Shown piece by piece: positions 1-64,000 of a DNA stretch of 64,000 nucleotides. Location of the stretch: the NCBI RefSeq assembly GCF_000371785.1, contig NZ_AQUI01000002.1, forward strand, positions 2,211,276-2,275,275, written 5' to 3'. Position numbers and translations under genes: made by a program. Origin of the DNA: Actinopolyspora halophila DSM 43834 (GTDB lineage Bacteria > Actinomycetota > Actinomycetes > Mycobacteriales > Pseudonocardiaceae). Numbering within the stretch: position 1 is the stretch's first letter; each line of letters opens with the position of its first letter. Under the pieces are notes generated by a model, which saw only the letters and a list, made by a program, of their open reading frames with translations, was not told where the DNA came from and did no database searches.

Positions 1-194
1 CTCGCTCCGTTCGGGTTGATGTGCCTGCGCACGGGATGGAGGGCGTTGACACGTCGCATTCCGCGTCGAGCCGCGGGCAGGAGGCTGAGCTTCCCGCCGA
101 GGTTTTACAGCGGCCGTGCCGCCGGTATCGCGAACAGCGCGTCGCCCGGGAGGAGATCGGGTGGGGCGAAACCCGGAGTTGAGGGGGTACGAGG

Positions 195-1424
195 ATGAAC
201 GAGACAGTCGACGTCGCCGTCATCGGCGCCGGTCCGTACGGGTTGTCGCTGGCCGCGCATCTCCGGGCGGCGGGTGTCAGCTACCGCCAGTTCGGCGTGC
301 CGCTGAACCTGTGGCGCACCGCGATGCCGCGTGGCATGTATTTGAAGTCGCAGGGGTTCGCCTGCAGTCTTTCCGACCCGAGCTCCACGCACACCCTGGA
401 GAGGTTCTGCCGGGAGACCGGGCGCGCCTACGCCGACATCGGCGTTCCGGTCTCGCTGGACACGTTCCTCGAGTACGGCACCTGGTTCGAGCGCAACCAC
501 GCTCCCGACGTGGAACAGGTGCTGGTCGAGCACCTCCGCCGGAACGGCGACCGCTACGAGCTCGAACTGACGGACGGGCGCTTGGCCACTGCGCGGCACG
601 TGGTCGTGGCCACCGGAGTGGAGCACTTCGTGCGGGTTCCGGACGTGCTCTCCCAGCTGCCCGCGCACCTCTCCTCGCACGCCAGCGCCCACGTCGACCT
701 GGGAGTGTTCCGCGACCGCGAGGTCGCGGTGCTGGGTGCGGGGCAATCCGCCCTGGAGACGGCAGCCCTGCTGCGGGAGTCCGGCGCCTCGGTCCGGATC
801 GTCGCGCGCAGGAACGGAATAGTGTGGAACGGGTTGCCGCCGACCGAGGAAAGAAGCCTGCGTCGTCGACTCCGCGAGCCGGAGGCCGGGCTGGGAACCG
901 GCTGGGCGACCTGGTTCTATTCCGAACACCCCGAGCTTTTCCGCAGGTTGCCCGCGGCGACCAGGACTCGGTTGGCACGCACCGCGCTGGGGCCCGCGGG
1001 TGCCTGGTGGTTGCGGGACAGGGTGGACGGACGAATTCCACTGCTGCTGCAACGACAGGTGGACTGGGCCGACCCGACGGGGGACAGGGTGCGGCTCGGG
1101 CTGCGCCGCGGCAGCGAGACCACCACGCTCTCGGTCGACCACGTCATCAGCGCCACCGGTTATCGCCCGGACATCGCCAGGCTGTCGTTCCTCGATCCCG
1201 AGCTCCGGGGCAGGGTGACCACGTTGGACCGCACCCCCCGGGTCGGTGCGGACTACCAGTCCGACGTAGCCGGGCTGTTCTTCGTCGGCCCCACCGTGGC
1301 GCCGAGCTTCGGGCCGGTGATGCGGTTCGTCTACGGTGCCGACCACGCCTCCCGGGCCGTCACGGCACGGATATCCCCGGCCCGTGACCGCAGGGTTTCC
1401 GTGATGCCGGGAGCGGGCAGATGA
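195..1424 (+). CDS. FAD-dependent monooxygenase-like oxidoreductase
   Basis: A 409-residue flavoprotein of the lysine/ornithine N-monooxygenase-like or flavin-containing monooxygenase type. An N-terminal FAD-binding Rossmann motif (VIGAGPYGLSLAAHL, about residues 9-23) is followed by a second dinucleotide motif (VLGAGQSALETAALL, about 178-192) for NAD(P)H and by the late ATG motif (ISATGYRPD, about 317) typical of these enzymes. The ATG start has GAGG a few bases upstream. The stop overlaps the start of the sugar transferase (ATGA), so the two are co-transcribed. The substrate cannot be read from sequence; the position at the head of a polysaccharide locus suggests a tailoring oxidation or a co-transcribed accessory role, which is inference. 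Confidence 0.75.
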   Translation: MNETVDVAVIGAGPYGLSLAAHLRAAGVSYRQFGVPLNLWRTAMPRGMYLKSQGFACSLSDPSSTHTLERFCRETGRAYADIGVPVSLDTFLEYGTWFERNHAPDVEQVLVEHLRRNGDRYELELTDGRLATARHVVVATGVEHFVRVPDVLSQLPAHLSSHASAHVDLGVFRDREVAVLGAGQSALETAALLRESGASVRIVARRNGIVWNGLPPTEERSLRRRLREPEAGLGTGWATWFYSEHPELFRRLPAATRTRLARTALGPAGAWWLRDRVDGRIPLLLQRQVDWADPTGDRVRLGLRRGSETTTLSVDHVISATGYRPDIARLSFLDPELRGRVTTLDRTPRVGADYQSDVAGLFFVGPTVAPSFGPVMRFVYGADHASRAVTARISPARDRRVSVMPGAGR

Positions 1425-2992
1425 GTTGGCAGCTCGCTTCGCGACGGGGAGGTGTCGGAGAACCGCTCAGTGCGGATCGAACCGCCGAACCCGGCGATCT
1501 CGGAAGGGCGTCGCGGGCGGTTCGATCCGCCGAGACTCCGCTGCCCGTGAACCGGATCCAGCTGTTGCCCGGTCGGTTGCTTCCGTGCGCCGACGTGGTG
1601 GCGCTGTGCGCGGTGCTGGTGCTGCTGCGTGTGGGAGCGCTGGCGGCGTTGTCCTATTCCTGCGGCGTACTGGCGATCCTGGCGGTCCGGGGGGCGCATC
1701 GTCTCCGGCTGTGCCGAAGGGTCTCCGACGACGTGGGAAACGCGCTGGTCGCCACCGGCCTGCCGCTGCTCGCTTTCCTGCCGTGGTCGTCCGCTCGGCG
1801 TTTACTCCTGCTCGGGGCGTGTGCCGCCGGTGCGCTCGTCTGCATGCGTGCGACGACCGCTGTCGTGCTGCGCTCGTTGCACAGGCGGGGAGAACTGTCC
1901 GAACCGATCCTGATCGTCGGGCGTTCGGAACCCGCGGGCGCGCTCGCCGAGGCGGTCGGCAAACGTCCGGAGCTCGGCCTGCGCTTCGTGGGATTCCTGG
2001 ACCGGACGGCGGGGAGGCGCTCCGAGCCCGAGGTACTGGGGGACCCGGCCGAGCTGGCCGCGTTCGTCCGCCGTTATCGGGTCACCCGCGTGGTGCTCTG
2101 TCCGTCCGGGGAGAACACGGCCGAGGTCACCGATGTGGTGCGCCGCTGCCGCGCGTTGCCGGTGGACTTCTGCGTGGTTCCCCGGTTGCCGGAACTCGGG
2201 ATCGCGGTGCCGAGAGCCAAGCTGGACGAGGTGTGGGGCATCCCGCTGCTGCCGATCAGGCGGTGCGCGCACACCGCGGCGGCGCGGGCGGTCAAACGTG
2301 TCTTCGACTGTCTGCTCGCTTCGGTGCTGCTGGTGCTGGTCGCTCCGCTGTTGTCGGCGCTAGCCACCGCCGTGCGGTGCAGTAGCGGTGGAATGGCCCT
2401 GTTTCGCCAGGAAAGGGTTACCAGGGGAGGATCTCTTGTCAGGGTGACGAAATTGCGCACGGTCACCCCGAAGGCCGGGGAGCAGTTCGACTGGAAACCG
2501 TCGCCGGAGCAGTGCGGTCGGTTGGCCACCTGGCTGCGTCGTTCGCACCTCGACGAGTTACCGCAGTTGTTGGACGTGCTGCGTGGCGGCATGTCGTTGG
2601 TCGGCCCGCGCCCCGAACGGCCCTACTACGCCGTGCGGTTCGCCGGGACGATTCCCCACTACGCCGATCGACACCGCGTGCGGGGCGGGATCACGGGGTG
2701 GGCCCAGGTGCACGGGTTGCACGGCGACACCTCCATCACCGAGCGGGCCCGCTTCGACAACCACTACGTCGAGTACTGGTCACCGTGGATGGACCTGGTG
2801 GTCCTCGTCCGCACGGCGGGAGCCGTGCTGGCCGGGTTCCGCCGGGTGGGCAGCGACTACGAGGAGGGCAACAGTGCGAGTACTACACGTGATCACCGGG
2901 TTGAAAGTCGGCGGTGCCGAACTGCAGTTGTACGAGCTGGTGCGGCGCAGCAGACACGAGTGCGAGGTGGCGGCGCTGTACAACGCGGGTGA
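1421..2992 (+). CDS. Polyprenyl-phosphate glycosyl-1-phosphate transferase (exopolysaccharide initiation)
   Basis: A 523-residue membrane protein of the bacterial sugar transferase (WbaP/CpsE-like) family, which loads the first sugar phosphate onto undecaprenyl phosphate at the inner membrane face. Several hydrophobic segments lie in the first 150 residues, followed by a Rossmann-like domain (ILIVGRSEPAGALAEAV, about 163-180), another membrane segment after KRVFDCLLAS, and the catalytic block with the signature RRSHLDELPQLLDVLRGGMS followed by LVGPRPE (about 370-395). The normal family end is reached around base 2850. The remaining roughly 40 residues (arginine-rich) lie in DNA that also encodes the start of the next gene, an overlap of 119 bp, so the tail may be dispensable. 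Confidence 0.85.
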   Translation: MSWQLASRRGGVGEPLSADRTAEPGDLGRASRAVRSAETPLPVNRIQLLPGRLLPCADVVALCAVLVLLRVGALAALSYSCGVLAILAVRGAHRLRLCRRVSDDVGNALVATGLPLLAFLPWSSARRLLLLGACAAGALVCMRATTAVVLRSLHRRGELSEPILIVGRSEPAGALAEAVGKRPELGLRFVGFLDRTAGRRSEPEVLGDPAELAAFVRRYRVTRVVLCPSGENTAEVTDVVRRCRALPVDFCVVPRLPELGIAVPRAKLDEVWGIPLLPIRRCAHTAAARAVKRVFDCLLASVLLVLVAPLLSALATAVRCSSGGMALFRQERVTRGGSLVRVTKLRTVTPKAGEQFDWKPSPEQCGRLATWLRRSHLDELPQLLDVLRGGMSLVGPRPERPYYAVRFAGTIPHYADRHRVRGGITGWAQVHGLHGDTSITERARFDNHYVEYWSPWMDLVVLVRTAGAVLAGFRRVGSDYEEGNSASTTRDHRVESRRCRTAVVRAGAAQQTRVRGGGAVQRG

Positions 2993-4037
2993 GGTCGCCG
3001 AGATGATCTCCGGGACCGGAGTGACCGTGCACGACCTGGGCATGTCCAGCAACACGGAGCTCAGTGCCCTGGGGCGGCTGCGTTCCCTGATACGTGCTCG
3101 TCGTTTCGACGCGGTGCACACTCACCTGTACCGTTCCTGCGTCTACGGCAGGCTCGCCGCGTGGTCGGCCGGTGTGCCGGTCATCGTCGCCACCGAGCAC
3201 TCCATAGGAGAGACCCACCTCGAGCGCAGACGCATGAGCACCGGGGTGCGGCTGCTCTACCTGGCGACCGACAGGTGCGCGCACACCACGATCGCGGTTT
3301 CGGAGACGGTGGCCCAGCGACTGCGGCAGTGGGGAGTTCCCGGCGGGAAGATACGGGTGGTGCCCAACGGGATCGACTTCGACCGGGTGGCCTTCGACCC
3401 GGCGGCACGTTCCCGCACCCGTGAGGAGCTCGGGCTGTCCGAACACCATCGCGTGGTGGGAGTGCTGGGCAGGCTCGACCCGAACAAGCGTTTCGACCTG
3501 CTCGTCGAAGCGGCGGCCCCGCTGCTCGACGAGAACACCAGGCTGCTGTTGGTGGGGGACGGGCCCGAGCGGCAACGACTGGAGGGAATCGCGCGCGAGC
3601 ACGGTGTGGCCGATCGGGTGGTGTTCGCGGGGCAGCGCAGCGACGTGGCCGCGGTGCTTTCGGCCTTCGACCTCTTCGTCGCCTGCTCGAAGCAGGAGAC
3701 CTTCGGGCTCTCCGTGCTGGAGGCCCTGGCCAACGGGCTGGTCGCGCTTTACACCACGTGCCCGGCCCTGAACGGCGTCGACACGGATCGTGCCGTCGAA
3801 GTTCCGGGCGAGCCGGAAGGACTGCGGGCGGCGTTGCGGACGGAGCTGGACGCGGCCAGGACTCGTGCGCAGGTTCCCCGGCTGCGTGAGCTCTACGGCA
3901 TGGAGGCGGTGACCGAACGGATCGACGGTTTGTACGAGCGGTTGCTCGCGAACCGGAAAGAGCCGCTCGGCCGTGGGACCGCGGAGACCGCGGAGACCGC
4001 GGCCGGCCCCGTCACCGGGCAGGGGGTGCACGGATGA
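2874..4037 (+). CDS. Glycosyltransferase family 4 (GT-B fold)
   Basis: A 387-residue GT4 retaining glycosyltransferase. The GTG start at 2874 was chosen because the family N-terminus VRVLHVITGLKVGGAELQ begins there; a longer open frame upstream only reads the sugar transferase in another frame. Visible family features are the glycine-rich GGAE loop (about residues 13-16), the mid-protein nucleotide-sugar region VVGVLGRLDPNKRFDLLVEA (about 198-217), and the ExxxxxxxE donor-binding block (KQETFGLSVLEALANG, about 271-286). It probably adds a sugar to the lipid-linked intermediate started by the preceding gene. Its stop overlaps the next start by 4 bp. Confidence 0.88.
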   Translation: MRVLHVITGLKVGGAELQLYELVRRSRHECEVAALYNAGEVAEMISGTGVTVHDLGMSSNTELSALGRLRSLIRARRFDAVHTHLYRSCVYGRLAAWSAGVPVIVATEHSIGETHLERRRMSTGVRLLYLATDRCAHTTIAVSETVAQRLRQWGVPGGKIRVVPNGIDFDRVAFDPAARSRTREELGLSEHHRVVGVLGRLDPNKRFDLLVEAAAPLLDENTRLLLVGDGPERQRLEGIAREHGVADRVVFAGQRSDVAAVLSAFDLFVACSKQETFGLSVLEALANGLVALYTTCPALNGVDTDRAVEVPGEPEGLRAALRTELDAARTRAQVPRLRELYGMEAVTERIDGLYERLLANRKEPLGRGTAETAETAAGPVTGQGVHG

Positions 4038-5035
4038 GGGCCGTGGTCACCGGAGCCGCGGGGTTCGTCGGATCGCACCTCGTGCGCTATCTGCTGGGCG
4101 AGGGACACGCGGTGGTCGCGCTGGACGACGAGAGCACCGGCGACTGGCAAAACCTGGCGGACGTCGACGGCAGGTTGAGCCGGATCCACGGCAGCGTGCT
4201 CGACCGGGACACCGTGGAGGACGCCGTCGCCGGCTGTGACGTGGTATTTCACCTGGCCGCGGCCGTGGGCGCGTTCGTCATCCGCGACCGCACCCTGGAC
4301 AGTCTGCTCACCAATATTCACGGCACCCAGCACGTGATGGAGGCGGCGCAGCGGAACAGCGCGCGGCTCCTGCTCGCCTCCACCAGCGAGATCTACGGCA
4401 AGAACGACAAGGTCGGCCTCACAGAGGAGGACGATCGCGTGGTCGGTTCCCCGCTGAAGTCCCGATGGTCCTATTCGGAGGCCAAGGCCATCGACGAGAG
4501 CCTGATCCGGGCCTACGTCGCCGAACGCGGGATGTGGGCCGTCATCGTGCGCCTGTTCAACACTGTGGGACCGCGGCAGAGCGGCAGATACGGCATGGTG
4601 CTGCCCCGCTTCGTGTCCAAGGCCCTGCACGGCAAGCCGCTCCCGGTCTTCGGGACCGGGGAGCAGATCCGCTGCTTCTGCCACGTGGCCGACGTGGTCC
4701 CGGCGATGGTGGCGCTGCTCGGGACGCGGGAGGCACGCGGCCGGGCCGTCAACCTCGGCAGCACCGAGCAGGTTTCCATAACGGAGTTGGCGCACCGGGT
4801 GATCGCGTTGACCGGTTCGCACAGCGGAATCGAGCGCAGTCCCTACGAAGCGGTTTACGGTTCCGGTTACGAGGACATGCTGCGGCGGGTTCCCGACTGC
4901 GCTCTGGCACGGGAGCTGGTCGGTTTCCGCCCCGTTCACGACCTCGATTCGATCATTCGCGCGATCGTCGACGAGCACACGCGCGCCGCGCGGAACAACA
5001 CGGTCACTTCTCCGCGAAGCGTGCACAGTGGCTGA
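4034..5035 (+). CDS. NAD-dependent epimerase/dehydratase (extended SDR)
   Basis: A 333-residue extended short-chain dehydrogenase of the nucleotide-sugar epimerase/dehydratase type. It starts with the NAD motif VTGAAGFVGSHLVRYL (about residues 5-20), has the substrate-stabilising serine in LLASTSEIYG (about 117-126) and the catalytic Tyr-x-x-x-Lys in SYSEAKAIDE (about 143-152). It shares an ATGA junction with the GT4 gene upstream. UDP-glucose/GlcNAc 4-epimerase or a GDP/dTDP-sugar dehydratase are both possible; sequence alone does not settle the substrate. It presumably supplies an activated sugar to the surrounding polysaccharide pathway. Confidence 0.85.
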   Translation: MRAVVTGAAGFVGSHLVRYLLGEGHAVVALDDESTGDWQNLADVDGRLSRIHGSVLDRDTVEDAVAGCDVVFHLAAAVGAFVIRDRTLDSLLTNIHGTQHVMEAAQRNSARLLLASTSEIYGKNDKVGLTEEDDRVVGSPLKSRWSYSEAKAIDESLIRAYVAERGMWAVIVRLFNTVGPRQSGRYGMVLPRFVSKALHGKPLPVFGTGEQIRCFCHVADVVPAMVALLGTREARGRAVNLGSTEQVSITELAHRVIALTGSHSGIERSPYEAVYGSGYEDMLRRVPDCALARELVGFRPVHDLDSIIRAIVDEHTRAARNNTVTSPRSVHSG

Positions 5036-5056
5036 CCCGACGATTGGGGAACGTTG

Positions 5057-6199
5057 ATGCGCGGGGATTCCCGGAGCCCGGGGCGTTTCGGCGCCACCTC
5101 TCCTCGGGGCATCGGTGTGTTCACGACCGTGCTCGCGCTGTCTCTCGCCCTGGTGCTGCTACTGCTGTCGGTGCGTTCCGAACCGGAGTCGCGTCCGCGT
5201 GCCCCGAGCACCGACGTGGTGGCCGCGCTGCCCTTCTGGAACCTGGGCAGGGGAGAGGAGACGGTACTGCGGCACAGCGAGGTGTTCAGCGAGGTCTCGC
5301 CGTGGATGTACGGGCTGGACTCACGAGGTGGGATAACCAACCAGATACCACGCGACCGTGCCGCGGACGCGGAGTCCGCGATGGGCCGCATCAGGCGGAC
5401 CGAGCTGCGTTTCACCCCGACCGTGGCGAACATGACCAACGGGAAGTGGTCCTACGACTCCGTGGCCCGGATACTGCACGATCCCCAACGCATGAAGGAG
5501 CACGTGCGGGAGATCGTGGACCTGGTGCTGGCCAACGACTACGCCGGTGTCGACATCGACTACGAGGAGCTGAGAGCGGGGGACCGAGCCGCGTTCAGCG
5601 AGTTCGTCCGGCGGTTGGCCGAGGCGCTGCACGCCCATGACAGATCCCTTTCGGTGGCGTTGTTCGCGAAGGCCTCCGAGAAGGGCTACGACCAGCGCAA
5701 CGCGGCCCAGGACTACGCGGCGGTCGGTCGTGCCGCCGACCAGGTCCGGCTGATGGGCTACGACAGGCACTGGTCCACTTCGCCACCGGGGCCGGTGGCC
5801 CCGGTGGACTGGATACGCGAGGTGCTGGCCTACGCGCGGAACACCATTCCTCCCGAGAAGATCGTTCTGGGGGTCCCGCTCTACGGCTATGACTGGTCCG
5901 CGGGACGGGGAAAGCCGGTCACCTGGTCGGAGGCCGTGCGTTCGGCCGAGGAGCACGATGCCCGAGTCCGGTTCGACGAGTCGAGCAGGACGCCGTGGTT
6001 CCGGTACACCGACGCGGAGGGCGAACGGCACGAGGTCTGGTTCGAGAACGCGGCCAGCTCGCTGGCGAAGTTCGAAGTGGCCGAGCGTGCCGGGATAGGC
6101 GGGGTCTACCTGTGGATGTACGGCGCCGCGGACCCCGAGACCTGGACCAGACTGCGGCGGACCTTCCCCGGGGCGGGCAGGTCCGGGAAACGGGGGTAG
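5057..6199 (+). CDS. Membrane-anchored GH18-like glycoside hydrolase
   Basis: A 380-residue protein with one N-terminal transmembrane or uncleaved signal segment (FTTVLALSLALVLLLLSV, about residues 22-39) followed by an extracytoplasmic TIM-barrel of the GH18 type. The chitinase-like DxxDxDxE motif appears as AGVDIDYEE (about 161-169), with the acid Glu present. The later barrel strands VRLMGYDRHW and LGVPLYGYDW are also conserved, as in YaaH/SleL spore-cortex N-acetylglucosaminidases. The ATG at 5057 is preferred over an in-frame TTG three bases earlier. It lies between polysaccharide genes, so a role in trimming or releasing a GlcNAc-containing polymer is plausible but inferred. Confidence 0.8.
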   Translation: MRGDSRSPGRFGATSPRGIGVFTTVLALSLALVLLLLSVRSEPESRPRAPSTDVVAALPFWNLGRGEETVLRHSEVFSEVSPWMYGLDSRGGITNQIPRDRAADAESAMGRIRRTELRFTPTVANMTNGKWSYDSVARILHDPQRMKEHVREIVDLVLANDYAGVDIDYEELRAGDRAAFSEFVRRLAEALHAHDRSLSVALFAKASEKGYDQRNAAQDYAAVGRAADQVRLMGYDRHWSTSPPGPVAPVDWIREVLAYARNTIPPEKIVLGVPLYGYDWSAGRGKPVTWSEAVRSAEEHDARVRFDESSRTPWFRYTDAEGERHEVWFENAASSLAKFEVAERAGIGGVYLWMYGAADPETWTRLRRTFPGAGRSGKRG

Positions 6200-6378
6200 C
6201 CGATTTTCTTCCCTCCCCTGTCGTGGGTGGTTGCTGTGCAGGTCCTCTCGCGGCGGTGTCGACGGCTCGGGCGGTGTTTCGGCGTTGCCCGCGCCGGGAG
6301 CGAACCTGGTCCAACCGGCGATTCGACCGAAAAAGAGCTCTGCGAGGCCCGGCTCGTACCTCGGTGGAGGTGACTGCG

Positions 6379-7779
6379 GTGGTTCCTTGGTGGCTCATGG
6401 CGGTGTTGGTGTTCGGCGCGAACTTCGTGTTCTGGGGCGGGATCGGGCTGCTGCGTGCGACGGCCGTCTGCGGTGGGTGGTTACGCAGCCGGGCTCCGTG
6501 GAGGTCCTGGTTGCTGCGCGCCCTGACCGATTTGCGGGGCGTCTGGTCCGTGCTGCCGGAAGGTCGGAGAGAGCGGCGGCGCGACGTCCCGCCGGGCGGG
6601 AGCATCGGGGTTGATCGAGTGGCCGTGCTCATGCCTGCGCACAACGAGGAGCTCGTGATAAGCGAGAGTCTCGAGTCGGTGACCGCTCTCGTTCCGAGGA
6701 ACAACATCCACGTCGTCTCCGACGGATCCACGGACCGAACGGTCGAACTCGCCGAGCGGGCCGGAGTGAACGTGATCAGAACCTGTACCAACGTGGGCAA
6801 GGCGGGTGCCCTGCGGGAGGCGGTCGAACGTTTCGGGCTGGTCGAGCGCTACCCGGTCGTGCTGTTGCTCGACGCCGACACCAGGCTCGACGGGAACTAT
6901 TTCCGCGCGGCACTGCCCCTGTTCGACAATCCCGAGGTGGCGGCCGTGGCCGGGTTCGTCCGCAGCGACTGGGACCGGTCCGGCCTGTCCGCTCTCGGCA
7001 GACTGCTCGTGTGCCACAGGCAGCGTATCTACGCGTTGGGGCAGTACCTGCTCAAGTTCGGCCAGACCTGGCTGCGGTGCAACGCGACGCACATCGTGCC
7101 CGGATTCGCCAGCATGTACCGCACGGCGGTCCTGCCGTACATCGACATGGATCCTCCCGGGCTGGTGATCGAGGACTTCAACATGACCTTCGAGGTTTAC
7201 CAGAAGGGGCTCGGCAAGGTGGGGTTCACGCCGAAGGCTGTGGCGATCACCCAGGATCCGGACAACCTCGGGGACTACGTGCGTCAGACCAGGAGGTGGG
7301 CGCTGGGGCTGTGGCAGACGGTCCGCCGCCACCGGCCGCGGATCAACCTGTTCAGCTGCATGCTGTGCCTGTTGCTGGTGGAACTGTTCACCAGCAGCCT
7401 GATGATGGTGCTTTTCCCCGTGGTGCTCCTGGTGCTGTTCCTGCCGAGACTGTTTCCCGCGGTAACCGGGCTTCCCGTGCTCGGCCCGCTCTACGAGACG
7501 GTCACCGGACACGTCTCCCCGCTGGGTCTGGTGCTCGGAGTGGTCGTGGTCGACCTGTCACTGAGCCTGCTGGTGGCGGTGGTGCTGCGGAAACCGCGCT
7601 TCCTGCTCTTCGGGGGCTTCTTTCTGATACTGCGTGTGTTGGACTGCTCGCTGTCGCTGTACACCCTGCCGATGGCCTGGCTGACCAGGTCGACGGGACG
7701 TTGGCGCAGCCCGGGACGGCGTGCTCCGGTGCGGAGGGGAGCAGCCGCGGGCGGACCGGATCCCACGGTGGGGCACTGA
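6379..7779 (+). CDS. Processive family 2 glycosyltransferase (PgaC/IcaA- or hyaluronan-synthase-like)
   Basis: A 466-residue membrane glycosyltransferase. GTG 6379 is chosen because GGAGG (6366-6370) sits 8 nt upstream. One N-terminal membrane segment precedes the GT-A domain, which begins VAVLMPAHNEE (about residue 80). The DAD metal/nucleotide motif is in LLLDADTRLD (about 163), the acceptor-site acidic pair in GLVIEDFNM (about 262), and the processive-enzyme QxxRW motif in RQTRRWALG (about 302). Three hydrophobic segments follow at the C-terminus. This D, D, ED, QxxRW order is that of synthases polymerising beta-linked hexosamines or glucans across the membrane. With the adjacent GH18-like hydrolase it suggests a GlcNAc-containing exopolysaccharide. 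Confidence 0.85.
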   Translation: MVPWWLMAVLVFGANFVFWGGIGLLRATAVCGGWLRSRAPWRSWLLRALTDLRGVWSVLPEGRRERRRDVPPGGSIGVDRVAVLMPAHNEELVISESLESVTALVPRNNIHVVSDGSTDRTVELAERAGVNVIRTCTNVGKAGALREAVERFGLVERYPVVLLLDADTRLDGNYFRAALPLFDNPEVAAVAGFVRSDWDRSGLSALGRLLVCHRQRIYALGQYLLKFGQTWLRCNATHIVPGFASMYRTAVLPYIDMDPPGLVIEDFNMTFEVYQKGLGKVGFTPKAVAITQDPDNLGDYVRQTRRWALGLWQTVRRHRPRINLFSCMLCLLLVELFTSSLMMVLFPVVLLVLFLPRLFPAVTGLPVLGPLYETVTGHVSPLGLVLGVVVVDLSLSLLVAVVLRKPRFLLFGGFFLILRVLDCSLSLYTLPMAWLTRSTGRWRSPGRRAPVRRGAAAGGPDPTVGH

Positions 7780-8022
7780 TCACCGCCGGAGCACCTCGGC
7801 TTGCCCGAGCCTGCGACTCGAGACCGGCAAGCGGATTCCGAACGGTTTCTCGGGGAGCTCGTCGCGGAGCTCGGACCCTCCCGCGGCGCGACAGCGTCGG
7901 ATGCGTCCCGAGCAGCGCCGCCGCTGTCCGGGACGATGTCCTGCGATCGTGGGGCACCTGCGGCAGAATCAGCTGTGTGACCGCTGTGAACGCGGGTGTT
8001 GAGCCTTCCTGGGGGCGAGAGA
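7780..8022. other. Gene-free gap before the first response regulator
   Basis: About 240 bp of GC-rich sequence. No convincing ORF, hairpin or promoter was recognised, apart from the purine-rich GGGGGCGAGAGA just before the next start. Confidence 0.4.
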
Positions 8023-8718
8023 ATGCTGCGCCTGTTGCTGTTGGACGAACAACGGATGTTCGTCGAGGCACTCGGGCAGTGTCTGTCCACCGTGCCGGAT
8101 CTGTGGGTGGCCGGTAGCGCCGATCCGGCCGAGGTCGACCTGCCGGATAAAGCGGCCGCGACACGCCCGGACGTGATAACGATCGACGTCGCTCCGTTCG
8201 GTGCCCGGGCACCCGAAGTGCTGCGTTACCTGAGCGAGATGACCCCCGGGACCTCCCTGGTGGTACTGGCTTCGCGTTCGCGGCCCGCGTTGGCTGTGGA
8301 GGCGGCACGCGCGGGCGTGGCCGCGTGGGTGCCCAAGGAAAGGGGGATCGCCGAGCTGGTGACGGTGATCCGTGGCGCGCACCGCGGCGAGGGATGGTAT
8401 CCCCCCGAGGTTCTGGGGACGGTGCTGCGTTCGTTGCGTGAGGACGTCAGGACCGCGGCCGCGGGTGATGGGCCGCTGGACGTGCTCAGCTCCAGGGAGC
8501 GCGACGTGCTGGCCGGCATGGTCGAGGGGAAACGTGCTTGGCGGATCGCCGAGGAGCTGTTCATCTCGGTGCAGACCGTGCGTACGCACACGCGCAGCAT
8601 CCTGGGCAAGCTGAATGTGCACAGTCAGCTGGAAGCCGTGACGTTGGCCCGCTCCGTGGCGGACACCGCCGCGAAGCCGAAGCCCGTCCAGGGGGCTGCC
8701 GGTAGGGACCCCGTGTGA
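8023..8718 (+). CDS. NarL/FixJ-type response regulator (LuxR HTH)
   Basis: A 231-residue two-component response regulator. The receiver domain starts MLRLLLLDEQRMF, with an acidic pair, a phospho-acceptor Asp in ITIDVAP (about residue 54) and the conserved Lys in VPKER (about 105); the usual Thr/Ser position is Ala (VVLASRS), a mild deviation. The C-terminal LuxR-type HTH reads LSSRERDVLAGMVEGKRAWRI and then QTVRTHTRSILGKLNVHSQLEAV. ATG 8023 was chosen over upstream frame starts because the receiver begins there and a purine-rich site precedes it. No histidine kinase is adjacent. It lies inside the polysaccharide locus and its stop overlaps the next gene's GTG, so local control is likely (inference). 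Confidence 0.85.
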   Translation: MLRLLLLDEQRMFVEALGQCLSTVPDLWVAGSADPAEVDLPDKAAATRPDVITIDVAPFGARAPEVLRYLSEMTPGTSLVVLASRSRPALAVEAARAGVAAWVPKERGIAELVTVIRGAHRGEGWYPPEVLGTVLRSLREDVRTAAAGDGPLDVLSSRERDVLAGMVEGKRAWRIAEELFISVQTVRTHTRSILGKLNVHSQLEAVTLARSVADTAAKPKPVQGAAGRDPV

Positions 8719-9929
8719 GCGGCGGACGTCTCGTTCGGGGGGTACCCGAACGAAGGTCGAAACGCGTTCGACGGCGGAGTGCCGTGGCGGAGAACGGTGT
8801 CGCCACGGTGATCACCCGACTGGAGGGCGGTGCCGGGATCGTGGCACTGCGCTCGGCGGTGGCCCTTGTCGAGAGGAACTGTCCGGTCACCATAGTCACC
8901 GGTGGGGGCGGTGCGTTGGTGGAACAGGCGCGGACGGCGGGAGTGCCGGTCGTGATCGAACCGGCGCTGTGCAAGCCAGTCCGTCCCCGGTGCGACCTGT
9001 TGGCGCTGTGGCGCCTCCGCGCGCTGTTCGCGGGGCGCGGGTTCGACGTCGTGCACACCCATACGGCCAAGGCGGGAGCCGTGGGCCGGGTGGCCGCGTG
9101 GTGGGCGGGGACGCGGCGCGTGGTGCACACCTACCACGGTTTCCCGTTCCACCCCTTTCAGAGCGTGTTCCGCCGGAGGAGTTACGTCCTCGTCGAGCGG
9201 GCTCTGGGGGGGATCACCGATGTGGCCCTGTGCGTCGGTTCCGGGGTGACCGCAGAGGCACTCCGACGCGATCTGGTCGAACCGGACCGGGTGCGCACGA
9301 TCGGCGTGCCCGTTTCCCGGGCCGTTCCCCACGTCGATCCGGTGTCCAGACGACGTGCCCGCCGCGCTCTGGGAATCTCCGACGATCGTCTGCTGGTCGG
9401 GGCGGTGGGGAGGCTGACCTACCAGAAGGCCCCGGAGGACTTCGTCACGGCGCTGGCCCTGCTGGGCCGCGACGATGTCAGCGGCGTTTGGGTGGGGGAC
9501 GGGGACCGACGTGCGCCTGTCCGTCGGCTGGTCGAGAGTGAACTCGCCGGAGAATTCATTCTGCTGGGGCAACGTCCGAACGTTCCGGAGCTGTTGCCCG
9601 CCTTCGACGTGTTCGTGCTGCCGAGCAGGTACGAAGGACTGCCGCTGGCCCTGGCAGAAGCGATGCGGTGCGGGATCCCCGTGGTGGCCACGGACGTGAA
9701 CGCTGTCCCCGATCTGGTGACGGCGGGGACCACGGGGTTGCTCGTCCCACCCGAGCGCCCGGAACTGCTGGCCGAGGCGTTGGCGAGACTGCTGGACTCC
9801 CCCGCCGAGCGCGACGCGATGGGAGCCGAGGGCAGAAAGCGGATCGACGAACGCTTCGACATCGACACGCTCGTCCGGGCGCTGGAGGAGGCCTACGTGG
9901 ACGGCGGACCCGAACACCGAACGAAGTGA
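8715..9929 (+). CDS. Glycosyltransferase family 4 (GT-B fold)
   Basis: A 404-residue GT4 glycosyltransferase whose GTG start overlaps the stop of the response regulator by 4 bp, showing translational coupling of a regulator to a biosynthetic gene. Family features are the N-terminal GGAGIVALRSAVAL region, HTHTAKAGAVGRVAAW (acceptor side), VGAVGRLTYQKAPEDFV (about residues 226-242) and the donor-binding ExxxxxxxE block in SRYEGLPLALAEAMRCG (about 304-320). It probably acts on a lipid-linked or nucleotide-sugar intermediate of the same polysaccharide. The acceptor and sugar are not deducible. Confidence 0.87.
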   Translation: MSGGRLVRGVPERRSKRVRRRSAVAENGVATVITRLEGGAGIVALRSAVALVERNCPVTIVTGGGGALVEQARTAGVPVVIEPALCKPVRPRCDLLALWRLRALFAGRGFDVVHTHTAKAGAVGRVAAWWAGTRRVVHTYHGFPFHPFQSVFRRRSYVLVERALGGITDVALCVGSGVTAEALRRDLVEPDRVRTIGVPVSRAVPHVDPVSRRRARRALGISDDRLLVGAVGRLTYQKAPEDFVTALALLGRDDVSGVWVGDGDRRAPVRRLVESELAGEFILLGQRPNVPELLPAFDVFVLPSRYEGLPLALAEAMRCGIPVVATDVNAVPDLVTAGTTGLLVPPERPELLAEALARLLDSPAERDAMGAEGRKRIDERFDIDTLVRALEEAYVDGGPEHRTK

Positions 9930-10175
9930 ATAAGTAACATAAAGTGCATACGGTTCCGTGAACAGGTACAACTGGGGTATCGAATTCAACGAATCCGGTA
10001 CGGACACACCGATGCGCGGATGATCGGCTCGACGTTTCGGTGACGGAGGTCCGCCGGTTAGGCCGGAACACGTCCGGTGCGGCCCGCTTTGGTGGAGCCG
10101 GTGAGGATCTGCTCCAGCGCGTGCGGTGTCGAGTCGCCCCGTGGAACGTGGCTTACGGCGCTGAGGGGGTAAGTG

Positions 10176-10817
10176 ATGGCTCGACTGGTTCTCGGGGACG
10201 ATCATACGGTTTTCGTGGACGCGTTGACGACCGTGTTGCCACAACGCGGTATCGAAGTGGTGGGCACGGCGGACACCATCGCGAGCACGGTGGAGATGGT
10301 TCGTGGGAACCGGCCCGATGTGTGTCTGCTGGACAGGTTCTTCGTGGACGGAGACGTGCTGGACTCGTTGGACGAGGTCATGCGGGCCGGTGACCCGCGG
10401 ATGCGCTTGGTGCTGCTCACGGCTGACCGCGAGACCGCGGCGATTCGACGTGCGATGCGCACGGGAGCAGCGGGATACGTCAACAAGATGTGCGGCCTGA
10501 CCGCCCTGGTGGAGGCGGTTCGCAAGGTCTCGTCCGGAGAACCGGTGACCCGGCTGCCCGCGCTGGCGGTGGAGCGCAACGCGGACGGTGTGGCGTTCGG
10601 TGACGAGGCGCTGTTGGAAGAGCTCACGCCTCGTGAGCGGGAGTGCCTGCGGTTGTTGGTGAACGGGGCGCACACGAAGACCATGGCCAGGGACCTGGGG
10701 GTCTCCGATGCGACGGTGCGGACTCATGTGCAGGGACTGCTGACCAAGATGGGGGTGCACTCGCGTCTGGAGGCGGTCAGCCTCGCCGTGCGCCACAGTC
10801 TGGTGGACGAGACCTAG
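10176..10817 (+). CDS. NarL/FixJ-type response regulator (LuxR HTH)
   Basis: A 213-residue response regulator. The receiver begins MARLVLGDDHTVF with the acidic pair, phospho-acceptor Asp in VCLLDRFF (about 52), Thr in LVLLTAD and Lys in YVNKMCG, so all key residues are present. The DNA-binding half is LTPRERECLRLLVNGAHTKTMA followed by ATVRTHVQGLLTKMGVHSRLEA, a LuxR-type HTH. ATG 10176 is preferred over the in-frame GTG three bases earlier, with GAGGGGG just upstream. It is the second orphan response regulator at the end of the polysaccharide locus, separated from the GT4 gene by 246 bp, and it converges on the next gene. Confidence 0.85.
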   Translation: MARLVLGDDHTVFVDALTTVLPQRGIEVVGTADTIASTVEMVRGNRPDVCLLDRFFVDGDVLDSLDEVMRAGDPRMRLVLLTADRETAAIRRAMRTGAAGYVNKMCGLTALVEAVRKVSSGEPVTRLPALAVERNADGVAFGDEALLEELTPRERECLRLLVNGAHTKTMARDLGVSDATVRTHVQGLLTKMGVHSRLEAVSLAVRHSLVDET

Positions 10818-10849
10818 TCGACCGGGAGCCGGTGGAGCGTCCGAGGGGA

Positions 10850-11686
10850 TCACCCCCGGTGGCCCCCGATGTGGGCCAGCAGCAGTTCGTTGACCTGTTC
10901 GGGGGCCTCTTCCGCCATCCAGTGCGAGACGCCGTCCAGGATCTCGAACCGGTACTCGCCCGCGACGTAGTCGGCGGTCGCCTCGGCTGCCCGTGCGCCC
11001 ACGGCACTGTCCTCGGTGCTCCACACGTAGAGGGTGGGGACGGTGATCCTGCCCACCGCGCCGCTGTGCCGCACGGCCCGGTACCAGTTCAGCGCCGCGG
11101 TGAGCGCCCCGGGGGTGCGCATTCTCTCCAGGTACGCCGTTACGTGCTCGACGGGGACCCTGTCCCCGAACAGCTCGCGGATCCTGGCCGCGTCCTCGTC
11201 CAGCAGCGTGCGTTCGGCGTCCTCGGAGCGGAAAAGGCGCATGTAGGCCGATCTGCGCTGTTGGTCCGGGTCGTGGGCGAGCGCGTTCCCGAAAGCCTCC
11301 GGGTGGGGGATCGACAGGGCGGACAGCGTGCTCACCCGCTCCGGAACGGCCCCGGCCGCCGACCAGGCCACCGCAGCCCCCCAGTCGTGCCCCACCAGGT
11401 CGAAGCGTTCCCATCCCACTTGGTCCGCGATGGCGAGAACGTCGCCGACGAGCTCCTCCATCCGGTAGTCGGTTACGCGTTCCGGCCGCACCCCGGGAGA
11501 GTAGCCGCGTTGGTCCGGGGCGATCGCGTGGTAGCCGGCCTCCGCCAGGGCGCCGAGCTGCCGCTGCCACTGCAACCCCGACTCGGGGAAGCCGTGCAGC
11601 AGCAGCACGCCGTGTTCGCCCGGGGGGCCTGCTTCGAGAGCATCGAACTTTCCTGCGGCGGTGGGGATCGTGACGTGATCGGGCAC
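10850..11686 (-). CDS. Alpha/beta hydrolase, epoxide-hydrolase-like
   Basis: A 278-residue alpha/beta hydrolase. The oxyanion-hole motif HGFPES (about residues 31-36) and the nucleophile elbow GHDWGA, with an Asp nucleophile rather than Ser, place it with soluble epoxide hydrolases and haloacid/fluoroacetate-type dehalogenases. The catalytic acid is likely in VWSTEDSAVG and the base His in GVSHW. Length is typical. It converges on the response regulator gene, with only 32 bp between stops, and is divergent from the acyl-CoA synthetase. The physiological substrate is unknown; detoxification of an epoxide is a family-based guess. Confidence 0.8.
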   Translation of the reverse strand: MPDHVTIPTAAGKFDALEAGPPGEHGVLLLHGFPESGLQWQRQLGALAEAGYHAIAPDQRGYSPGVRPERVTDYRMEELVGDVLAIADQVGWERFDLVGHDWGAAVAWSAAGAVPERVSTLSALSIPHPEAFGNALAHDPDQQRRSAYMRLFRSEDAERTLLDEDAARIRELFGDRVPVEHVTAYLERMRTPGALTAALNWYRAVRHSGAVGRITVPTLYVWSTEDSAVGARAAEATADYVAGEYRFEILDGVSHWMAEEAPEQVNELLLAHIGGHRG

Positions 11687-11937
11687 ACAATCACCTTACG
11701 CGGATGATCCTCCGGAGATCCAGCAGCGGGCTCGGCGAGGAGTCGGATCGTGTTTTCGTGCCCGGCAGAAGCCGCGGGCGGGCGAGCCCGTGCTCGGAAC
11801 ACGGTCCTGAGCGCTGTCCGCGGGTATGGACCGGTGGTCGGAAACGGTATGGCTCCGAAAGGACGAGGCGGTTAACTTGTGATATCCGCCGCACGATCCG
11901 GTGCGGAAACGTTTTCGACTGTGGAGAGTGGTTGGGA

Positions 11938-13689
11938 ATGGTCGAGGCCACCGCGTTCGGGCCGCCCGACGTCGGAGGAGAGGAAAACCACGACGACACG
12001 CCCACCGAGCAGTTCCGTCGGGCGCGGGACTTCCTGCTGCGGAACAGAGCGGATCACGAGGCGGCACGCGCCGGGTTCCGCTGGCCCAGGCCCGAGCGGT
12101 TCAACTGGGCCCTGGACTGGTTCGACACCATAGGGCGGCGCAACGACCGCCCGGCGCTGTGGATCACACGTCCGGACGGCGGGGAGGACAGGATCTCCTA
12201 CGCCGAGCTGACGAAGCGTTCCAACCGGGTGGCGAACTGGTTGCGCGGGCTGGGAGCCGTGCGTGGCGACCGGTTGATACTCATGCTCGACAACAGGGTG
12301 GAACTCTGGGAGACCCTGCTGGCCGCCGTGAAGCTCGGTGTGGTGACCATCCCCGCCACACCGTTGCTGGGACCGGGCGAACTGCGGGACCGGGTGGAGC
12401 GCGGTCGGGCGAACCACGTGGTGACCGGTACCGAGCACGTCTCCAAGTTCGTCGACGTCGAGGGCGACTACACGCGGATAGCCGTCGGCGAGGAGACGAG
12501 CGGGTGGGTGAACTACGCCGACAGCGCGGGGGCCGACGAGCGGTTCGTCCCGGAAGGGATCACCCACGCGAACGATCCGCTGTTGCTGTACTTCACCTCG
12601 GGGACCACCGCGTTGCCCAAGTTGGTCGAGCACACCCACGTCTCGTACCCGGTCGGACATCTCAGCACGATGTACTGGCTGGGGCTGCAGCCGGGTGACG
12701 TGCACCTCAACATTTCCTCCCCCGGCTGGGCGAAGCACGCCTGGAGTTGCGTGTTCGCACCGTTCAACGCCGAGGCGACCGTGTTCGTGCACGGTTACGA
12801 GCGCTTCGATCCCGAGCGACTGCTCGACGAGATGTCCCGCTGCGGAGTCACGAGTTTCTGCGCGCCGCCGACCGTCTGGAGGATGCTGATCCAGTCCGAT
12901 CTCGGACGGCTGAGCCGACCTCCGCGCAGCGTCGTCAGCGCGGGCGAACCCCTCAACCCCGAGGTGATCGAACAGGTGGCCCGGGAGTGGTCGGTGACGA
13001 TCAGGGACGGGTTCGGGCAGACCGAGAGCAGCGTGCAGGTCGCGAACACCCCTGGACTACCGGTCAAGGAGGGATCCATGGGCAGGCCCCTTCCCGGCTT
13101 CGACGTGGCCCTGGTGGACCCGGCGACCGGGGAACGTGCCGCGGAGGGGGAGATCTGCCTGGCGCTCGACCCGCCTCCCGTGGGGCTGATGAGCGGTTAC
13201 TCCGACGAAGCGCAGACAGCCGAGGTGATGCGCGACGGCTACTACCACACGGGTGACGTGGGGCACGTGGACGAGGACGGCTACATCACTTATGTCGGAC
13301 GTACCGACGACGTGTTCAAGGCCTCGGACTACCGGATCTCGCCCTTCGAGCTGGAAAGCGTGCTCCTGCAGCACCCGGCCGTGGCCGAGGCCGCCGTGGT
13401 GCCCGCTCCCGATCCGGTTCGACTGGCCGTTCCGAAGGCCTACGTCGTACTGACGGCGGGGTGCTCGGGTGACAGTGACACGGCCCTGAGCGTGCTGCGC
13501 TACGCACGTGAGCAGCTGGCCGCCTACAAACGGGTCCGCAGGCTGCAGTTCGACGAGCTGCCGAAGACGATCTCGGGCAAGATCCGTCGCGTGGAGCTGC
13601 GCTCGAGAGAGCGGGACCGTCCCGCGGAGGGGGAACTTGCCGCGGGCACCGAGTTCAGGGAAGAGGATTTCCCCGAGTTGAAGGGGTGA
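11938..13689 (+). CDS. Acyl-CoA synthetase (ANL superfamily)
   Basis: A 583-residue AMP-forming acyl/acetyl-CoA synthetase. ATG 11938 was chosen as the first start before the family N-terminus; the open frame upstream lacks family sequence. Visible motifs are the phosphate-binding loop LLYFTSGTTALPKLVEHTH (A3), GEPLNPEV and DGFGQTES (A5), the hinge region YYHTGDVGHVDEDGYITYVG with the ATP-binding Asp (A7/A8), and the adenylation Lys near the end in ISGKIRRVELR (A10). The sequence most resembles medium-chain/benzoate-like acyl-CoA synthetases; the acid used is not certain. The next gene in the same direction begins 840 bp later, so it is probably monocistronic. Confidence 0.87.
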   Translation: MVEATAFGPPDVGGEENHDDTPTEQFRRARDFLLRNRADHEAARAGFRWPRPERFNWALDWFDTIGRRNDRPALWITRPDGGEDRISYAELTKRSNRVANWLRGLGAVRGDRLILMLDNRVELWETLLAAVKLGVVTIPATPLLGPGELRDRVERGRANHVVTGTEHVSKFVDVEGDYTRIAVGEETSGWVNYADSAGADERFVPEGITHANDPLLLYFTSGTTALPKLVEHTHVSYPVGHLSTMYWLGLQPGDVHLNISSPGWAKHAWSCVFAPFNAEATVFVHGYERFDPERLLDEMSRCGVTSFCAPPTVWRMLIQSDLGRLSRPPRSVVSAGEPLNPEVIEQVAREWSVTIRDGFGQTESSVQVANTPGLPVKEGSMGRPLPGFDVALVDPATGERAAEGEICLALDPPPVGLMSGYSDEAQTAEVMRDGYYHTGDVGHVDEDGYITYVGRTDDVFKASDYRISPFELESVLLQHPAVAEAAVVPAPDPVRLAVPKAYVVLTAGCSGDSDTALSVLRYAREQLAAYKRVRRLQFDELPKTISGKIRRVELRSRERDRPAEGELAAGTEFREEDFPELKG

Positions 13690-13800
13690 GGCCCGCCACC
13701 GTTCTCCGGGTCCGGTACGACCGCGGCTCGGGGAACGGCCCCGGGCGCCGCCCGCACGGCCCAAGAGTATCCGCGCACGAATCCAGCACAATCAATTATG

Positions 13801-13818
13801 CGGATTGTCGACAATTGA
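13801..13818. promoter_or_regulatory. Palindromic site, copy 1 of an 18-bp repeat
   Basis: CGGATTGTCGACAATTGA contains the perfect palindrome ATTGTCGACAAT (13804-13815). The identical 18 bases recur at 50301-50318. A TTGTC-GACAA core is the kind of site bound by FadR-subfamily GntR regulators (family-level inference). It lies upstream of the betaine synthesis operon. Confidence 0.45.
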
Positions 13819-14076
13819 AAGGTAGAAATGGGGAAGTCGCGGGTCGTTCGAAAAAATTCCTCAGGGGTCGCGCGGGCGGAGTCGCGCTCCGCGGCCGTCC
13901 CGAATGTGCCGTGACCTGCGCGAAAGTCGGACGTCGCGATTGGTGGTGGGGTGTCTCACCGTCATCGGAGCTTGAGCGTAACATCCGTGCCCTCGCTGTC
14001 GATGGAACGGGCAGCGGCGAATAAAGAATAGGGCGCGAAGTCGTGCTCCGGGGGCGTGATTCATCGAATCGTACGC

Positions 14077-14106
14077 TTGCACCCGGCGCGTCGCTTGTGG
14101 TATATG
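14077..14106 (+). promoter_or_regulatory. Candidate sigma70-type promoter for the betaine operon
   Basis: TTGCAC (14077-14082) and TATATG (14101-14106) are separated by 18 bp, a fair match to housekeeping -35/-10 boxes. The site is about 425 bp upstream of the methyltransferase start, which would leave a long 5' leader. Other promoters in this AT-rich stretch are equally possible. Confidence 0.3.
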
Positions 14107-14529
14107 CTGCGCACGCGCATTGTACGACAACTTCCGGGCGATTGCCTTTGTCGGATCGTGACCCGGGGAAGTGAATGAGTGAATTATTCCAGGTGAGGGC
14201 GGATTTTTTCACCCTGGGTAACTACTCGAATCACGCGATCATCCCATTTCTATGATTAGGGTCACAGCTATTTGCTGTTGCATTTTTCGCGAATACGCCT
14301 AAGTTGGGTTCTCGGCGTACGGAATCTGCGCCGGGATCGGACGGCAAAGGTGCCGACCGAGTGTGCTGATCGATGCCAGCGCGCGGCCCGCTAGTTCGGC
14401 TGCCCGCATCGGTCCGGCGTGCCCCTTGTGTGAGGTGACCCGGCGCGCCCGTGAAAGCTCGGGGCGGCGTAATTCGCCGTGGTTCCGAGCGATGCAGTGG
14501 CGCTTGACCAACGCGAGTGGGAGCTGAGT

Positions 14530-16227
14530 ATGACCAAGAGCGTGGACGATCTTGCCCGTGGTGACCAGGCCGGGGACGAGCAGGACCCGGTGCACCGCGA
14601 GCAGCAGACGTTCGGCGACAATCCGTTGGAAGTACGCGACACTGATCACTACATGCATGAGTACGTCGGTGGTTTTGTCGACAAGTGGGACGATCTGATC
14701 GATTGGAAGAAGCGCTACGAAAGCGAGGGCAGCTTCTTCATCGACCAATTGCGCGCACGCGGTGTCGAGACCGTGCTGGACGCGGCGGCCGGGACCGGTT
14801 TCCACTCGGTCCGGTTGCTCGAGGAGGGGTTTGAGACCGTCAGCGCGGACGGCAGCCCGCAGATGCTGGCCAAGGCCTTCAGTAACGGACTGGCCTACAA
14901 CGGTCACATTCTGCGTGTGGTCAACGCGGACTGGCGTTGGCTCAACCGTGACGTGCACGGTGAATACGACGCGATCATTTGCCTGGGCAACTCCTTTACC
15001 CACCTGTTCTCGGAGCGGGACCGCCGCAAGACGCTGGCTGAGTTCTACGCGATGCTCAAGCACGACGGTGTCCTGATCATCGACCAGCGAAACTACGACT
15101 CCATTCTTGACACCGGCTTCTCCAGTAAGCACACGTATTACTACGCCGGTGAGGACGTTTCCGCGGAGCCCGACCACATCGACGACGGGCTGGCGCGGTT
15201 CAAGTACACGTTCCCGGACAAGTCCGAATTCTTCCTGAACATGTACCCGCTGCGGAAAGACTACATGCGGCGGCTCATGCGTGAGGTCGGTTTCCAAAGG
15301 ATTGACACCTACGGTGATTTCCAGGAAACTTACGGTGAAGACGAGCCCGACTTCTACATCCACGTCGCGGAGAAGAGCTACCGCACCGAGGACGAGTTCG
15401 TCGACATGTACTCGAACGCGGTGCACACCGCGCGGGACTACTACAACTCCGAGGACGCGGACAACTTCTACTACCACGTCTGGGGCGGCAACGACATCCA
15501 CGTCGGGCTGTACCAGACACCGCAGGAGGACATCGCCACCGCCAGTGAGCGCACTGTCCAGCGGATGGCGGGCAAGGTCGACATCAGCCCCGAAACCAGG
15601 ATTCTGGATCTCGGTGCCGGCTACGGCGGAGCCGCGCGGTACCTGGCCAGGACCTACGGCTGCCACGTCACCTGCCTCAACCTCAGCGAGGTGGAGAACC
15701 AGCGCAACCGCGAGATCACTCGCGCCGAGGGGCTCGAGCACCTGATCGAGGTGACCGACGGTTCCTTCGAGGATCTCCCCTACCAGGACAACGCGTTCGA
15801 CGTGGTCTGGTCGCAGGACTCCTTCCTCCACAGCGGTGACCGCAGCAGGGTCATGGAAGAGGTGACCCGGGTCCTCAAGCCGAAGGGTTCGGTGCTGTTC
15901 ACCGATCCGATGGCGTCCGACTCGGCGAAGAAGAACGAGCTCGGCCCCATCCTGGACAGGCTGCACCTGGACTCGCTCGGCTCGCCCGGTTTCTACCGGA
16001 AGGAGCTGACTCGTCTCGGGCTGCAGAACATCGAGTTCGAGGACCTCAGCGAATACCTGCCCGTCCACTACGGCCGGGTTCTGGAAGTGCTGGAGAGCCG
16101 GGAGAACGAGCTCGCCGGCTTCATCGGCGAGGAGTACCGAGCTCACATGAAGACCGGGCTGCGCAACTGGGTGCAGGCCGGCAATGGCGGGAGCCTGGCC
16201 TGGGGCATCATCCACGCCAGGGCATGA
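14530..16227 (+). CDS. Fused glycine/sarcosine N-methyltransferase - dimethylglycine N-methyltransferase
   Basis: A 565-residue bifunctional enzyme making glycine betaine from glycine by three SAM-dependent N-methylations. The N-terminal half (about 1-280) is GSMT-like: EYVGGFVDKWDDLIDWKKRY, then SAM motif I in VLDAAAGTGFHSVRL (about 82-96). The C-terminal half (about 300-565) is SDMT-like: YYHVWGGNDIHVGLY, then its own motif I, ILDLGAGYGGAARYL (about 358-372). Each half alone is the size of a separate enzyme in other halophiles; the fusion is the form described in Actinopolyspora halophila. The ATG has GGGAG 6 nt upstream. It heads a run of SAM-cycle genes that recycle the three SAH molecules made per betaine. 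The protein is acidic, as expected of a halophile. Confidence 0.93.
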   Translation: MTKSVDDLARGDQAGDEQDPVHREQQTFGDNPLEVRDTDHYMHEYVGGFVDKWDDLIDWKKRYESEGSFFIDQLRARGVETVLDAAAGTGFHSVRLLEEGFETVSADGSPQMLAKAFSNGLAYNGHILRVVNADWRWLNRDVHGEYDAIICLGNSFTHLFSERDRRKTLAEFYAMLKHDGVLIIDQRNYDSILDTGFSSKHTYYYAGEDVSAEPDHIDDGLARFKYTFPDKSEFFLNMYPLRKDYMRRLMREVGFQRIDTYGDFQETYGEDEPDFYIHVAEKSYRTEDEFVDMYSNAVHTARDYYNSEDADNFYYHVWGGNDIHVGLYQTPQEDIATASERTVQRMAGKVDISPETRILDLGAGYGGAARYLARTYGCHVTCLNLSEVENQRNREITRAEGLEHLIEVTDGSFEDLPYQDNAFDVVWSQDSFLHSGDRSRVMEEVTRVLKPKGSVLFTDPMASDSAKKNELGPILDRLHLDSLGSPGFYRKELTRLGLQNIEFEDLSEYLPVHYGRVLEVLESRENELAGFIGEEYRAHMKTGLRNWVQAGNGGSLAWGIIHARA

Positions 16228-16284
16228 CAGCCGTCGCGTACGAAGAACGATCAGAAGCAGTTAGCAGTGAGGTGAAGATCAGCC

Positions 16285-17487
16285 GTGACTGAGATGAACC
16301 GCAGGTTGTTCACCAGTGAGTCCGTGACCGAGGGCCACCCGGACAAGATGGCCGACTCGATCAGCGACGCGATCCTGGACGCGATGCTGGCTCAGGACCC
16401 CCGCTCCCGCGTGGCCATGGAGACCATGATCACCACCGGGCAGGTGCACCTGGCCGGTGAGGTGACCACCGAGGCCGACGTCGACCTGCCCGCGATCGTG
16501 CGGGAGAAGGTCCTCGAGATCGGCTACGACAACTCGGCCAAGGGCTTCGACGGAGACTCCTGCGGCATCAACGTCTCCATCGACGCGCAGTCCCCGGACA
16601 TCGGCCAGGGCGTGGACTCCGCTCACGAGTCCCGCGTCGAGGGTGCCATCGACGAGATCGCCAGTCAGGGCGCCGGCGACCAGGGCCTGATGTTCGGTTA
16701 CGCCACCAGCGAGACCGACGAGCTCATGCCGCTGCCGATCGCGTTGGCCCACCGCATGTCGCGTCGACTGACCCGCGTGCGCAACGACGGCACGCTGCCG
16801 TACCTGCGTGCCGACGGCAAGACCCAGGTCACCGTCGAGTACGCCGGTGACCAGCCGGTTCGCCTGGACACCACGGTGCTGTCCAGCCAGCACGCCGAGG
16901 ACGTCGACCTCGACAAGCAACTGATCCCCGAGGTCAGGGACAAGGTCATCACCCCGGAGATCGAGAAGGTCGGGCTGGACACCTCGGACATGCGTCTGCT
17001 GGTGAATCCGACGGGTCGGTTCGTCACGGGTGGTCCGATGGGTGACTGCGGCCTGACCGGCCGCAAGATCATCGTCGACACCTACGGCGGGATGGCCCGC
17101 CACGGTGGCGGTGCCTTCTCCGGTAAGGACCCGTCGAAGGTGGACCGTTCGGCGGCCTACGCCACGCGCTGGGTGGCCAAGAACGTGGTGGCCGCCGGCC
17201 TGGCCGACCGCGTGGAGGTGCAGACCGCCTTCGCGATCGGCAAGGCCGCGCCGGTGGGTCTGTTCGTGGAGACCTTCGGCACCGAGAACGTGGACCCGGA
17301 CAAGATCCAGGCCGCGATCAACGAGGTGTTCGACCTGCGTCCGGCGGCGATCATCCGGGACCTGGACCTGCTGCACCCGATCTACGCGCCGACGGCGGCC
17401 TACGGCCACTTCGGCCGTACGGACGTGGACCTGCCCTGGGAACGCACCAACCGCGTCGAGGCGCTGAAGAACGCCGCGGGCCTCTGA
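16285..17487 (+). CDS. metK: S-adenosylmethionine synthetase
   Basis: A 400-residue MetK of normal length that makes SAM from methionine and ATP in the cytoplasm. Seen are the N-terminal [18 protein letters not shown] (methionine/ATP-binding, about residues 12-29), the flexible-loop region [12 protein letters not shown] (about 131-142) and the phosphate/Mg loop [19 protein letters not shown] (about 273-291). The GTG start is supported by a GAGGTGAAG site about 8 nt upstream. It follows the GSMT-SDMT gene by 57 bp and is almost certainly co-transcribed, supplying the methyl donor. Actinobacteria usually have another metK near their purine/primosome genes, so this may be a dedicated second copy; that cannot be tested within the window. 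Confidence 0.95.
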
Positions 17488-17512
17488 CAGCCGAATACGC
17501 GACGTATCGTCG

Positions 17513-17549
17513 ACGCCGCGGGGCGCGGTTCTCCCGCGCCCCGCGGCGT
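17513..17549 (+). terminator. Perfect 16-bp GC hairpin between metK and adenosine kinase
   Basis: ACGCCGCGGGGCGCGG (17513-17528) and its exact complement (17534-17549) flank a 5-nt TTCTC loop. It lies 25 bp after the metK stop and has no U-run after it. It could be a terminator, an attenuating or partial-readthrough element, or an mRNA-stabilising stem at an operon segment boundary. Confidence 0.7.
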
Positions 17550-17635
17550 GGCGAGCAACACCAGGTTCGCTCACCCCAGATGACCGCCGGCCGGTGGCGG
17601 ACCACCGACATCGGCCTTGGTGAAGGAGTTTCGCA

Positions 17636-18610
17636 GTGCAAATTGCGGTGACCGGCTCGATCGCCACCGACCATTTGATGTCTTTTCCCGGCAAGATCGC
17701 CGACCAGCTCATCGCGGACCGACTCGACCAGGTTTCGCTGTCGTTCCTCGTGGACGAGCTGGAGGTTCGCCGTGGTGGTGTCGCGGGCAACATCACGTTC
17801 GGACTCGGCCAACTCGGCGTGAAGTCGCTGTTGGTCGGTGCGGTCGGCGAGGACTTCGCCGAGTACCGCACCTGGTTGGAGCGCCACAGCGTGGACACCA
17901 GCACGGTGCACACCTCGAAGACGGCCCACACTGCCCGCTTCACGTGCACCACGGACGAGACGCAGAACCAGATCGCCTCGTTCTACCCGGGCGCCATGTC
18001 CGAGGCACGCGAGATCGAGCTCAAGCCGATCTCCGACCGCGTGGACGGCCTGGATCTCGTGGTCGTCTCGGCGAACGATCCCGAGGCGATGCTGCGGCAC
18101 AGTCAGGAATGCCGCGACCGCGGCTACGAGTTCCTGGCTGATCCGGGGCAGCAGCTCGCCCGCATGGACGGCCCGCAGATCCGTAAGCTGGTGGAGGGTG
18201 CCAAGTACCTGTTCACCAACGAGTACGAGCACAGCCTCCTCCTGCAGACCACCGGGCTCTCACACGCCGAGGTGCTGCAGCAGGTCGGCATGTGGGTCAC
18301 CTCGCTGGGCGAGAACGGTGTGCGCATCGAGTCCGCCTCGGCGAAGACGATCGAGATCGCCCCGGTGAAGCCGAAGCAGGTCGGCGACCCGACCGGTGTC
18401 GGCGACGCGCTGCGCGCGGGCTTTCTCGCCGGGCTGTCGAACGGGCTCGGACTCGAGCGTTCCGTCCAGCTCGGCTGCACCCTCGCGACTACATCCCTGG
18501 AGACCGACGGTCCCCAGGAATACGAAGTGGAGAAGGGCTCGTTCGTGTCCAGGTTCGCCGAGGCTTACGGCAACCAGGCCGCGGGTGAAATCGAGTCCGT
18601 GCTTCGCTGA
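17636..18610 (+). CDS. adoK: Adenosine kinase (PfkB/ribokinase family)
   Basis: A 324-residue PfkB-family sugar kinase that phosphorylates adenosine to AMP. The N-terminal MQIAVTGSIATDHLMSFPGK and the glycine-rich RRGGVAGNITFGLGQLG (PfkB signature 1, about residues 44-60) resemble the mycobacterial adenosine kinase. The C-terminal signature DPTGVGDALRAGFLAGL (about 251-267) contains the catalytic Asp of GVGD. The GTG start follows GAAGGAG. Between metK and metH/ahcY its role is clear: removing the adenosine released by SAH hydrolase, which pulls that reversible reaction toward SAH removal and feeds AMP back to ATP for SAM synthesis. Confidence 0.9.
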   Translation: MQIAVTGSIATDHLMSFPGKIADQLIADRLDQVSLSFLVDELEVRRGGVAGNITFGLGQLGVKSLLVGAVGEDFAEYRTWLERHSVDTSTVHTSKTAHTARFTCTTDETQNQIASFYPGAMSEAREIELKPISDRVDGLDLVVVSANDPEAMLRHSQECRDRGYEFLADPGQQLARMDGPQIRKLVEGAKYLFTNEYEHSLLLQTTGLSHAEVLQQVGMWVTSLGENGVRIESASAKTIEIAPVKPKQVGDPTGVGDALRAGFLAGLSNGLGLERSVQLGCTLATTSLETDGPQEYEVEKGSFVSRFAEAYGNQAAGEIESVLR

Positions 18611-18630
18611 AGCGTTCGGAAGGCAGCGTG

Positions 18631-21600
18631 ATGACGACACAGGAAGAATCGGGCCGTCGGGACAACGACCCGAGTGGGTTCCTCACGGCCATCGCCGAAC
18701 GCGTGCTCGTCGGGGACGGCGGCATGGGTACGGCGTTGCAGGAGTACGACCTCTCGCTGGAGCAGGACTTCCAGAACCTCGAGGGTTGTAACGAGATCCT
18801 CAACGAGACGCGTCCCGACGTGCTGCGCTCGATCTACACGGGGTTCCTCACCAACGGCTCCGACGCCATCGAGTCGAACACCTTCGGCTGCAACCTGCCC
18901 AACCTCGGCGAGTACGGCATCGAGGAGCGCATCCGCGACCTCGCCGAGAAGGGCGTGGCGCTGGCGCGGGAGTGCTGTGACGAGTACTCCACCCCGGACA
19001 AGCCCCGCTTCGTGCTGGGTTCGATGGGGCCGGGCACCAGGCTGCCCACCCTCGGCCACGCCCCCTACGCCGATCTCAGGGACGCCTATCACAAGCAGGT
19101 GCTGGGCATGCTCGACGGCGGCGTCGACGTGGTGCTGGTCGAGACCTCGCAGGACCTGCTGCAGACCAAGGCCGCGATCGTCGCCGCGAAGCGGGCGATG
19201 GCCGAGCAGGGCAAGTGGGTCCCGATCATCGCCCACGTCACCGTCGAGCAGACCGGAACCATGCTGGTCGGCTCCGAGATCGGTGCGGCGCTGGCGGCCC
19301 TGGAGCCGCTGGGCATCGACATGATCGGTATGAACTGCGCGACAGGCCCGGCCGAGATGAGCGAGCACCTGCGGGTGCTGGCCGAGCACGCGACCGTGCC
19401 GATCTCGGTCATGCCCAACGCCGGTCTGCCCGAGCTGGGTGACAACGGTGCGGTCTACCCGTTGCAGCCGCACGAGCTGGCCGAGGCGCTGGTCGGCTTC
19501 GCGAACAACTACGGCGCCCGCCTCGTCGGCGGTTGCTGTGGCGTGACAGGCGAGCACGTGCGTCAGGTCGCCGAAGCGGTCGAGGGGCTCAACCCGGCAC
19601 CGCGCGAGCCCGAGGTCGTGCCGTCGATCTCCTCGATGTACCAGGCGATCCCGTTCAAGCAGGACGCCTCGATCCTCAACGTCGGTGAACGCACCAACGC
19701 CAACGGATCCAAGGCGTTCCGCGAGGCGATGCTCGAGGAGCGCTACGACGACTGCATCGAGATCGCCAAGGGGCAGACCCGCGAGGGCGCGCACATGCTC
19801 GACCTGTGCGTGGACTACGTCGGCCGTGACGGCAAGTACGACATGCGGGAACTGGCCTCGCGCCTGGCCACCTCCTCCACGTTGCCGATCATGGTGGACT
19901 CCACCGAGGCCGACGTGATCGAGGTGGGCCTCGAGCACCTCGGCGGGCGCTGTGCGATCAACTCGATCAACTACGAGGACGGCACCGAAGAGGGCGGACG
20001 CTACGACCGGGTCATGAAGATGGCCGTCGAGCACGGTGCCTCCGTGGTCTGCACCTGCATCGACGAGGAGGGGCAGGCGCGCACCGCCGACTGGAAGCTG
20101 CGCGTGGCCGAGCGGATCATCGAGGATCTGACCCGCAACTGGGGCTTGGACGAGTCGGCCATCATCATCGACTGCCTGGTCTTCCCGATCACCACCGGTC
20201 AGGAAGAGGTCCGCCAGGACGGCATCGAGACGATCAACGCGATCCGCGAGCTCAAGAAACGTCACCCGCGGGTGCAAACGACGCTGGGGCTGTCGAACGT
20301 CTCCTTCGGGCTCAACGCCGCGGCCCGGCAGGTGCTCAACTCGGTGTTCCTCAACGAGTGCAGCGATGCGGGGCTGGACAGTGCCATCGTGCACGCCTCC
20401 AAGATCCTGCCGATGAACAAGATCGACGACGAGGCCCGCCAGGTCGCGCTCGACCTCGTCTACGATCGACGCAGCGCTGCCTCCGAGGACCAGGCGGCCT
20501 ACGACCCGCTGCAGAAGCTCATGAGCCTGTTCGAGGGCAAGTCGGCTGAGTCCACCGGTTCCTCCAAGGCCGAGGAACTCGCGGCCATGCCGCTGTTCGA
20601 CCGTCTGCAGCAGCGCATCATCGACGGTGAGATGAACGGTCTCAATGTCGATCTCGAAGAGGCCATGAAGGAGAAGAAGCCACTCGAGATCGTCAACGAG
20701 ACCCTGCTCGCCGGGATGAAGGTCGTCGGCGACCTGTTCGGTTCCGGGCAGATGCAGCTGCCGTTCGTGCTGCAGTCCGCCGAGGCCATGAAGACCGCGG
20801 TGGCTCAGCTCGAGCCGTACATGGAAAAGGACGACTCCGGCGGCAAGGGCAAGCTGCTGCTGGCCACGGTCAAGGGCGATGTGCACGACATCGGCAAGAA
20901 CCTGGTCGACATCATCGTGTCCAACAACGGCTACGACGTGGTCAACATCGGCATCAAGCAGTCGATCAACACGATCCTGGAAGAAGCCGAGAACCACAAC
21001 GTCGACGCCATCGGCATGTCCGGGCTGCTGGTCAAGTCCACCGTGATCATGAAGGACAACCTGGAGGAGATGAACTCCAGGGGGCTCGCCGAGAAGTACC
21101 CGGTGATGCTCGGTGGTGCGGCGCTGACCCGTACCTACGTGGAGAACCAGCTCGAGGAGGTCTTCGAGGGCGACGTCCGCTATGCCAAGGACGCCTTCGA
21201 GGGACTGACCCTGATGGACCGCATCATGTCCTCCAAACGGGGCGACAACCCGGAGGAGGACGAGGCGGAGAAGACCAAGAAGGCCGAACGCAAGGCTCGT
21301 CACGAGCGCTCCCAGCGCATCGCCGAGAAGCGCAAGGCCGAGCAGGGTGAGCTGCCAGGACTCGACGACACGACGAAGTCGGACGTCGACGAGAACCCCG
21401 GTGTGCCCACACCGCCGTTCTGGGGTTCGAAGGTGGTCAAGGGCGTTCCGGTGTCGGACTACCTGTCGCTGCTGGACGAGCGGGCCACTTTCTTCGGACA
21501 GTGGGGGCTCCGCGGTGCCAAGAAGGGCCAGGGTCCCTCGTACGAGGAACTGGTGGAGTCCGACGGGCGCCCGCGGTTGCGGGCCTGGATGGACGAACTG

Positions 21601-22236
21601 GCGACGAAGGGAATCCTGCAGCACGCGGCGGTGGTCTACGGCTACTTCCCGTGCGTGTCCGAGGGCAACGACCTCGTCGTGCTCGACAAGGACGAGCCGG
21701 ACGCCCAGGAGCGGCACCGCTTCCACTTCCCCCGGCAGCAGCGGGATCGCCGCCTGTGCCTGGCGGACTTCTACCGCTCGAGGGACAAGGCCACCGAGCT
21801 CGGTCAGGTCGATGTCCTGCCGATCCAGTTGGTGACGATGGGTACGCCGATCGCCGACTACGCCAACGAGCTGTTCGCCGAGAACTCCTACCGGGACTAC
21901 CTGGAGATCCACGGTCTGGGCGTTCAGCTGACGGAGGCGCTGGCGGAGTACTGGCACCGCCGTGTCCGCAAGGAGCTGCTCTGGTCCGCGGGCCGTTCGG
22001 TCTCGGAGGAGGATCCCGAGGACGTCGAGCAGTTCTTCAAGCTCGGCTACCGGGGTGCCAGGTTCTCCTTCGGCTACGGTGCCTGCCCGGACATCGAGGA
22101 CCGGGAGAAGCTCGTGAACCTGCTCGGCAGCGAGCGCATCGGCGTGGTGCTCTCGGAGGGGTACCAGTTGCACCCGGAGCAGTCGACCGACGCGATCGTC
22201 AGCCACCACCCGGAAGCCAAGTACTTCAACGTGTGA
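18631..22236 (+). CDS. metH: Cobalamin-dependent methionine synthase
   Basis: A full-length MetH of 1201 residues that remethylates homocysteine with 5-methyltetrahydrofolate. Domains in order: homocysteine-binding barrel (about 10-330) with zinc cysteines in MNCATG (about 234) and VGGCCG (about 300-305); pterin-binding barrel starting NVGERTNANGSKAF (about 350); cobalamin cap; cobalamin domain with GDVHDIGKN (about 749-757), whose His is the cobalt ligand; a highly charged Lys/Glu/Ala-rich linker (about 870-930); and the C-terminal SAM-binding reactivation domain with YGACPD (about 1149). ATG 18631 is preferred (GGAAGG 7 nt upstream) over an in-frame GTG just before it. The gene starts 20 bp after adoK, so it is co-transcribed and closes the methyl cycle. 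Confidence 0.95.
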   Translation: MTTQEESGRRDNDPSGFLTAIAERVLVGDGGMGTALQEYDLSLEQDFQNLEGCNEILNETRPDVLRSIYTGFLTNGSDAIESNTFGCNLPNLGEYGIEERIRDLAEKGVALARECCDEYSTPDKPRFVLGSMGPGTRLPTLGHAPYADLRDAYHKQVLGMLDGGVDVVLVETSQDLLQTKAAIVAAKRAMAEQGKWVPIIAHVTVEQTGTMLVGSEIGAALAALEPLGIDMIGMNCATGPAEMSEHLRVLAEHATVPISVMPNAGLPELGDNGAVYPLQPHELAEALVGFANNYGARLVGGCCGVTGEHVRQVAEAVEGLNPAPREPEVVPSISSMYQAIPFKQDASILNVGERTNANGSKAFREAMLEERYDDCIEIAKGQTREGAHMLDLCVDYVGRDGKYDMRELASRLATSSTLPIMVDSTEADVIEVGLEHLGGRCAINSINYEDGTEEGGRYDRVMKMAVEHGASVVCTCIDEEGQARTADWKLRVAERIIEDLTRNWGLDESAIIIDCLVFPITTGQEEVRQDGIETINAIRELKKRHPRVQTTLGLSNVSFGLNAAARQVLNSVFLNECSDAGLDSAIVHASKILPMNKIDDEARQVALDLVYDRRSAASEDQAAYDPLQKLMSLFEGKSAESTGSSKAEELAAMPLFDRLQQRIIDGEMNGLNVDLEEAMKEKKPLEIVNETLLAGMKVVGDLFGSGQMQLPFVLQSAEAMKTAVAQLEPYMEKDDSGGKGKLLLATVKGDVHDIGKNLVDIIVSNNGYDVVNIGIKQSINTILEEAENHNVDAIGMSGLLVKSTVIMKDNLEEMNSRGLAEKYPVMLGGAALTRTYVENQLEEVFEGDVRYAKDAFEGLTLMDRIMSSKRGDNPEEDEAEKTKKAERKARHERSQRIAEKRKAEQGELPGLDDTTKSDVDENPGVPTPPFWGSKVVKGVPVSDYLSLLDERATFFGQWGLRGAKKGQGPSYEELVESDGRPRLRAWMDELATKGILQHAAVVYGYFPCVSEGNDLVVLDKDEPDAQERHRFHFPRQQRDRRLCLADFYRSRDKATELGQVDVLPIQLVTMGTPIADYANELFAENSYRDYLEIHGLGVQLTEALAEYWHRRVRKELLWSAGRSVSEEDPEDVEQFFKLGYRGARFSFGYGACPDIEDREKLVNLLGSERIGVVLSEGYQLHPEQSTDAIVSHHPEAKYFNV

Positions 22237-22298
22237 CACACGCTGCTGAAGCGTAGAACACAACAGTGTCCCTAACAGGGAAATGAGGAAGGGAAATC

Positions 22299-23762
<1,464 letters not shown>

Positions 23763-23787
23763 TCCGGTACGTGCACGAACGCGTGTG

Positions 23788-23826
23788 ACGTGGGTGGCCA
23801 CCGCTGATCGTGGTGGCCACCCACGT
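23788..23826 (+). terminator. Perfect 15-bp hairpin between ahcY and metF
   Basis: ACGTGGGTGGCCACC (23788-23802) and its exact complement (23812-23826) enclose a 9-nt loop, 25 bp after the ahcY stop. There is no T-run. metF starts 39 bp later with a strong GGAGG, so this may be a partial terminator or mRNA-processing boundary rather than an operon end. Confidence 0.6.
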
Positions 23827-23865
23827 GTATCGGGCCCCGCAACGACACAGTCGAGGAGGCTGAAG

Positions 23866-24759
23866 GTGACTCGGGTCGTGGACCGGCTACAGCCGGGCAG
23901 AACCGTGTTCTCCGTGGAGTTCTTTCCGCCGCGCAACGACGAGGAAGAGCAGATCCTCTGGAAGGCCGTGCGCGAGCTGGAACCGCTGGACCCCGCCTAC
24001 GTCTCGGTGACCTACGGCGCGGGCGGCTCCAGCAGGGACCGCACGATTCGCACGGTCGGGCGTATCGCCCGGGAAAGCACCATGCTGCCGATGGCACACC
24101 TGACCGGTGTGGATCACTCCAAGGAAGAACTGCGCCACGTCGTCGGATCGCTGTCCGACGAGGGCATCCGGAACATCCTGGCGATCCGCGGGGATCCACC
24201 GGGGGACCCGATGGGGCAGTGGATCCCGCATCCGGACGGGATCCTCTACGCGGACGAACTGGTGAACCTGGTTCGTTCCTGCGGGGACTTCTCGGTGGGC
24301 GTGGCCGCGTTTCCGCACATGCATCCGCGTTCCACGGACCTCGAGACGGAGACGGATCACCTCGCCGGCAAGATCCGGGCCGGGGCGGAGTTCGCGGTCG
24401 CGCAGCTTTTCCTGCAGCCCGAGTACTTCCTGAGGTTGCGGGACCGACTGGCGGCCCGTGACTGTCACGTTCCCCTGCTCCCCGGAGTCATGCCGATCAC
24501 GACTCCCAAGGTGTTGAGCAAGTTCCAGCACCTGGCCGGGGTCCCCGTTCCCCCGGAGGTCTCCACGGTGCTCGATCCCCTGGAGGACGATCCGAAGGCC
24601 TTCCGTGCCGCGGGGATAGACCTGACGACCAAGTTGTGCGAACGGTTGATCTCGGAAGGCGTTCCCGGCCTGCACTTCTACAGTCTCAACCGGGCGAAGG
24701 CCACCCGTGATGTGGTGGGCAACCTCGGTCTGGCCGAGGGAGTGCTCCAGCCCGCCTGA
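23866..24759 (+). CDS. metF: 5,10-methylenetetrahydrofolate reductase
   Basis: A 297-residue MTHFR-family flavoprotein that reduces 5,10-methylene-THF to 5-methyl-THF, the methyl donor of MetH. The family barrel is recognisable from FSVEFFPPRNDEEE (about residues 14-27), VSVTYGAGGSSRDRT (about 46-60), HLTGVDHSKEEL, NILAIRGDPPGD and QLFLQPEYFLRLRDRL. The GTG start at 23866 has GGAGG 6 nt upstream; the open frame before it only reads ahcY downstream sequence. It completes the set of enzymes feeding one-carbon units into the betaine-driven methyl cycle. Confidence 0.92.
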   Translation: MTRVVDRLQPGRTVFSVEFFPPRNDEEEQILWKAVRELEPLDPAYVSVTYGAGGSSRDRTIRTVGRIARESTMLPMAHLTGVDHSKEELRHVVGSLSDEGIRNILAIRGDPPGDPMGQWIPHPDGILYADELVNLVRSCGDFSVGVAAFPHMHPRSTDLETETDHLAGKIRAGAEFAVAQLFLQPEYFLRLRDRLAARDCHVPLLPGVMPITTPKVLSKFQHLAGVPVPPEVSTVLDPLEDDPKAFRAAGIDLTTKLCERLISEGVPGLHFYSLNRAKATRDVVGNLGLAEGVLQPA

Positions 24760-24778
24760 ACTGTGCGCTGAGCGTTTA

Positions 24779-24819
24779 CGCCGCCGCCCCGCCTCGTCGG
24801 TGGGGCGGCGGCGCTTTTC
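24779..24819 (+). terminator. Rho-independent terminator after the methyl-cycle operon
   Basis: A 15-bp stem, CGCCGCCGCCCCGCC (24779-24793) against 24799-24813 with a single G-U pair, TCGTC loop, then CTTTTC. It is placed 20 bp after the metF stop and marks the end of the betaine/SAM-cycle transcription unit. Confidence 0.85.
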
Positions 24820-24949
24820 GTGGCCGAAACCGTGTCCTTCGGACCGAGACCGAGAAGTCAACCGCGGGCGGTCTCACGATCACGTGCTCGTCACCTCCGT
24901 GCGATTCGGTGGGATTCGTTCCCGACGAGGACCCGTACTGGAGGTTTCG

Positions 24950-26293
24950 TTGAGCCACGAGCCCAGCCCTCACCACCTCGATCGTCGCCGTTTCCTCGCC
25001 GCCACCGGTCTGGTCGGTGCCACCGGAGCGCTGCAGGCGCTGATGAGCAACACCGCCGCGGCAGCCGGGCCCGGTCGTGGCAACAACCGCGGTGTCCGCG
25101 CGGCGGACAACGGCGGGTACGGGCCGCTGCGCCCCGCCTCCCCGGACGGTGAGCTCCTGCTGCCGTCCGGGTTCTCCTACGTCGCCTTCGGTGAGACCGG
25201 CAGCGTCATGCGGGACGGAACTCCGACCCCGTCCCGGCACGACGGAATGGCCGCCTTCGCCGCGGACGACGGGGTCCGACTGGTCCGCAACCACGAACAG
25301 ACCGAGGGTCCGGCGTTCGCACAGCCGAACTACGACCCGTTCGGCGCGGGCGGGACGACCACCCTGGTGTTCGACCCGGACCACATGCGTCTCGTCGAGT
25401 CGTTCCCGACGTTGGCGGGCACGGTGCGCAACTGCGCCGGTGGCCCCACCCCGAACGGATCCTGGTTGTCCTGCGAGGAAACCTTCACGGGGCTGGGCGG
25501 GCAACATCCGCACGGTTACGTGTTCGAGGTCCCCGCCGACTCCGAGGGACCCGCGGAGGCCGTTCCCCTCCCGGCCATGGGTCGGTTCACCCACGAGGCC
25601 GTCGCGGTGGACCCGGAGACCGGCATCGTCTACGAGACCGAGGACCGGGGCAGCGCAGGTTTCTACCGGTTCGTCCCGAACGATCCGGCCGACCTGTCGG
25701 CGGGCGGCAGCCTGCAGATGCTCGCGGTCGTCGACCAACCCCGCTACGACACGCGCAACGGCCAGCGCCCCGGCCAGCCGCTCCCGGTCGAGTGGGTCGA
25801 CATCGCCGATCCCGACCCGGACAGCGACGACTCGCTCGCGGTGTTCTACCAGGGCAGGGAACGGGGCGGCGCGGTATTCGCCCGACTGGAAGGCGCCTGG
25901 TTCGGCGAAGGGGCGGTGTTCATCAACTCCACCAGCGGTGGTGACGCCGGACTCGGACAGGTGTGGCAGTACCGGCCGAACGGGTCCTCCGGAGGTCAGC
26001 TGGTCCTCGTCTACGAGTCCACCGATCCCGAGCTGCTGGAAAGCCCGGACAACATCTGCGTCTCACCGAACAGCGGTGGGCTGGTGCTCTGCGAGGACGG
26101 CGCCGGTTCCGACATGTTGCGGGGCGTGACCACCGATGGTGAGATCTTCGACTTCGCCGCGCTGAACAGCTCCAACACCAGTGAACTCGCCGGAGCGACC
26201 TTCAGCCCGGACGGCGGGGTGCTCTTCTTCAACGTGCAGACACCGGGGGTGACCTACGCGGTCACCGGACCCTGGCACAACGGCGCCCTCTGA
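24950..26293 (+). CDS. Tat-exported PhoX-like (DUF839) phosphatase
   Basis: A 447-residue secreted protein. The TTG start is chosen for the GGAGG 5 nt upstream. The N-terminus carries a twin-arginine signal, LDRRRFLAATGLVGATGALQ, ending near NTAAAAGPG (about residue 40). The body matches the PhoX/DUF839 beta-propeller family: an early LLPSGFSYVAFGETG, EGPAFAQPNYDPF, GGPTPNGSWLSCEETF, HEAVAVDPETGIVYETEDRG and a late SPDNICVSPNSGGLVLCEDG. PhoX-type enzymes are Ca/Fe-dependent phosphomonoesterases and need cofactor loading before Tat export. It is a separate transcription unit beyond the methyl-cycle terminator. Confidence 0.85.
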   Translation: MSHEPSPHHLDRRRFLAATGLVGATGALQALMSNTAAAAGPGRGNNRGVRAADNGGYGPLRPASPDGELLLPSGFSYVAFGETGSVMRDGTPTPSRHDGMAAFAADDGVRLVRNHEQTEGPAFAQPNYDPFGAGGTTTLVFDPDHMRLVESFPTLAGTVRNCAGGPTPNGSWLSCEETFTGLGGQHPHGYVFEVPADSEGPAEAVPLPAMGRFTHEAVAVDPETGIVYETEDRGSAGFYRFVPNDPADLSAGGSLQMLAVVDQPRYDTRNGQRPGQPLPVEWVDIADPDPDSDDSLAVFYQGRERGGAVFARLEGAWFGEGAVFINSTSGGDAGLGQVWQYRPNGSSGGQLVLVYESTDPELLESPDNICVSPNSGGLVLCEDGAGSDMLRGVTTDGEIFDFAALNSSNTSELAGATFSPDGGVLFFNVQTPGVTYAVTGPWHNGAL

Positions 26294-26334
26294 GCGAGTG
26301 CCACCGCGTGGGGCGGGTCCACGCGTCGGAACAG

Positions 26335-26370
26335 GACTGCCGTCGGCCCCGACGAGGGGCTGCGGCAGTC
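26335..26370. terminator. Hairpin between convergent PhoX-like and E1 genes
   Basis: GACTGCCG (26335-26342) pairs with CGGCAGTC (26363-26370), with an inner CCCC/GGGG pairing around a GACGA loop. It is positioned between two convergent stops and can serve both directions. Confidence 0.6.
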
Positions 26371-26385
26371 CGTCCGACAGCCGCC

Positions 26386-28593
26386 TCAGAGCATCTCCAG
26401 GGCCGCTTTTTCGACATCGTCCTCGTCGAGCAGCACCCGGTAGGCGGCCTCACCCAGGGGGATGAAGGAATCCTCGCTGGTCACGCGCCGGATCTTTCCG
26501 GTGAAACCGGAGTCGATCAGCGCGGTGACCACGCGCTCCGAGATGCCACCCGAGGTTCGCGTCTCGTCGGCGATCAACACTTTCCCCGTTGCCTCGGCGG
26601 CCGTGAGCAGCTGCTCGCGGGGCAACGGCGCCAGCCAGCGCAGGTCCAGCACGCGCACTCCCACGCCGCGCTGTGCCAGTCGTCGCGCGACACGAAGACT
26701 CATGGCCAGCCCGTTGCCCGTGGTGACCAGGGTCAGATCGGATCCCTCGTAGTACTGCCGAGCGGTACCGAGCGGTACGTGCCCCGTCCCGACGGCGGGA
26801 TACCGCGCGGTCCAGCCCTCGTCGTCGTGCTCGTGCAGATCGCGGGTGTGGTACAGCGCTATGGGTTCGAGGAAGACGCAGACCCTGCCGTCGACGGCCG
26901 CCGCGGCCACGCAGGTGCGCAGCATGGCGGCCGCGTCGTCCGGCTTGGCCGGTGACGCCACCACCAGCCCCGGGATGTCCAGCAGGGCCGCAACGCTGTT
27001 GTCGTTGTGGAAGTGGCCGCCGAAACCTCGTTGATAGGCGTAACCGGGAACCCGCACCACCATCGGGTTGCGATAGCGCCCGCTGGAGAAGAACCCCGTG
27101 GTGCTGGCTTCCCCCCGAAGCTGGTCGGCCGCGTTGTGCAGGTAAGCCAGGTACTGGATCTCGGGCACGGGCAGCAGCCCGGTCAAACCGGCTCCCAGCG
27201 CCGTGCCGAGGATGCTCTGCTCGTCCAGCAACGTGTCGAAGACCCGTCCCGCGCCGAACTTCTTCCACAAGCCCCGGGTCACCCCGTACACACCGCCCTT
27301 GCGAGCGACGTCCTGCCCGAACACCAGCACACGTCCGTCCCGTTCGAGCTCCTCCGCCAACGCGCGGTTGATGCTCTGCGCCAGTGTCAGGGCGTCCTGC
27401 TCGGTGGTACCGCCCCGTTCCACCGGGGAGGACCGTTCTGCCGCGGACGCGGTGGGGGAGTCCGCCCTGGCGGCGATCTCGCCCGGGGTTTCCCGCGCGA
27501 TCGGTGCGCTGATCTCCGCGCGGCTCGTCAGTTTGCGTCTGCCGAGCGCCCATTCGGCGGTTTCGGCGACCTCCGCGCGTTTGGCCTCGTAGCGTTCGAT
27601 CACCTCTCGGGGGGACAGCACGCCGTTGCGCACCAGCGCCCTGCCCGTGGCGAGCAGCGGGTCCCTGCGGTGTTCGGCGGCGATCTCGTCCCTGCTGCGG
27701 TAGCCGGTCTCCACATCCGAACCGGCGTGGCCCATCAGGCGGACGGTGCGCAGGTGCAGAAAAGCCGGTTTGCGGTGGCGGCGCACCCAGTCCGCGGCGC
27801 GTTCCGCCGTGGCGAGGCTCTCCGCGGGGTCGTCGCCCTCGGCGGCGAAGTAGGGCAGACCCGCGCGCGAGCCGAAGGTCTGTCGTATCCACCCCTCGGG
27901 GGTGGGCACGCTGATCCCGAGCCCGTTGTCCTCGCACACGAGCAGCAGTGGCAGGGGAATCATCCGATAGGCGCAGTGCAGTGCCGTGTTGATCGCGCCC
28001 GTGGCGGTGGAATGGTTGACCGAGGCGTCACCGAAGCTGCACACCACGACGGAGTCCCGCGGCCATTCGCTGTCCACCCCCAACTTCCCGGAGCGCTCGA
28101 GTCCGAAGGCCACCCCCACGGCTCGAGGCAGGTGGGAGGCGATGGTGGAGGTCTGGGGAAGCACGCTCAGCTCGGCGTTGCCGAAGACCTTGTGCCTGCC
28201 GCCCGCTATCGGTTCCTCGGCCGCCGCGACGACCCCGAGCAGCACGTCGCGCAGCGGAGTCGTGCCCGCTCGCTGCGCGGCTCGACGCAGGTAGAACCCA
28301 CCGGAGCGGTAGTGCAGCAGCGCAGGGTCGGTGGTGCGCGACGCAGCGGCCACCGCGGCGTTCGACTCGTGCCCCGACGACCCGATGCTGTAGTAACCGG
28401 ATCCACGCCTGCCCAGCTCACGTGCGGCGAAGTCCAGATGCCTGCTCCCGCTCTGACTGTCGAAGAGCTCCAGGAGCCCGCTCGCGTCGTCGGGTCCCGC
28501 CGGTTGCGGCCCGGAGGGGGGAGCGCACTGCTCCAGCCCGGCCACCTCCCGGAGGAAGTTCTCGTCGACCGGTTCGCTGCGCTGCGAGTTCAT
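26386..28593 (-). CDS. Single-chain 2-oxoacid dehydrogenase E1 (alpha-beta fusion)
   Basis: A 735-residue thiamine-diphosphate enzyme in which the normally separate E1-alpha and E1-beta subunits of branched-chain/pyruvate-type 2-oxoacid dehydrogenases are one chain. The alpha-like half has YYSIGSSGHESNAAVA, the ThDP motif from FGDASVNHSTATGA to CEDNGLGIS (about 190-230) and RLMGHAGSDVETGYR. The beta-like half starts near residue 410 with SINRALAEELERDGRVLVFGQDV and continues through EIQYLAYLHNAADQLRGEAS and DLRWLAPLP. ATG 28593 follows GGAGAAGG. No E2 or E3 gene is nearby, so it either borrows these from elsewhere or acts as a decarboxylase. A LysR regulator lies 128 bp upstream on the same strand. 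Confidence 0.88.
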   Translation of the reverse strand: MNSQRSEPVDENFLREVAGLEQCAPPSGPQPAGPDDASGLLELFDSQSGSRHLDFAARELGRRGSGYYSIGSSGHESNAAVAAASRTTDPALLHYRSGGFYLRRAAQRAGTTPLRDVLLGVVAAAEEPIAGGRHKVFGNAELSVLPQTSTIASHLPRAVGVAFGLERSGKLGVDSEWPRDSVVVCSFGDASVNHSTATGAINTALHCAYRMIPLPLLLVCEDNGLGISVPTPEGWIRQTFGSRAGLPYFAAEGDDPAESLATAERAADWVRRHRKPAFLHLRTVRLMGHAGSDVETGYRSRDEIAAEHRRDPLLATGRALVRNGVLSPREVIERYEAKRAEVAETAEWALGRRKLTSRAEISAPIARETPGEIAARADSPTASAAERSSPVERGGTTEQDALTLAQSINRALAEELERDGRVLVFGQDVARKGGVYGVTRGLWKKFGAGRVFDTLLDEQSILGTALGAGLTGLLPVPEIQYLAYLHNAADQLRGEASTTGFFSSGRYRNPMVVRVPGYAYQRGFGGHFHNDNSVAALLDIPGLVVASPAKPDDAAAMLRTCVAAAAVDGRVCVFLEPIALYHTRDLHEHDDEGWTARYPAVGTGHVPLGTARQYYEGSDLTLVTTGNGLAMSLRVARRLAQRGVGVRVLDLRWLAPLPREQLLTAAEATGKVLIADETRTSGGISERVVTALIDSGFTGKIRRVTSEDSFIPLGEAAYRVLLDEDDVEKAALEML

Positions 28594-28721
28594 CCTTCTC
28601 CGATCGGGGTGGGGCGGTTGTCGCGCGACGGGGACGTCTCTCGAACGACTCCGGCGCCGCAGGCGGGGGAAGCCGGACTGCGCTCTGCGAGCGGTGTCCC
28701 CGTGGACCGCGGGCCCGCGGG

Positions 28722-29681
28722 TCAGTTCCGCGCCGATTCCCGCACGGAGTTCGCGCTCCGTCCGCCGTGCGGTTGTGCCCAGTCCGCGGACAGGGCGGCG
28801 CAGGACTTGGCGAGGCGGTCCAGCGCCAGCGGGAGCAACGGGTTGGTGTTGTTCGGCCGGTAGATCGCCTTGACCCTGCGACAGGGCTGCTCCCCGGCTA
28901 TCGGTTTGGTCGTGATCCCCGCACCGGTCACCGCCAGGGCGGGCAGCAGGGCCGGACCGAGTCCACGGGCCACCAGGTCGCGGATCACCCCGTAGTCGTT
29001 GCTGCGGAACACGATGTTCGGTACGAACCCGGCGGCCGCGGCCATGCGGACCAGCACTCTTCCTCCTGCCGTGTCGTCCCTGGTGCAGATCCACGATTCC
29101 TCGGCGAGCTCACCCAGTTCGACCGAGTCGCCGCCGGCCAGCCGGTGCCGTTCCGGCAGGGCCAGCCAGAGCGGCTCGGCGATCAGCTCCTCGGTGCGCA
29201 GCTCCGCGGGCCAGCAACGTGGATCCAGGTCGTACTCGAACACCACGGCGGCGTCGGTGACCCCTTCGCGCACATCGTCGATGACCTCGTCCGGTTCGCC
29301 CTCGTCGAGCTGCACCCGCGCGTTCGGGCGTTCGGCGACCACCGCGGCCAGCACATCGGGCAGTACCCGGGAGTTGGCCGTGGCGAAGCTGGCCAGTCGG
29401 AGACTGCCCTCGTCCCCGACCGCCATGGCCCTGGCCTCGCGTTCGAGCGCGTCCAGCTCGCCGAGCACCTCCCTGCCCCGGTCGGCCAGTCGTTCGGCCA
29501 GGGGGGTGAGGTGAATGCTGCGTGCCGTACGTTCGAACAGGCTCGCTCCGAGCGTGCGCTCCAGCAGCACCATCTGCTGGGACACGGCCGAGGCCGTGTA
29601 GCCGAGTATCCGTCCCGCCTCGGCGAAGGAGCCGGTGCGCACGCACTCCCGCAGGGTGCGTAGATGTATCGGGTTGAGCAC
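28722..29681 (-). CDS. LysR-family transcriptional regulator
   Basis: A 319-residue LysR-type regulator. The winged HTH is N-terminal: HLRTLRECVRTGSFAEAGRI followed by YTASAVSQQMVLLERTLGASLFERTARSIHLT (about residues 6-60). A periplasmic-binding-protein-like effector domain follows from about residue 90. The GTG start follows GAGAAG. It lies between the aldehyde dehydrogenase and the E1 fusion on the same strand, so it is probably part of that unit and may control it; the effector is unknown. Confidence 0.87.
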   Translation of the reverse strand: MLNPIHLRTLRECVRTGSFAEAGRILGYTASAVSQQMVLLERTLGASLFERTARSIHLTPLAERLADRGREVLGELDALEREARAMAVGDEGSLRLASFATANSRVLPDVLAAVVAERPNARVQLDEGEPDEVIDDVREGVTDAAVVFEYDLDPRCWPAELRTEELIAEPLWLALPERHRLAGGDSVELGELAEESWICTRDDTAGGRVLVRMAAAAGFVPNIVFRSNDYGVIRDLVARGLGPALLPALAVTGAGITTKPIAGEQPCRRVKAIYRPNNTNPLLPLALDRLAKSCAALSADWAQPHGGRSANSVRESARN

Positions 29682-29703
29682 TTCGATGCTTCTCGGGGGG
29701 GGG

Positions 29704-31308
29704 TCAGCGGTGTCCGCGGAGGTCGGCGGGCAGCCGGTAGTCCAGCTCTGGTTCCACGGCGCCGACGTCCATCTGGGCCTTTTGCAGCTTTCCGGAGAAG
29801 TCCCAGTTCAGCGACTGCCACCGCGTGAACTGGTCGATCACCCACATGCCGGAGAGCCTGCTTCCGTTCCCCGATCTGCCGTTGCCGCCGAACGGAAGAT
29901 GGGCTTCGGCGCCCGAGGTGGAGTTGTTGGCGCTGACCATCCCGGCACCGATCCCTTCGCGGAAGCGGAAGGCCGTCGCCGGGTCGGTGGTGTACACGGC
30001 GGCGGAGAGCCCGTATCCGGGGAGATTGCCCAGCTCCACGGCCTCGTCGAGGGTCTCGAAGGTGGTGACGCCGACGATCGGGCCGAATGTTTCCTGCTGG
30101 AAGAGGAAGTCGTCGCGGCGCAGCCCGTCCACCAGCACGGGGTGGTAGTAGAGCCCGGTGGAGTGGTCTCCGCGGAAGCCCTTGCGCGGATTGGCGTCGG
30201 TGATCCGCCCCGTGGACTCCGAACCGAGCACCCGGTGGTGCGGTGCTATCTCACCGAGGACGTTCTCGAAGTTGTCCGCGAACTTGCGATCCAGCATCGG
30301 GCCGTAGAGCACGTCCTGTGTCGGGTTGCCGATCACGGCTTCCGTGAGCGCGGTGTTCAGCCGTCGTACGAACTCGTCGTGAACATCCCGGTGCACGATG
30401 ATGTTGCCGAGTGAGGTGCAACGCTGCCCGCCCGTTCCCCACCCGGAGAACAGGGCCCCCTCGACGGCCAGTTCGAGATCGGCATCGGCCGCCACGACCA
30501 TGGGGTTCTTCCCGCCGAGTTCCAGGCAGGGAGTCTGCAGGTGCCTTCCGCAGAGCTCGCCGATGTCGCGTCCGACCCGGCTGGAACCGGTGAAGCCGAC
30601 CTTGTCGACGACTCCTTCCTCCAACGCGGACCGCAGCCCCTCGAAGGTGGACTCGCCCTCCGCGTAGACGAGGTTGAGCACTCCTTCCGGAACCCCCGCC
30701 TTCCAGGCGAGCTCCGCCAGCGCGCGTGCGGTGGCCGCGGCGTACTCGGCCGGTTTCCAGACCACGGCGTTGCCGCAGACGAGGGCCGGGGCCAGATACC
30801 AGGAGGGGACCGCCACGGGGAAGTTCCCCGCCGTGATGACGGTGGCCACCCCGACCGGGGCGCGGAAGGTGAAAAGTTGTTTGTCCGGCATCTCGGAGGG
30901 AACGGTCTGACCGTACAGCCTGCGCCCCTCTCCGACGAAGTAGTCGCAGGTGTCGACGATCTCCTGCACTTCGCCGAGGGCTTCGGTGTAGGGTTTGCCG
31001 ATCTCGCGTGTGACCAGGCTCGCCAGCGCTTCCTTGTTGGACTCCACGAGCCTGCCGAAACCGGCCACGACCCGACCCCGCACCGGAGCCGGCACGCGGG
31101 CCCAGTCCCGCTGTGCCCGGCGTGCGCTACGCGCGGCGTCGAGCAGCGCGTCGGGGCCTTCCAGCCGCACCCGCGCCACCACGTCGTCCAGCTCGGCCGG
31201 ATTCCGCGAGAGATACTGGCCGTGATCACTCCGGCCCACCGCGTCCGGCGCGGAGTCGGTGGCCCTGTCCGTCGAACCGATCACGGAACCGCACGTCCTC
31301 GCCTCCAC
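29704..31308 (-). CDS. Aldehyde dehydrogenase family protein
   Basis: A 534-residue NAD(P)-dependent aldehyde dehydrogenase. Seen are the cofactor region TAGNFPVAVPSWYLAPALVCGNAVVWKPAEY (split across about residues 180-210), VGFTGSSRVGRDIG, the general base Glu in CLELGGKNP and the nucleophile Cys in GGQRCTSLGN, so it is catalytically intact. GTG 31308 was chosen for the AAGGGG 6 nt upstream; a longer frame exists. It resembles semialdehyde dehydrogenases of the amino-adipate type, but the substrate is uncertain. It is followed 22 bp later by the LysR gene. Confidence 0.83.
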   Translation of the reverse strand: MEARTCGSVIGSTDRATDSAPDAVGRSDHGQYLSRNPAELDDVVARVRLEGPDALLDAARSARRAQRDWARVPAPVRGRVVAGFGRLVESNKEALASLVTREIGKPYTEALGEVQEIVDTCDYFVGEGRRLYGQTVPSEMPDKQLFTFRAPVGVATVITAGNFPVAVPSWYLAPALVCGNAVVWKPAEYAAATARALAELAWKAGVPEGVLNLVYAEGESTFEGLRSALEEGVVDKVGFTGSSRVGRDIGELCGRHLQTPCLELGGKNPMVVAADADLELAVEGALFSGWGTGGQRCTSLGNIIVHRDVHDEFVRRLNTALTEAVIGNPTQDVLYGPMLDRKFADNFENVLGEIAPHHRVLGSESTGRITDANPRKGFRGDHSTGLYYHPVLVDGLRRDDFLFQQETFGPIVGVTTFETLDEAVELGNLPGYGLSAAVYTTDPATAFRFREGIGAGMVSANNSTSGAEAHLPFGGNGRSGNGSRLSGMWVIDQFTRWQSLNWDFSGKLQKAQMDVGAVEPELDYRLPADLRGHR

Positions 31309-31567
31309 CTGGCACCCCTTTTCCAGTGGTGTGTTCGGACAACCGGGCGACGTGTCGTGGCGCACGCCCGTGCCGTCACCGTAGACCGTATTCGGCGCTC
31401 CGCCGAGGACCAGAAGCATGATTCCTGCTCGTGTCGAGCCACAGAATCGCTTTTTCTCGAGCTGTTGCCGCTGCGGCGGGAACGAGTTCTTGAAAGCAAC
31501 TGCTTTTTCAGTGTTGATCGAAAAAATATCGGAAGAGTCACTCGGAACGTCACTTCCGAAGCAGCGC

Positions 31568-33193
31568 TCAACCGTCCGCGCTGTGGACCACCCGACCGCC
31601 GACCATGGTCAGGTCCACCCCGGTGTAGCCGATCTCCGAACGCGGCAGCGCGAACGGATTGGTTTCCAGCACGGTCAGGTCGGCACTCTTGCCCGGCGCT
31701 ATCGACCCCGTGTGCTCGTCCAGCAGGTGTGCCCGTGCGCTGCCGATCGTGGTCGCGGCCAGCGCGTCCGAAAGATCGACGGCCTGTTCCGGGAGCAGCG
31801 GTGGGGCCTCGTCGCCGGGTTCGCTGCGGTTGACGGCAACGTGCACGGCACGCATGGGGGCCGCTTCCGAGACCGGCCAGTCACTTCCGGCGGCGAGGAG
31901 CGCGCCCGAGTCGCGCAGCGATCTGAACGGGTACTGGCGCCTGTAGCGCTGTTCACCGAGGTAGGGGGCGGTCAGTTCGGTCATAGCCGTGTCGTTGTGC
32001 GCCCATTCCGCTTGGAGGTTGGCCACGATCCCGAGCTCGGAGAAACGCGTGACGTCCGCGGGGTGCACCACCTGCAGGTGAGCTATCTGGTGCCGGTTGT
32101 CGGTGATGCCGTTGGTCCGCCGCGCGGCCTGGACCGCGTCCAGTGCCTGGCGCACGGCGAGGTCGCCGACCGCGTGGAAATGCACCGAGAACCCCTCCAC
32201 GTCCAGTGCGCACACGGCCTCGGCGAGCTCATCCGGGTCCACATAGGATATACCGTTGCCGTGCCCGTGCAGGTAGGGACGCAGCATAGCCGCCGTGAAG
32301 TTCTCGCAGACGCCGTCGAGCATGATCTTGACCGAATGCGCCCCCAGGCGCTTTCCGGTGGCGAAGGCGCGTCGGCTGATCAGTTCGGGGAGCTGCTCGG
32401 TTCCGCGTGTTCTGTCCCACCACAACGAACCGGTCACTCGTCCGGTGAGCAGATCAGCGTCGTCGAGTTCGCGGTAGTAACCGAGGGGATCGGGGTACCC
32501 CAGGTAAGCCCCGAGTATCGCGTCGTGCCACGCGGTGACCCCTTGCTCGTGCAGGTGGCGCTGTCCTTCCAGCAGGGCTCGTACGTACTCCGCTTCGGGA
32601 GTGGGGGGAATGTGTCGGCTGATCAGGTCGACGGCGTTCTCGTGCAGTGTTCCCGCAGGCCTGCCGTGCTCGTCGCGCTCTATGCGTCCTCCCGGGGGAT
32701 CGGGAGTGTCCCGGTCCACGCCGGACAGGCGCAGCGCCGTCGAGTTGGCCCAGGCCCCGTGCTGGTCCTCGTTGATCAGCAGGGCTGGACGATCCCCCGT
32801 TACCTCGTCCAGCGACGAGCGGCTCGGACAGCCTCCGGAGAACAGTCCCATCTCCCAGCCACCGCCGAGGATCCACCCCGATCCGGGGTTCGCGGCGGCG
32901 TAGTCGGCCACCCGGCGGAGACACTCGGCCTCGTTGTCGCTGTCGGTCAGATCGCACCTGATCCGTTGCAGACCACCGTAGAGCGGATGCACGTGCGCGT
33001 CCTGAAGGCCGGGAAGCAGCAGACGCCCCCGCAGGTCGACGACTTCCGTCCCTCCGGAGACGAGTTCGGTGACCTCGGCCCGGCCGGTGGCGATGATCTC
33101 GCCTTTGCGCACGGCCACGGCGTCGGTGAACGAGCCCACCGGGTCCATCGTCGCGACCGGCCCTCCGAGGAATACCGTCTCGGCGTGGTGCAT
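31568..33193 (-). CDS. Amidohydrolase 3 family (YtcJ-like) metal-dependent hydrolase
   Basis: A 541-residue metallo-hydrolase of the amidohydrolase superfamily. The N-terminal beta-sandwich (TVFLGGPVATMDP, GEIIATG) leads to the metal-binding LLLPGLQDAHVHPLYGG (about residues 59-75); later barrel ligands include the His in HFHAVGDLA and in HLQVVHP, and the Asp in LAAGSDWPVSEAAP. The C-terminal GSIAPGKSADLTVLETNPFA is also typical. Its ATG shares one base with the stop of the YezG-like gene upstream, so the two are translationally coupled. Substrates of YtcJ-like enzymes are mostly unknown (amides or N-substituted amino acids). Confidence 0.85.
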   Translation of the reverse strand: MHHAETVFLGGPVATMDPVGSFTDAVAVRKGEIIATGRAEVTELVSGGTEVVDLRGRLLLPGLQDAHVHPLYGGLQRIRCDLTDSDNEAECLRRVADYAAANPGSGWILGGGWEMGLFSGGCPSRSSLDEVTGDRPALLINEDQHGAWANSTALRLSGVDRDTPDPPGGRIERDEHGRPAGTLHENAVDLISRHIPPTPEAEYVRALLEGQRHLHEQGVTAWHDAILGAYLGYPDPLGYYRELDDADLLTGRVTGSLWWDRTRGTEQLPELISRRAFATGKRLGAHSVKIMLDGVCENFTAAMLRPYLHGHGNGISYVDPDELAEAVCALDVEGFSVHFHAVGDLAVRQALDAVQAARRTNGITDNRHQIAHLQVVHPADVTRFSELGIVANLQAEWAHNDTAMTELTAPYLGEQRYRRQYPFRSLRDSGALLAAGSDWPVSEAAPMRAVHVAVNRSEPGDEAPPLLPEQAVDLSDALAATTIGSARAHLLDEHTGSIAPGKSADLTVLETNPFALPRSEIGYTGVDLTMVGGRVVHSADG

Positions 33194-34062
33194 CAGGTTC
33201 GCTGTTCTTCCGTTATGGCCGTCACTGCCAGTTCACGGGCCCTGTCGTCGACGTGGGGGAGTTGGAAGTCCCGCGCGCGTATGTGATCCACCAGCTCGGC
33301 CTGGGGGGTGAGGTCGTGGGTACGAAGGTAGTAACCGACCGCGCCCGGCCAGATCCAGCTGCCGTCGGTGTGGAAGGTCATCGGCACCGAGGAACTGGCC
33401 GAGGGGGAGAGGCGGTCGCTGTCGTAACCGCGCGCGGCCAGGACCACGGGGGCCCGTTCGAGGTATTCCAGAACCCGGTTCTTCTCCTCCGAGGGGAGCT
33501 CGGGACGGTTGGTGACCGGGCGCCCCACGGCGTCGGTGCCGTCGAAGACTTCCGCCTTGCGGAGCTGGTCGGCCGTGGTCGCCGATTCGGGAGGCTGCAT
33601 GCCCGCGCGTTCGGCGAGCCAACCGGGAACGTTGTGTCCGGCGCGCGGATACCGCTCCAGCTCGGTCGCGTACTCGGTGTGCGGTGGTTGCCGTCCCCAA
33701 GCTGGCTCGTGATCACCGTCGAAGTCCACGCTGTAGCTGGACGGTCTGCTTATCTGGTAGGTCGCGCTGAGCCATGTCCCGCGATGTCGCTGATACATAC
33801 CGTGCCGGAGGTTCGCGAACAGCTCGCCCACTTCTCCGGGCGGGGAGAGCGGGATGCGTGTCCCGTTCGGCGCGATCAGTTCCGCCTCGAGCTCCCGATG
33901 CGACCCGACGGCACGGTACTGGACACTGGCCTGCTCCCACCCCGGCGGCAGTGCCTGTACCAGAGTGCGGCCGATCCGCTGGATCATTTCCTGCTGTCCC
34001 TGCTGGTCCAAGGACCCGGCCGCGTCCGTTCCGGCGGTATTCGGTGACTCCGGTTGGCTCAT
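33193..34062 (-). CDS. Uncharacterised protein with a YezG/DUF600-like region
   Basis: A 289-residue cytoplasmic protein with no signal peptide or membrane segment. The region PGWEQASVQYRAVGSHREL...GTWLSATYQISRPSSYSVDFDGDHEPAW (about residues 40-120) resembles YezG/DUF600-type proteins, a fold shared with antitoxin/immunity proteins. A second conserved-looking part is VPMTFHTDGSWIWPGAVGYYL near residue 235. Its TGA overlaps the ATG of the amidohydrolase by one base. No toxin gene is visible next to it, so an immunity role is only a family-level possibility. Confidence 0.6.
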   Translation of the reverse strand: MSQPESPNTAGTDAAGSLDQQGQQEMIQRIGRTLVQALPPGWEQASVQYRAVGSHRELEAELIAPNGTRIPLSPPGEVGELFANLRHGMYQRHRGTWLSATYQISRPSSYSVDFDGDHEPAWGRQPPHTEYATELERYPRAGHNVPGWLAERAGMQPPESATTADQLRKAEVFDGTDAVGRPVTNRPELPSEEKNRVLEYLERAPVVLAARGYDSDRLSPSASSSVPMTFHTDGSWIWPGAVGYYLRTHDLTPQAELVDHIRARDFQLPHVDDRARELAVTAITEEQRT

Positions 34063-34328
34063 ACCTGCATCCTCCCAGTCGAATGGCCGAATGCGGTTGC
34101 TCCCGCGAATTCTCGTGAACAGGTGTGCGGCGGGAACAGCCCGTTCGAAAGCTTAGGACGTCGTCGAGCGGAGCCGCGAGGGGCAGGCGCTCTTTCTTCG
34201 GAAGCCCCGACAGCTCCGAAGGCTCCTGAACTGTCCGTGATCGAAAGAAGGGGTCGAATTCACTCATATTTGTGAGGCCGAACGCGGTAGGGTGCGGGGC
34301 GCTGCTGTCGATCGGCCTGCGAGGTGTC
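34063..34328. other. Intergenic region between divergent genes
   Basis: About 265 bp between the minus-strand YezG-like gene and the plus-strand SDR, so promoters for both should lie here. The middle (34060-34130) is less GC-rich. No clear operator or hairpin was seen. Confidence 0.4.
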
Positions 34329-35270
34329 ATGCCCTTGCGAGTGTTCGTGATCGGGGCAACCGGTGTGATCGGTCGCCCGCTGCTGCCGATGCTGGCCGAG
34401 AACGGCCATCACGTCACGGCTCTCGTGCACGAGAGCGAGGCCGGGGAGGTATCCCGGTCCGCGGAAAAGGTGGTTCGCGGAGACCTGCTCGACGAGGAAC
34501 GGTTGCTTCCGCTGCTGGACGAAGCGCGTCCCGAGGTGGTGCTGCAGCTGGCCTCCGGCTTCCGGGAGCGGGAGCGGGCGCTCGGGCTGCGCAGAACGGC
34601 GTTGTTGCGTAGCCGGGGAACGAGCAACCTGGTTTCCGCGGCGGCTGCCGCGGGGGTACGACGCGTGGTGGCCCAGAGCTCGGCCGCGGCCTACGACCCG
34701 GACACGCGCGGCATCCTGGACGAGCAGGCGTCGCTGTACACCCGAGCGCCCGGCGACTGGGGAGAGGCCTTTCGAGCCGTGGACGCGTTGGAACGGGAGC
34801 TGTTCGAAAGCGCCGAGCTCGAGGGAGTGGCACTGCGCTTCGGCGCGCTGTACGGCGCGGACACCTGGTACGGGCCCGCGGGAACCGTTCACGATCTTGT
34901 GCGGGACAGCGCCTTGCCGCTCGTGGAACAGGGTGGTGGCATCACTTCTTTCACCCACGTGGAGGATGCCGCGGCAGCCGTGCTCGAAGCCCTGGGCGAG
35001 CTGGAGCCTGCCGCCTACAACGTCGTGGACAACGAACCGGCGGAAAGCGCGGAATGGCTACCCACCTACGCCAGGATGATCGGAGGGCCGGAACCGGTCT
35101 CCCTCACCCTCGAACAGGCGAGGCAACAGCTGGACTGGGGGACGGTCCACCAGCTGACGGAGCAGTGCGGGGCCACGAACTTCCGCTTCCGGGAAGCAGC
35201 CGGGTGGCGTCCCCGTTGGCCGAGTTGGCGTGAGGGTTTTGCCGAGTTGTTCGGCTTGTGGCCTGTTTAG
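34329..35270 (+). CDS. NAD(P)-dependent SDR family epimerase/reductase
   Basis: A 313-residue extended/atypical SDR. ATG 34329 is preferred (GAGG upstream, and the Rossmann strand LRVFVIGATGVIGRPLLPML begins immediately). Further motifs are DLLDEERLLPLL, QSSAAAYDP, VALRFGALYGADTWYGP and FTHVEDAAAAVLEAL. The usual YxxxK is not obvious; the equivalent region is occupied by APGDWGEAFRAVDALE, suggesting an atypical SDR that may bind but not catalyse classical epimerisation. It stands alone between minus-strand genes and its function is not assignable. Confidence 0.78.
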   Translation: MPLRVFVIGATGVIGRPLLPMLAENGHHVTALVHESEAGEVSRSAEKVVRGDLLDEERLLPLLDEARPEVVLQLASGFRERERALGLRRTALLRSRGTSNLVSAAAAAGVRRVVAQSSAAAYDPDTRGILDEQASLYTRAPGDWGEAFRAVDALERELFESAELEGVALRFGALYGADTWYGPAGTVHDLVRDSALPLVEQGGGITSFTHVEDAAAAVLEALGELEPAAYNVVDNEPAESAEWLPTYARMIGGPEPVSLTLEQARQQLDWGTVHQLTEQCGATNFRFREAAGWRPRWPSWREGFAELFGLWPV

Positions 35271-35444
35271 CGGGTCGGCGGCTCGGTTTGCTCGGGTGGT
35301 CGCGTTTTTCGGCGCCGGGGCGTCGAAGAGCACGAGCGAGCTGCCAAGGCCGAACGGTCACACCAGACTCGCCGAGGTCCTGCTCGAAGCGCAGCGGGCT
35401 TGTGCGCCCGGCCGTCGGGGCCGCGGCGGAACGCGGGCGAGAAC

Positions 35445-35624
35445 TCAACCGTGGTCGTACTCGTCCTCCTCGGGAACGGCGATGTCCTGCTCGGCGAGGT
35501 CGGCCGGATTGGCGTCCAGCGTCGGATCCGGACCGGTGTCGTCCTCGTTCGTGGTTTCTTCCGCCGTCTCCTCGTAGACCTGGGACTGTTCGACGGCGTC
35601 ACCTTCCGGGGTTTCGAAGTCCAT
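35445..35624 (-). CDS. Small highly acidic conserved actinobacterial protein
   Basis: A 59-residue protein, strongly acidic (many Asp/Glu, few basic residues), beginning MDFETPEGDAVEQSQVY and ending DLAEQDIAVPEEDEYDHG. The DALEQ/ADLAEQ-type repeats with an acidic tail are like small actinobacterial proteins of unknown function that I recall from other genomes. ATG 35624 is favoured because GGAAG lies 8 nt upstream; an in-frame TTG exists 18 bp earlier. It lies downstream of the crotonase gene in the same direction. Confidence 0.6.
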   Translation of the reverse strand: MDFETPEGDAVEQSQVYEETAEETTNEDDTGPDPTLDANPADLAEQDIAVPEEDEYDHG

Positions 35625-35746
35625 GATCCTCACTTCCGTCAACGATGCGCGGATCGATCGACAAGGTACTGCTCACAAGAGCGTGCTCGTCCGGCTCGCC
35701 CCGACGGCCCCGGGGTTCCGGGGACGGGGTCTCCGAATCCGCCGAA

Positions 35747-36523
35747 TCAGTCCAGCGGAGGAAAGCCCGGCTCATCCCGGCGTTGTGCGTCACGTGGGGC
35801 ACCCGTGCGACCGTTTCCACGTAACGCCGCCATCATGCGGTTGTAGGCCTCCGAGGCCACGATTTCCGTGCCCGTCTCCAGCCCACTGTAGACCTGTTGT
35901 TTGATCGTCGCCATCGCCGCGGGCGAGCATTCCCGCGCGAGGGTTCTGGCGTAGTCCATGCTCCGGGCCAGCACCTCTTCCCCGGAGAAGATCCGGTCGA
36001 CCAGTCCCAGCGCATGAGCCTGCATCCCGGTCACCTTCCGTGCGGACAGCAAAAGGTCCATCGCCCGGCCGAGCCCCACCAGTCTCGGCAGCAGCCAAGC
36101 CATCCCGTGCTCGGCCACCAGCTCCGCCCGGCTGAACGCCGTGGTGAGGCTCGCCCCGGGGGTGGTGAAACGTATGTCGGTGAACAGCGCGGCTGCCAGC
36201 CCCGCACCGGAAGCGGTCCCGTTGATCGCCGAGATCACGGGTTTGCGCAGTCGCATGCTCGATGCCAGTCTGTGCCGCGCTTCCTGCCCGGCGAGATGTC
36301 CGTCGGGCTGCAGAGCCGTGATGTCCGAGCCCGCGCAGAAACCCTTTCCGGCTCCGGTCAGCACGACGACCCGGACACCCGGGTCCCGGTCGGCGTTCTC
36401 GAGCAGTTCGCAGTAGCGATGCCGCATCGTCGGCGTCCACGCGTTGAGCCGAGTGGGACGATTCAACGTCAACAGCAGTACCGTGTCGTGATGCTCGGCC
36501 AGGATCTCGTCGGTATCCGACAT
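35747..36523 (-). CDS. Enoyl-CoA hydratase/isomerase (crotonase) family
   Basis: A 258-residue crotonase-fold protein. The oxyanion-hole pieces are GFCAGSDITAL (about residues 60-70) and NGTASGAGLAAALFTDIRF (about 100-118). The catalytic region has FSRAELVAEHGMAWLLPRLVG, where one usual glutamate position is occupied by E in AEHG. The ATG follows GGAGG. It lies 165 bp after the thioesterase gene, on the same strand as the carnitine block, so it could be a late or accessory member, although no crotonase step is required for carnitine to betaine. Confidence 0.82.
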   Translation of the reverse strand: MSDTDEILAEHHDTVLLLTLNRPTRLNAWTPTMRHRYCELLENADRDPGVRVVVLTGAGKGFCAGSDITALQPDGHLAGQEARHRLASSMRLRKPVISAINGTASGAGLAAALFTDIRFTTPGASLTTAFSRAELVAEHGMAWLLPRLVGLGRAMDLLLSARKVTGMQAHALGLVDRIFSGEEVLARSMDYARTLARECSPAAMATIKQQVYSGLETGTEIVASEAYNRMMAALRGNGRTGAPRDAQRRDEPGFPPLD

Positions 36524-36688
36524 GCGATCACCTCCGCCGGGACTGATCGAAACCTACCCAGCAATGGGATGAATCACAAGTCCGTTACCTCCGGTCGGGT
36601 GAGCGGGAACGGGCGGAACACCACACCGGCTTCGCACGTCGCGCGGCCGTCCTCGCCGGTGTGGCTGCGTTCGGTCGTCGAACGATGT

Positions 36689-37123
36689 TCAGCCGACCGA
36701 GCGACCGGCGTACTCGGGTAGGGGCTCGACGAGCTCGGCAGTCCGCCGGGCCACCTGCTCCGGAAGCTGCGTCGCCCGGCCCGATGCGCCGTCCACGTGA
36801 ACGGCGAGGAGCTCCTCGGTGGCGACGAGCCGACCGTTCGCACTCATCTCGTGGCAGATACGCAGCTTTTTGCCCGCTGCCGTGACGATCCTGCTCGTGA
36901 CGTCCAGCTCACTGTCCGGACCGACCTCGTGCAGATAGCGCACATGGGCTTCGACGGTGTACACAGAACACCCCGTGGTGCTTCGGTATCGCGCGTCGAC
37001 ACCGATCTCGTCCAGCACCGCGTCGGTGGCGAAGCCGAACACCAGCACGTAGTAGCCCTCGCTGAGGTGCCCGTTGTAGTCGATCCACTCGGGGCGAACC
37101 CGATACCGGGAGTGCATGCTCAT
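36689..37123 (-). CDS. Betainyl-CoA thioesterase (hot-dog fold), carnitine catabolism
   Basis: A 144-residue hot-dog thioesterase of the 4-hydroxybenzoyl-CoA thioesterase type. The active-site strand/helix is RVRPEWIDYNGHLSEGYYVLVFGFATD (in two parts, about residues 7-33), with Asp/Asn-Gly-His conserved. Its start overlaps the stop of the carnitine dehydrogenase gene (ATGA), as in Pseudomonas cdhA-cdhB, and in some species the two are fused. From this context it is predicted to hydrolyse glycine-betainyl-CoA to glycine betaine and CoA. Confidence 0.82.
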   Translation of the reverse strand: MSMHSRYRVRPEWIDYNGHLSEGYYVLVFGFATDAVLDEIGVDARYRSTTGCSVYTVEAHVRYLHEVGPDSELDVTSRIVTAAGKKLRICHEMSANGRLVATEELLAVHVDGASGRATQLPEQVARRTAELVEPLPEYAGRSVG

Positions 37124-38082
37124 TCCGTTCCCCTCCGGACGTCGCCCACGGCGCGGAGCACGGAGATGATCGCGCGGTCGCGGTCACCGACCAGCTCGGT
37201 GATGCTTCGTCCGGCTGCCTCCTCCTCGCATCCCCGAACCATCGAGTCCCGGAGCTCCTCGGTGAGCTCGGGAGCGTCCAGCCTGGTCCACGGGGACTTC
37301 AGGGAAGGACCGAACTGATCCAGCATGTGTGCCATGCCGCCCTCGCCTCCGGCCAGGTGGAAGGTCATGCACGGTCCGAAGAGCGGCCAGCGCAACCCGG
37401 GCCCCTCGGTGATCGCCGTGTCGATCTGTTCCACGGTGGCTTCACCGTTGTCGACCATGTGCAGCGCCTCGCGCCAGAGCGCCTCCTGCAGCCTGTTGGC
37501 GACGAACCCGGGGACCTCGCGGTCCATGGTTATCACCGATTTGCCGGTGATCTCGAAGAACTCCGCGGCCCAGCGAGTCGCCCAGGTGGCCGTGGAGGTG
37601 CCGCCGACCACCTCGACCAGCGGAATCAGGTAGGGCGGGTTGAACGGATGCCCCACCACGAGCCTGCTCGGATCCGCGCAGTCACGTTGCATGTCGGTCA
37701 TCTCGTAACCGGATGTGGAGGAGGAGATCACCACACCGGCTGGGGCGGCCGCATCGATCCGAGCCAGCAGGTCGCGTTTGACCTCCAGCTGTTCCGGGGC
37801 GCTTTCCTGAACGAACTGCGCGTTCGCGACCGCCTGCTCGAGGGTCGGTGCGACGGTGAGGTTCTCCCGCGCCGCCCCGTCGGACAAACCGAGTTCCCGC
37901 AGAGCGGGCCACGCCGCGTCGACGAGCCGCTCGAGGCGGGACTCGGCGTCCGCGGCCGGGTCCCAGGCGGTGACCCGATACCCCCGCGCCAGGAAGTGCG
38001 CGACCCAGCCGCCGCCGATCACTCCGGCCCCGATGCAGGCGACCCTGCTCACCTCGTTCGGAGCTGTCCGTTGCTCGTTCAA
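37120..38082 (-). CDS. L-carnitine dehydrogenase (3-hydroxyacyl-CoA dehydrogenase family)
   Basis: A 320-residue NAD-dependent dehydrogenase. The Rossmann motif is VACIGAGVIGGGWVAHFLAR (about residues 13-32), followed by QESAPEQLEVKRDLLARID, the catalytic region VVGHPFNPPYLIPLVEVVGG (His-Pro-Phe-Asn, about 142-161) and REVPGFVANRLQEALWREAL. These are hallmarks of L-carnitine 3-dehydrogenases, which oxidise carnitine to 3-dehydrocarnitine. The TTG start has GGAGG 6-7 nt upstream. It sits directly between the BKACE and thioesterase genes, which fixes its role with good confidence. Confidence 0.86.
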   Translation of the reverse strand: MNEQRTAPNEVSRVACIGAGVIGGGWVAHFLARGYRVTAWDPAADAESRLERLVDAAWPALRELGLSDGAARENLTVAPTLEQAVANAQFVQESAPEQLEVKRDLLARIDAAAPAGVVISSSTSGYEMTDMQRDCADPSRLVVGHPFNPPYLIPLVEVVGGTSTATWATRWAAEFFEITGKSVITMDREVPGFVANRLQEALWREALHMVDNGEATVEQIDTAITEGPGLRWPLFGPCMTFHLAGGEGGMAHMLDQFGPSLKSPWTRLDAPELTEELRDSMVRGCEEEAAGRSITELVGDRDRAIISVLRAVGDVRRGTE

Positions 38083-38129
38083 GTAGTGCCTCCGGTTGAC
38101 GTCTTGTTCGGGGGTGGTCGGTGTCGCGG

Positions 38130-39011
38130 TCAGTTCCGCAGTCCGAGCTTGTTCCTGGCCTGCGCGGGTGAGGCCACGGTTCCGCCCATGCTTTCCAGGA
38201 TCGTCACGGCGCGTTCCACCAGCTGGGCGTTACTGGCCTTGACGCCCTTGCGCAGGTAGAGGTTGTCCTCGAGCCCCACCCGCACGTGGCCGTCGAGCAC
38301 CGCGGACTGCGCGACCCAGGGCAGCTGATCGCGCCCGATCGCGAAACTTGCCCAGTTCGACCCTTGCGGAAGCATGTTGATCATCGCCTGCAGCACACCG
38401 GGGTCTGCCGGAGCCCCGTAGGGGATTCCCATGCAGAACTGGAAGAGGGCCGGTTTGTCGATGATGCCCTCGGAGATGAGCTTGCTCGCCAGCCACAGCT
38501 GCCCGGTGTCGAACACCTCGAGCTCGGGTTTCACCCCGAGTTCCTGGATACGGCGGGAACCGGCCCGCAGCATGTCCGGAGTGCTGATGTAGAGCTGGCT
38601 GCCGTCACCGAAGTTGAGGGAACCGCAGTCCATCGTGCAGATGTCCGGCAGCAGGGTCTCCACGTGCGGCAGGCGGTCGAGACCGTTGACGAGGTCGGTT
38701 CCGTCGACCGGCTTGAGCGGATCCTCCTGGTCGATGAACAGGTCTCCGCCCATGCCCGCGGTCAGGTTGATGACCACGTCCGTTCCCGTCTCGCGGATCC
38801 GGCGCACCACCTCGGAGTAGAGTTTGGTGTCCCGGGAGGGTTCGCCCGTCTCGGGGTCGCGGACGTGGATGTGGACCACGGCTGCGCCTGCGTTCGCCGC
38901 CTCCACGGCCGATTGGGCGATCTGTTCCGGGGTCACCGGTACGTGCTCGCTCTTGCGGGGGGTGTCGGCCGCGCCGGTGAGCGCGGCGGTGATGATGATC
39001 TCGTCCTGCAT
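38130..39011 (-). CDS. BKACE-family (DUF849) 3-dehydrocarnitine:acetyl-CoA trimethylamine-acetyl transferase
   Basis: A 293-residue beta-keto acid cleavage enzyme. It begins [15 protein letters not shown] and has the zinc-binding [13 protein letters not shown] (two His, about residues 47-49), [10 protein letters not shown], a mid-barrel [11 protein letters not shown] and the conserved Glu in VGLEDNLYL (about 253). Beside a carnitine dehydrogenase it is predicted to condense 3-dehydrocarnitine with acetyl-CoA, giving acetoacetate and betainyl-CoA, as the Pseudomonas CdhC does. The ATG is 47 bp upstream of the dehydrogenase start region, in one operon with it. Confidence 0.86.
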
Positions 39012-39098
39012 TTCTCGTTCCCCTTCTCGTACAGCGCAGCACTCACCGGGCCGCGTCAGTACGCGACCGGGAGTGGAAAAAACCGTTCCGACCGGTTG

Positions 39099-39959
39099 TC
39101 AGGAACGCACGATCTCTCTGTGCACGAAGTCCTGCAGAACCTTGTGCATCCCGTCGACGGTTCGACCGGGCCTGTCGGTGATGACCTGGATCCCCAGTCC
39201 GTCGACGAGCGCTGTCAGGGTCATCGTCAGTTCCTCGGGGTCGGTTTCGACGAAGACTCCCTGGTGCTGTCCCTCCCGGATGGTGCGCGCGATCGTGTCG
39301 TGCCAGCGCTTGTAGGAATCGCTGTGCAACACGCGCAATTCCGGGCGCAGCGTGCTCTCGTTCCAGACCTGCATCCAGATCGACCATTCCAGCCGCAGAA
39401 TCCCCGGTGTGGGGAGTTGCAGTTCCACCAGTCGCAGCAGTCGTTGGTAGGCGTCGGTTATGGTGTGCAACTCGGCGACCTGCCGGTCGAAGGCCAACCG
39501 CACCGAGTAGCGCAACGTCTCGGTCAGCAGGTCGTCCCTGCCGGGGAAGTAGTAGTGGATCGTTGCGGCGCTCGTGCCGCAGACACGAGCGACGTCGGAC
39601 ACCCGGACCGAGTGGTACCCGCGCTCGGCGATCAGTTGCCACGCGGCGTCGAGAATCTGCTGGTAGCGCCCCGCCTCGCCGGAAACCCCCGATCCGGACT
39701 CCACGCGCGCACTGCGCTTGGGGGCGGCTGCCACCGTCTCGATCTCGTCGCTGCCGTTGATCAACCAGTTGACCGTGACGTTGCCGGTCTCGGCGATGCG
39801 GGTGAGCTCACTCGGTGTGAACCTCCTGGTTCCGGACAGCGACTTGGACAGCTTGGTCGCGTCCAGGCCGATCTGTTCGGCGAAGGCTCGTTGACTGAGC
39901 GGGCTCTTGCGCAACACCGCGCGGACCCGATCACGAAGCTCGTCCGTGGACCCTTGCAC
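39099..39959 (-). CDS. Double-HTH regulator: XRE-like HTH plus TetR domain
   Basis: A 286-residue regulator with two DNA-binding modules. The N-terminal part (about residues 5-60) has a lambda-repressor/XRE-type HTH: LSQRAFAEQIGLDATKLSKS then RFTPSELTRIAETGNVTVNW. A linker of about 20 residues leads to a TetR HTH: RYQQILDAAWQLIAERGYHS, VRVSDVARVCGTSAATIHYY, FPGRDDLL (about 94-150). The rest is an all-helical TetR ligand domain. GTG 39959 is the likely start. It is first in the minus-strand carnitine operon and divergent from the BCCT transporter, with a perfect palindrome 24 bp upstream, so it probably regulates both and itself. Confidence 0.85.
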   Translation of the reverse strand: MQGSTDELRDRVRAVLRKSPLSQRAFAEQIGLDATKLSKSLSGTRRFTPSELTRIAETGNVTVNWLINGSDEIETVAAAPKRSARVESGSGVSGEAGRYQQILDAAWQLIAERGYHSVRVSDVARVCGTSAATIHYYFPGRDDLLTETLRYSVRLAFDRQVAELHTITDAYQRLLRLVELQLPTPGILRLEWSIWMQVWNESTLRPELRVLHSDSYKRWHDTIARTIREGQHQGVFVETDPEELTMTLTALVDGLGIQVITDRPGRTVDGMHKVLQDFVHREIVRS

Positions 39960-40383
39960 GAGTGAGAACCCTACCAACGCTATTGCGATTATCGCAACAT
40001 GGGGAGCTGTATTGCGATGCTGATCTTGTGTTTGTCTGTGTTTGCGGGTGAATGAAAAAGCTTTTGACCAGGTGTTATTAAGTGACGCTTGACTTGTTTC
40101 GATGGTTGCGTTCAAGGTAGTACTTCGTTGAATGACTGGCACGTCAGTTGAATCGCAACGGCTTTCGTCGGTGGTTTCGCCGTGACGTCCCGCGAGGCGC
40201 CCCGACGAAGAGACTCGGATCGCCCGTTGTCGAGCCCGGCGGAGCCCCGTGGTCGGACAGCCCCGTCCGCGGAACACGTCGGGTTCCCCACGTGCCACCA
40301 CGGCGGCCGGTGCGCTGTTCCAGTGCCGGCCGCATGACTTTGGAGGTGCTTTCGTCATCGCTGCCACAACCGGAACGGTTCGG
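39960..40383. other. Divergent control region of carnitine operon and BCCT gene
   Basis: A 424-bp region, AT-rich from 39960 to 40140. It holds the palindrome and half-sites given separately, and a GGAGG at 40342-40346 that is not followed at normal distance by a canonical in-frame start. No ORF with coding character was seen. Confidence 0.5.
39983..39997. promoter_or_regulatory. Candidate operator of the double-HTH regulator
   Basis: TTGCGATTATCGCAA is a perfect 7+1+7 palindrome in the divergent carnitine/BCCT region. Further half-sites ATTGCGAT (40011-40018) and ATCGCAA (40152-40158) follow. Read on the minus strand, its centre is GATAAT (39993-39988), a good -10 box about 29 nt before the regulator's GTG, so binding would block the regulator's own promoter. 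Confidence 0.6.
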
Positions 40384-42006
40384 GTGGACAGACAGGTTTT
40401 CTGGTCGGCTCTGCTGCTCATCGGGGTTATCTGCGTCCCCGTGATGCTGGCTCCCGAGCGCGGCCAACAAGCCCTCGACGCGGTGCTCGGTCTGCTGACC
40501 GGCAAATTCGGGTGGCTGTATCTCTGGTTCGCCGCCGCCGTGTTCGGATTCCTGATCTGGTTGGCCTGTAGCAAATACGGCCGAGTCAGGTTCGGTGCGG
40601 AGCAGGACCGACCGGAGTTCTCCACGCTGAGCTGGATGGCGATGATATTCACCGCCTCGATCGGAGGCGGGATCATGTACTGGGGCGTCATCGAATGGGC
40701 CTACTACTACAACGACCCCCCGATGCAGATGACTCCGGGGAGCGTCGAGGCCGCGCACTGGGCGGCGACCTACCCCATGTTCCACTGGGGTTTCACCGCC
40801 TGGGGGCTGTTCTGCCTGCCCGCGCTCGCACTGGCCTACGTCTACCACGTGCGCAAGCAGCGCACCCTCAGGCTCAGCGATGCGTGCCGGGGCGTGCTCG
40901 GCGACCGGGCGGACGGTTGGCTGGGTCGCCTGATCGACGTGCTGTTCATATTCGGCCTCGTCGGAGCGGCCGGGACCTCCCTGGGGCTCGAGGTGCCCGT
41001 GGTCTCGGACGGGCTGGCCCGCATCACGCCCCTGCAGCAGGGCAGCGTGCTCGACGTCACGGTGATCACCGTGTGGACCCTGCTGTTCGGGGCCAGCGTC
41101 TTCTTCGGTCTGCAGAAGGGGCTGCGCAGGCTCGCCGACGTGAACATCTGGCTGGCCTTCGGCCTCGGGGCCTTCATCCTCGTGATGGGGCCGACCGTGT
41201 TCATGATCGACACTTTCACGAACAGCATCGGACTGCTCTTCCAGAACTTCGTGAAGATGAGCTTCTACACCGACCCGGTCGGAGGGTCCGGCTTCGAGGA
41301 GGACTGGACCGTTTTCTACTGGGGGTGGTGGATCTCCTACGCCCCGTTCGTCGGACTGTTCGTGGCGCGTATCTCGAAGGGCAGAACCATTCGGGGCATG
41401 ATCTCCGGAATGTGCCTCGCGGGAAGCGCGGGGTGCTGGATCTCGTTCGCCCTGCTGGGCAACACGGCCATGTTCTACCAGGTCTCGGACGTGCTCCCGG
41501 TCGCGGACATCGTCAGCTCACAGGGTGACACCGCGGGGATCATGGCCGCGCTGTCCCAGCTGCCACTGGGCGGACTGGTCGTGGCCGTGTTCGTGCTGCT
41601 GGTGGTGCTCTTCCTGGCCACGACGCTGGACTCCTCCGCCTACACCATGGCCGCCGTCTCCTCCAAGGAACTGCCGAGGGGCACCGAACCGGCACGTTGG
41701 CACCGGGTGTTCTGGGCCGTGATCCTGGCCGGAGTGTCGATCGTGCTGATGTACGTGGGCGGACTCGAGGCACTGCAAACCCTGTCGATCATCACGGCTT
41801 TCCCGCTCATCTTCGTGCTGGCGCTCGTGCTCGAGTCGTTGCGGCGCTGGCTGGTCGCCGATCGACGGAGGCAGAACCGGTCCGACGACGTGGAGACGGA
41901 CGCGGGTACGGACACCGCGACAGCGGACCCCACGGTGGTGGGAGATACCACGTTCGCGGGAACACCGGAACCACCGAGCGCGGCCACGCCCCGGAACGGA
42001 GCGTAG
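40384..42006 (+). CDS. BCCT-family transporter (betaine/carnitine/choline)
   Basis: A roughly 540-residue Na+- or H+-coupled BCCT transporter with about 12 membrane segments. Family signatures are IFTASIGGGIMYWGVIEWAYYY (split; the glycine-rich TM3 stretch), the TM8 tryptophan box in FYWGWWISYAPFVGLFVARIS, SKGRTIR and LDSSAYTMAAVSS. The acidic, repetitive C-terminal tail (VETDAGTDTATADPTVVGD) may be an osmosensing extension. GTG 40384 is the first conventional start; a strong GGAGG at 40342 points to a possible non-ATG start near 40357. Divergent from the carnitine operon, it is expected to import carnitine or betaine. Confidence 0.88.
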   Translation: MDRQVFWSALLLIGVICVPVMLAPERGQQALDAVLGLLTGKFGWLYLWFAAAVFGFLIWLACSKYGRVRFGAEQDRPEFSTLSWMAMIFTASIGGGIMYWGVIEWAYYYNDPPMQMTPGSVEAAHWAATYPMFHWGFTAWGLFCLPALALAYVYHVRKQRTLRLSDACRGVLGDRADGWLGRLIDVLFIFGLVGAAGTSLGLEVPVVSDGLARITPLQQGSVLDVTVITVWTLLFGASVFFGLQKGLRRLADVNIWLAFGLGAFILVMGPTVFMIDTFTNSIGLLFQNFVKMSFYTDPVGGSGFEEDWTVFYWGWWISYAPFVGLFVARISKGRTIRGMISGMCLAGSAGCWISFALLGNTAMFYQVSDVLPVADIVSSQGDTAGIMAALSQLPLGGLVVAVFVLLVVLFLATTLDSSAYTMAAVSSKELPRGTEPARWHRVFWAVILAGVSIVLMYVGGLEALQTLSIITAFPLIFVLALVLESLRRWLVADRRRQNRSDDVETDAGTDTATADPTVVGDTTFAGTPEPPSAATPRNGA

Positions 42007-42194
42007 CCGCGGGAACGTCCGTGGTGTGGGCGGTGCTGGGCTCACGGCATCGCGTTCAGCGCGGCGGACCCCGTCCGGCGGGACGGAATCGGACAGCACC
42101 GGACAGTCCGGACCCGCGAACGACCCGCCGGGCGGGACCCGTGGCTCCGTGATGAGGTGGAGTGGCCAGTCAATGTCCACTGATGGGGTGAGTA

Positions 42195-43625
42195 GTGAGT
42201 CGAGCTGAGGCCGGACCGCCCACGACGGGAGGAAAGGAGGAGGGCCACGCCCGCCGCTGGCGCATTCTCGCGCTGTGCCTGCTGGCCGGGTTCATGACCT
42301 TGCTGGACGTCAGCATCGTCAACGTCGCGCTGCCCTCCATCCAACAGGGTCTCGGAGCTCCGCACGCCGCGCTGTCCTGGGTGGTGTCGGGATACGCCCT
42401 GACGTTCGGGCTGGTGCTGGTTCCCATGGGCAAGCTGGGCGACGTCCACGGGCGAGGCAGGATGTTCTTGATCGCGCTGGCCGCGTTCACCGCGGCCAGC
42501 GCCTTGGCCGGGATGGCTGTCAGTCCGCTGTGGCTCGTGATCGCCCGCCTGCTGCAGGGTGCCGCGGGCGGAATGCTCAATCCGCAGGTGATCGGACTCA
42601 TCCAGCAGCAGTTCCACGGTCGGGAACGCGGAACGGCGTTCGGGCTGTTCGGCGCGGTGGTGGGAATATCGACCGCCGTCGGCCCCCTGCTGGGAGGCTT
42701 GATCATCGAACTCGCCGGTGCGCAGCACGGTTGGCGCTGGGTGTTCTTCGTCAATTTGCCCATCGGTTTGGCCGCACTCGCCGTGGCCGCCCGGATCATG
42801 CCCAGGTCGACCGGCTCCCGGGAGCTGCGCGGTGCCGACGTTCCCGGGGTGCTGTTGCTGGGAACCGGGGTGGTCTGCCTGCTGCTGCCCCTGGTCGACC
42901 GGGAGGGGTTCGGGGAATGGAGCTGGCTGCTGTGGAGTGCCGCTCCGATCCTGCTGCTGCTCTTCGTCGTGTGGGAGCGCCGTTACGCCGGGAAGGGCGG
43001 TTCCCCGCTGATCGACCTGGGACTGTTCCGGATCAGCAGCTTCACGTTCGGCTCTACCCTCGGGATGCTGTACTTCGCCGGCTTCACCGGCATTTTCTTC
43101 GTGCTGGCCGTGTACTTCCAGCGCGGCTTGGAGTATTCCGCGCTGCAGGCCGGGCTCGCCCTGACCCCGTTCGCGTTGGGATCGGCGCTCTCCTCGGCCC
43201 TGAGCGGGCGCGTCGTACACAAGTTGGGACGACGTGTGGTGCTGCTCGGGCTGAGCGGGGCGCTGCTCGGGCTGCTGGCGACGGAGCTGCTGTTGGCACG
43301 CGATCCCGGGCGGTCCGCCGGGCTGATCACGGCGCTGCCGCTGCTGGTCGCCGGTGTGGGCAGCGGTATGGTCATCTCGCCGAACCAGACCGTGACTCTC
43401 AGTCAGGTGGAAGTGTCCCGCGGAGGGACCGCTGCGGGGGTGCAGCAGACCGGGCAGCGGATCGGTACCGCCATCGGTACCGCCACGGCTTCCGGACTGT
43501 TCTTCGCGCAGCTGCCCGGTGACTACGATGCGGCCATCTCCCACGGGCTGGTGGCCTCGGTCTCCTTCGTGGGGGCCGCGTTGGCGGTCGGTGTGGTCGA
43601 GCTGGTCCTGGGGCCGCGCCGCTGA
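42195..43625 (+). CDS. MFS transporter, DHA2 (14-TM) drug efflux type
   Basis: A 476-residue major facilitator protein of the EmrB/QacA type. The start of the first membrane helix is ILALCLLAGFMTLLDVSIVN (about residues 24-43, with the DHA2 LDxTIVNVALP-like motif), motif A is in GKLGDVHGRGRMF, and motif C in GAVVGISTAVGPLLGGLI. About 14 hydrophobic segments are visible. GTG 42195 follows GATGGGG. It is a single gene, 188 bp after the BCCT gene, and convergent with the catalase. Substrates are not deducible. Confidence 0.87.
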   Translation: MSRAEAGPPTTGGKEEGHARRWRILALCLLAGFMTLLDVSIVNVALPSIQQGLGAPHAALSWVVSGYALTFGLVLVPMGKLGDVHGRGRMFLIALAAFTAASALAGMAVSPLWLVIARLLQGAAGGMLNPQVIGLIQQQFHGRERGTAFGLFGAVVGISTAVGPLLGGLIIELAGAQHGWRWVFFVNLPIGLAALAVAARIMPRSTGSRELRGADVPGVLLLGTGVVCLLLPLVDREGFGEWSWLLWSAAPILLLLFVVWERRYAGKGGSPLIDLGLFRISSFTFGSTLGMLYFAGFTGIFFVLAVYFQRGLEYSALQAGLALTPFALGSALSSALSGRVVHKLGRRVVLLGLSGALLGLLATELLLARDPGRSAGLITALPLLVAGVGSGMVISPNQTVTLSQVEVSRGGTAAGVQQTGQRIGTAIGTATASGLFFAQLPGDYDAAISHGLVASVSFVGAALAVGVVELVLGPRR

Positions 43626-43830
43626 ACGCTCTCGGCGCCGGATCGGTCCGCGGGGGATCCCGTGCGGACGCGGAGACGTCTCGGACGGTTGCCGTCGGGT
43701 CGGTGCGGCGTCGTCCGATCGGCCGTTCGCCACTGTCCGGTGGGAGCCGACAACGTGTCAGGAAGGGCAGAGGCCGGGCCGTGCGGGTCCGCACCGGCCC
43801 CGGCCCCTCGTTCCGCTGGACCGACGGATC

Positions 43831-43850
43831 GGTCCCCGTTGCCGGGGACC
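43831..43850. terminator. Hairpin between convergent MFS and catalase genes
   Basis: GGTCCCCG (43831-43838), TTGC loop, CGGGGACC (43843-43850): a perfect 8-bp stem in the 258-bp gap between two convergent stops. The rest of the gap shows nothing else recognisable. Confidence 0.55.
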
Positions 43851-43883
43851 CCTCCGCGGCACTCGGTCCAACCACGTGGTCGT

Positions 43884-45998
43884 TCAGGCGGGAATGCCCG
43901 CGGTGTCCCTGCTCCACACCCGGTGGCCCGCGAGGGTCTCGGCGAAATCGGAGAGGAATCCCCAGGGCAGTGAGTCGCTGGTCTCCGCGACCGTGACCAC
44001 TCCGCTGTCGGTGACCACGTCCTGCCCCTCGGCGTACCTCACGTCGATGCCGGCCTTGCGCAGCAGTGTCGTGCCCTCTCCGCTCGCGGCGACCGGTTTG
44101 GCGTGCTTGTAGGCCTCGGCCGCGAAATGCACGGCATAGCCGTCCGCGTTCAGGGTGTTGACGCTCGCGGAACCTCCCGGGACGACCACGGCGTCGTAGA
44201 GCACCGAGGCCACCGTGTTGACGGCCCTGTCCACGGGAACCTCGGTGGAGTTGGAGGACTGCAGCGTTCCCTCCCGCGGAGCCAGTATCTCCGCCACGGC
44301 GTTCCGCTCGGCGAGGTAGCGACGTATCTGGTCGACCTCTTCGGCGTGCACGCCGTCGGCAACCAGCAGTGCCACCTTCCTGGTCGCGATGGAGTCGGCC
44401 GCCGAGTTCGCCTGACTCAGCGCGGGCGAGCTTTTTCCGTGGTTGGCCACCGCGGGCGAAGCGGGAGGAGTCACGCCGATTCCGGTGGCAACGCGGGTGG
44501 CCAAATCGTGGTCGACGTGGTTCAGGTGATCGACCGTGCGTTCCCGTATGTGCTTGTGCTCCACCTTGTTCAGCTCGAAGCGGAAAGCGGCGACGATGTG
44601 CTCCTGCTCCCAGGAGGCCATGCTGTTCCAGAAAAGCGTCGCCTGGCTGTAGTGATCCTTGAAGCTCTCGCTGCGTTTGCGGATCTTGGAGCCCTCGACC
44701 TTTTCCTGGTAGTGGGAGAAGGCGCCGTTGTCGGTTCCGGCCAGAGCAGGGCATCCCCCGGATATGCTGTTGTTGTAGTAGCTGGTTTGCCCGCGGTGGA
44801 TGCGCATCTGGTTGAAGCCGTCCCGCTGATTGTTGCTCACTTCGGCGACCGGGCGGTTGATCGGTATTTGCGCGAAGTTCGGCCCACCGAGCCGGATGAG
44901 CTGTGTGTCCAGGTAGGAGAAATTGCGTGCCTGGAGCAGGGGGTCGTTCGTGAAGTCGATTCCTGGAACCACGTTCGCCGTGTGGAAGGCGATCTGCTCC
45001 GTTTCGGCGAAGAAGTTGTCCGGATTCTTGTCCAGGGCCATCTTGCCGACCGGTTGCACGGGAACCTGCTCCTCCGGGATTATCTTGGTCGGATCCAGCA
45101 GGTCGAAGTCGAAGTCGAACTCCTTCGACTCGTCGACGAGTTGCACACCGAGTTCCCATTCGGGGTAGTTGCCTGCCGCGATGGCCTCCCAGAGGTCTCC
45201 GCGGTTGAAATCGGGATCCTTGCCCGCGGCCTTCTGGGCCTCGTCCCAGACAAGGGAGTGCGTACCCAGGACAGGTTTCCAGTGGAACTTGACGAAGGTG
45301 CCCTTGCCCGCCGAGTTGACCAGGCGGAAGGTGTGCACCCCGAAGCCCTGCATCATGCGGTAGCTGCGCGGAATGGCGCGGTCCGACATCAGCCACATCA
45401 TCATGTGCATGGTCTCGGGCTGCAGCGAGACGAAGTCCCACAGCGTGTCGTGTGCCGAGGCACCCTGGGGGATCTCGTTGTGCGGTTCCGGTTTGACGGC
45501 GTGCACGAAGTCGGGGAATTTTATCCCGTCCTGGATGAAGAAGACGGGCATGTTGTTGCCGACCAGATCGTAGTTCCCCCGGTCGGTGTAGAATTTCGTG
45601 GCGAATCCGCGCACGTCACGCACGGTGTCGTTGGATCCCCTGGACCCCTGGACCGTCGAGAAACGGACGAACACCGATGTCGTCTTCTGCGGGTCGGTCA
45701 GGAAGTCGGCGGTGGTGTAGTCGGCCAGCCAGCTGTCGTACGGCCGGAAATGTCCGTACGCCCCCGACCCCCTGGCGTGTACGACCCGCTCGGGAATTCG
45801 TTCGTGATCGAAGTGAGTGATCTTCTCCCTGGCGTGGAAGTCCTCCAACAGGGTGGGACCACGTTCGCCGACCGTCACCGAGTCGTCGGTGTGGTCCACC
45901 CGGACGCCCTGTTGAGTGGTCAGGTAGCTGTCGTGCGGATCCTCGCGGACGTGGTCGAGCTGGCTCTGCTTGTCGTCCTGTTGGTCCTGTGACGCCAT
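43884..45998 (-). CDS. katE: Large-subunit (clade 2, HPII-like) catalase
   Basis: A 704-residue heme catalase that dismutates hydrogen peroxide. The distal His is in [14 protein letters not shown] (about residues 70-83), the distal Asn in [21 protein letters not shown] (in two parts) and the proximal heme Tyr in [16 protein letters not shown]. The C-terminal 150 residues (from about 548, [17 protein letters not shown]) form the flavodoxin/DJ-1/PfpI-like domain that defines large catalases. The ATG has GGAGGT upstream. It is monocistronic and probably stress-induced. Confidence 0.93.
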
Positions 45999-46152
45999 GG
46001 TTACCTCCGAACGCGGAACAGTCTGCGTCGGAAGGGTTCCCGATCGGCTCCCCGACTATGCGTGCTCTTGCTGATTCGTTCCGTCGACTCTGTGCGGAAG
46101 GGGCGTGTCCCGGAGCGGACCGGGACACGCCGTGCGGGGTCTCGAAGTCCGG

Positions 46153-47799
46153 TCAGTTCCCGGGCCAGGGGACCTGTTCCGAGCGGTAGAAGTCGATGCC
46201 CTGCTCCTCCCAGCTCGGAGCCTGGTTGGCGACCCGTTTCCGGAACGAGGACCAGTCGAGTCGGTCCGGCGCGGACCACCCCAGCTCCGCGATGGCGGGC
46301 ATCCGCGGGAAGGCCATGAACTCGATCTCGTCGGAGTTCGTCAGCGTCTCGCTGAAGAGCGGAGCCTCCACGCCGGCGATCGCGCTCTCGGGGACCGATT
46401 CCATGAAACTGCCCGGATTCCAGTCATAGGCTTCCCGGACAGTGGTGGGGCCTGCCCAGTCCAGGCCGAGCTCGGTGTCGGCGTTGTACTTCTGATCCAC
46501 GTAGGACTTGTGGGCGGGGGACAGCAGGATGTCGTTGCCCCGTGCGGCGGCTTCGGTGACCTCCGCATTGGAGTTCGTGGTGCCCCAGTACTGCACCATG
46601 GCCGACTCCGACGGCTCCGCCTTGGCGTACTCGTGCCAGCCGAGCGGGGTCTTGCCGTACTTCTCCACGATCGGCAGCGCCTTGGACATGAACTTCTGGT
46701 AGTCCTCGTCGGTGGTCGAGTGGGCCTCGTCGCCGCCGATGTGCAGATACCGACCGGGTGTCATCGCGGCCACCTCGCGGATGACGTCGTCGACGAACCG
46801 GTAGGTGACCTCCTTGTCCACGCACAGCGAGCTGAAACCGACCTCGATGCCGGTGTACAGCGGCGGTGCCTTCCCGTCGCAGTTCAGCTCCGCATAGGAG
46901 GACAGTGCCGCGTTCGTGTGCCCCGGCATGTCGATCTCCGGGACGATGGTGACGTTGTTCTCGGTCGCGTAGTCGACGATCTCGGCGTATTCCCGCTTGG
47001 TGTAGAAGCCACCGTCACCGCCGCCGACCTCCGTGCTGCCTCCGTGGGAGGTCAGCCTGGGCCAGCCGTCGATCTGGATGCGCCAGCCCTGATCATCGGT
47101 CAGGTGCAGGTGCAAGTAGTTGATCTTGTACTGTGCGATCTGGTCGATATAGCGTTTGACCTGATCGACCTCGAAGAAGTGCCGTGCCACGTCCAGCATC
47201 GCCGAACGGTGCTCGAACCGGGGTTTGTCCACTATCTCCCCGGCGGGAACCTTCCACGGTCCGTGCCGCGGCGAGTCGCTCTCGGCCTTGGCGGGGAGCA
47301 GTTGTCGCAGGGTCTGGACCCCGTAGAACAGCCCTTTCGAGGTGGCCGCGTGGATCGTCAGTCGCTTCCTGTCCACGTCCATCCGATAGCCGGACTCGCC
47401 GAGGCGCTGCTCGGAGCCGTCCAGGCTCAGCACTATGTCGTCCCGCCCGGGAGCGCCACGGTTGATCAGCAGTCCGTACCCCGTGGAGGGACGTAGTTGC
47501 TGCTGGAGGTGCCGGGCCACCTGCCCCGCCTCCGCGTCGCCACGGGGGGCGTGTATGCCGGTGCTCCACTTTATGCGGAACTTCTTGCCGTGATCCGGTT
47601 CCACCGAGGTGGGGGCGGGGACCACGTCGCTCAGTGCCGAGGTGGTCTTGTCAGTGCCTTGGCTCTCCGGTCGGGGAGCGGAGGGCTGGGAAGCGGCAGC
47701 GGAGAGGGTGCCGCAGGCCAGTGCCATCGTGGTGGCCAGGGCGAGTGCTGCCGGGAGTCTGCTGTACGGGCTTCGGGTGCTTTCCCGAGTGCGTTTCAT
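46153..47799 (-). CDS. Secreted GH20 beta-N-acetylhexosaminidase
   Basis: A 548-residue exported glycosidase. ATG 47799 gives a Sec signal with a basic start (MKRTRESTR), hydrophobic core LPAALALATTMALACGTL and an Ala-rich cleavage region near residue 37. A GH20b alpha/beta N-domain precedes the TIM barrel, which has INYLHLHLTDDQGWRIQID, FYTKREYAEIVDYA, VPEIDMPGHTNAAL and the catalytic Asp-Glu pair in YLHIGGDEAHS. It removes terminal GlcNAc/GalNAc from chitin-, peptidoglycan- or polysaccharide-derived oligomers outside the cell. The Cys in the signal region is not in a clear lipobox. Confidence 0.9.
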   Translation of the reverse strand: MKRTRESTRSPYSRLPAALALATTMALACGTLSAAASQPSAPRPESQGTDKTTSALSDVVPAPTSVEPDHGKKFRIKWSTGIHAPRGDAEAGQVARHLQQQLRPSTGYGLLINRGAPGRDDIVLSLDGSEQRLGESGYRMDVDRKRLTIHAATSKGLFYGVQTLRQLLPAKAESDSPRHGPWKVPAGEIVDKPRFEHRSAMLDVARHFFEVDQVKRYIDQIAQYKINYLHLHLTDDQGWRIQIDGWPRLTSHGGSTEVGGGDGGFYTKREYAEIVDYATENNVTIVPEIDMPGHTNAALSSYAELNCDGKAPPLYTGIEVGFSSLCVDKEVTYRFVDDVIREVAAMTPGRYLHIGGDEAHSTTDEDYQKFMSKALPIVEKYGKTPLGWHEYAKAEPSESAMVQYWGTTNSNAEVTEAAARGNDILLSPAHKSYVDQKYNADTELGLDWAGPTTVREAYDWNPGSFMESVPESAIAGVEAPLFSETLTNSDEIEFMAFPRMPAIAELGWSAPDRLDWSSFRKRVANQAPSWEEQGIDFYRSEQVPWPGN

Positions 47800-47898
47800 G
47801 CTGGTCTGTACCTCTCGTCGGAAACGGTGAAATAAGGTATAGACCAAAATTGCGGGTGGGGCATATCACCTGTTCGGAGTATGCTTGTTCCCGCGAAA

Positions 47899-47940
47899 GC
47901 ACTCGGCCCCACCGCTGCGGGCAGCGGTGGGGCCGAGTGC
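47899..47940 (-). terminator. Perfect 20-bp hairpin terminator of the choline-type symporter gene
   Basis: GCACTCGGCCCCACCGCTGC (47899-47918) and its exact complement (47921-47940) form the longest stem in the window. It is 96 bp past the symporter stop. On the minus strand it is followed by TTTCGCGGG, a short T run. Confidence 0.8.
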
Positions 47941-48035
47941 GGCTACGGTGTCGGGCGCCCGCTCACGTGACGGCGGGGAGGCCGCGCTGAGGATCCACGG
48001 CGGAAGTCCTGCCCGACAACCGAGTTGACGGGGTC

Positions 48036-49784
48036 CTACCGGGCCTCGGCGGTCGGGAGGGGCTCCTCCCGCTCCGGGCTCTCCTCGGTCAGGTCGTTGC
48101 CCCACCGCGTGCGTTCCGGGGTGTCCGGCTCCAGCGCGGCCATCGGAATCGGAGCGCTCTTGCGCCGCGTTATCGCGGACACCACCATTATGGTCACCAG
48201 CGAAGCGACCATCGCCACCGTGCGGAACGGGAACTGCACCGCCCCGTCCTCGTACCAGGGCCAGGGCAGGAACGGCGGCAGCCCGAAGGTGTCCTCACCG
48301 GCCGAGAGCCGCAGGACCACCGCGACCACGAAGCCGGACGCCGCGCCGATGCGATTGGCCCACGGCACGAACAGGGCGCACACCAGCAGTGGGAAGAGCA
48401 TCACGAAGATCAGGTCGCTGGCCAGGTACCACAGGTCGTAGACACTGCTGGCCTGCAACGCCATCAGGGTCGCCGCGGCGCCGATGATCACGATCAGCCT
48501 GCGGATCACCTTCTGCACCTGGTCGGCCCCCGCCTGCGGGCTCAGCAGACGCCGGTACACGTTCCACCCGGTCAGGGAGGAAGCCGAGAGCACGGAGGAA
48601 TCGACGCTGGACATCACAGCGGCGGCGAGCACTCCGAGTCCGAGCGCAGCGGCTCCCGTGGGCAACAGGTAGCGCAGCACGTAGGGCAGCACCATGGAGG
48701 GGTTGTCCAGCGGAGGCGCTCCTTCGGCCTGGAAATTGGCCGCCGTGGCGATGACGCCGATGAGCACCGGCGGAATGGCCGCGAGCACGCACATCACGCT
48801 CGCGCCCACCGACAACCTGCGGGCGTTCTTCGGGCTGCTGGACGAGAGCACCCGCTGGAAGTACACCTGCCACGGGATGCCACCCAGCACCAACGCGAGC
48901 CCGGAGTCCCACCAGTTCCAGTAGGCGTGACCCCAGCCCGGATCGTCCCAGCCGGTCAGCGGCGGGAACAACGAGGCGTAGGACTCGAAGTCGAAGTTGG
49001 CCGGGTACGAGCTCCACGCCTCACCCAGGCCGCCGACGGCCGAAGCGGCGAACGGGACGGCGACGATCAACCCGATGAAGATGAGCACGACCTGGACGAC
49101 ATCGGTGATGGCTACCGACCACATGCCGCCGACAACGGTGTAGGCGATCGCGATGATCGCCGACAGGACGATCGAGATCGTGAAGTCGAGACCGATGATG
49201 GTCCCGAACGTCGTGCCCAGAGCGGTGAGAATGGCGCCGGTCCAGAAGACCTCACCCAGGATGGCGGGGATCGAGCCGAGTCCCGCGACGTGTTTGCCGA
49301 ACCTGATGTCGATGGGGTCCAGCATCGTGGTGAACCGTCCGCGTCGCATCTTCTTCGCGAAGAACATACCGCCGATGAGCAGGCTCAACGCGTATCCCCA
49401 CGGGGCCTGTGCCCAGGCCATCCCGGTGCTGAACGTGCTCTCGGTGGTACCGCTGATGTAACCGCCGCCGACCCAGGTCGCCGTCATCGTGAACACGCCG
49501 ATCCACAGCGGCATGTTGCGTCCGGCGACCATCGTGTCGCCCAGCCCGCCTCCGCGTCGGGCGGCCACGAAAGCACCCAGCCAGTAGAACAATGCGTAGA
49601 ACACCAGCATGGCGATCAGCCCTGGCCAGGAAACATCCGGTTCCGCGATGGCCACGTAGCCGAGCGCGAAAGCCAGAACGACCGCGAAGATACCGATCTT
49701 CAGCATGCCGCTTTTGCCGCTTCGGGCAGCGGATGGTCGGGTGCTGTCGTCACCGTTCGTACGTGTTTCGGCAGGCACGTTCAT
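48036..49784 (-). CDS. Sodium:solute symporter, high-affinity choline transporter (CHT/SLC5A7)-like
   Basis: A 582-residue SSS-family transporter with about 13 membrane segments. It is strikingly like animal CHT1 as I recall that protein: GVFTMTATWVGGGYISGT, GMAWAQAPWGYALSLLIGGM, FFAKKMRRGRFTTMLDP, ILGEVFWTGAILTALG, YTVVGGMWSVAITDVVQ, LVLGGIPWQVYFQRVLSSSS, and later AAVMSSVDSSVLSASS. The substrate prediction is choline, uptake driven by Na+, as precursor or relative of glycine betaine. GGAAGG abuts the ATG at 49784, so GTG 49778 (6-nt spacing) is an alternative start. It is a single gene with its own terminator and a palindromic operator candidate upstream. Confidence 0.88.
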   Translation of the reverse strand: MNVPAETRTNGDDSTRPSAARSGKSGMLKIGIFAVVLAFALGYVAIAEPDVSWPGLIAMLVFYALFYWLGAFVAARRGGGLGDTMVAGRNMPLWIGVFTMTATWVGGGYISGTTESTFSTGMAWAQAPWGYALSLLIGGMFFAKKMRRGRFTTMLDPIDIRFGKHVAGLGSIPAILGEVFWTGAILTALGTTFGTIIGLDFTISIVLSAIIAIAYTVVGGMWSVAITDVVQVVLIFIGLIVAVPFAASAVGGLGEAWSSYPANFDFESYASLFPPLTGWDDPGWGHAYWNWWDSGLALVLGGIPWQVYFQRVLSSSSPKNARRLSVGASVMCVLAAIPPVLIGVIATAANFQAEGAPPLDNPSMVLPYVLRYLLPTGAAALGLGVLAAAVMSSVDSSVLSASSLTGWNVYRRLLSPQAGADQVQKVIRRLIVIIGAAATLMALQASSVYDLWYLASDLIFVMLFPLLVCALFVPWANRIGAASGFVVAVVLRLSAGEDTFGLPPFLPWPWYEDGAVQFPFRTVAMVASLVTIMVVSAITRRKSAPIPMAALEPDTPERTRWGNDLTEESPEREEPLPTAEAR

Positions 49785-49843
49785 CCTTCCGTGTCGCTGT
49801 CAGAACGATTCGGAACCATAGCCAGAAATCGCTGAGATGTACA

Positions 49844-49860
49844 GATGTACTAGTTACATC
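49844..49860. promoter_or_regulatory. Operator candidate upstream of the choline-type symporter
   Basis: GATGTA CTAGT TACATC is a perfect inverted repeat (arms 49844-49849 and 49855-49860), and a third GATGTA lies at 49836-49841, 8 bp earlier as a direct repeat. It is about 60 bp upstream of the symporter start, a typical place for a repressor site. Confidence 0.5.
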
Positions 49861-50300
49861 GGGATAACGAACCGTGGTCGATGCTCAGTCCGGCCGGTGT
49901 GGCGTCCGCGCGGTTCCGCAAGCGGACTCTGCATGAAAAATAGCAGGTCATAAAGCTTTTTGTTCGCATTTTGGGAGTGAGGTCCTCCACTGTTCCCGCG
50001 GTGGGATCAGGAGGGCTTCTCCGAGGAAAGTGTTGGCGGACTCACTGCGTAATCGGGGTTGTGTTTTGCGCCACCGAAGGCTGGGAAAAGTGTTCCGCGG
50101 GTGTTCCGCGGTGCGGGGAAACGGCTGTTTCGGTACAAAAGGTGTTTGTCCGACTACGGTGTGTTTTTTGATTTTTCGCTTCCGAAAGCGGGGGAGAGGT
50201 GTGACCGGAGGGGGCTCGTTTTGGTGGTCACGAATTCGTTCCCGCCGGTGGCGTGGAGATCGGGGCGACCGAATCGTGCGGGGACGAACGAAAATTCGCT

Positions 50301-50318
50301 CGGATTGTCGACAATTGA
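50301..50318. promoter_or_regulatory. Palindromic site, copy 2 of an 18-bp repeat
   Basis: CGGATTGTCGACAATTGA, identical to 13801-13818, containing ATTGTCGACAAT (50304-50315). It is 517 bp upstream of the choline-type symporter and about 290 bp upstream of the small ORF at 50608. Confidence 0.45.
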
Positions 50319-50607
50319 TTGATAGGGAGATCTACGCTCTCCTTTCGCTTCTGGGGCGGTGGTGCGGGAAGCACCGTTCGTGGCGCCGAGTCACGCCGAG
50401 CGGTGCGTGGCTTTCCGCGCGCCCATCGGTGCGACGGATCGTCCGCGCGGTCGCCGATGTCGACTCGGCGCGTGGCGGTGACCGCCCGGCGCAACGCGCT
50501 CCTCACGGCGGGACAGGTGCTCGAGCAGCGCGCACAATCGGCGGTGAAGGGAAGACCCCTCACATCCGAAACGCTCGGGGACCGTCCCGGCGGAGGTGTT
50601 GACTCAG

Positions 50608-50835
50608 ATGCGCGATGACACATCAGCGGAATCGGGGGCGGAGAACGGTGTCGTCCCGGGGGCCACGGCCCTTCCCACGGCTCCTTGTTCCGTCGTGTGG
50701 AGTGGTGGCCACCCCTTCGTCCTCGAAGGTGTCGGGGGGCGTTCGCGCTGGGTCGGTGTGGACGACAAGGGGCGTCCGCGCTTTCTCAGCGACTCCGAGC
50801 TCCAACGCAGGGGGTGGAGACTGCCCGCACGTTGA
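50608..50835 (+). CDS. Small hypothetical protein
   Basis: A 75-residue open frame from ATG 50608 with strong G/C third positions. The second half, HPFVLEGVGGRSRWVGVDDK then GRPRFLSDSELQRRGWRL, looks like a compact folded domain; the first 30 residues look disordered. No signal peptide or membrane segment. GCGGAGG lies about 12 nt upstream, rather far. I do not recognise a family; it could be spurious. Confidence 0.45.
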   Translation: MRDDTSAESGAENGVVPGATALPTAPCSVVWSGGHPFVLEGVGGRSRWVGVDDKGRPRFLSDSELQRRGWRLPAR

Positions 50836-51068
50836 GGTCGAGGAAGTCGATCGGCCGGGTGATGCCCACCCTCGGCCGCGCGTCTCGCCCGCGGGAGCCG
50901 CTCCGAGGTGGACCGCGGCGGTGCCGTGACCGAGGAAGCGGGGAGCGTATGGCACCCTGAGCAGGCAGGTAAGGTGACACGTCCGGGCGTGATCGCGGAG
51001 GACGTCGTCACGGACGGTGGGACCGTTCCGCGAGGGTGCGGCCCGCCCGCTTACAGGGGGAGGATCTC

Positions 51069-51749
51069 GTGGTGCAAGACGCCGACGGCACCACTGCGGG
51101 ATCGACTTCGAACTCTCGGGACGGCCAACAACCCCCCGAACAGGGGATGGACCGTATCAAGGAGGTCGCCGCGGACGTCTGGAGCGATCCGTGGTGGACC
51201 GCTCCCAACGCGCTGAGCGCGTTGCGTCTGGCCGGGGTCCCCGCTTTCCTGTGGCTGCTTCTCGGGCCGCAGTGGGACCTGTTCGCCTTGCTGGTTCTGG
51301 TCGTCAGTGGCGTCACCGACTGGCTGGACGGCAAGCTGGCCCGCTGGCTCGGTCAGTACAGCAGGGTGGGGCAACTGCTCGATCCCGCCGCCGACAGGCT
51401 GTACATAGTGGCGACGCTGGTGGCCTTCGTGCTCCGCGGAGTGGTTCCCTGGTGGGCCGCCGCCGCGTTGATCACACGTGATCTGCTGCTGACGTCGTGT
51501 CTTCCGGTGTTGCGCTATCACGGATTCGAACCGCCCGACGTGCACTACCTGGGTAAAGCGGCCACTTTCTGCCTGATGTACGCCTTTCCGCTGCTGCTGT
51601 TGGTGCAGGGGGACTTCGCGCTGGACTGGATCGCCCAGCCACTGGCCTACGCGTTCACTTGCTGGGGCGGGGTGCTGTACCTGTGGGCGGGTGTGCTCTA
51701 CCTGGGGCAGGTGATCAGCGCGCTACGATCGTCTCGGGCACGTGGTTGA
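51069..51749 (+). CDS. CDP-alcohol phosphatidyltransferase family protein
   Basis: A 226-residue integral membrane enzyme. The family signature DG(x)2AR(x)8G(x)3D(x)3D is complete in DWLDGKLARWLGQYSRVGQLL followed by DPAADRL (about residues 81-107), so it is catalytically competent. About five to six hydrophobic segments are visible. GGGAGG (51058-51063) precedes two adjacent GTG codons (51069, 51072), either of which could be the start. It would transfer a CDP-linked diacylglycerol headgroup (phosphatidylglycerophosphate, cardiolipin or phosphatidylinositol-phosphate synthesis). The same gene precedes garA in related actinobacteria. Confidence 0.87.
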   Translation: MVQDADGTTAGSTSNSRDGQQPPEQGMDRIKEVAADVWSDPWWTAPNALSALRLAGVPAFLWLLLGPQWDLFALLVLVVSGVTDWLDGKLARWLGQYSRVGQLLDPAADRLYIVATLVAFVLRGVVPWWAAAALITRDLLLTSCLPVLRYHGFEPPDVHYLGKAATFCLMYAFPLLLLVQGDFALDWIAQPLAYAFTCWGGVLYLWAGVLYLGQVISALRSSRARG

Positions 51750-52001
51750 CCCGGGTGGCCCTGTTCCACGGGGGTGTCAACGTGATGTGCTGCCGGTTCG
51801 TCGTCGGACCGGCACCGATCGGCGTCGGGACCGTGATGGCGAGCCTGCTCGCAGATGTGATCTTCGTTGCGACTACTGTGGGAATAGGGCGGTGATCTCG
51901 GTATGAACCGGTATGGAAATCGGGACAGGCCGTCTGGCACTCTGCGTGGCGCGGTACGTTTGATGGCACTGGTACGACCCATGCGCAGGAGGAGAGCTCA
52001 G

Positions 52002-52466
52002 GTGAGCACCAACGACGGGCCCGGCGACGTACCGCCGGAGCAGTCATCGGAGACCACGTCGGTCTTCAAACCCTTCCTCTCGGAGCAGGAGAACACCGAG
52101 AGCGCGCCTTCGGAAGCCTCCGCGTCCGGCGTCGACGCGTTGCCTGCCGGATCAGCCCTCCTGGTGGTCAAGCGTGGGCCCAATGCCGGATCACGGTTTC
52201 TTCTCGACCGGGAGACGACCAGTTCCGGGCGGCACCCCGACAGTGACATCTTCCTGGACGACGTCACCGTTTCGCGTAGGCACGCCGAGTTCCGGAGGGA
52301 AGGGGCCGAGTACGTCGTCGTCGACGTGGGTAGCCTCAACGGAACCTATGTCAACCGTGAGCCCGTGGACACCTCCGTGCTGGCCAACGGGGACGAGGTG
52401 CAGATCGGAAAGTTCCGCCTGGTGTTTCTGACCGGCCCGGCGGAGGGGCAGCAGGCGACCCGGTGA
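52002..52466 (+). CDS. garA: FHA-domain regulator GarA
   Basis: A 154-residue FHA protein nearly superimposable on mycobacterial GarA (Rv1827; OdhI in corynebacteria). The N-terminal phosphorylation site ETTSVFKPF (about residues 17-25) holds the adjacent threonines targeted by PknB/PknG. The FHA domain covers about 50-145: LLVVKRGPNAGSRFLLDR, SGRHPDSDIFLDD, VSRRHAEF, VGSLNGTYVNR. Unphosphorylated GarA inhibits 2-oxoglutarate dehydrogenase and glutamate dehydrogenase, balancing carbon and nitrogen flux. GTG 52002 follows GGAGGAGAG. Confidence 0.95.
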   Translation: MSTNDGPGDVPPEQSSETTSVFKPFLSEQENTESAPSEASASGVDALPAGSALLVVKRGPNAGSRFLLDRETTSSGRHPDSDIFLDDVTVSRRHAEFRREGAEYVVVDVGSLNGTYVNREPVDTSVLANGDEVQIGKFRLVFLTGPAEGQQATR

Positions 52467-52797
52467 CCGACCCGTTCTCCGGGGCGGTCCCAGTGGTGCT
52501 GCCCCCGGAGGTGAGGGACCGTCGATACGGCTGCCGGAGGTCGCGAACCGTCCCGGTTCGTGGGTTCGCGAGATGTGCTCCATCGGAGTTCCGTCGGTAC
52601 CGTTCACCCGGTGTCTTCCGCTGTTGTCCGGACACCGTGGGACGATCGGGCGCGATCCCCTCGGGTGGTTCGGGAGTCGATGGAAGTAGTCGACGCTCGT
52701 ATGGGCGGCGTCCTCGCCGTATCGCGGGTAGCGTCGAAGGCGTCGGTGCGCGATCCTCGGAGGAGATGTCACGCTTCGGCGCGCTGGAGGAGGCGAT
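52467..52797. other. Gap where an ftsR-type merR gene is expected
   Basis: About 330 bp between garA and the DUF151 gene. In mycobacteria a MerR gene (Rv1828/FtsR) sits here. No MerR-like reading frame or fragment was recognised in any frame. The gap contains a perfect 7-bp inverted repeat with a 3-nt loop (CGAACCG TCC CGGTTCG, 52544-52560). Confidence 0.55.
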
Positions 52798-52803
52798 TTG
52801 ACG

Positions 52804-53280
52804 ATGAGCAGCGAGATGCGCGTCGTCGGCGTGCGAGTGGAACTGCCGGCCAACCAGCCGATCCTGTTGTTGCGCGAAACCGACGGCGAACGGTACTTGC
52901 CGATCTGGATCGGGTCGGTCGAAGCGACCGCGATCGCGTTGGAACAGCAGGGGGTGCGACCAGCCAGGCCGTTGACCCACGACTTGCTCAAGGACGTGGT
53001 CGGAGCTCTCGGACGGGAGCTGGAGCAGGTGCGGGTCACCGATCTTCAGGAGGGAACGTTCTACGCGGAGCTGGTCTTCGACGGGGACGTGCGGGTCTCG
53101 GCGCGGCCGAGTGACTCTGTTGCGCTGGCACTGCGTACGGGAGTTCCGATCCACGCCGAGCAGTCCGTGCTCGACGAGGCCGGGCTGTTGATTCCCGACG
53201 AGCAGGAGGACGAGGTCGAGAAGTTCAAGGAGTTCCTGGACTCGGTCTCTCCCGAGGACTTCCGCGGCGCGGATACCTGA
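52804..53280 (+). CDS. Bifunctional nuclease family protein (DUF151)
   Basis: A 158-residue DUF151 protein, close to mycobacterial Rv1829. Seen are MRVVGVRVELPANQPILLLRE, GERYLPIWIGSVEATAIALE, RPLTHDLLKDVV, DLQEGTFYAELVF, ARPSDSVALALRTGVPIHAE and the terminal EVEKFKEFLDSVSPEDF. Family members are reported to have RNase/DNase activity, but a cellular role in actinobacteria is not established. GGAGGAGG (52786-52793) serves either TTG 52798 or ATG 52804; the ATG is given. Confidence 0.9.
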   Translation: MSSEMRVVGVRVELPANQPILLLRETDGERYLPIWIGSVEATAIALEQQGVRPARPLTHDLLKDVVGALGRELEQVRVTDLQEGTFYAELVFDGDVRVSARPSDSVALALRTGVPIHAEQSVLDEAGLLIPDEQEDEVEKFKEFLDSVSPEDFRGADT

Positions 53281-53296
53281 CGGGCAAGCTCGACGA

Positions 53297-53344
53297 GGCC
53301 GGACACGGCGGCGGTTGGTGGAACGAGTCGCCGTGTGACCGGCC
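53297..53344 (+). terminator. Hairpin after the DUF151 gene
   Basis: GGCCGG-A-CACGGCG (53297-53310) pairs with CGCCGTG-TGA-CCGGCC (53329-53344) around an 18-nt loop: 13 bp with a small internal bulge, 17 bp after the stop. The remaining 245 bp to the MerR gene show no further gene. Confidence 0.55.
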
Positions 53345-53590
53345 ACACCGTGGAGGAGCAGTTCCGGTGTGGCTGTCGTGGGGGGCGCTCCTTCGAGCGC
53401 AGAACCGTTCCCGCGCGTCGCGTTGACCGTGTTCATCGGCGGGCCTACCGTCGAAGGACACGCGGTGGTCGTGCGCGCGGTGTTCAGAGCGGACGGGGGC
53501 TACGACAAGCCTGGTTCCGGGGCCGAGGGAGGTTGTTCCGCCTCCTCCTGATCGAGTAGCCGCCGGTGCAGCGGCCGAGGGGAGGCGCGC

Positions 53591-54163
53591 GTGGTCGAGA
53601 GCGCATCATGGTTCGAGACGGACGATGAACAAGGCGAACTGTTTCCGGACGCCGCGTTGCCGGACGAGTTGGTCGGTTATCGTGGACGTGCGGCGTGCCA
53701 GATCGCGGGGATCACTTACAGGCAGCTGGACTACTGGGCACGCACGGATCTCGTGGGGCCGTCGATCAGACTGGCGGAGGGATCCGGTTCGCAGCGGCTC
53801 TATTCGTTCAAGGACATCCTCGTACTCAAGATCGTCAAGCGACTGCTGGACGCGGGAGTGTCGCTGCACAACATCAGGATCGCCGTTGACCACCTGCGGA
53901 GCAGGGGAGTGCGCGATCTGGCCGGGGTCACGCTGTTCAGCGACGGGACCACCGTCTACGAGTGCACTTCGGCCGAGGACGTCGTCGATCTGCTTCGTGG
54001 GGGGCAGGGCGTCTTCGGAATCGCGGTCAGCGGGGCCATGCGCGAGATAAGCGGCACGATAAGCGATTTCCCCGCGGAGCGGGCCGACGGCTCCGACGAG
54101 TCCGCTGCGGACGAGGACGAGCTGTCGCGCAGACGGCGAACCCGTCAGCCGGAGAGTTCCTGA
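53591..54163 (+). CDS. MerR-family transcriptional regulator (Rv1830-like)
   Basis: A 190-residue MerR regulator closely resembling Rv1830. The HTH is in ELVGYRGRAACQIAGITYRQ and LDYWARTDLVGPSIR (about residues 26-60), continuing through SQRLYSFKDILVLKIVKRLLDAGVS. The conserved C-terminal part includes LFSDGTTVYECTSAEDVVDL and GQGVFGIAVSGAMREI, followed by an acidic tail. No metal-binding cysteines of the MerR type are visible. GTG 53591 follows GGGGAGG. It lies directly before the glycine riboswitch and gcvP. Confidence 0.9.
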   Translation: MVESASWFETDDEQGELFPDAALPDELVGYRGRAACQIAGITYRQLDYWARTDLVGPSIRLAEGSGSQRLYSFKDILVLKIVKRLLDAGVSLHNIRIAVDHLRSRGVRDLAGVTLFSDGTTVYECTSAEDVVDLLRGGQGVFGIAVSGAMREISGTISDFPAERADGSDESAADEDELSRRRRTRQPESS

Positions 54164-54285
54164 CCGCTGCTTCGACTGCTCGGGCGAACCGACCGTATCG
54201 TGGGAAGCGGGACCCCTTACGCGTTTTCGGGCAATTCCTGAATGGCACGAGATGAGGTACTCTCGCATCCGTCGCCGACCCCGTA

Positions 54286-54500
54286 CGGGAGAGACCACTC
54301 CGAAGCGATCTCGGTGTGGCGCCGAAGGAGCAAACCCTCCCCGACAACCTCTCAGGCCATTGGGACCGTACGGGCGAGATACCTCTGGAAAGAGGGCTTC
54401 GCCACAGTGTCGTGGTGAAACCCCGCCGACGGTGCAAGCCCTGTCCACAGGGCGAAGCTCTCAGGCGTCCGCCTCGCGGGCATTGACAGAGGGGGAGGCC
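54286..54500 (+). promoter_or_regulatory. Tandem glycine riboswitch upstream of gcvP
   Basis: Two glycine aptamers in series. The first begins GGGAGAGACC (54288) and shows GCGCCGAAGGAGCAA, CCTCCCC and CTCTCAGGCC before GGGACCG. The second begins near 54390 (CTCTGGAAAGAGG), with CGCCGACGGTGCAAG, AGGGCGAAGCTCTCAGGCG and the closing ACAGAGGGGG. Glycine binding normally switches on glycine-cleavage genes. The gcvP ATG is about 60 nt beyond. The 120 bp between the merR stop and 54286 contain the presumed promoter, not identified. Confidence 0.9.
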
Positions 54501-54561
54501 AGCACGTCCACGCGGAGTGCTGTCTGCCCTGTCCCATGCCCGCACGATTGAGGTTTTGGCG

Positions 54562-57456
<2,895 letters not shown>

Positions 57457-57528
57457 TCGGGCGGGACGCGACTCCGTCTAATACGGTGGGCTCTTTACGT
57501 GACCGACTCCGAGAGGGGTAAGAGCAGT

Positions 57529-57813
57529 ATGCTCACCATCAGTGAGAACGCGGCCGAGGTCATCAAGTTGATCTTGACCGGCGGAGAGTCCCCGGAGGGG
57601 GCCGGTCTGCGTATCAGCTCGCCTAACGGGCAGGCCGCGGCCGAAAGCCTGGAGGCGGCGGTCGCGACCGCTCCCGAGGACGACGACGAGGTTGTCGAGC
57701 AGGCCGGTGTGCGCGTCTTCCTGGACACGCAGGCCTCCACCGTGCTCGGGGACAAGACGCTGGACGCCGAGCGGGACGACAACGGAGAGTTGGGTCTGAC
57801 GGTCAGCGGCTGA
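57529..57813 (+). CDS. HesB/IscA-like protein lacking cysteines
   Basis: A 94-residue protein of the HesB-like fold: MLTISENAAEVIKLIL, GAGLRISSPNG and VFLDTQASTVLGDKTLDAE follow the family pattern. It contains no cysteine at all, so it cannot coordinate a Fe-S cluster like true A-type carriers. Such actinobacterial homologues are often annotated as Fe-S assembly or adhesin proteins without evidence. ATG 57529 is favoured (GAGAGGGG 10 nt upstream) over an in-frame GTG at 57499. A TAATAC box at 57479-57484 could be its own -10 element. Confidence 0.75.
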   Translation: MLTISENAAEVIKLILTGGESPEGAGLRISSPNGQAAAESLEAAVATAPEDDDEVVEQAGVRVFLDTQASTVLGDKTLDAERDDNGELGLTVSG

Positions 57814-57833
57814 CCCGTACGCAGTATCGGGGT

Positions 57834-57859
57834 GGGGTGGTCACCTTCGTGACCACCCC
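57834..57859. terminator. Bidirectional terminator hairpin
   Basis: GGGGTGGTCAC (57834-57844), CTTC loop, and the exact complement (57849-57859), between the stops of two convergent genes at 57813 and 57862. Confidence 0.7.
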
Positions 57860-57861
57860 GC

Positions 57862-58737
57862 TCAGTACTTCAGCAGCTCGGAACAGACACCGATCAGACG
57901 TTCCCGGAGCAGGGAAGCCCGTTCGCCGAACGCGCGTTGCTGACGGACGTACTCGGCACGTCCGTGCGCCGTTTCGATCTCGATCGGCGAATACCCCAGC
58001 TCGCTCAGGTCGTAGGGGCTGGCGCGCATGTCCATTTCACGAATGTCGGCGGCGAGCTCGAAGCAGTCGCCCATCAGTTCGGAGGAGACGAACGGGTCCA
58101 GCTTGTAGCACCACTTGAACACGTCCATGTTGTTGTGCAGGCAGCCCGGTTGCTCCATCCGGACCCGGTCCTGCTGCGTCGGCTGCAGCGAGTTGAGCGG
58201 GCGTGCCGCGGTACTGAAGAAGCGGAACGCGTCGTAGTGACTGCAGCGGATCCGCATGGACTCGACGACCTCGTCGGTCCCGTCTCGCCCGAGACGCAGC
58301 GGCCAGGAGGAATGACGCAGTTCGTCCTGGGAGATCCGGTAGACCATCGCCCACTCGTGGAGCCCGAAGCAGCCGAGCTGTGCGGGCCGTGACTCGGTCG
58401 ATCCGAGCAGCCGGTGGATGAACTCCACGGTCTCGCGTCGTCGCGGGGTGAGCTCCGCGGGATCGACCGCGACCCCCTGGGCGGTCTCGACGTATCCCCG
58501 GCGCTCGAGAAAGTCCCGTCCTCCCTCCAGAGCCACCCCGAAACCGGGTTGCCAGCGTTCCAGCCGGGAGGGGCGCTGGGTGTAGTACGTGAAGAGGAAG
58601 TCCATCACCGGGTGTTTCTCACCGCGCTCGCGGCGCCCGCGGTGTGGTTCCGTCCAGTGCAGCATGCGGTTCCGGTGCTGCTCGGCGCGCTCCCGCCACT
58701 GGGCTCTCGTCAGGACCTGCTCGACCACGTCCACCAC
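57862..58737 (-). CDS. Conserved actinobacterial protein (often labelled 3-methyladenine DNA glycosylase)
   Basis: A 291-residue cytoplasmic protein. It begins near VVDVVEQVLTRAQWRERAEQ and has HPVMDFLFTYYTQRPSRLER, FGLHEWAMVYRISQDELRHS, RCSHYDAFRFFSTAARPLN, CLHNNMDVFKWCYKLDPFVS and RASPYDLSELGYSPIEIET. Proteins of this kind are commonly called 3-methyladenine DNA glycosylase in databases, but no HhH or other glycosylase motif is visible, so I would leave the function open. The His/Cys-rich segments could bind a metal. The start is uncertain: GTG 58737 or 58734. Confidence 0.75.
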   Translation of the reverse strand: MVDVVEQVLTRAQWRERAEQHRNRMLHWTEPHRGRRERGEKHPVMDFLFTYYTQRPSRLERWQPGFGVALEGGRDFLERRGYVETAQGVAVDPAELTPRRRETVEFIHRLLGSTESRPAQLGCFGLHEWAMVYRISQDELRHSSWPLRLGRDGTDEVVESMRIRCSHYDAFRFFSTAARPLNSLQPTQQDRVRMEQPGCLHNNMDVFKWCYKLDPFVSSELMGDCFELAADIREMDMRASPYDLSELGYSPIEIETAHGRAEYVRQQRAFGERASLLRERLIGVCSELLKY

Positions 58738-58880
58738 GGTAGTCCAGCGCGTCTCACCCGATCCGGGAGGATCCCCACGGGCGGACGACGTCGGTTCCCG
58801 GGGCACCGCGGGAAACCCCGGTTCCTCGGACGACCGGTGCCCGTACCGGCGAACGGGCGAGCACCGGTCGTTCCGCGGAG

Positions 58881-59921
58881 TCACGTCACGTGCGTGGCGT
58901 CCCGAACGGTGCCGACGTACTCCTCGACGAGGTCCTCCAGCGCGACCACCCCCAGCGGTTTGCCGCCGTCGTCGATGGCGGTCGCGAGGTGACTACCGGT
59001 GCGGCGCAGCGTCGTCAGCGCATCGTCGAGGCGAGCCCGGCTCCGGACGTTCGGAAGCGCACGCACCCGTGAGGGCGCGACCGGCGTACGTGACGAACTG
59101 CCCGCCTGGTCCAGCACGTCCTTGACGTGCAGGTACCCGATCAGCCTGCCGCCGTCGGCGCGGACGGGGAACCGGGAGAACCCGGTGGACGAGACCGCGT
59201 GCTCCACGTCGGCCAGCGTCGGATCACCCGGTAGCGTGGTGAGCTCGTGGAGCGGAACCAGCACGTCACCGACGGTGCTTTCCGTCGAGGAGAGCGTCTT
59301 GGCCAGTCTGCGGTGCTCGGACTGGTCCAGCAGGCCCTCCTTGCGTGACTCCACGAGCAGTTCGGCCAGTTCCGAGGAGGTGTAGGCGGTTTCCAGGTCC
59401 TCCTTGGGCTGGACCCGCAGCATCCGCAGCACCGCGTTGGCCAGCATGTTGAACAGCGCGATGAGCGGACGGGCGATCTTGACGAACCCCACCAGCGCGG
59501 GGACCAGCCACAGCGCCAACCTCTCCGGCTCCGCGATCGCGAAGTTCTTCGGAACCATCTCGCCGATCAGCACGTGCAGCACGATCACCACGGCGAGCGC
59601 GATCGCGAAAGCCACCGCGTGCAGCAGTACGGACGGTACGGGCACGGGGCCGAGCAGCCGTTCCAGCTGGTGGGCGACAGCGGGCTCCCCGAGGCGTCCC
59701 AGTCCCAGCGAGCACAGGGTGATTCCCAGCTGGGAGCTGGTCAGCATCAGCGAGCCCTCCTGGCTGGCCCTGATGACGGTCCTGGCCCGGTGCACCCCTT
59801 GTTCGCGCAGTGCTTCGAGGCGGTCGCGGCGGGAGGACAGCAGCGAGAACTCGGCGCCGACGAACAGCGCGTTCAGCAGCAGGAGAAGGACCGTCAGTCC
59901 GATGGCTGTGCCGTCGTTCAT
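58881..59921 (-). CDS. CNNM/CorC-type membrane protein (DUF21 plus CBS pair)
   Basis: A 346-residue membrane protein. The DUF21 domain has four hydrophobic segments, beginning with AIGLTVLLLLLNALFVGAEFSLLSSRR (in two parts), then TSSQLGITLCSLGLG and VLIGEMVPKNFAIAEPERLAL. A tandem CBS module follows (VGDVLVPLHELTTLPGDPT, FSRFPVRADGGRLIGYLHVKDV, GVVALEDLVEEYVG). There is no C-terminal CorC/HlyC domain, unlike its upstream partner. The ATG overlaps the partner's stop (ATGA). The family includes Mg2+/Co2+ exporters; hemolysin is a legacy name. Confidence 0.88.
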   Translation of the reverse strand: MNDGTAIGLTVLLLLLNALFVGAEFSLLSSRRDRLEALREQGVHRARTVIRASQEGSLMLTSSQLGITLCSLGLGRLGEPAVAHQLERLLGPVPVPSVLLHAVAFAIALAVVIVLHVLIGEMVPKNFAIAEPERLALWLVPALVGFVKIARPLIALFNMLANAVLRMLRVQPKEDLETAYTSSELAELLVESRKEGLLDQSEHRRLAKTLSSTESTVGDVLVPLHELTTLPGDPTLADVEHAVSSTGFSRFPVRADGGRLIGYLHVKDVLDQAGSSSRTPVAPSRVRALPNVRSRARLDDALTTLRRTGSHLATAIDDGGKPLGVVALEDLVEEYVGTVRDATHVT

Positions 59922-61285
59922 CGGGACACCTCCTGCTCGCGGTGGGCCCACTCGGGTAACTCGCGGGCGTCGAGCTCAGCGGGCAGGTGCTGCAGTCGCA
60001 GTTCCGCGATCCGGTTCCGGTCCATGGCGGTGACTGTCAACATCCAGTCACCCTCCTGGATCCCGTCACCGGGAGTGGGAATCCGTCCCAGCCTGGACAG
60101 CACCAACCCGGCGACCGTTTCGTAGTCGCCTTCCGCCATGGCGAAGCCGGTGGCCTCCTCCAACTCGTCGGCGCGCAACAGGCCCGAGATGGTCCAGCTG
60201 GACCCACCGGTGCGGCGGACCGCGGCCGCTTCGCGCCGGTCGTGCTCGTCCCGGACGTCGCCGATGATCTCCTCGACGACGTCCTCGAGGCTGACGATGC
60301 CCGCGGTACCTCCGTACTCGTCCACGACCAGGGCCATCTGCAGCCCGGAACCGCGCAGTCGTTCGAGCAGTGCGTCCCCCTCGAGGGACTCCGGCACCGT
60401 GGGGACCGGCTTGGTCAGCGGTCCGACCGTGGTGTCGGCTCGTGCCTCCAGCGGGACCCCGAACGCCTGCTTCACGTGCACCACACCGTTCACGTTGTCC
60501 AGGTCCCCGCTGTGCACGGGGAAACGGGAGAACCCGGTACGGCGGGCGGTGTCGATCAGTTCGAGGACGTCGTCCGTGGCGTCGAGCGACTCGACGCGGA
60601 CCCGTGGAGTCATCAGTTCCTGCGCCGTGCGCTCCCCGAACCGCAGTGAGCGGTCCATCAGGGCGGCCGTGGCCTCGTCGAGAGTCCCGTGCTCGGCACT
60701 GGAACGCACGATCGAACCGAGCTCGTCGGGGGAACGGGCCGAGCGCAGCTCCTCCTGGGGCTCGACCCCCATCCTGCGCAGGAACCAGTTCGCACTGTTG
60801 TTCATCCCGTTGATCAGCGGGCTGAACAACCGGGAGAACAGGGAGTGGTAGCCCGAAACCGCTCGTGCGGTCGGCAGGGGACGTGCGATGGCGAGGTTCT
60901 TGGGAACCATCTCGCCGAAGACCATCGACAGGGTGGTGGCCAGGAAGATGGCCAGTACCAGGGCGACCGGAACGGCCACTCCCATCGGAGCCCCGAGGGT
61001 GCTGATCAACGGCCGGAGCAGGTCACCGATAAGCGGCTCGGCCACGTACCCGGTAACCAGCGTGGTCAGCGTGATCGCCACCTGCGCACCGGACAGCTGG
61101 AAGGACAGGGTGCTGTGCGCGCGACGCACCGTCCTGGACCGCCGGTCACCGACCTCGGTGACGTGGGTGTCGATCGTGCTTCGCTCGAGGGTGGTGAGGG
61201 AGAACTCGGCCGCGACGGCCAGCGCGGTGCCGAAGGTCAGCACCCCGACGAACAGCAGTCCGGCCACAGCGATAAGAACGTCCAT
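59918..61285 (-). CDS. CNNM/CorC-type membrane protein (DUF21, CBS pair, CorC/HlyC domain)
   Basis: A 455-residue protein with DUF21 (ALAVAAEFSLTTLERSTID, LSGAQVAITLTTLVTGYVAE, VFGEMVPKNLAIARPLPT), a CBS pair (LMTPRVRVESLDATDDVLEL; GFSRFPVHSGDLDNVNGVVH; VVDEYGGTAGIVSLEDVVEE) and a C-terminal CorC/HlyC transporter-associated domain (WTISGLLRADELEEATGF, YETVAGLVLSRLGRIP). It forms a coupled pair with the shorter protein downstream, so a hetero-oligomeric divalent-cation exporter is plausible. ATG 61285 is chosen at the first membrane segment. Confidence 0.9.
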   Translation of the reverse strand: MDVLIAVAGLLFVGVLTFGTALAVAAEFSLTTLERSTIDTHVTEVGDRRSRTVRRAHSTLSFQLSGAQVAITLTTLVTGYVAEPLIGDLLRPLISTLGAPMGVAVPVALVLAIFLATTLSMVFGEMVPKNLAIARPLPTARAVSGYHSLFSRLFSPLINGMNNSANWFLRRMGVEPQEELRSARSPDELGSIVRSSAEHGTLDEATAALMDRSLRFGERTAQELMTPRVRVESLDATDDVLELIDTARRTGFSRFPVHSGDLDNVNGVVHVKQAFGVPLEARADTTVGPLTKPVPTVPESLEGDALLERLRGSGLQMALVVDEYGGTAGIVSLEDVVEEIIGDVRDEHDRREAAAVRRTGGSSWTISGLLRADELEEATGFAMAEGDYETVAGLVLSRLGRIPTPGDGIQEGDWMLTVTAMDRNRIAELRLQHLPAELDARELPEWAHREQEVSR

Positions 61286-61658
61286 CAGCGCCCGCCTCGC
61301 TCTCGGCGGGCCCGGCACCGTGGCCGGTGATCGTCAACAGAGGCGCCGGGTCTTCGACCCGGCCCGGTACTGTCGTCGGTCGAGTGTGCCTCGGGCACTG
61401 ACGCTGTCCCTCCTTTGCGTCACTTCACGCGGCCGCGCACGGCCCAACGGGTGTCGCCCTCGACCGTGCGAGCTCGGTGGTCGTGTGTTCGGTGTCGATA
61501 TTCTAGCGCGTCTCGTGGCGGTGCGGCCCGGATTGTGGCGAGGATATCTACGTGGGCCGCGCGGTGGCCGCCGATCGAGGACGTCCGCGGCCTGTTCGAG
61601 GCGAGATCACCCGCGCCGACGACCGGCCCGACCGAGCGAGCCGTTCGGCCGAGAGCCC
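61286..61658. other. Gap between the CNNM pair and the MDMPI-like gene
   Basis: About 370 bp. Genes on both sides are on the minus strand, so a promoter for the CNNM pair and the end of the MDMPI-like transcript should lie here. No hairpin, ORF with coding character or clear promoter was recognised. Confidence 0.4.
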
Positions 61659-62219
61659 TCAGGGCTGTCTGCCGAGCATGGCCAGTAGCTTGCTCTGCGG
61701 ATCCGCCGAATCGGAAACCGGTTTGGGCGGCGCGAATATTCCCGCCCCCTGGATCGCGTCCATCTGGGGCTCGAACACGGCGTGGACGGTCTCCACCAGT
61801 TCGGGATCCAGCGTCGCGTCGGCCTGGATCCCGCTGGCCAGGTCCCACGCGTGCACGGCCAGGTCCATGGTCATCTGCCAGCCGTACTCCTCGGTCGGGA
61901 TGGTGCCTCCGGTCACGTGTACACGGCCGTCGAGCGAAACGTTGTCCCAGGCGGAGCGCGCGCTCCCGCTCGCCTCGTTCCAGGCCGTTCCGGGGGACTC
62001 GCCGATCTGGTCGCCGTCGAAACGGTCGCCGACCTCGGCCAGGGTGTGCCCCTCCAACAGCCAGGGCGCCCACAGCTGTTCGCCGATCAGGTGATTGAGC
62101 AGGTCGCGCACGTTCCACTCGCTGCACGGGGTGGGGTTGTCCAGCTGGTCGACGTCGGTGCGTTGAACGCGCTGGTCGAATTCGCGCATGGCGAGCCGGT
62201 GTGCCGGCAACAGTTCCAT
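61659..62219 (-). CDS. MDMPI/DinB-superfamily protein (TIGR03086-like)
   Basis: A 186-residue protein of the mycothiol-dependent maleylpyruvate isomerase N-terminal/DinB superfamily: CSEWNVRDLLNHLIGEQLW (metal-binding helix, His about residue 48), EYGWQMTMDLAVHAWDLASG (second ligand His about 130). The pattern of three helix-borne ligands is typical of TIGR03086 family proteins in mycothiol-producing actinobacteria. ATG 62219 has GGAGG 4 nt upstream. The substrate is unknown; an S-transfer or detoxification role is a family-level guess. Confidence 0.82.
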   Translation of the reverse strand: MELLPAHRLAMREFDQRVQRTDVDQLDNPTPCSEWNVRDLLNHLIGEQLWAPWLLEGHTLAEVGDRFDGDQIGESPGTAWNEASGSARSAWDNVSLDGRVHVTGGTIPTEEYGWQMTMDLAVHAWDLASGIQADATLDPELVETVHAVFEPQMDAIQGAGIFAPPKPVSDSADPQSKLLAMLGRQP

Positions 62220-62496
62220 CGTTCCTCCACGGCGACGTGTCCTCGGCGGAGTGGAAGCTCTCGCGGAGAGGATAGCCGATTCGGCGGGCGGAGGCGTGTT
62301 CTCGGACACACTGGGTGTTCGACTGTGCTACAAGCACAGTGAAGAACAGCTCGACACTACTGTGCGAAACATTTGTTACGCGAGAGGTCATACGTACGAG
62401 GGACCTAGTGCTCGTTTCCAGTGACGGAGCGCGTATCCTCCCGCAAGTTGTTAGGTGGCTACAGCCGCCGCGCCATGCGTACGAGAGGACGTGATC
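62220..62496. other. Divergent intergenic region before the POT transporter
   Basis: About 280 bp between minus- and plus-strand genes. It is AT-richer at 62290-62410, where promoters would be expected. Nothing firmly identifiable. Confidence 0.35.
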
Positions 62497-63975
62497 GTGA
62501 ACACCTCCACGGTTACGAACGAGCCACGCGGGAGAGGTTTCTTCGGCCAACCTCCCGGGCTGTCCACGCTGTTCTTCACCGAGATGTGGGAGCGCTTCTC
62601 CTACTACGGGATGCGCGCCATCCTGGCGCTGTATCTCTACACCGCGGTCGCCGACGGCGGCCTGGGGCTGGACAAGAACAACATCGCGGTGCCGCTGGTC
62701 CTGGCTTATGGCTCCTCGGTGTACCTGACCGGTGTCGCAGGTGGCTGGCTGGCCGATCGCGTGCTCGGGTCGCAACGCGCCATCTTCTACGGCGGTGTGC
62801 TGATCATGTTCGGGCACATCGCCATGGCCTTCCCCGGGGGGCTCACCGCGCTGGGGGTGGGGCTCGGCCTCATCACGATCGGTACCGGCCTGTTGAAGCC
62901 GAACGTGTCCAACGTGGTGGGCGGCCTCTACGACAAGGAGGACACGCGGCGCGACGCCGGCTTCTCGATCTTCTACACGGGTATCAACCTCGGTGCCTTC
63001 ATCAGCCAGATCCTGACTCCGGCCCTGCAGACCGGCATCGGTTTCCACTGGGGCTTCGGTGCGGCCGCCGTCGGGATGGCCCTCGGCCTGGTCCAGTACG
63101 TTCTCGGACGTGGTCGTCTCGGCGAGACGGGGCGCCAACCGGTCAACCCGCTGCCCGCCGACCGCAGGAACACGGTCCTGACGAGGGTCGCGCTCATCGC
63201 CGTGCTGATCGTGGTCGCGCTCGGGGGTGCCGTCTTCCTGTGGGGGATCCCCGGGCTGATCAACAGCATCACCGGGATCTCGATGGTGCTGCCGGTCGCG
63301 TACTTCGTGGTGATGTTCCGGAGCAGCCAGATCACCAAGATGGAGCGGGACCGCCTGCTCGCCTACATCCCGCTCTTCCTGGCCACGGCGGTCTTCTTCC
63401 TGCTGTTCGAGCAGCAGGCCGCGACGCTGGTGGTGGTCACCGACTTCCAGACCGACACCAACGTGTTCGGCCACGAGTTCCCGGTCGGTTGGTTCCAGTC
63501 GATCAATCCGCTGGCCATCATCATCCTGGCCCCGCTGTTCGCCGTGATGTGGACCAAGCTGGGGACCCGTCAACCGAGCACCCCGGGCAAGTTCGTGGGG
63601 GGACTGGTCTTCGTGGGGGTCGCCTTCCTGTGGGTGGTGTTCTCCAGCCTGTTCACCAACGAGGAGGGCCTGCTCAACCCGTTCATGATCGGGTTCGTGT
63701 TCGTGCTGCTGACCATCGGCGAGCTCATGCTCTCCCCGGTGGGGCTCTCGGCGACCACGAAGTTGGCTCCGCAGGCGTTCTCCTCGCAGACGATGGGGCT
63801 GTACTTCCTGGCACCGGCCCTGGGGCAGGGCGTGGCCGCGCAGGTCACGAAGCTGTACTCCGATGACCACCAGAATCTGTACTTCGGTGGTGTCGGGCTC
63901 ATCACCGTCTTCCTGGGAATCGTGCTGGCTCTGCTGGTGCCGGTGATCAAGAAGTACATGCGCGGAGTGCTGTAG
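62497..63975 (+). CDS. POT/PTR2-family proton-dependent oligopeptide transporter
   Basis: A 492-residue transporter with about 14 hydrophobic segments. The POT signature is right at the start: LFFTEMWERFSYYGMRAILA (about residues 23-42, including the proton-coupling ExxER-like motif), followed by YGSSVYLTGVAGGWLADRVLG and the PTR2 motif GTGLLKPNVSNVVGGLYDKE (about 145-165). C-terminal SPVGLSATTKLAPQAFSSQ is also typical. GTG 62497 is favoured (GAGAGG 8 nt upstream); another GTG lies 6 bp earlier. It imports di- and tripeptides with protons. It ends 25 bp before the window edge. Confidence 0.92.
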   Translation: MNTSTVTNEPRGRGFFGQPPGLSTLFFTEMWERFSYYGMRAILALYLYTAVADGGLGLDKNNIAVPLVLAYGSSVYLTGVAGGWLADRVLGSQRAIFYGGVLIMFGHIAMAFPGGLTALGVGLGLITIGTGLLKPNVSNVVGGLYDKEDTRRDAGFSIFYTGINLGAFISQILTPALQTGIGFHWGFGAAAVGMALGLVQYVLGRGRLGETGRQPVNPLPADRRNTVLTRVALIAVLIVVALGGAVFLWGIPGLINSITGISMVLPVAYFVVMFRSSQITKMERDRLLAYIPLFLATAVFFLLFEQQAATLVVVTDFQTDTNVFGHEFPVGWFQSINPLAIIILAPLFAVMWTKLGTRQPSTPGKFVGGLVFVGVAFLWVVFSSLFTNEEGLLNPFMIGFVFVLLTIGELMLSPVGLSATTKLAPQAFSSQTMGLYFLAPALGQGVAAQVTKLYSDDHQNLYFGGVGLITVFLGIVLALLVPVIKKYMRGVL

Positions 63976-64000
63976 TCCGATCATCGTGCAGCGGACCGAG

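What the first reader, a model, noticed from the sequence alone, without database searches (positions are those of the whole stretch)
14530..24759. De novo glycine betaine operon with a complete built-in SAM-recycling pathway
A fused GSMT-SDMT gene is followed in the same direction by metK, adenosine kinase, metH, ahcY and metF. Each betaine needs three SAM and yields three SAH. The run contains the methyl donor maker, SAH removal, adenosine removal, homocysteine remethylation and the methyl-THF supplier. The individual enzymes and the fusion are known; having the whole cycle, including adoK and metF, as one chromosomal unit is the notable point.
Basis: partly seen in the sequence, partly recalled or inferred. 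Interest (0 to 1): 0.75.

Follow-up and report, generated by a model that had tools for sequence, protein, structure and literature searches.

The report
Betaine genes linked to methyl-recycling genes
A salt-loving bacterium keeps the gene that makes the salt protectant glycine betaine next to the genes that recycle the methyl carrier it uses up; this layout was already published for a close relative, but most of the recycling genes turn out to be the cell's only copies.

Summary
In detail: fused GSMT-SDMT (BET), metK, adoK, metH, ahcY and metF lie in one direction at 14530-24759. The novelty claim fails. Imhoff et al. 2020 (PMC7824335, Table 4) print 'fusedMT-MAT-o-MS-SAHase-MTHFR' for Actinopolyspora halophila; the unnamed 'o' sits where adoK sits here. 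Adenosine kinase in an archaeal betaine cluster is mentioned in PMC5201303.

What I add:
(1) ahcY, metH, adoK and metF are each single-copy here; only metK is duplicated. The cluster holds the cell's general methyl cycle, not a spare.
(2) Linkage follows BET: metK lies within 15 kb of ahcY in 15 of 16 BET+ relatives (one of the 15, G011, in a cassette apart from BET) and 0 of 25 BET- relatives.
(3) Slots persist while enzymes change (another MTHFR family; a divergent MetH).
(4) Jiangellaceae clusters carry non-native metK and ahcY, consistent with transfer.
(5) A lineage-limited conserved leader RNA precedes BET.

'One operon' is unproven: hairpins follow metK and ahcY. In three Saccharopolyspora the first abuts the adoK ribosome site, suggesting read-through.

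The parts
14209..14221 (+). near-palindrome TCACCC-T-GGGTAA, conserved upstream of BET; possible operator
   Evidence: alignment of 21 upstream regions; function inferred
14251..14266 (+). TATGATTAGGGTCACA, resembling a CRP-type site (TGTGA-N6-TCACA, motif recalled)
   Evidence: conserved in 21 aligned upstream regions; binding not tested
14278..14305 (+). candidate promoter: -35 TTGCAT, -10 TAAGTT
   Evidence: conserved positions; inferred by eye, not reported by the sigma-70 scan
14311..14435 (+). conserved structured leader RNA of BET (helices P1-P4)
   Evidence: 24-locus alignment and pair counts; covariance-model hit 120 bits here, 101-130 bits in five loci not used to build the model; no credible Rfam match
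14530..16227 (+). BET: fused glycine/sarcosine and sarcosine/dimethylglycine N-methyltransferase
16285..17487 (+). metK, methionine adenosyltransferase (cluster copy)
   Evidence: TIGR01034 540 bits; second copy elsewhere
17512..17549 (+). strong GC hairpin without T run between metK and adoK
   Evidence: -47.7 kcal/mol; compensatory changes over 18 loci; coordinates
17636..18610 (+). adoK, adenosine kinase (PfkB family)
   Evidence: PF00294; 3e-109 to solved adenosine kinases
18631..22236 (+). metH, cobalamin-dependent methionine synthase
   Evidence: TIGR02082 1454.7 bits; start GTG 18628 also possible
22299..23762 (+). ahcY, adenosylhomocysteinase
   Evidence: TIGR00936 622.7 bits
23790..23824 (+). 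inverted repeat (hairpin) between ahcY and metF, no T run
   Evidence: read from the sequence, coordinates; the same stem in A. biskrensis folds at -41.1 kcal/mol
23866..24759 (+). metF, 5,10-methylenetetrahydrofolate reductase (start inferred from relatives)
   Evidence: PF02219 290 bits
24779..24813 (+). terminator-like stem followed by CTTTTC

Best explanation
This is the known actinobacterial type of de novo betaine locus. The fused methyltransferase turns glycine into betaine, using three SAM and making three SAH. MetK supplies SAM. AhcY splits SAH, which inhibits such methyltransferases, into homocysteine and adenosine. AdoK removes adenosine and so pulls the reversible AhcY step forward. 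MetH remethylates homocysteine with methyl-THF from MetF. In this genome ahcY, metH, adoK and metF are the only copies found, so the locus is the cell's general methyl cycle placed beside a heavy methyl consumer; only metK has a second, unlinked copy. Shown: identities, order, copy numbers, conservation, and linkage only where the methyltransferase is present in the genomes examined. Inferred: flux coupling, one main regulated promoter before BET with read-through past the metK hairpin at a reduced level, and salt control.
For: Gene identities. Own copy numbers: ahcY 1, metH 1, adoK 1, metF 1, metK 2. Linkage: metK within 15 kb of ahcY in 15 of 16 BET+ relatives (G004, broken contigs, is the miss; G011 counts through a cassette apart from BET) and 0 of 25 BET- relatives; in a sample of 98 class genomes, 4 of 5 BET+ and 0 of the 73 BET- genomes in which both genes were found. 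Named genomes: metK directly follows BET in 33 of 79 loci; of the 20 of these 33 with at least 8.2 kb downstream, 19 have metK-adoK-metH-ahcY. The same order is printed for A. halophila. SAH inhibits archaeal GSMT (50% at 0.05-0.07 mM). Slot conservation with enzyme replacement.
Against: No expression data. Strong hairpins follow metK and ahcY, so there may be two or three transcripts. metF is not always there: of 19 loci with at least 9.1 kb downstream, 9 have metF, 3 have an MTHFR_2-type gene and 7 have neither recognised, one of these being S. kobensis with BET-metK alone. 46 of 79 loci have BET without the cycle genes beside it; 5 of these 46 have under 600 bp downstream. So the linkage is not required. 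An unlinked MTHFR_2 gene in this genome means metF may not be the only MTHFR activity.
Confidence: 0.85

Rival explanations
1. Two or three neighbouring transcription units, not one operon: a salt-controlled BET-metK unit that ends at the metK hairpin, a constitutive adoK-metH-ahcY housekeeping unit, and metF on its own. The duplicated metK is then the only betaine-dedicated cycle enzyme.
For: Hairpins of -38 kcal/mol or stronger lie between metK and adoK in 20 of the 22 Pseudonocardiaceae loci visible in the cut output, against 4 of 38 BET-metK and 2 of 28 metH-ahcY gaps; those gaps are often shorter and no shuffled control was run. 6 of 16 consensus pairs show changes on both sides over 18 loci. 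In the window, 5 of 28 gaps have a hairpin of -41 kcal/mol or stronger: this one (-47.7), one of five convergent gene ends (-46.2) and three other gaps. Single-copy ahcY and metH must be expressed without salt too.
Against: None of the 18 aligned stems is followed by a T run. In S. rhizosphaerae, S. ipomoeae and S. flava the stem runs straight into the adoK ribosome site, leaving no room for a promoter. 5 of 8 Jiangellales-type clusters lack a strong hairpin there, as do Tamaricihabitans and G023.
Confidence: 0.4
2. Plain genomic hitchhiking: the genes sit together by descent, with no functional selection for the whole set.
For: Close relatives inherit gene order, and the BET tree needs only 4 changes of the label over 85 rows.
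Against: The order holds across Pseudonocardiaceae and Jiangellaceae clusters although BET is 68-73% identical there. The MTHFR slot is filled by PF02219 or PF19345, and one MetH slot by a 33% identical enzyme. Cluster ahcY genes are rejected as one clade (AU p = 8e-12), so the slot seems to have been filled at least twice.
Confidence: 0.08
3. The locus is a mobile methyl-cycle cassette whose transfer between orders brought its own metK and ahcY and, in some lineages, displaced the native ahcY.
For: Jiangellaceae cluster metK is rejected as a clade with the other metK genes of that family (AU p = 0.004); likewise cluster ahcY with ahcY of BET-less genomes of the same family code f32 (p = 0.0001). 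Those four BET-less genomes (genus code g63, Jiangella by my guess) have one ahcY each, not near metK. Jiangella asiatica has two ahcY; four named Phytoactinopolyspora have one each, in the cluster.
Against: No mobility genes were looked for. Cluster ahcY of most Pseudonocardiaceae and of Jiangellaceae are different lineages, so it was not transferred unchanged. The metK tree is a quick one without bootstrap. The groups were tested after first trees had been seen, so the p-values are optimistic.
Confidence: 0.5

Closest known systems
Actinopolyspora halophila betaine locus (Imhoff et al. 2020, PMC7824335, Table 4 and section 3.2.5; passages seen)
   Same: fused methyltransferase, MAT, one unnamed gene, MS, SAHase, MTHFR in the same order; same genus
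   Different: the paper leaves the third gene as 'o'; here it is an adenosine kinase ('adenosine kinase' occurs 0 times in its main text). Copy number, leader and slot replacement are not in the passages seen.
Roseivivax roseus and Roseovarius nitratireducens clusters (same paper, Table 2)
   Same: fused methyltransferase with MTHFR, MS, MAT and SAHase
   Different: different order; no adenosine kinase listed
Halorhodospira GMT-DMT-MAT-SAHase-MTHFR (same paper, Table 3)
   Same: methyl-cycle genes linked to betaine methyltransferases
   Different: unfused methyltransferases; methionine synthase elsewhere
Methanohalophilus portucalensis betaine cluster (PMC5201303 and PMC3176816, passages seen)
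   Same: SAM synthetase, SAH hydrolase and adenosine kinase with gsmt and sdmt
   Different: archaeal; two methyltransferase genes; no metH or metF in the passages seen
MTHFR_2 / Rv2172c (PMC8765232, abstract and section headings seen)
   Same: MTHFR activity shown for Rv2172c; PF19345 members fill the metF slot in related clusters
   Different: the window's metF is the PF02219 type; its PF19345 gene is unlinked. That Rv2172c belongs to PF19345 is taken from the Pfam name and recall.

Membership tests
De novo betaine synthesis by GSMT-SDMT | GSMT and SDMT domains, here fused | tested here: met
   GSMT model over cut-off; SDMT model nearly full length but under its cut-off; both halves match solved relatives
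De novo betaine synthesis by GSMT-SDMT | makes betaine from glycine in vivo | not testable with these tools
   enzyme assay needed
Actinopolyspora-type betaine and methyl-cycle cluster | order fusedMT-MAT-o-MS-SAHase-MTHFR | tested here: met
   against Table 4 of PMC7824335
Actinopolyspora-type betaine and methyl-cycle cluster | gene 'o' is adenosine kinase | tested here: inconclusive
   one search shows it for the window; the A. halophila gene itself was not compared
Dedicated (duplicated) SAM cycle | second housekeeping copies of the cycle genes elsewhere | tested here: not met
   one ahcY, metH, adoK and metF; two metK
Single operon | one transcript | not testable with these tools
   hairpins at two junctions; no RNA data
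Known riboswitch in the BET leader | match to an Rfam family | tested here: not met
Riboswitch or thermosensor acting by hiding the ribosome site | Shine-Dalgarno paired in the predicted ensemble | tested here: not met
   in 21 of 24 leaders more than half of 40 shuffles paired the site at least as much; the other three gave 10 (window), 9 and 19 of 40. The result shifts with the stretch folded.

The most novel reading that the evidence does not exclude
The leader before BET (14311-14435 and on to the start codon) is a new, lineage-restricted cis-regulatory RNA, perhaps binding a methyl-cycle or osmolyte ligand or a protein. It would set betaine synthesis together with the cell's only methyl cycle from one control point.
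Probability: 0.2. Interest if true: 0.65.

Novelty: new member of a known kind. Interest (0 to 1): 0.36.

Why it matters
Methyl-based betaine synthesis depends on SAM supply and SAH removal. Loci where evolution has assembled, and re-filled, every step of that cycle suggest which enzymes an engineered betaine producer may need, adenosine kinase and an MTHFR included. That ahcY and metH here are the only copies means a stress pathway and general methylation share one locus, which can be tested directly. The conserved leader gives a concrete handle on how betaine synthesis is regulated.

Tried and rejected
Rejected: Shine-Dalgarno sequestration by the leader. The alignment consensus pairs GACCCGGC with GTGGGAG, but those pairs hardly vary, so covariation says little. 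In single-sequence ensembles the site was not unusually paired in 21 of 24 leaders.

Rejected: known riboswitches in the cluster. There was no Rfam match at gathering score inside it, and only weak chance-like matches at relaxed E-values. The one riboswitch found in the window (glycine) lies before gcvP.

Not supported: a multi-gene riboswitch class. In two cmsearch calls over 133 sources and 2.64 Mb (the window, 72 of the 156 loci then in hand apart from the own-genome stretches, and 60 stretches of 1.2 Mb of the own genome), strong hits were only upstream of BET in Actinopolyspora/Saccharopolyspora-type loci. No other score exceeded 21.0 bits. About 4 Mb of the own genome was not scanned.

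Rejected: a halophile-only arrangement, and a complete duplicate cycle.

Led nowhere: the first ahcY and metK trees held wrong-strand rows; conclusions use the repeats. In the repeats I left out three divergent metK rows, and two metK and two ahcY rows that repeat assemblies already present. Paper searches returned nothing. Searches gave no further paper on this locus in what was listed; of 121 papers in one search I saw 15 titles and abstract starts. The output was cut, so part of its table (the end of metK-adoK, much of adoK-metH) was not seen.

Full report
OBSERVATION. Pfam, NCBIfam and solved-structure searches support all identities. The weak points are the SDMT half (387 bits against a cut-off of 550, nearly full-length) and metF (285 against 294 in TIGR00676, but 290 bits against a cut-off of 24 in PF02219). 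An AMP-binding enzyme gene lies upstream (11704-13689) here and in many relatives; the downstream PhoX-type gene was seen again only in A. biskrensis. Nothing ties either to the pathway.

ORIGIN. The window lies in a 5.35 Mb genome. Its BET protein is 98% identical to that of Actinopolyspora biskrensis, and it falls inside Actinopolyspora in the tree.

WHAT IS KNOWN. Imhoff et al. 2020 (PMC7824335; passages seen) list 'fusedMT-MAT-o-MS-SAHase-MTHFR' for A. halophila in Table 4 and related sets in Roseivivax, Roseovarius and Halorhodospira; for Halorhodospira they state the logic that methyl groups are supplied and SAH removed. For Methanohalophilus, SAM synthetase, SAH hydrolase and adenosine kinase in the betaine cluster are mentioned as unpublished data in PMC5201303, and SAH inhibition is measured in PMC3176816; passages seen of both. 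My identification of the 'o' slot rests on the window's gene, not on the A. halophila sequence.

COPY NUMBER. Over 41 genomes (own plus 40 relatives), the own genome has one match each for ahcY, metH, adoK and metF, and two for metK. It also has an unlinked PF19345 MTHFR and a lone GSMT-type gene. The cluster therefore carries the general methyl cycle, not a second set.

LINKAGE. BET is in 16 of 41 relatives. Pairs of cycle genes within 15 kb: metK-ahcY 15 of 16 BET+ and 0 of 25 BET-; metK-adoK 16 of 16 and 0 of 20; metH-ahcY 14 of 16 and 0 of 25 (places copied). The misses are G004 (broken contigs) and, for metH, also G011. In G011 BET lies alone and a metK-adoK-ahcY cassette sits elsewhere with folate genes, so G011 counts as linked for metK-ahcY without being linked to BET. 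In 98 class genomes BET is in 5; metK is near ahcY in 4 of those 5 and in 0 of 73 BET-less genomes where both were found. In 79 named loci metK follows BET in 33; of the 20 of these with at least 8.2 kb downstream, 19 have the four-gene order (exception Saccharopolyspora kobensis). The 46 others include Streptomyces, Nocardiopsis, Actinomadura and Actinomycetospora; 5 of the 46 have under 600 bp downstream and cannot be judged well. The BET tree needs 4 changes of the label (shuffled mean 28).

SLOT REPLACEMENT. After ahcY, 9 of 19 loci have metF, 3 have a relative of the PF19345 gene and 7 have neither recognised. Further such cases are L039, L085 and L095, and L094 has both. Pfam confirms PF19345 for L085, L095 and L096 (L096 is L010 again), and a PF19345 genome search confirms the L094 gene (G021). 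G012, G014 and G022 have no match to the window's MetF at E 1e-30 and carry PF19345 in the cluster slot. Rv2172c, an MTHFR by assay (PMC8765232, abstract and headings), is of this family by the Pfam name and recall. In G012 the metH slot holds a MetH only 33% identical to the query, and a 68% one lies elsewhere. Keeping the function while changing the protein argues for selection on the whole cycle.

TRANSFER. Jiangellaceae cluster metK does not group with the other metK genes of that family (AU p = 0.004), nor cluster ahcY with ahcY of four BET-less genomes of the same family code (p = 0.0001). All cluster ahcY genes as one clade is rejected (p = 8e-12), so the ahcY slot seems to have been filled from at least two lineages. 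The groups were chosen after first trees were seen, which makes these p-values optimistic. In 26 named BET+ genomes ahcY counts vary from 0 to 3. 0 occurs in three drafts; the cluster contigs of two of them (L013, L024) end inside ahcY and that of the third (L012) just after metH.

TWO metK COPIES. In four Actinopolyspora genomes (own, G001, G003, G006) and Halosaccharopolyspora (G014) the two copies are 91-98% identical in DNA over codons 1-120 and 95-98% over codons 240-400, with longest identical runs of 200 to 457 bp. Over codons 200-240 they are 59-69% identical. There each cluster copy resembles the cluster copies of the other four better (81-85% on average); housekeeping copies average 72-77% in Actinopolyspora but only 60% for Halosaccharopolyspora. 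G021 shows this weakly and G022 hardly. This looks like repeated gene conversion of the ends with an unconverted copy-specific middle. Selection for an isozyme and simple resistance of a diverged stretch to conversion both fit.

TRANSCRIPTION. Between the six genes the scan found no + strand terminator-like site with a T run; one lies after metF, one before BET (14264-14278) and one inside metF, with 7 sites in all against 5.9 expected. Hairpins without T runs lie after metK and ahcY; similar ones are common at these two junctions in relatives (20 of 22 visible Pseudonocardiaceae metK-adoK gaps at -38 kcal/mol or stronger; 8 of 11 ahcY-metF gaps at -36 or stronger). No shuffled control was run on those energies. 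The metK-adoK alignment shows double changes at 6 of 16 predicted pairs. In three Saccharopolyspora the stem abuts the adoK ribosome site. My reading is partial termination or mRNA processing with read-through; this is inference.

LEADER. Upstream of BET, 21 aligned loci share two near-palindromes, a plausible promoter and about 220 nt of leader. Mean column identity is 0.67-0.91 in the leader and 0.76-0.83 over the promoter region, against 0.53-0.70 further out. In 24 loci (23 distinct) the consensus structure has 98.7% of cells paired, and 30 cells are changed on both sides (shuffled mean 8.6, 0 of 500 shuffles as high); the number of further pair types does not exceed shuffles (289 of 500). 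Slid versions pair 25-48%, although the structure came from the same alignment. Double changes occur at 7 of 45 pairs, four of them in P1-P3; P4 and most of the ribosome-site helix hardly vary. Single-sequence folding is only modestly better than shuffles (z -2.0 and -1.1). The model finds five loci not used to build it, L014, L020 (both copies), L033, L090 and L094, at 101-130 bits and nothing outside such loci above 21 bits. The Jiangellales, Streptomyces and other BET loci searched gave no match above 20 bits. Ribosome-site hiding was tested and not supported. None of the 15 papers listed by one search has a title about such a leader.

VERDICT. Correct observation, largely published arrangement, with some new detail. 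Expression claims are untested.

Noticed in passing
window 36689-39011 (-): Carnitine dehydrogenase-like gene (351.6 bits, under its cut-off of 414), a keto-acid cleavage enzyme relative (also under cut-off) and a small hotdog-type gene (my reading, not searched) in a row: possibly a carnitine-to-betaine route 12 kb from the betaine cluster.
   Followed up: partly
window 54276-57456: Glycine riboswitch aptamer (66 bits) just before gcvP; glycine is both the methyl acceptor and a one-carbon source for the cluster.
   Followed up: partly
G000:C2:1677363-1678193 (L082 8193-9212): A lone GSMT-type gene without SDMT (NCBIfam 453.5 bits) in the own genome, between gltX-like and HAD genes and leuCD-like genes (neighbours named by eye except the HAD gene); also in five relatives, one with a TGA inside.
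   Followed up: partly
window 16285-17487 and L097: The two metK copies look gene-converted at both ends, with a copy-specific middle (codons about 200-240).
   Followed up: yes
L090 7805-11409: metH of a one-contig relative genome (G003) reads in two overlapping frames, split near residue 880; real split or sequencing error.
   Followed up: no
L084 and L086: A second methyl-cycle cassette: metK (60-62%), adoK, ahcY with an MTHFR, a MetE-like protein, a 507-514 aa protein of unknown family, and formate-THF ligase (L086) or PurU (L084); its methyl consumer is unknown.
   Followed up: partly
L020 2-2707 and 8266-11234: Saccharopolyspora dendranthemae has two copies of leader, BET and metK on opposite strands, facing away from each other.
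   Followed up: no
window 14497-14529 and relatives: Just before BET the frame reads VA[HL]DQREW. Of 17 rows printed, 9 end in a stop two codons before the BET start (a possible short leader peptide) and 8 (Actinopolyspora, G022, S. oryzae) are open into BET.
   Followed up: partly
L036-L047 upstream of BET: Jiangellales BET genes seem to have long leaders too, several with a motif around CTGGTCAG, unlike the leader in the window (by eye).
   Followed up: no
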